Notes under the pieces: model-generated
What the model saw: the letters and a program-made list of their open reading frames with translations, nothing else
The model's database searches: none
Told to the model about the DNA's origin: nothing
Source of the DNA: a bacterium
GTDB lineage: Bacteria; RBG-13-66-14
Direction of reading: 5' to 3'
Assembly (NCBI GenBank): GCA_035528375.1
Contig: DATKYS010000093.1
Span: forward strand, 1-17,343
DNA: 17,343 nt
Made by a program: the position numbers and the translations under genes
Shown: in pieces, positions 1 to 17,343 of the stretch
How the letters are laid out: the number at the start of each line of letters is the position of its first letter
Numbering within the stretch: position 1 is the stretch's first letter

Positions 1-43
1 GGCCCCCCTCTCCCTCCGGGAGAGGGGATGGGGGTGAGGGCCA
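1..43. repeat. REP-like hairpin element, left copy
   Basis: A 10-bp stem (CCCCTCTCCC at 5-14, its complement GGGAGAGGGG at 18-27, loop TCC) is followed by a GGGGTGAGGG tail. A closely similar element, in the same orientation and with the same tail, sits at 17287-17320. It lies directly at the window edge. Function unknown; it looks like a dispersed intergenic REP-type element. Confidence 0.75.
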
Positions 44-58
44 CCTTATAAAAAACGC

Positions 59-84
59 GGCGGGGATTAAAATCCCCGCCCTAC
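59..84. repeat. Palindromic hairpin with CTAC tail
   Basis: GGCGGGGATT (59-68) and AATCCCCGCC (71-80) form a perfect 10-bp stem with almost no loop, followed by CTAC. The same layout (GC-rich stem, then CTAC or CTCTAC) recurs at 111-136 and 7161-7182, which suggests one dispersed element family with variable stems. Confidence 0.6.
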
Positions 85-110
85 TTTTGAGTCACTCCGA
101 TGCAACGAAC

Positions 111-136
111 GGGCGGGTGTGGACACCCGCCCCTAC
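111..136. repeat. Palindromic hairpin with CTAC tail, second copy
   Basis: GGGCGGGTGT (111-120) and ACACCCGCCC (123-132) form a perfect 10-bp stem, followed by CTAC. The rest of 1-275 holds no convincing gene: the open frame reaching into this stretch from 100 is a shadow over mutM. Confidence 0.6.
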
Positions 137-263
137 GGCTAAGGTGTGAATCGCGCATCAACCTCGTAGGCCCGCGCTCCCCCTATCGCTGTGGTAGAGG
201 GATCAAGGATAAGGGCTACCAAAGGAACACCCTAGTCTTCTTTTTTATCGCCTCGACCTGTGC

Positions 264-269
264 TAAAGT
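264..269 (+). promoter_or_regulatory. Possible -10 element of mutM
   Basis: TAAAGT lies six bases upstream of the GTG start at 276, so transcription would begin at or next to the start codon. No convincing -35 was seen; a T-run occupies that position. Weak call. Confidence 0.3.
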
Positions 270-275
270 GGCGGG

Positions 276-1079
276 GTGCCCGAACTGCCCGAAGTCGAAA
301 CCATCGCCCGCCAGCTCGCCCCCCTTCTGGAAGGCAGACGCGTGGTCCGCGTCGAGGTGCTCGACGCCCGCCTGGCGCTCGACGCTTCCAGTCTGCCTGG
401 AACGAAGGTTAAAAGGGTTCTGCGGGCCGGGAAGCGGCTGGTCGTGGAGCTGGAAACGGGTGACGACCACCGCCCCTGCCTGCGCTTCGATCTGCGCATG
501 ACCGGCCGACTGACCTGGTCGCCGACCGGGGCGGATTTTGACCGCAAACGCCTCCGGGCCGTCATCTCTCTGGAGGACGGCCGCCTCCTCTTCCACGACC
601 TCCGCCGCCTCGGCGAGGTCAGGCTCTTCGAGTCCCTGAGCGACGCGAAGCCCGCCGGCGTGGAGCCACTCGACCCCACCCTCACCCCGGAAAAGTTCGC
701 CGAGCTCATCGCCGGAAGCCGGCAGTCGCTGAAGGTCTGGCTCCTGCGCCAGGACCGCCTGGCGGGCATCGGCAACATCTACGCCTCGGAGATACTCTTC
801 GCCGCGGGCCTGCGCCCCGACCGCCCGGTTTCGGAACTGACGCCGCGGGAGCGCGTAAAACTCCTGGACGCGATCCGCGCCGTCCTCACCGAGGCGATTG
901 AGCACCGCGGGACGACACTCTCCGATTACAGAGACGGTCGAGGACAACCGGGAGGTCATCAGAGCCACCTCCGGGTTTACGGGCGGGAGAACGGGGCCTG
1001 CCAACGCTGCGGCGTCCGGATAACGAGAATCGTCCAGCAGCAGAGGAGCACGTATTTCTGTCCCGCTTGCCAGGTTTGA
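276..1079 (+). CDS. mutM: Formamidopyrimidine-DNA glycosylase (Fpg/MutM)
   Basis: Bifunctional DNA glycosylase/AP lyase that removes oxidised purines such as 8-oxoguanine in base-excision repair. The 267-residue length is normal for the family. The N-terminus is the family hallmark MPELPEVE: after Met removal Pro2 is the Schiff-base nucleophile and Glu3 the general acid, with the conserved Lys53 in AGKRL. The C-terminal zinc finger is complete (Cys242, Cys245, Cys262, Cys265) with the finger arginine Arg257. The GTG at 276 is chosen because Pro2 must follow the initiator Met. There is no spaced Shine-Dalgarno, and a -10-like TAAAGT sits six bases upstream, suggesting a leaderless message. Downstream lies an oxygen-defence operon with its own promoter, so mutM is thematically linked but probably transcribed separately. 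Confidence 0.97.
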   Translation: MPELPEVETIARQLAPLLEGRRVVRVEVLDARLALDASSLPGTKVKRVLRAGKRLVVELETGDDHRPCLRFDLRMTGRLTWSPTGADFDRKRLRAVISLEDGRLLFHDLRRLGEVRLFESLSDAKPAGVEPLDPTLTPEKFAELIAGSRQSLKVWLLRQDRLAGIGNIYASEILFAAGLRPDRPVSELTPRERVKLLDAIRAVLTEAIEHRGTTLSDYRDGRGQPGGHQSHLRVYGRENGACQRCGVRITRIVQQQRSTYFCPACQV

Positions 1080-1160
1080 TTTTTTGGGATTATGCGACAT
1101 TTCTGATATACTTTTCCCGAATTCAAAAGCATCCCGACCGGTTATGAGTGATTTTGCGAT

Positions 1161-1189
1161 TTGACCCGCCCGCCCCACGCCTGTAAAAT
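1161..1189 (+). promoter_or_regulatory. Sigma70-like promoter of the oxygen/iron operon
   Basis: TTGACC (1161-1166), a 17-bp spacer and TAAAAT (1184-1189) give an almost consensus promoter. The predicted start near 1196 leaves a leader of about 50 nt before the TTG start at 1246. A second, weaker candidate (TTGGGA at 1084, 17 bp, TATACT at 1107) lies upstream. No recognisable PerR or Fur box was found. Confidence 0.6.
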
Positions 1190-1245
1190 CAAAGTGTAAC
1201 TTATGACCGACCGGGGAAAAACCGGGACAAGCCGAAGGAGACGCC

Positions 1246-1701
1246 TTGCAAAAATTCTCTTCCGCCGACGAAGCCCTCGATTTCGCCATCCAGAGGGAGA
1301 TCGAGTCCCACGATTTCTACACCGATCTAGCCGGGAGGGTGAAGCGCCCCTGGATGCAGGAGGTCTTTACCGATTTCGCCAAGGAGGAGGCCGGTCACCG
1401 GCAAAAACTCGAGGCGGTGAAGAAGGGTAAAACCCTCCTGCCCGCACAGCAGAAAATTCAGGACCTGAAGCTCTCCGACTACATCGTCGAGGCGGAGATA
1501 AAGCCGCGGATGGACTACCAGGAGGCGCTCCAGGTCGCCATGCACAAGGAGAAAAAGGCCTTCCTCCTCTACACCGACCTCGCCGGGGCGGTGGCGGACG
1601 CGGGCCTGAAGAACACCTTCCTGGCCCTGGCCCAGGAGGAGGCGAAGCACAAGCTGCGCTTCGAGATCGAGTACGACGACCTCCTGGAATCCGGGGGGTA
1701 G
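1246..1701 (+). CDS. Rubrerythrin-like diiron ferritin-family protein (no rubredoxin domain)
   Basis: A 151-residue four-helix-bundle protein of the rubrerythrin/erythrin branch of the ferritin-like superfamily, likely a peroxidase or iron-handling protein. The diiron ligand pattern is complete and duplicated: Glu20 with Glu48-x-x-His51 in the first helix pair, Glu102 with Glu132-x-x-His135 in the second. The C-terminal rubredoxin [Fe(SCys)4] domain of classical rubrerythrin is absent, and there are no cysteines, so electrons must come from a partner. The TTG start at 1246 is supported by AAGGAG at 1235-1240, five bases upstream. First gene of a four-gene operon; 59 bp separate it from the superoxide reductase gene. 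Confidence 0.88.
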
Positions 1702-1760
1702 CCCCGTTAACCGGGAACAGCGCGTCGGTTCTCCGGCGCTCAACCGAAAAGGAACGCGAG

Positions 1761-2138
1761 ATGAGACAATTACGACAGGTGTACAAGTGCGAGGTCTGCG
1801 GCAACGTCGTGGAAATCGTCCACGGCGGCGAGGGGGAGTTGGTCTGCTGCGGCCAGCCGATGAAGCTCATGGAGGAGAAGACGGCGGATTACAAGACCGA
1901 GAAGCACGTGCCGGTCATCGAAAAGGACGCCGACGGCTACACCGTGACCGTGGGCAGCACGTTGCACCCCATGATCCCCGAGCACTACATCGAGTGGATC
2001 GAGCTCCACGCCGGGGAGAAGGTCATGCGCAAGTGGTTGAAACCAGGCGACGAGCCCAAAGCCCACTTCTGCTACTACGGAGATGCCGAGGTGTGGGCCC
2101 GCGAGTACTGCAACGTCCACGGCCTGTGGAAGTCCTGA
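1761..2138 (+). CDS. dfx: Desulfoferrodoxin (class I 2Fe superoxide reductase)
   Basis: Reduces superoxide to hydrogen peroxide in the cytoplasm without producing oxygen, a typical defence of anaerobes. At 125 residues it has the standard two-domain form. The N-terminal rubredoxin-like centre I has Cys10, Cys13, Cys29 and Cys30. The catalytic centre II has His49, His69, His75, His120 and axial Cys117, with Glu47-Lys48 preceding His49 and the signature HYIEWIEL. All ligands are present. An AAGGA motif precedes the ATG at 1761. The peroxide product could be removed by the rubrerythrin-like proteins encoded on either side, and released iron stored by the ferritin encoded next, which fits the operon order. 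Confidence 0.97.
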
Positions 2139-2185
2139 CAACGAGCGAATTCACGGGAAACCGGATGCACCGACCGGCCCCTTAA

Positions 2186-2207
2186 ACAAGGGGTTTAAAC
2201 CCCTTGT
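2186..2207. repeat. Perfect 22-bp palindrome of the AAGGGG family
   Basis: ACAAGGGGTTT followed directly by its reverse complement. It ends just before the Shine-Dalgarno of the ferritin gene, so in the operon mRNA it would form a hairpin between dfx and the ferritin gene. Near-identical copies lie at 6993-7014 and 13533-13554, with variants at 7024-7043 and 14921-14968. Confidence 0.85.
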
Positions 2208-2223
2208 CTTAGGAGAAACCGAG

Positions 2224-2754
2224 ATGTTGAACCCCAAAGTCGAAAAGCTCGTGAACGAGCAGATAAACAAGGAACTCTACTCGGCCTATCTCTACCAGGC
2301 CATCGCCGCCTACTTCGCCGCCAACAACCTCCCCGGCATGTCCCACTGGATGAACGCCCAGGCGCAGGAGGAGGTCATCCACGGCTTCAAGTTCTACAAC
2401 CACATCCTCGAGCGCGGCGGTCGGGTGGTCCTCGAGGCCATCGAGAAGCCGCCCGTGGAGTGGGACAGCCCCCTGGCGGCCTTCGAGGCGTCCCTGAAGC
2501 ACGAGCGCTTCATCTCCGATTCCATCTATAAAATCTACGACGCCGTCGTCGAAACGAAGGACCACGCCACCCGGCCCCTGTTGGACTGGTTCGTCAACGA
2601 GCAGATCGAGGAGGAGGACAACGCCACCGCCAACGTGGAGAAGACGAAGCTGGTCCAGGGCAACGGTCAGGGGCTTCTGATGCTGGACAAGGAAATGAGC
2701 GCCCGGATCATCCCGGCGCCGATTCTGTTGGGCATCGTACCCGCAGCGAAGTAG
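2224..2754 (+). CDS. ftnA: Ferritin (FtnA-type, non-haem)
   Basis: Iron-storage ferritin subunit, expected to form a 24-mer that oxidises Fe(II) and stores the mineral core. In this 176-residue frame the residues match E. coli FtnA numbering: Glu17, Glu50, His53, Glu94, Gln127 and Glu130 of the A, B and C iron sites are all present. The ATG at 2224 has AGGAG a short distance upstream. An in-frame start further upstream, at 2083, would overlap dfx and translate the palindromic repeat, so it is rejected. Third gene of the operon; 85 bp separate it from dfx, much of it taken up by the palindrome. Confidence 0.95.
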   Translation: MLNPKVEKLVNEQINKELYSAYLYQAIAAYFAANNLPGMSHWMNAQAQEEVIHGFKFYNHILERGGRVVLEAIEKPPVEWDSPLAAFEASLKHERFISDSIYKIYDAVVETKDHATRPLLDWFVNEQIEEEDNATANVEKTKLVQGNGQGLLMLDKEMSARIIPAPILLGIVPAAK

Positions 2755-2788
2755 TACAAACGAAACCGATTTTCCCCGAGGTGGGGCG

Positions 2789-3283
2789 ATGAGTATCACG
2801 AGATTTTCCGCCGACGAGATTTACGAGCTGGCCGAGCAGATCGAGCGCAACGGGGCCGCCTTCTACCGCAAGGCCGCCCTGGGCTTCGAGGACGCCGGTA
2901 CGAAGGGCATGCTCCACGACCTGGCCGTCATGGAGGACGAGCACGGAAAAACCTTCCGCGAGCTGCGGGAGAAGCTGACGAAGAAGGACCGGGCGGCCGC
3001 CGTCTTCGATCCGGACAACCAGGCCGTCCTCTACCTCCAGGCCATGGCCGGCGGCTACGTCTTCGACACGAAGGTCGAGCCGGCCGACGTGCTCACCGGG
3101 AAGGAGCCCCTGGAGAAGGTCCTCCGCTACGCCATCGGCCTGGAGCGCGATTCCATCGCCTTCTACGTGGGTCTGAAACGGGCCACGCCGGAGCGGTGGG
3201 GCCGGGACAAGATAGACTGGATAATTGGGGAGGAAATCGGCCACGTGAACACGCTCTCGGCCAGGCTGGCGGAGCTTCACTAG
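2789..3283 (+). CDS. Second rubrerythrin-like diiron ferritin-family protein
   Basis: A 164-residue four-helix-bundle protein with the rubrerythrin diiron pattern: Glu19 and Glu49-x-x-His52, then Glu119 and Glu149-x-x-His152. It has no rubredoxin domain and no cysteines. It is only distantly like the first gene of the operon: the ligand spacing is kept but the connector between halves is longer, so they look like diverged family members rather than a recent duplication. A GAGGTGGGG motif precedes the ATG at 2789; 34 bp separate it from the ferritin gene. Last gene of the operon, followed by a hairpin terminator. Likely role: peroxide reduction or iron handling; the exact substrate cannot be told. 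Confidence 0.86.
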   Translation: MSITRFSADEIYELAEQIERNGAAFYRKAALGFEDAGTKGMLHDLAVMEDEHGKTFRELREKLTKKDRAAAVFDPDNQAVLYLQAMAGGYVFDTKVEPADVLTGKEPLEKVLRYAIGLERDSIAFYVGLKRATPERWGRDKIDWIIGEEIGHVNTLSARLAELH

Positions 3284-3312
3284 GTCGTCGCTCTCGAATT
3301 CCCCGACGTCGT

Positions 3313-3342
3313 GAGCCGAGGGTGCGCTCCTCGGCTCTTCTC
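3313..3342 (+). terminator. Hairpin terminator after the oxygen/iron operon
   Basis: GAGCCGAGG (3313-3321) pairs perfectly with CCTCGGCTC (3329-3337) across a 7-nt loop and is followed by TTCTC. The stem is strong but the T-tract is short, so termination may be partial. Confidence 0.6.
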
Positions 3343-3371
3343 ATCCCCGAACGGGCGATCGGCAAAGGCGC

Positions 3372-3400
3372 TTAATAAAACCCGCGCCTCGGGGTATAAT
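3372..3400 (+). promoter_or_regulatory. Promoter of the GNAT gene
   Basis: TTAATA (3372-3377), a 17-bp spacer and a perfect TATAAT (3395-3400). The expected start near 3407 is only about five bases before the ATG at 3412, and no Shine-Dalgarno is present, so the message would be nearly leaderless. Confidence 0.6.
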
Positions 3401-3411
3401 ACCGCTTCAAC

Positions 3412-4356
3412 ATGCTGGTTTACGTTCCCAGAGAGCTTTACTCCGGCCCCCCGCCGGACGGGCTGTTCGATTCGGCGGAGCGCTACTTCGGCGCGCGGCT
3501 GGGGCGCTCCGTCGAGGGGCTCCGGCGGATACTCATGGGCGCCTGGAGCGAGCCCGGGGACCGGCGCTGGTCCCTGGCGCTCGACGGCACGGAAATCGTC
3601 GGCTTCGCCTGCGGGATCCCGGAGGGCGACGGCCTCCGGGTGAACATGCTCTACCTGGCGGGGCGCCACAACAACGCCGAGGGTGGTATTGCGCTCCTGG
3701 ACAGACTGGTTCGGGGGGAAAGCCGCGCCCTGGCCTCGGGGGCGACCCTCAGCCCGCCGCCGGGAGAGCTCGGTCCGGCCATGCAGCGCGTCGGCTGGAA
3801 CCTCGTCCCCCGGGAACGAAGGGTGCTCCTGTTCCGGGAAGCGGGGCTCTCCCGACCGCCGACCATCGAGGGACACTCCGTCCGTCGCCTGCGCCCCGAT
3901 GACCTGCGGGTGCTGGCACTGATCCAGGCCGCGGCCTTCCACGGCTCGCCCGACGCCCTCGTCCATCCCGCCCTGGCCGATCCCTTCGAATCGGAGACGA
4001 TGCTCGAGGGCTGCCTGGCGGGAAGATTCGGTAAACCCTTCCCCGCGGGAAACTTGGCGGCCCGGCGGCGGGACGGGACGTTGACCGGCTTCATCGTCTC
4101 CACGGTGGAGGAGAGGGAAAAAACCGAATCACTCGGTTTCGTGGTCAGCCTCGCCGTCAGCCCGTCCCAACATGGCAGGGGGCTGGGCCGGTTGCTCCTG
4201 TCGCACGCCCTCACCGCTTACGCCGCGGCCGGATTCGCCGGCAGCTCCCTGCAGGTCGGCGCATCCAACCAGGGCGCCGCAGCCCTCTACGACTCACTGG
4301 GCTACCGGGTCACGGAAAATGAAATGGCATATCGCCTTGACGTTCAGGGTATTTAG
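3412..4356 (+). CDS. Tandem GNAT-family N-acetyltransferase
   Basis: A 314-residue protein with two GNAT-like halves. The C-terminal half is a clear acetyl-CoA-dependent acetyltransferase: strand LAVSPS is followed by the acetyl-CoA pyrophosphate-binding motif Gln253-His-Gly-Arg-Gly-Leu-Gly259, and later by ASNQGAAALYDSLGY, the typical motif B region. The N-terminal half (about residues 1-145) looks like a degenerate GNAT domain without a clear acetyl-CoA loop and may bind substrate. The substrate (amine, amino-acid or protein N-terminus) cannot be told. The ATG at 3412 is fixed by the TATAAT just upstream; no Shine-Dalgarno is visible. Monocistronic: it follows a terminator, and the next gene's promoter overlaps its 3' end. 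Confidence 0.85.
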   Translation: MLVYVPRELYSGPPPDGLFDSAERYFGARLGRSVEGLRRILMGAWSEPGDRRWSLALDGTEIVGFACGIPEGDGLRVNMLYLAGRHNNAEGGIALLDRLVRGESRALASGATLSPPPGELGPAMQRVGWNLVPRERRVLLFREAGLSRPPTIEGHSVRRLRPDDLRVLALIQAAAFHGSPDALVHPALADPFESETMLEGCLAGRFGKPFPAGNLAARRRDGTLTGFIVSTVEEREKTESLGFVVSLAVSPSQHGRGLGRLLLSHALTAYAAAGFAGSSLQVGASNQGAAALYDSLGYRVTENEMAYRLDVQGI

Positions 4357-4365
4357 GCCTATATT
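4337..4365 (+). promoter_or_regulatory. Promoter of the propeller-protein gene, overlapping the GNAT stop
   Basis: TTGACG (4337-4342), a 17-bp spacer and TATATT (4360-4365): five of six matches in each box. It starts inside the last codons of the GNAT gene and predicts transcription from about 4372, giving a leader of about 160 nt before the ATG at 4531. Confidence 0.55.
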
Positions 4366-4421
4366 TATAGTGTTACGGGAGGGTGTCAGCTTTTAAAGGG
4401 AAAAAGGCCTTCGTTATGGAT

Positions 4422-4467
4422 AAGGGCGCACCCGTCCCGAATCGCAGGGTTGTGTGGGTGCGCCTTT
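4422..4467 (+). terminator. Long hairpin in the propeller-gene leader (terminator or attenuator)
   Basis: AAGGGCGCACCC (4422-4433) pairs with GGGTGCGCCTTT (4456-4467) over 12 bp with one G-T wobble. The loop contains a further CCC/GGG pairing. The stem ends in TTT but has no long T-run. It may terminate GNAT transcripts, or act as an attenuator if transcription starts near 4372. Confidence 0.5.
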
Positions 4468-4479
4468 CACTCGAGGGTC

Positions 4480-4508
4480 ATCCGAACCGGTGATTGACCG
4501 GCTCGGAT
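4480..4508 (+). promoter_or_regulatory. Second leader hairpin upstream of the propeller gene
   Basis: ATCCGA and CCGGT pair with ACCGG and TCGGAT across a 5-nt loop, with one internal mismatch. The hairpin ends about 12 bases before the AAGGGG ribosome-binding site (4521-4526). It could affect translation start or message stability; it matches no riboswitch class that I recognise. Confidence 0.4.
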
Positions 4509-4530
4509 CAATTCCACGTAAAGGGGCGTC

Positions 4531-6921
4531 ATGTCTCGCCGATTCATTTGCGCCATCCTTTTGCTAACGGCCCTCACCCTCTCCGCCCAGGCGCTCGGCT
4601 GGTGGTGGGACACATTCTACCGCCGCGGCTGGGACGATACGGACATCAACGACGTGGACCGCTACGACACCAGGCTCTACTGCGTGGGGGACTCGGGTCT
4701 GATAGTCTATTCCCCCAATTCCGGCGGCAGCTGGAACCCCCTGACGTCTTCCATCTCCGCCAACCTCTACTGCGTCAGCCTGGTTGATGGCAGCCACGGT
4801 TACGCGGGCGGCGCCGGGGTGGTGGCCAAGACCGTCAACGGCTTGGACTGGACGCAGACGAGCCAACCCCCCAACATGACCAACGTGCGGGGGATTGACT
4901 TCCCGACGCAGAACACGGGCTGGGCCTGCGGCGGTTCCTACATCGCCCGGACGAACGACGGCGGCGACACCTGGACGAGCCAGTACTTCGCCGGCGGCTA
5001 CGAGTTCTACGACATCGCCATGTACTCGTCCGTCTTCGGCCTGGCCGTGGACACCGGCGGGCGCGTCTTCCGCTGGAACGGCTCCTCCTGGGGTCAGGTG
5101 CTCGACGTGTCCCCCGGTCTCCGGTCGGTGTGCACCTACGGCGTGGACTACGCCTGGGCCGTGGGCGACGGGGGGGCGATCTACGCCACGTCCAACGGCG
5201 GCGACGACTGGAGCCCCCAATCCTCGGGTGTCTCCACGACCCTTAACGGCGTTTCGGTCATCCTGGACGGCGGGAATTTTCACGTCTACGCCGTGGGGCA
5301 GAACGGCGTGGGGCTGCACTCCCCGGACGGCGGCGCCACCTGGAACGATCTCGATAATCCCTTCTTCTACAATCCCCTGAGCGGCGTGTCCCCCCCGCTG
5401 AACGCCGATAAGATAATCGCCGTGGGGTCTCTCTACACCATCCTGGGGACGACCAACGGCACGGCCTGGAACTGGGTCTACCGGGTGGGCAACCGGCTCG
5501 AGGGGGTGGCCGGCAACGGCCCCTACCCCGCCTTCGTGGTGGCCGTGGGCCAGTACGGGCTGGTCACGAACAGTTGGACCCACGGGCGCACTTGGGGCTA
5601 CGGCCGCTCGGGCGTTGCGAACAACCTCACGGACATCGGGCACATCGTCTCCGACGACTTCGTCGCCTGCGGCACGGGCGGCACGGTCATCAAGACCACC
5701 GACAACGGCGCGAGCTGGACCGACGTCTCCGGCAACCTCCCCAACCGCAACTGGTACGGGATAGACGTCCTCGACGCGAATACCTGGTTCGTCTGCGGGG
5801 CCAACCTCGGCATCTACTACACCACCAACGGCGGAGCCTCGTGGACGCAGGATTCGACCGGCGCCAACTTCAACTTCTACTCCGTGGCCATGCGGGACCT
5901 GAACAACGGCTGGGCCGCGGGTGAGACCGACGGCAGCTTCGCCATCGTGTACCGGAAGACGGCGGGCGCCTGGACCCGCTTCTCCACGGGCCTTTCCTCC
6001 GCGGACTGCAACATGCTGGGTGTGGACGTCCAGAGCGACAGCAAGGCCTGGCTGGTCGGCGAGGGCGGGCAGGTGTACTACCTCTACTCGGATGGAACCC
6101 AGTGGCGCGAGGTCCACGGCCTGGCCGACGTGGACTACCAGTCGGTATCTTTCATGAACGAGGACGAGGGCTGGGTCGTGGGCGACGACGGGTACATATA
6201 CGCCTCAACGAACGGCGGCGTGAGCTACGTCTTCGAGGACAACGGGGCCTCCGACGACGGGCTGGATATCTACGACGTCTACTTCTGGGAGGACGCGCCC
6301 GATTACGGCCACGGCTGGGCCGTGGGCGAGATCAACTGCCGCCTCCTCTACGACGACTTCACCCCGGTGGAGCTCGTGGACTTCACCGGCCGCAACACCG
6401 AAGAGGGCGTCCTTTTGGCCTGGGTGCTCGGGGGCGACTTCCCAGCCGGTTTCGAGGTTCACCGGCGCGAGAAGGACTCCACGGATTGGACCCTGCTGAA
6501 TGACGCGCTCCTCCCGCCGCAGAGCTCGCGCTACCTCGACCGCGGGGCGCAGACCGAGACCGTTTACGAGTACCGGCTCACCGTCATCGAGACCTCGGGC
6601 GTCCGGAACGATTTCGGGCCCGTCGAGGTCCGCCGCGAGGACCGGGCCGATGGGCGCACCGCCCTCCACGACGCCTACCCGAACCCCTCGGTATTGGGCG
6701 AAAATGTGACCTTAATCCTGGAGCTCGCCACGACGCAGAACGTCGTTCTGGCGGTGTACGACCTCGCGGGACGGCGGGTGGCGACACTGGTGGAGGGGGA
6801 GCTCGCGGCGGGGCGGCATGCGGTCGTCTGGTCCACCGACGGCGTGGAGCCGGGGGTTTACCACTGCCGGCTGACCGCCGTGGACGGGGTCTTCGGCACC
6901 CGGCTGGTCGTGACGCGGTAG
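4531..6921 (+). CDS. Secreted YCF48/BNR-repeat beta-propeller protein with C-terminal sorting domain
   Basis: A 796-residue exported protein. A Sec signal peptide (MSRR, then a hydrophobic core to about residue 21) precedes roughly 14 repeats of the YCF48/BNR type, each about 40-50 residues and centred on G-GG-IY-T-NGG-SW (for example GDGGAIYATSNGGDDW and GTGGTVIKTTDNGASW). Fourteen repeats would fit two seven-bladed propellers. Residues about 612-705 look like a fibronectin-III-like module. Residues about 711-796 (from LHDAYPNPS through VYDLAGRRVATL to GVYHCRL) match the T9SS type A/FlgD-like sorting domain seen in Bacteroidetes and several candidate phyla. Likely on the cell surface or secreted; ligand unknown. 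YCF48 proteins of phototrophs assist photosystem II assembly, but nothing here supports photosynthesis. Shine-Dalgarno AAGGGG precedes the ATG. Confidence 0.9.
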   Translation: MSRRFICAILLLTALTLSAQALGWWWDTFYRRGWDDTDINDVDRYDTRLYCVGDSGLIVYSPNSGGSWNPLTSSISANLYCVSLVDGSHGYAGGAGVVAKTVNGLDWTQTSQPPNMTNVRGIDFPTQNTGWACGGSYIARTNDGGDTWTSQYFAGGYEFYDIAMYSSVFGLAVDTGGRVFRWNGSSWGQVLDVSPGLRSVCTYGVDYAWAVGDGGAIYATSNGGDDWSPQSSGVSTTLNGVSVILDGGNFHVYAVGQNGVGLHSPDGGATWNDLDNPFFYNPLSGVSPPLNADKIIAVGSLYTILGTTNGTAWNWVYRVGNRLEGVAGNGPYPAFVVAVGQYGLVTNSWTHGRTWGYGRSGVANNLTDIGHIVSDDFVACGTGGTVIKTTDNGASWTDVSGNLPNRNWYGIDVLDANTWFVCGANLGIYYTTNGGASWTQDSTGANFNFYSVAMRDLNNGWAAGETDGSFAIVYRKTAGAWTRFSTGLSSADCNMLGVDVQSDSKAWLVGEGGQVYYLYSDGTQWREVHGLADVDYQSVSFMNEDEGWVVGDDGYIYASTNGGVSYVFEDNGASDDGLDIYDVYFWEDAPDYGHGWAVGEINCRLLYDDFTPVELVDFTGRNTEEGVLLAWVLGGDFPAGFEVHRREKDSTDWTLLNDALLPPQSSRYLDRGAQTETVYEYRLTVIETSGVRNDFGPVEVRREDRADGRTALHDAYPNPSVLGENVTLILELATTQNVVLAVYDLAGRRVATLVEGELAAGRHAVVWSTDGVEPGVYHCRLTAVDGVFGTRLVVTR

Positions 6922-6992
6922 CTGAGGGCGGTCGGCGTTTAAAAGATGGTCGCCATACTAAAGCGCACGAGGTGATAAACCGAGCCGATAAG

Positions 6993-7014
6993 ACAAGGGG
7001 TTTTAACCCCTTGT
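6993..7014. repeat. AAGGGG-family palindrome, copy 2
   Basis: The arms ACAAGGGG and CCCCTTGT match the copy at 2186-2207, with a centre TTTTAA instead of TTTAAA. Intergenic. Confidence 0.8.
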
Positions 7015-7023
7015 AGATACGCG

Positions 7024-7043
7024 CGAGGGGTTGAAGCCCCTCG
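7024..7043. repeat. Covariant AAGGGG-family hairpin
   Basis: CGAGGGG (7024-7030) and CCCCTCG (7037-7043) around TTGAAG. Relative to the CAAGGGG/CCCCTTG copies, an A-T pair is replaced by G-C on both arms, which preserves pairing. Confidence 0.7.
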
Positions 7044-7126
7044 TCCAAACTCAGGGGCGGACCTTAAGGCCCGTCCGTTTGTATCCACGACTTCACCCGT
7101 GTGGACGTGTTGAATTGAGCACCATC

Positions 7127-7190
7127 CTCGTAGGGGGCGACCTTCAGGTCGGCCCGCGGGCGGGTCTGAAGACCCGCCTCTACATCATCG
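7127..7190. repeat. Composite interspersed element, copy 1
   Basis: The segment from CGTAGGGG to GGCCCGCGG, containing the inverted repeat CGACCT/AGGTCG, is nearly identical to 17161-17190. It is followed by a GGCGGGTCT/AGACCCGCC hairpin and a CTACATCATCG tail that also resembles the tail at 17159-17236. Function unknown. Confidence 0.7.
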
Positions 7191-7240
7191 CATCCCCTTG
7201 ACCCCGGTTTCCCCCCAAAGTAATCTGACGCGGCCAACCC

Positions 7241-7268
7241 AAAAAAAGCCCCGGTCGGGGGCGGCTTT
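7241..7268 (-). terminator. Rho-independent terminator of the ferredoxin gene
   Basis: On the minus strand AAAGCC pairs with GGCTTT, with inner C-rich/G-rich pairing, followed by a run of Ts, immediately after the stop codon. This is the most canonical intrinsic terminator in the window. On the plus strand the same stem has only a short T-run, so it may also slow read-through from upstream. Confidence 0.75.
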
Positions 7269-7606
7269 CACTTCCACCCGGTAGGGCGAGCCTCGTCCGC
7301 GGGCAGATCGAAGGTCTCCTCTCCTCCGGCGTCGGCAAAGGTCCAGCGGCAGCCGTCCGGGCGGCCTTCGTATAAAACCTCCCCGCCGAAGAGGGCCAGG
7401 GCGTAGGCGAGACGCGGCGTGACGGCCCCCGTGGGGCACGCCTTGACGCAGGCGCAGCAGTCCCAGCAATCCAAGGGGTTCCGGCAGAAAGCCTTGAGCG
7501 TCTGCGGATCCACGGCCATGAGGTCCCCCGGGCAGACCGCCTCGCAACGGATGACCGCCGCCTCCCGGCAGCCGTCGCAGAGCCTTGTGTCCACGTGCGC
7601 GGGCAT
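7268..7606 (-). CDS. AprB-like 2x[4Fe-4S] ferredoxin (adenylylsulfate reductase beta-subunit-like), orphan
   Basis: A 112-residue protein with two [4Fe-4S] motifs: Cys10-x2-Cys13-x7-Cys21-x3-Cys25-Pro, and Cys47-x2-Cys50-x2-Cys53-x3-Cys57-Pro. The order and spacing of MP-V-CDGC, the CPGDLM-VD segment, CWDCCACVKACPTGA and a following W-TF strand resemble AprB, the electron-transfer subunit of dissimilatory APS reductase; even the Trp48 after the first cysteine of cluster II is in the AprB position. It lacks most of the long C-terminal tail with which AprB wraps around AprA, and no aprA, sat or dsr gene is nearby. It may instead be a general ferredoxin, for example a donor to the rubrerythrins. 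The ATG at 7606 is preceded by GGAGGAG. Transcribed divergently from the HTH-cupin operon. Confidence 0.82.
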   Translation of the reverse strand: MPAHVDTRLCDGCREAAVIRCEAVCPGDLMAVDPQTLKAFCRNPLDCWDCCACVKACPTGAVTPRLAYALALFGGEVLYEGRPDGCRWTFADAGGEETFDLPADEARPTGWK

Positions 7607-7615
7607 ACTCCTCCA

Positions 7616-7640
7616 TATCTGCGACGGCGAAGCCGTAAAC
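7616..7640. repeat. 25-nt mini-hairpin repeat, copy 1
   Basis: TATCTGCGACGGCGAAGCCG plus TAAAC; ACGGC and GCCGT form a 5-bp stem with triloop GAA. It lies in the predicted 5' leader of the ferredoxin mRNA, between its promoter and Shine-Dalgarno. The second copy, at 8597-8621, differs only in the loop (GCA). Confidence 0.8.
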
Positions 7641-7648
7641 CTAAGGTT

Positions 7649-7677
7649 ATTCTAGCTCACCGTGGACCACGGGGCAA
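7649..7677 (-). promoter_or_regulatory. Promoter of the AprB-like ferredoxin gene
   Basis: On the minus strand TTGCCC (7677-7672), a 17-bp spacer and TAGAAT (7654-7649). The predicted start near 7642 places the 25-nt mini-hairpin repeat at the 5' end of the message. Confidence 0.55.
7660..7672. promoter_or_regulatory. Candidate operator, 13-bp inverted repeat
   Basis: CCGTGG-A-CCACGG is a perfect inverted repeat lying in the spacer of the minus-strand promoter and 16 bp upstream of the -35 of the divergent plus-strand promoter. This is a natural place for a repressor, perhaps the HTH protein encoded from 7764. Inference from position and symmetry only. Confidence 0.4.
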
Positions 7678-7688
7678 GGTTCCGCTTG

Positions 7689-7717
7689 TTGACCAAAAGG
7701 GGCGGCTGTTTTATAGT
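7689..7717 (+). promoter_or_regulatory. Promoter of the HTH-cupin/RmlA/cyclase operon
   Basis: TTGACC (7689-7694), a 17-bp spacer and TATAGT (7712-7717), five of six matches in each box. The expected start near 7724 gives a 40-nt leader before the ATG at 7764 and argues against an in-frame start at 7662. Its -35 lies 11 bp from the -35 of the divergent ferredoxin promoter. Confidence 0.65.
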
Positions 7718-7763
7718 TACGTCGTTCGACGAGCGTCTCACGCCCGCATTGACTGGGGGTTGG

Positions 7764-8573
7764 ATGAAGAACGTAACGGTGCAAGAAGTCAAACGGATGG
7801 CCTTCGAAATTCGCGACCGGTGCCGTCTGATAGCGAAAAACCGGGGTCAGAACCCCCGCTTCTGGAAGAGCGTGTTCGAGGAAATCGGACTGAAGAGCGG
7901 TCTGAAGGTCACGACCATCCGCCGGCTGCTGTACTCCACCGAGCCGAAAGTCCGCTACTCCACCGCCGAGAAAATGGAGAAAATCCTCCAGACGCTCGGT
8001 GGACCGTCGGTAAAACTAAGCGAAGCGAGTAATGCCCCGGCAAAAACGGAGCCAGCCACCCGCCCCGTCGAGGCGAAGAAGGGCGACCACCGGGTGGACC
8101 GCGAGCTCATTGAGGGGGTGCTGGTCAAGGAGCTGCGCATCTTCCCCGACGCCCGGGGCTACCTGATGGAGATTCTGCGCGCCGACGACTTCGGCTTCTT
8201 CGGCGACGACGCTCCCTTCGGCCAGGCGTACGTCACCTGCGTCTATCCCGGCGTGGTCAAGGCCTGGCACGCGCACCGCGCTCAGACCGACCGCTTCTCG
8301 TGCATCTGCGGCACCGCCCGATTGGTGCTCTACGACGGGCGCCCCGGCTCCCCCACCCACGGCTCGGTGAACCAGTTCGTCATCGGCAACCTGTGCCCCA
8401 GGCTCGTCCTCATACCCGCCGGGGTGCAGCACGGCTTCGCCGCCCTGGGTCCCGAACCGGCCCTGGTGCTCAACATCCCCACCAAAACCTACGACTACAT
8501 GGACCCCGACGAACAGCGCCTCGACCCCCACTCGAACGACATCCCCTTCGATTGGAACCGCGTGGACGGCTGA
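7764..8573 (+). CDS. HTH-like domain fused to an RmlC-like (dTDP-4-dehydrorhamnose 3,5-epimerase family) cupin
   Basis: A 269-residue two-domain protein. Residues 1-77 are basic and helical with a helix-turn-helix-like stretch (VFEEIGLKSGLKVTTIRRLL, then YSTAEKMEKILQTLG, reminiscent of a LacI/XRE-type reader followed by a helix). Residues about 112-269 form an RmlC-family cupin with LIEGVLVKELRIFPDARGYL, VVKAWHAHRAQTD, a cupin half-site around IPAGVQHGF, and the NIPTKTYDY ending. Such cupins are normally free-standing proteins of about 150 residues. The linker (about 83-96, KLSEASNAPAKTE) is encoded by an interspersed repeat copy at 8019-8047. It may be an epimerase of dTDP-sugar synthesis, given RmlA next door, or a sugar-nucleotide-sensing regulator. 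The ATG at 7764 fits the promoter; its Shine-Dalgarno is weak. Fusion and cupin identity are firm, DNA binding is inferred. Confidence 0.82.
   Translation: MKNVTVQEVKRMAFEIRDRCRLIAKNRGQNPRFWKSVFEEIGLKSGLKVTTIRRLLYSTEPKVRYSTAEKMEKILQTLGGPSVKLSEASNAPAKTEPATRPVEAKKGDHRVDRELIEGVLVKELRIFPDARGYLMEILRADDFGFFGDDAPFGQAYVTCVYPGVVKAWHAHRAQTDRFSCICGTARLVLYDGRPGSPTHGSVNQFVIGNLCPRLVLIPAGVQHGFAALGPEPALVLNIPTKTYDYMDPDEQRLDPHSNDIPFDWNRVDG
8019..8047. repeat. Interspersed repeat inside the HTH-cupin reading frame
   Basis: AGCGAAGCGAG followed by TAATGCCCCGGC and AAAAAC; its intergenic relative at 14934-14962 shares AGCGAAGCGAG, ATGCC, CCGG and AAAAC at the same spacing. Here it is translated as the interdomain linker. 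Confidence 0.65.
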
Positions 8574-8574
8574 G

Positions 8575-8639
8575 AAACGAAGTAACGCCCCCGGCGTATC
8601 TGCGACGGCGCAGCCGTAAACGAAGTAGCGCCTCTGGCG
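8575..8639. repeat. Mini-hairpin repeat copy 2 flanked by direct repeats
   Basis: The 25-nt mini-hairpin (8597-8621, triloop GCA) is bracketed by two imperfect direct repeats beginning AAACGAAGTA (8575-8596 and 8618-8639), which match at 19 of 22 positions. The unit fills nearly the whole gap between the HTH-cupin gene and rmlA. It may be a small mobile repeat or a regulatory RNA structure. Confidence 0.7.
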
Positions 8640-8650
8640 AAAGGGGCAGC

Positions 8651-9391
8651 GTGAAGGGCATCGTCCTGGCCGGCGGCCTCGGAACCCGCCTCGACCCCCT
8701 GACCCGGGTCACGAACAAGCACCTCCTCCCGGTTTACGACCGGCCGATGATCTACTACCCCCTGGAGACCCTTATAAGCGCCGGGATAACCGAGATAATG
8801 CTCGTGACCGGCGGCCAGAACGCCGGCGGGTTCCTGGAGCTTCTGGGCAACGGTCACGAGCTCGGCCTCGAGCACCTCAACTACACCTACCAGAAGGGCC
8901 ACGGCGGCATCGCCGAGGCGCTGGGGCTCTGCGAGCACTTCGTGGGCGGGGACAGGATGTGCGTGATCCTGGGGGACAACCTTCTCCAGCGCGGGATCGG
9001 CGACCAGGCGCGCGCCTTCGAGGCGCAGCCCGGCGGGGCGAGGATTCTGTTGAAAGAGGTACCCGACCCCGCGCGTTTCGGGGTGCCGGTCTTCGACGGG
9101 AAGGGTAAGATTCTGCGCATCGAGGAGAAACCAAAGAAGCCGGCCAGCCCCTACGCGGTCATCGGCATTTACTTCTACGACGACCTGGTGTGGGAAACCA
9201 TCCGCGGCCTCTCCCCCAGCGCCCGGAACGAGCTGGAAATCACCGACGTGAACAACGCCTACCTGGAGCGCGGCCTGCTCGAGCACGGGTTCGTGGACGG
9301 CTGGTGGACCGACGCCGGGACCTTCGAGTCCCTCTTCCGGGCCACCGAGCTCGTCCGCCGCGAGGGTGCGGGCGAGGGCGGAAGCCCATGA
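8651..9391 (+). CDS. rmlA: Glucose-1-phosphate thymidylyltransferase-like nucleotidyltransferase (short RmlA type)
   Basis: Joins dTTP (or another NTP) and a sugar 1-phosphate to give the nucleotide sugar, the first step towards dTDP-rhamnose and related envelope sugars. The N-terminal signature is intact: GIVLAGGLGTRLDPLT, then NKHLLPVYDRPMIYYPL with the conserved Lys23. The metal-binding aspartates are present as Asp109 (LGDN) and Asp221 (WWTDAG), and RIEEKPKKPASPYAVIGIY is typical of the sugar-binding core. At 246 residues it lacks the C-terminal extension of about 45 residues found in classical RmlA (about 290), as in many short bacterial and archaeal homologues. The GTG at 8651 has AAAGGGG just upstream. 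Its stop overlaps the next start as ATGA. rmlB and rmlD are not in the window, so the end product is unknown. Confidence 0.92.
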   Translation: MKGIVLAGGLGTRLDPLTRVTNKHLLPVYDRPMIYYPLETLISAGITEIMLVTGGQNAGGFLELLGNGHELGLEHLNYTYQKGHGGIAEALGLCEHFVGGDRMCVILGDNLLQRGIGDQARAFEAQPGGARILLKEVPDPARFGVPVFDGKGKILRIEEKPKKPASPYAVIGIYFYDDLVWETIRGLSPSARNELEITDVNNAYLERGLLEHGFVDGWWTDAGTFESLFRATELVRREGAGEGGSP

Positions 9392-12300
9392 CCGAGACTT
9401 CATCTACGGGCGCCGACAGGCTCTGGCGGGCCGACGGCGGCCTGCTCTGCCTCGTGGACGTCACGGGCTTCACCCCCCTCACCGAAGAGCTCACCAAACT
9501 GGGCCCCGAGGGCAACGAGCACCTCACGGGGCTTTTGAACGCCTTTTTCGGCGCCCTGACCGAGGAGGTGGCCGAGGGCGGAGGCCACACCCTCCAGTTC
9601 GGCGGCGACGCCTACTGGGCGTATTTCCAGAACGCCGACGCCGGAGAACGGGCCTGCCGCAGGATGCTCCGGCGCGTGGCGGGGCTCGGCGAACAGATGT
9701 TCGGTAACCGGCGGTACAGGTTGGAGGCCGATCTCGTCGCCGCCCGTGAGATGGAATTCGAGCTGTGGCGTGTCGGGCCGGACCGGTGTCATCTCGTCCT
9801 CATCGGGGACGCGGTGGCCAAGGTCTCGCGGACGGAGAGGCTCGTCGGTCCCGGGGAGTACGCCGTCCTCCACGGCGGGGGCCGCGGTACGTCTGGGGGC
9901 GACGTCGCCGGGTTCCTGTCCGACCGTCCCGCCCCGCCGCCGCACCGCGCCGGACTGCGTCCCACCACGGCGGTTTTCGCCCTCCTCCCCCGGTCCACGA
10001 CGCCGGACGACCTCGACGAGCTGGTGATAAAGGCCCATCGCGTGTGCGAACGCCACGAGGCGCTGCTGGCGAAAATCGTCCCCTTCGATGAGCGCCAGGC
10101 GGTGCTCGCGCTCCTGGGAACCCCCCGGGCCCACGACGACGACCCCCGGCGCGGGGTGAACCTGGCCCTGGAACTGGTCCGGGACCTGGGCCTGACGGGC
10201 GCGGCGGTGGCCGGCGGATACGTCTACGTCGGCCCCGTGGGCGGCGCCTCGGCCTGGGAGTACACCGCCATCGGCGACCCGGTGAACCTCGCGGCCCGGC
10301 TCCTCGAGGCCGCGGGTCCGGGGCAGGTCCTGGTCTCCGAGGATACGTGCCGACTCTGCAGCGCGGACGTCAACCTCGAGCTGGCCTGGCGCAAGAGGGT
10401 CAGAGGAAAGGCCGGCGAGGTCACCGCCTGGCTGGCCCTGGGGAGTTTCGGCGGGCTCAAGCCGACCCGGCTCCGGTACGAGCTGGTCGGTCGCCGCGAG
10501 GAGTTGTCGCGGGTGGACCGCCTCCTGGCGAAAGGCTCGGGCGTTCTCTACATCATGGGTGACGCCGGAATCGGCAAATCGCGCCTCCTGACGGAAACGG
10601 AGAACCGCGCCCGGGCCGCAGGATACCGCACCGTCGCGGGACAGGTTGACCAGATGCACCGCGATTTCGGCTTGTTGCAGAGTATTTTCGAAAACCTGGC
10701 CGGCGTCCTGGAAACGGACACCCCCACCTCGACCACCGAGAAGCTCGACGCCCTCTTCGAGGATAAACTGCCCGAGAAGTCGGTCCTCGACCGCCGCCGC
10801 TGGCGCACGGTCATCGGCGCCCTCGTGTTCCACCTCGAATCGGAGCACCGGGTCATTTCCGGATACGCGCCGGAGGTCGTACAGAACAGCCTCGTGGAAA
10901 GTATCGCCGACCTGATGAAAAAACTCGCCGGCGACGGCCTCTTTCTCGCCGTTGACGACCTCCACCTGGCCGACGAATCTTCCTGCGCCATGCTGGAAGC
11001 CGCACTCAAGGCGTGCGGCGGGACGGACGGGCCGGTGCTGGTGGCCTCGGCCCGCGGGGAGGGCCGCTTTGCCGAGATAGCTCGAAGACCGTTCTTCAGT
11101 CTGGGAGCCGAGGAAATGGTCCTCGGGGAGCTGGGCGACGAAGTCTGGCACATAGGCGACGAGCTCCTGGACGGGCTCCCGCTGGAAGAGGAGATACGCC
11201 TGTGGGTCCTCGAACAGGCCCAGGGCAATCCCTTCTTCCTCGAGCAGCTAGTGCTGGACCTCATCGAGCGGGGGTTCATCGTGCGCCGCGGGGACAGATG
11301 GGTCGCCGGCGGCGGTTACATCCCGGAGCGGCTGCCCGTAAACGTCTTCGCCACCATCCTCGCCCGCGTGGACCGCCTGAGCCCGGCCTCCGCGGAAATT
11401 CTCCGCGTGGCCAGCGTCATCGGCCAGCGCTTCGACGAGAGGCTGATCGAGGCCCTCCTGCCCGGCCGACTCGAGGCGCTGGGCGAAGCCGTAACAGCGC
11501 CCGCAGGTAAATCGGCGGGGCTCGCCGTGCGCGACTCCAGGGAGGAGCTGGCCTACCTCTTCCGCCACTCCCTGGTTCGCGAGGTCACCTACCGGTCCCT
11601 GTTGGTGGAGCAACGGAAGAAGCTCCACCACGACGTGGCCCGGGCGATGGTGGACATGGAGAAGCCGCCGGGCGAGATAGCCGTGCACTTCGAGCGAGCC
11701 GGGTGTCTGCCCGAGGCCGCCGGGTATTTTCTGAAAAGCGCCGAGAGCAAGAAGAACTACGGCTCTTACGCGCAGGCGCAGAACGAAGCGAGACGAGCCC
11801 TCGAAATCGCGCGGGAGATCAACGACCCGGTATTGGCGAACCTGGCCCGTCTGGCGCTGGCCGACTTCCTCTCCCTGCTCGGACGGTCCGACGAATCGCT
11901 GCCCCTCCTCGAGGAAACCTTCGCCAGTTCGATGGAGCTCCACGAATCCTGCCTCGCGGTAAAGGTCTGCCGCCTCGCCGTTCAATCACTGTTGAGACTC
12001 GGCCAAATCCCGGAGATATCCGGCTGGGTGGAACGGGCCGAAGAGGCGGCGGGGGACGATCCGTTCCTCGAAATATCCATCGCGCCGATCCGCTCCTACC
12101 CCGACATGTTCGCCCAACGGTTTGACGAGGCGGCGAAAATCGTCGAACGGGCGGCCGCGCTCCTGCCGGACCCCCGCACCGACGAGGAGATCCGAGCCAT
12201 GGCCTTCGTCCACGGAAACCTGGCCGTCCTATACGGGAATCTGCACCGCATGGAAGAAGCGGAGCACCAGTTCCGCCGGGCCATCGAGCTGGCGGAGAGA

Positions 12301-12852
12301 ACCGACGACCGGTCCCTCACCCTCGACAACCAGTTGAACCTTTCCAGCGTCCTCGCCGCGGAGTCGAGGCTCGACGAGGCTTTGGCAATCCTGCACCGTT
12401 GCGCCGAGGAGTACGAGGCGATGGGCTACCATCCGGGGCTCAGCCTGGCGCTGTTCAACCTGGCACAGATCGAGGTCAGGTCGAACGACGGGGAAGGGGC
12501 GATACGGGATTTCGGGAAAAGCCTCCACTTCGCGCGGAGGACGAAGAACATCCCCCGAGTCGCACGGACGGCGTCGCTCCTCGGCTACCACCTCGTTCGC
12601 ATCGGTCGGCCGGAGGAGGCCGGGGAGCTTCTGGACGAAACCCTGAGACTTTACGAGGAACACGACTTCGACAACCAGAAGGGGCTTGTGTACGCTATCC
12701 GGGCCTATTACGACGCGCGAACGGGCGACGCGGAATCGGCCCGACGATTTATGAGGCTGGCCGAGGAGAACCCCGTCCCGGACTCGCAGCCGCCCCAGGA
12801 CGAGGTGATGAACCTGGCGCGGGCCGAACTGGGTGGAGCGGATGATGCCTGA
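9388..12852 (+). CDS. Soluble-adenylyl-cyclase-like protein: two class III cyclase domains, AAA ATPase and TPR region
   Basis: A 1154-residue cytoplasmic protein. Cyclase domain 1 (about 15-140) has both metal-binding aspartates, Asp24 in VDVTGF and Asp74 in FGGDAYW. Cyclase domain 2 (about 190-330) lacks metal ligands but supplies Lys229, Thr293 and the transition-state pair Asn300 and Arg304 (YTAIGDPVNLAAR). The two halves should therefore make one active site, as in mammalian soluble adenylyl cyclase (ADCY10), which also continues into a P-loop and TPR region. The AAA/STAND-like domain has Walker A at 391-398 (GDAGIGKS) and Walker B LAVDDLH with Asp523/Asp524. From about 770 to the end the sequence is helical with TPR-like repeats. 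Predicted product cAMP (Lys/Thr pair). Gln70 stands where ADCY10 has a lysine said to bind bicarbonate. Start is set by the ATGA overlap with rmlA; the stop overlaps the ABC gene. Confidence 0.9.
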   Translation: MTETSSTGADRLWRADGGLLCLVDVTGFTPLTEELTKLGPEGNEHLTGLLNAFFGALTEEVAEGGGHTLQFGGDAYWAYFQNADAGERACRRMLRRVAGLGEQMFGNRRYRLEADLVAAREMEFELWRVGPDRCHLVLIGDAVAKVSRTERLVGPGEYAVLHGGGRGTSGGDVAGFLSDRPAPPPHRAGLRPTTAVFALLPRSTTPDDLDELVIKAHRVCERHEALLAKIVPFDERQAVLALLGTPRAHDDDPRRGVNLALELVRDLGLTGAAVAGGYVYVGPVGGASAWEYTAIGDPVNLAARLLEAAGPGQVLVSEDTCRLCSADVNLELAWRKRVRGKAGEVTAWLALGSFGGLKPTRLRYELVGRREELSRVDRLLAKGSGVLYIMGDAGIGKSRLLTETENRARAAGYRTVAGQVDQMHRDFGLLQSIFENLAGVLETDTPTSTTEKLDALFEDKLPEKSVLDRRRWRTVIGALVFHLESEHRVISGYAPEVVQNSLVESIADLMKKLAGDGLFLAVDDLHLADESSCAMLEAALKACGGTDGPVLVASARGEGRFAEIARRPFFSLGAEEMVLGELGDEVWHIGDELLDGLPLEEEIRLWVLEQAQGNPFFLEQLVLDLIERGFIVRRGDRWVAGGGYIPERLPVNVFATILARVDRLSPASAEILRVASVIGQRFDERLIEALLPGRLEALGEAVTAPAGKSAGLAVRDSREELAYLFRHSLVREVTYRSLLVEQRKKLHHDVARAMVDMEKPPGEIAVHFERAGCLPEAAGYFLKSAESKKNYGSYAQAQNEARRALEIAREINDPVLANLARLALADFLSLLGRSDESLPLLEETFASSMELHESCLAVKVCRLAVQSLLRLGQIPEISGWVERAEEAAGDDPFLEISIAPIRSYPDMFAQRFDEAAKIVERAAALLPDPRTDEEIRAMAFVHGNLAVLYGNLHRMEEAEHQFRRAIELAERTDDRSLTLDNQLNLSSVLAAESRLDEALAILHRCAEEYEAMGYHPGLSLALFNLAQIEVRSNDGEGAIRDFGKSLHFARRTKNIPRVARTASLLGYHLVRIGRPEEAGELLDETLRLYEEHDFDNQKGLVYAIRAYYDARTGDAESARRFMRLAEENPVPDSQPPQDEVMNLARAELGGADDA
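11483..11513. repeat. Possible repeat relic inside the cyclase gene
   Basis: GGCGAAGCCGTAA is identical over 13 nt to part of the mini-hairpin repeat at 7616-7640, and the following CAGCGCCCGCAGGTAAA loosely resembles the AGCGCC...GGCGAAA part of 8628-8642. It encodes EAVTAPAGK, a likely loop just before the conserved YLFRHSLVREVTY helix. The match is short and could be chance. Confidence 0.3.
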
Positions 12853-13519
12853 ACCCTACGTCCTGGTCCGGGGGCTCGCGAAGGATTATACGGGCGGCGT
12901 CACGGTCCACGCCCTGACCGACGTGAGTTTCGCCATATTCCCCGGCGAGGTGGTGGCGCTCACCGGCCCCTCCGGCTCGGGGAAGACGACCCTGTTGAAC
13001 CTCCTCGGCGGACTGGACGTCCCCACGGCGGGGGAGGTGCTCGTCGGGGGAAGGTCCCTCGGCGACCTGGGGGACGGCGAACTCTCGCTCTACCGCAACC
13101 GCGAGGTGGGCTTCGTCTTCCAGACGTACAACCTGCTCCCCCACCTCACGGCGCTGGAGAACGTGGCGGTGCCGCTCCTGGTGCGGGGATTGTCCTTCGA
13201 GGAAGCCCGGAGCCGGGCGGCGGAGCTCCTGTCCGATATGGGCCTCGCCGACCGGGGTCCGAGCCTCCCGTCCCAGCTCTCCGGCGGACAGGCCCAGCGC
13301 GTGGCCCTGGCCCGGGCGCTCTCCACCGAGCCCCGGCTGCTCCTGGGCGACGAGGTCACCGGTAACCTGGACCGCGCCACGGGGCGGGAGATGCTGGACC
13401 TCGTACGGGCGCAGGTCGCCGGGCGGGGGCTCACCGCGGTCGTGGTGACCCACGACCCATCGGTTTCCGACTGGGCCGACCGGGCCCTCGAACTCCAGGA
13501 CGGCCACCTTGTCGCTTAA
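12845..13519 (+). CDS. ABC transporter ATP-binding protein (MacB/LolD/FtsE type), no permease nearby
   Basis: A 224-residue complete nucleotide-binding domain of the class that powers lipoprotein release (LolD), macrolide/toxin efflux (MacB) and septal hydrolase control (FtsE). Motifs: Walker A at 41-49 (GPSGSGKTT), Q-loop FVFQTYNLLPHLTALENV, signature from Leu145 (LSGGQAQRVALARAL), Walker B LLLGDEVTGNLD with Asp169 and catalytic Glu170, and H-loop His203 (VVVTHD). Val171 replaces the usual proline of DEPTGNLD. The ATG at 12845 is preferred because GGAG lies six bases upstream; 12842 and the GTG at 12833 are alternatives. The start overlaps the cyclase stop and the 3' end overlaps the M23 gene start. 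No FtsX/MacB/LolC-like membrane partner is encoded in the window, so the partner is elsewhere or the ATPase works differently. Confidence 0.93.
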   Translation: MPEPYVLVRGLAKDYTGGVTVHALTDVSFAIFPGEVVALTGPSGSGKTTLLNLLGGLDVPTAGEVLVGGRSLGDLGDGELSLYRNREVGFVFQTYNLLPHLTALENVAVPLLVRGLSFEEARSRAAELLSDMGLADRGPSLPSQLSGGQAQRVALARALSTEPRLLLGDEVTGNLDRATGREMLDLVRAQVAGRGLTAVVVTHDPSVSDWADRALELQDGHLVA

Positions 13520-14723
13520 AAACGCTGAGGAGACAAGGGGTTTAAACCCCTTGCCCCTAATCGCCCCCCTGCTCGCGCTCCTCATCGCGGCCTGCCAGCC
13601 CGAAATACTTCCACCGGAGATAACCCTGGTCACGCCCCTGGAGGGTGAGGTGCTCACCGGGGACGGCGAGCTGACCTTCACCGTCCTCGCCCCCGAGGGC
13701 GCGCTGGGCGAGGTCGTCGTCCGGGTGGACGATTTCCCGGTGCGCTTCCCCGCGGTGGAGCTGAAGAGTTTCGGCCGCTTCCGCGTCCCCCTGATCGCGC
13801 TCGAGCTGGGCTCGGGGGAGCACGGCATCCTGGTGAGCGCCGTGGCCGTGGACTCCGACGCCCGCTCCGCGGCCGCCGTGGGGCGGGTGTTCACCGTGGA
13901 GCTGCCGCCCGCCGTGCTGGAGAGCCTGACCGTCTCGCCGGAGAGGGTCGTCCAGGGCCAGCCCATCGTCCTGGACGCGGAGTTCTCGGGATCGGTGTCC
14001 GGCGCCGAGGGGAAGCTCTTCGACCGGTCCTTCAACTTTTACCCGATGGAAGACGGCCGCTGGCGGGCGCTGGCCGCCTGCCGACTCTTCGCCGAGCCCG
14101 GGTCGGTCCCCCTGGAAGTCACCTACGCCGACGCCTACGGCCGCGCCGAGACGGACGAATTCGACGTCACCGTATACAAGGGGGACTTCGCCTCCTGCTA
14201 CATCGTCCTCGCCCCCCACGTGGGGAGCATGCTGGTCGCCGAGACCATCGAGCGCGAGTCGGCCCAGGTCAACGAGGCGGTGGCGGTTTACACCCCGGAT
14301 CAGCTCTGGGAGCCCGGCCCCTTCCGGCGTCCCGTGGAGGGCGGCTACGTCACAAGCCCCTTCGGTGAGAAGCGGGACTTTTCCACCGGTGGGAGCGAGT
14401 CGCACATCGGCACCGACTTCGGCGGCCTGCCCGAGGGCACACCGGTGTACGCCGCCGCCCGGGGACGTGTCGTCATCGCCCGGGAGTTCGTCATCCGGGG
14501 GAATTTCGTCTGCATAGACCACGGCCGCGGCCTCTTCACCCTCTACAACCACATGAGCGCCTTGACGGTGAGCGATGGCCAGATGGTGGAGGCGGGACAG
14601 CAGATAGGCGCCATCGGCCAGACCGGCGTCGCCACCGGCCCCCACCTCCACTTCGAGGTCCGCCTCGCCACCTGGGCCGTGGACCCCATGACGCTCTTGA
14701 ACGAGGGTCTGTCCTACGAATGA
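13509..14723 (+). CDS. M23 (LytM) family metallopeptidase, probable outer-membrane lipoprotein
   Basis: A probable zinc endopeptidase or peptidoglycan-binding regulator, 404 residues from the TTG at 13509. The N-terminus has a hydrophobic stretch and lipobox LIAAC with Cys29; Gln at +2 suggests outer-membrane sorting. Residues about 35-250 are beta-rich, Ig-like (ITLVTPLEGEVL) spacer modules. The C-terminal M23 domain has all zinc ligands, His299, Asp303 (SHIGTD) and His381, and catalytic His348 and His379 (HLHFE), so it looks active. Start choice is uncertain: TTG 13509 overlaps the ABC gene by 11 bp, while TTG 13551, at the end of a palindromic repeat, gives 390 residues and a shorter signal peptide without positive charge. 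A GAGGAG sits at 13527-13532 just before the repeat. Coupling to an ABC ATPase recalls FtsEX-EnvC, but the lipoprotein anchor differs. Confidence 0.9.
   Translation: MSLKNAEETRGLNPLPLIAPLLALLIAACQPEILPPEITLVTPLEGEVLTGDGELTFTVLAPEGALGEVVVRVDDFPVRFPAVELKSFGRFRVPLIALELGSGEHGILVSAVAVDSDARSAAAVGRVFTVELPPAVLESLTVSPERVVQGQPIVLDAEFSGSVSGAEGKLFDRSFNFYPMEDGRWRALAACRLFAEPGSVPLEVTYADAYGRAETDEFDVTVYKGDFASCYIVLAPHVGSMLVAETIERESAQVNEAVAVYTPDQLWEPGPFRRPVEGGYVTSPFGEKRDFSTGGSESHIGTDFGGLPEGTPVYAAARGRVVIAREFVIRGNFVCIDHGRGLFTLYNHMSALTVSDGQMVEAGQQIGAIGQTGVATGPHLHFEVRLATWAVDPMTLLNEGLSYE
13533..13554. repeat. AAGGGG-family palindrome inside the start of the M23 gene
   Basis: Matches the perfect palindrome at 2186-2207 in 21 of 22 positions (last base C instead of T). 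It lies between a GAGGAG ribosome-binding-like motif and the signal peptide codons, and is translated as residues TRGLNPL if the TTG at 13509 is used. Confidence 0.8.
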
Positions 14724-15026
14724 GCGGCCGGCTGCGGCGTCAGGGGGGGAATTTTCCTCTTCTCCGTAGCGAGCGACGGGGTTGGGCATGAAAACCCGCC
14801 CCGCCTCAAGACCGGGGATTTCAGCCCCATGAAGGGTAAAACATCTTGCCACCCCCCGGCATCCATCGCAAAACAATGAGCTTCAGCCTCTCGTACGCAA
14901 ACCCCGCGATCTTTTCCACGAGGGGTTGAACCGAGCGAAGCGAGCTATGCCTCCGGTAAAACCCCTTGCCTCAAACAGGAAACATCCCTAATCGGGTCCG
15001 AAACAAACGGGTAATCCCCCCTTACC
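14724..15026. other. Gene-free stretch with repeats
   Basis: No supportable gene. It holds GC-rich imperfect inverted repeats around 14775-14835 and the composite repeat at 14921-14968. No clear terminator for the M23 gene and no good promoter for the glycosyltransferase gene at 15027 were found, so read-through is possible. Confidence 0.6.
14921..14968. repeat. Hybrid repeat: AAGGGG-type arms enclosing the AGCGAAGCGAG module
   Basis: AGGGGTT...ACCG and CGGT..AACCCCT can pair as the arms of the AAGGGG palindrome family, while the loop is the AGCGAAGCGAG-CTATGCC module (14934-14962) also found inside the HTH-cupin gene at 8019-8047. It looks like one repeat unit inserted into, or co-evolved with, another. 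Confidence 0.6.
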
Positions 15027-16070
15027 GTGGTCAAAGAACGGATACTGCTGGTCCGGCACGACGCCCTGGGCGACGCCCTGGTCACCCTGCCGGCGGCGGC
15101 GGCCCTCCGGTCGCATTTCCCGAAAGCCGAAGTAGCCGTCCTGGCCGGTGAGCGCGGCGGATGGGCGTTTAGAAGAGCGGGATTTCAAATTCTCCCCGAC
15201 CCCGTCAGTTTTTCCGGGACCGTGGGGCTGCTTCGGGATTACGGACCGCGGGTGGTCCTCGTCGCAAGTCCCGGCGGCAGGATTCCGCTGGCGGCCTGGG
15301 CGGCGCGGGTGCCGGTGAGAATCGGTTACGCCCGCCGTCTCTGGTTTTTTGCGTACAATCGGCCGTTATTCTTGAGCCGGAGGCGCTCCGGGGCCCACGA
15401 AGCGGCGCTCGCCCTGGCCCTCCTCCGACCCCTGGGAATACGTGTAAATCGCATCGAGCCTCCACGACTGAAGCCGTTACCGGAGGCCGTCGTTGAAATG
15501 AGAAATTTATTGAAAAATCTCGGAATTTCCACAAAGTACGCCGTTCTGCACCCCGGCAGCGGCGGATCGGCCACCGAGTGGCCCCCGGGGCACTACCGCG
15601 AGCTGGCGGGGACGCTCATCGAAAGAGGATACGGCGTCGTGGTCTCGGGCGGCGGGGATGAGAGAATCGTGGCGGAGGGCGTCGTCGTCGGTCTAAACGG
15701 TCCGTGCGCCAACCTGGCCGGACTGACCGACCTGGACCGCCTGGCGGCGCTCGTCGCGGGGGCGGCCCTCTTCGTCTCCTCTGGCACCGGACCGATGCAC
15801 CTGGCGGCGGCCCTCGGCGTTCCCCAGGTCGCCCTCTTCAACCGAAAACCCGCGATCGACCCCGCCCGCTGGCGCCCGCTGAACCCCCGGGCGCGGATTC
15901 TCACGCCGCCCGCTCCCGACGACGACCTTGGCGCGATTCAGCCCCGCTCCGTGCTCGAGGCCGTTATTCACCTGGAAACCCGGCCCGATTACCGCTATAC
16001 TGAGCCAACTCCTCCGCCCTCTTTCCCAAGGCCGGAGAACCGCCGACCGATGCGAAAGGGTCAGCCATGA
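15027..16070 (+). CDS. Glycosyltransferase family 9 (heptosyltransferase-like)
   Basis: A GT-B fold enzyme of the ADP-heptose:LPS heptosyltransferase family, 347 residues, expected at the inner face of the inner membrane in LPS-core or other surface glycan synthesis. The N-terminal acceptor domain starts ILLVRHDALGDALVTLPAAAALR, the standard GT9 opening with its conserved Gly-Asp; the donor domain has His175-Pro-Gly-Ser-Gly-Gly and Ser252-Gly-Thr-Gly-Pro-Met-His258-Leu-Ala-Ala, the sugar-nucleotide site. The basic residue common after HPGSGG is not obvious (SATEWPP). The last 30 or so residues are proline/arginine-rich and extend beyond the fold. The GTG at 15027 is the best start although no Shine-Dalgarno is visible. 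The stop overlaps the DUF3108 start as ATGA. Heptose as donor is not proven; other GT9 sugars are possible. Confidence 0.9.
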   Translation: MVKERILLVRHDALGDALVTLPAAAALRSHFPKAEVAVLAGERGGWAFRRAGFQILPDPVSFSGTVGLLRDYGPRVVLVASPGGRIPLAAWAARVPVRIGYARRLWFFAYNRPLFLSRRRSGAHEAALALALLRPLGIRVNRIEPPRLKPLPEAVVEMRNLLKNLGISTKYAVLHPGSGGSATEWPPGHYRELAGTLIERGYGVVVSGGGDERIVAEGVVVGLNGPCANLAGLTDLDRLAALVAGAALFVSSGTGPMHLAAALGVPQVALFNRKPAIDPARWRPLNPRARILTPPAPDDDLGAIQPRSVLEAVIHLETRPDYRYTEPTPPPSFPRPENRRPMRKGQP

Positions 16071-16798
16071 AAAAGCTCTGTATCGCAGCCGCCGTCGCGG
16101 CCCTCGCGCTCCCCGTCCTCGCCGGCACGGACGATCTCCCCTTCGCCCCCGGCGAGAAGCTCATCTACAGCGTCTCCTACGGCGACACCAAGGCCGGCAT
16201 CTGCGTCATGAAGGTGGTCAAGCGGGTCACCTACGAGGGGCACATGTGCCTGAAGCTCGTGATGGAGCTGCGCTCGAGCACCGCCTTCAGCGATTTCTTC
16301 TACGTCAAGGACGACATCGAGAGCCTCTTCGACGTGGGCATTCTCGGCACGCGGCGCTACGAGAAGCACCTCGTCGAGGGCGATTACGCGGCCGACGAGA
16401 TCCTCTACTACGACCAGGAGGACCACAGCATCACCCGGGAGGGCGACGTGCGCGAGGGGATAATCGCCAGCGGGTGCGACGCGCTGGCCGCCTTCTACCA
16501 CGTCCGCGCCCAGGACATCCGGGTCGGCGCCGAGCTCTGTTTCCCCTACGCCGACGCCACGAGGAACGAGGTCGTCAAGGTCAAGGTCATCAAGAAGGAA
16601 ACCGTCACCGTTCCGGCCGGCACCTTCGAGTGCTTCCTCGTCCAGCCCATGCTGGAGGAGGAGACCGGCATCTTCCGCCAGCACGGCCAGGTTTACATCT
16701 GGGTCAGCGACGACGAATACAAGATTCCCGTGAAAATCACCGGCCTGACCTGGTTCGGCGAGGTTCGGTGCGAGCTGGAGGAATTCATCCAGGGCTGA
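16067..16798 (+). CDS. DUF3108-family exported protein
   Basis: A 243-residue protein with a Sec signal peptide (MKKL, hydrophobic to about Ala19, cleavage likely ALA or VLA before GTDDL) and the DUF3108 layout: FAPGEKLIYSVSYGDTKAGICVMKV at the start, then an all-beta body with TVTVPAGTFECFLVQP and YIWVSDDEYKIPVKI near the end. Members are periplasmic or envelope beta-barrel-like proteins of unknown function, often near envelope genes. Cys5 is inside the signal sequence and does not form a proper lipobox. The ATG overlaps the GT9 stop, and GAAAGGG lies upstream, so the two are co-translated. Context suggests a role in the outer envelope. Confidence 0.9.
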   Translation: MKKLCIAAAVAALALPVLAGTDDLPFAPGEKLIYSVSYGDTKAGICVMKVVKRVTYEGHMCLKLVMELRSSTAFSDFFYVKDDIESLFDVGILGTRRYEKHLVEGDYAADEILYYDQEDHSITREGDVREGIIASGCDALAAFYHVRAQDIRVGAELCFPYADATRNEVVKVKVIKKETVTVPAGTFECFLVQPMLEEETGIFRQHGQVYIWVSDDEYKIPVKITGLTWFGEVRCELEEFIQG

Positions 16799-16824
16799 CG
16801 TTCACCATTCGCAAGGAGGCGGGG

Positions 16825-17076
16825 ATGCGGTGGTTTATCCTGCTTATCCCGGGGTTGCTCCTGACGGCCTGCGGCACGTCGGAGAAGGATTTGGGCGAGT
16901 ACGAGGCGGCCAAGACGGAGAAGGAGGTCGCCGCCGAACGGGTGGAGACCGCCGAGAGCGAGAACGCGGATCTCAAAGCCCAGCTCGAGGCCAGGGAGAA
17001 GGAGCTGGCCGAGGCCCAGGCCGCCCGTGACGCCGCGGAAGCCGCGGCCGCCGAGGAGGAGACCGACGGCGATTGA
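16825..17076 (+). CDS. Small coiled-coil lipoprotein (Lpp-like in form)
   Basis: An 83-residue predicted lipoprotein: MRWF, a hydrophobic stretch and lipobox LLTAC with Cys16, then about 55 residues of uninterrupted, highly charged heptad-type helix rich in Glu, Ala and Lys (from EYEAAKTEKEV to the acidic end). The form recalls Braun's lipoprotein or other periplasmic coiled-coil lipoproteins, but the C-terminal lysine that Lpp uses for peptidoglycan attachment is absent; the tail is acidic (ETDGD). A strong Shine-Dalgarno AAGGAGG (16813-16819) precedes the ATG at 16825, only 26 bp after the DUF3108 stop, so it belongs to the same operon. A much longer in-frame opening from 15928 is a shadow over the two upstream genes. 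Confidence 0.85.
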   Translation: MRWFILLIPGLLLTACGTSEKDLGEYEAAKTEKEVAAERVETAESENADLKAQLEAREKELAEAQAARDAAEAAAAEEETDGD

Positions 17077-17107
17077 CCGGCGCGGTGAAGGAACCTGATA
17101 TTTCGGC

Positions 17108-17137
17108 GGGAGGGTCCGGGGACCCTCCCATATTATT
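17108..17137 (+). terminator. Hairpin after the lipoprotein gene
   Basis: GGGAGGGTC (17108-17116) and GACCCTCCC (17121-17129) form a perfect 9-bp stem with a 4-nt loop, followed by ATATTATTAG. The tail is AT-rich rather than a pure T-run, so this is a probable but not canonical terminator. Confidence 0.6.
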
Positions 17138-17158
17138 AGAGGCTGAATCTCTGCCGCC

Positions 17159-17236
17159 CTCGTAGGGGCCGACCTTTAGGTCGGCCCGCGGCGGCCCGCA
17201 GAGGACTCGTCCTACGGGGCCGCCCTACGTCATCGT
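17159..17236. repeat. Composite interspersed element, copy 2
   Basis: It starts with the same CGTAGGGG...CGACCTT-AGGTCGG...CGCGG module as 7129-7160 and ends in CTACGTCATCG, like the CTACATCATCG tail of copy 1. The middle (GGCGGCCCGCAGAGG...CGGGGCCGCC) differs, so the ends are conserved and the centre is variable. Confidence 0.65.
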
Positions 17237-17286
17237 AAGCTAAGGTGAGGGGCGGGTTATTTTATGAAAGCGGCGGCCAGCGGTTT

Positions 17287-17320
17287 CCCTCTCCCGGTGG
17301 GAGAGGGCTAGGGTGAGGGC
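17287..17320. repeat. REP-like hairpin element, right copy
   Basis: CCCTCTCCC (17287-17295) and GGGAGAGGG (17299-17307) with a GGT loop, followed by CTAGGGTGAGGG. Same orientation and tail as the copy at 1-43. The last 13 bases of the window look like the start of another C-rich copy. The rest of 17077-17343 holds no gene. Confidence 0.75.
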
Positions 17321-17343
17321 TGCCGTAATCCCCCTCCCCCCTC

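Follow-up and report, generated by a model that had tools for sequence, protein, structure and literature searches.

The window analysed here (the whole stretch of DNA, 17,343 nucleotides) contains on its forward strand, at positions 7764–8573, a single open reading frame without a break (ATG at 7764, TGA at 8571–8573), which encodes a 269-aa protein composed of a predicted helix-turn-helix (HTH) domain of the LacI type, a linker and a PF00908 cupin. The N-terminal domain (7764–8003, residues 1–80) carries a net charge of +10 and includes the putative LacI-type HTH core (7887–8000, residues 42–79). The linker (8004–8099, residues 81–112) differs in length between species and is predicted to be disordered at residues 81–106 when AlphaFold2 is run on the whole protein. 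It leads into the cupin (8100–8564, residues 113–267), whose metal-cupin motif spans 8250–8432 (residues 163–223). A preliminary description of the locus had given the N-terminal segment a length of about 77 residues, which we correct to a domain of approximately 80 residues plus a 32-residue linker; its statement that both parts lie in one uninterrupted frame under one promoter is confirmed by the 269-aa frame and by a sigma-70-like promoter just upstream (TTGACC-17-TATAGT, 7689–7717, forward strand). This promoter has 10 of 12 consensus matches, with 0.2 promoter-like sites predicted from shuffled sequences; it is retained in two congeners, and promoter-like sites occur upstream in two other genera too.

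The same fusion was found in five genomes, the window genome included, which belong to three genera of one family of Coatesbacteria, a phylum of which we know no cultured member. The gene order is kept across these genomes: a divergent 4Fe-4S ferredoxin-like gene on the reverse strand (7268–7606 in the window), the fusion gene, and directly downstream of it a gene for an RmlA-like sugar-1-phosphate nucleotidylyltransferase (8651–9391, forward strand, 246 aa), with a gene for an ABC ATPase further downstream. Within the genus, another gene (9190–12852), which encodes a guanylate-cyclase-like domain, an AAA_16 ATPase and TPR repeats, lies between RmlA and the ABC ATPase; a tblastn search of the two remaining fusion genera did not find it.

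The N-terminal domain

AlphaFold2 modelled residues 1–82 alone as four helices (6–26, 31–42, 49–57 and 65–77) with pLDDT 87 and pTM 0.79. A profile built from the five heads was compared with 386 genomes, and all nine matches from outside Coatesbacteria with E below 1e-3 were LacI regulators, in each case aligned in register at the N-terminal HTH. The hhalign comparison of residues 42–79 gave a probability of 97% with the LacI loci found by the profile, and of 92% (score 34.8) with an unselected LacI set, made up of five sequences not picked by the head profile; the best of 60 column shuffles of the latter set reached a score of 13.8 and a probability of 1.4%. The corresponding comparison of the head with XRE HTHs, represented by two sequences only, yielded 1%. 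CcpA and other LacI proteins are also among the weak PDB profile matches of the head. The HTH-like character ascribed earlier to the N-terminus is supported by profile comparison, and at the level of homology the head appears to be an HTH of the LacI type.

The LacI likeness is confined to residues 42–79, and helix 6–26 has no match. Searches of Pfam, NCBIfam and PHROGs with residues 1–110 returned nothing significant; the Pfam LacI model matched one of the five heads with an E-value of 0.031, far from significance, and no Pfam HTH model reached its cutoff. The best Foldseek match of the domain (E of about 1) was likewise not significant, with mostly HTH proteins among the top matches, and VIA-align placed at the top YfmB, a protein whose function is not known, with a Z-score of 6.7 that lies within the background for helical domains; weak XRE fold matches were also obtained (Z up to 6.1), 1y9q appearing weakly among the results. 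Compared with LacI-family regulators, the fusion protein aligns in register over the HTH core but lacks the hinge helix and the periplasmic-binding-protein-like sensor, and has instead an extra helix in front and an enzyme-family cupin behind.

The restricted extent of the LacI match, the insignificant Pfam and Foldseek scores and the fact that the gene always adjoins RmlA in the fusion genomes would agree with an enzyme whose HTH-derived head is now an accessory domain that does not bind DNA but helps in oligomerisation or in contacting a partner, e.g. RmlA. However, the residues that are invariant in the heads (T51, RRLLY and EPxVR) sit in the putative recognition helix (49–57, VTTIRRLLY) and the loop that follows it, every one of the five heads is strongly basic (net charge +7 to +12, against -5 to -7 for the cupin), and the long disordered linker fits an independent head. 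We regard such an accessory domain as possible but rather unlikely.

The cupin domain and its pathway context

The match to PF00908 covers residues 116–265 (E-value 1.2e-17, 64.6 bits against a gathering cutoff of 27). The nearest solved relatives are 3ejk and RmlC-type epimerases by sequence, and RmlC-like epimerases, the best PDB matches, by fold. The score against the RmlC equivalog TIGR01221 (50.2 bits) remains below the curated cutoff of 155.75, and that against Cupin_2 (19.8 bits) below 27.2. The catalytic residues of RmlC are His63, Lys73, Tyr133 and Asp170 (PMC7949155). The catalytic base His63 is retained as H169 in all 40 homologues, whereas HMMER alignments place Asp176 of the fusion protein at Lys73 and Asn237 at Tyr133. 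The cupin chain stops before the position of Asp170, which we presume to lie beyond its C-terminus, and the dyad partner is missing. With one of the four catalytic residues kept, the cupin is RmlC-like but not a canonical RmlC, and its exact reaction is uncertain because Lys73, Tyr133 and the Asp170 dyad partner are missing. Of the earlier designation as an RmlC-type epimerase cupin, the fold and the PF00908 family hold, whereas the TIGR01221 score and the three absent catalytic residues speak against RmlC proper, and the cupin is a member of a subfamily of short proteins that carry a metal-cupin motif.

The members of this subfamily, to which we refer as the short SpsL type, are proteins of approximately 150–180 aa without an HTH domain; the fusion cupin is about 50–60% identical to stand-alone members that adjoin RmlA or RmlB and has the same HxH...D...H motif. 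In full, this reads G163-x5-H169-x-H171-x4-D176-x6-G183 ... P218-x-G220-x2-H223, which we take to be the classical metal-cupin motif. Its three His residues and the Asp are invariant in 40 of 40 aligned homologue rows, two of which (G002 and L034) are one gene. RmlC is cofactor-free, and it differs from the fusion protein also in having no fused HTH. The short subfamily as a whole lacks Lys73 of RmlC, and the fusion protein lacks Tyr133; the invariant metal-cupin motif together with the loss of three catalytic residues makes the RmlC mechanism questionable for short PF00908 proteins.

In the window genome the fusion is the sole PF00908 gene, and wherever PF00908 genes are present there is one per genome. 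The window genome also encodes RmlD, detected above cutoff, and an RmlB-like protein just below cutoff, whose gene is possibly truncated. An enzymatic (epimerase) role of the cupin is favoured because the only PF00908 gene of a genome with RmlB and RmlD is the fusion, and on these sequence grounds we consider this role likely. In the majority of 23 loci from other bacteria, stand-alone members of the subfamily have RmlB, RmlA or both as neighbours. The member from a Priestia plasmid closes an rfbA-rfbB-rfbD-cupin operon near cgeA, in the same order as the spsIJKL genes of B. subtilis, which two papers report to encode a dTDP-L-rhamnose pathway (PMC7439481, PMC4191935). From this gene order we infer SpsL orthology for the Priestia gene; its cupin has a Tyr at the position of Asn237 in the fusion protein. 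At a further locus (L087, G512:C23) a subfamily cupin runs into RmlB in one 507-aa frame, from which the C-terminus of the cupin and the N-terminus of RmlB are missing; this frame looks like a deletion fusion or an assembly join.

Conservation of only one of the four RmlC catalytic residues would also be expected of a dedicated one-component regulator, in which catalysis is lost and the cupin only senses a sugar nucleotide. XRE-cupin regulators (HTH_3 + Cupin_2) are a common architecture of this kind, and 1y9q, as mentioned above, is a weak fold match. The fusion protein resembles them in its succession of small HTH head, linker and cupin, but its HTH appears closer to LacI than to XRE and its cupin belongs to PF00908 and not to Cupin_2. 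Moreover, the same residue changes are seen in stand-alone subfamily members of rml operons, and the genome has no other PF00908 gene despite its RmlB and RmlD, which makes a purely regulatory cupin improbable.

The upstream region and the proposed function

The fusion gene faces the divergent ferredoxin-like gene, for which a promoter-like site is found on the reverse strand (TTGCCC-17-TAGAAT, 7649–7677); the promoter-like sites in both directions are kept within the genus. The block 7646–7727 is 83% identical in both congeners, as against 30–35% for the 46 bases before it (7600–7645). Between the divergent promoters lies a 13-bp palindrome, CCGTGGACCACGG (7660–7672), which is a candidate operator. 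It is perfect in the window genome only; its core reads TGGACCA, CGGACCG and CGGGCCG in three congeners (YGGNCCR), i.e. the palindrome is kept by paired changes. Short palindromes like this core are common, and we treat it as a weak candidate; an operator palindrome common to the genera was sought in the fusion genera and not found.

Taking the head and the cupin together, we propose with moderate confidence that the protein is bifunctional, combining a dTDP-sugar epimerase of the SpsL type with a LacI-type DNA-binding head, and that it probably autoregulates its locus. The C-terminal cupin, being of the short SpsL type, would serve the organism as its dTDP-4-keto-6-deoxy-sugar epimerase and carry out the RmlC step on the way to dTDP-L-rhamnose or a sugar like it. 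The HTH in the N-terminal 80 residues would bind DNA, its most probable target being the stretch with the divergent promoters that precedes the fusion gene (7643–7727); there a cupin dimer could place a pair of heads on a palindrome. Occupancy of the cupin by a sugar nucleotide may tune DNA binding, and the enzyme would in this way report the status of the pathway to the fusion-rmlA operon and possibly also to the ferredoxin-like gene. We infer catalysis, the pairing by the dimer, DNA binding, the operator and the response to the ligand, and it is homology, charge and synteny that suggest a regulatory role of the fusion. The functions of a regulator and of an enzyme with an accessory domain are compatible and need not exclude each other.

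More tentatively, the bifunctional protein could be a single-protein feedback switch for sugars of the dTDP-rhamnose type, in which an active epimerase represses its own operon via a captured LacI-type head; its cupin subfamily may also be metal-dependent, unlike RmlC. BirA and NadR are HTH-enzyme autoregulators. By homology, the fusion protein would share with them the N-terminal HTH on a biosynthetic enzyme, an analogy in the way of working, although both its enzyme and its HTH are unrelated to theirs. If the proposal is true, a sugar-nucleotide epimerase joins the few enzymes that also act as regulators by binding DNA.

Distribution and origin of the fusion, and repeats at the locus

Our sample of Coatesbacteria comprised 14 genomes of the phylum, 11 of which contain the cupin. 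The preliminary description had considered that the frame might result from faulty assembly; four more assembled genomes (G010, G009, G012 and G013) contain the same fusion, which demonstrates that it is real. Its full-length identity with the congeners is 90 and 87%, and within the genus dN/dS, calculated from NG86 values, amounts to 0.08–0.18 for residues 1–80 versus 0.24–0.29 for the cupin, so that purifying selection is stronger on residues 1–80 than on the cupin. Even though long chance frames arise in GC-rich genomes and several stand-alone cupins have an unrelated open frame upstream, the fusion is conserved in three genera, occurs in five separate assemblies and has a low dN/dS. This refutes the idea that the N-terminal part is a spurious extension of the frame or belongs to another gene brought in by misassembly, which we consider hardly conceivable. 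We conclude that this is a lineage-specific fusion of an HTH and an enzyme.

A sixth member of the fusion family (G008, a genome that is 70% complete), in which we read the 5' context of the cupin gene, has the cupin without the N-terminal domain; here the loss of the domain accompanies the loss of the RmlA neighbour. Other families of Coatesbacteria possess a stand-alone cupin of 152–161 aa that precedes RmlA. In the cupin tree the entire fusion family forms one clade (100/99), within which G008 branches among the fusions (96/75), and therefore one gain and one loss of the HTH head is the simplest reading. If true, an otherwise ordinary enzyme acquired an HTH head on one occasion and lost it again on another.

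The N-terminal domain was not found elsewhere in the 14 Coatesbacteria genomes beyond the five fusions, and the matches from a sample of 386 genomes and from 132 genomes of another class included no HTH-cupin frame from outside the family. Searches of phage and plasmid collections did not reveal the fusion either, and a literature search found no report of one. Longer cupin frames do exist in other bacteria (G081, G189, G185, G338, G170, G423, G403 and others); their upstream parts are GC-rich read-through in which no HTH is apparent by eye, a reading that leaves out the extension in G322.

The linker coding sequence contains, in frame, a copy (8020–8038, forward strand) of a dispersed short repeat with the core GCGAAGCGAGCTATGCCCC, and the differences in linker length between species seem to stem from repeat expansion. 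With up to 2 mismatches allowed, this repeat is present 78 times in the genome (e.g. in L092–L107), versus 2 for a reversed-pattern control, and several of the copies are inserts of approximately 30 nt inside hairpins such as GGCGGGGATTT/AAATCCCCGCC or AAGGGGTTT/AAACCCC. Another repeat, TATCTGCGACGGCGMAGCCGTAAAC, occurs on either side of the fusion gene (7616–7640 and 8597–8621) and has no further exact copy in the genome; a variant of it is nested beside the GCGAAGCGAGCTATGCCCC repeat in L106.
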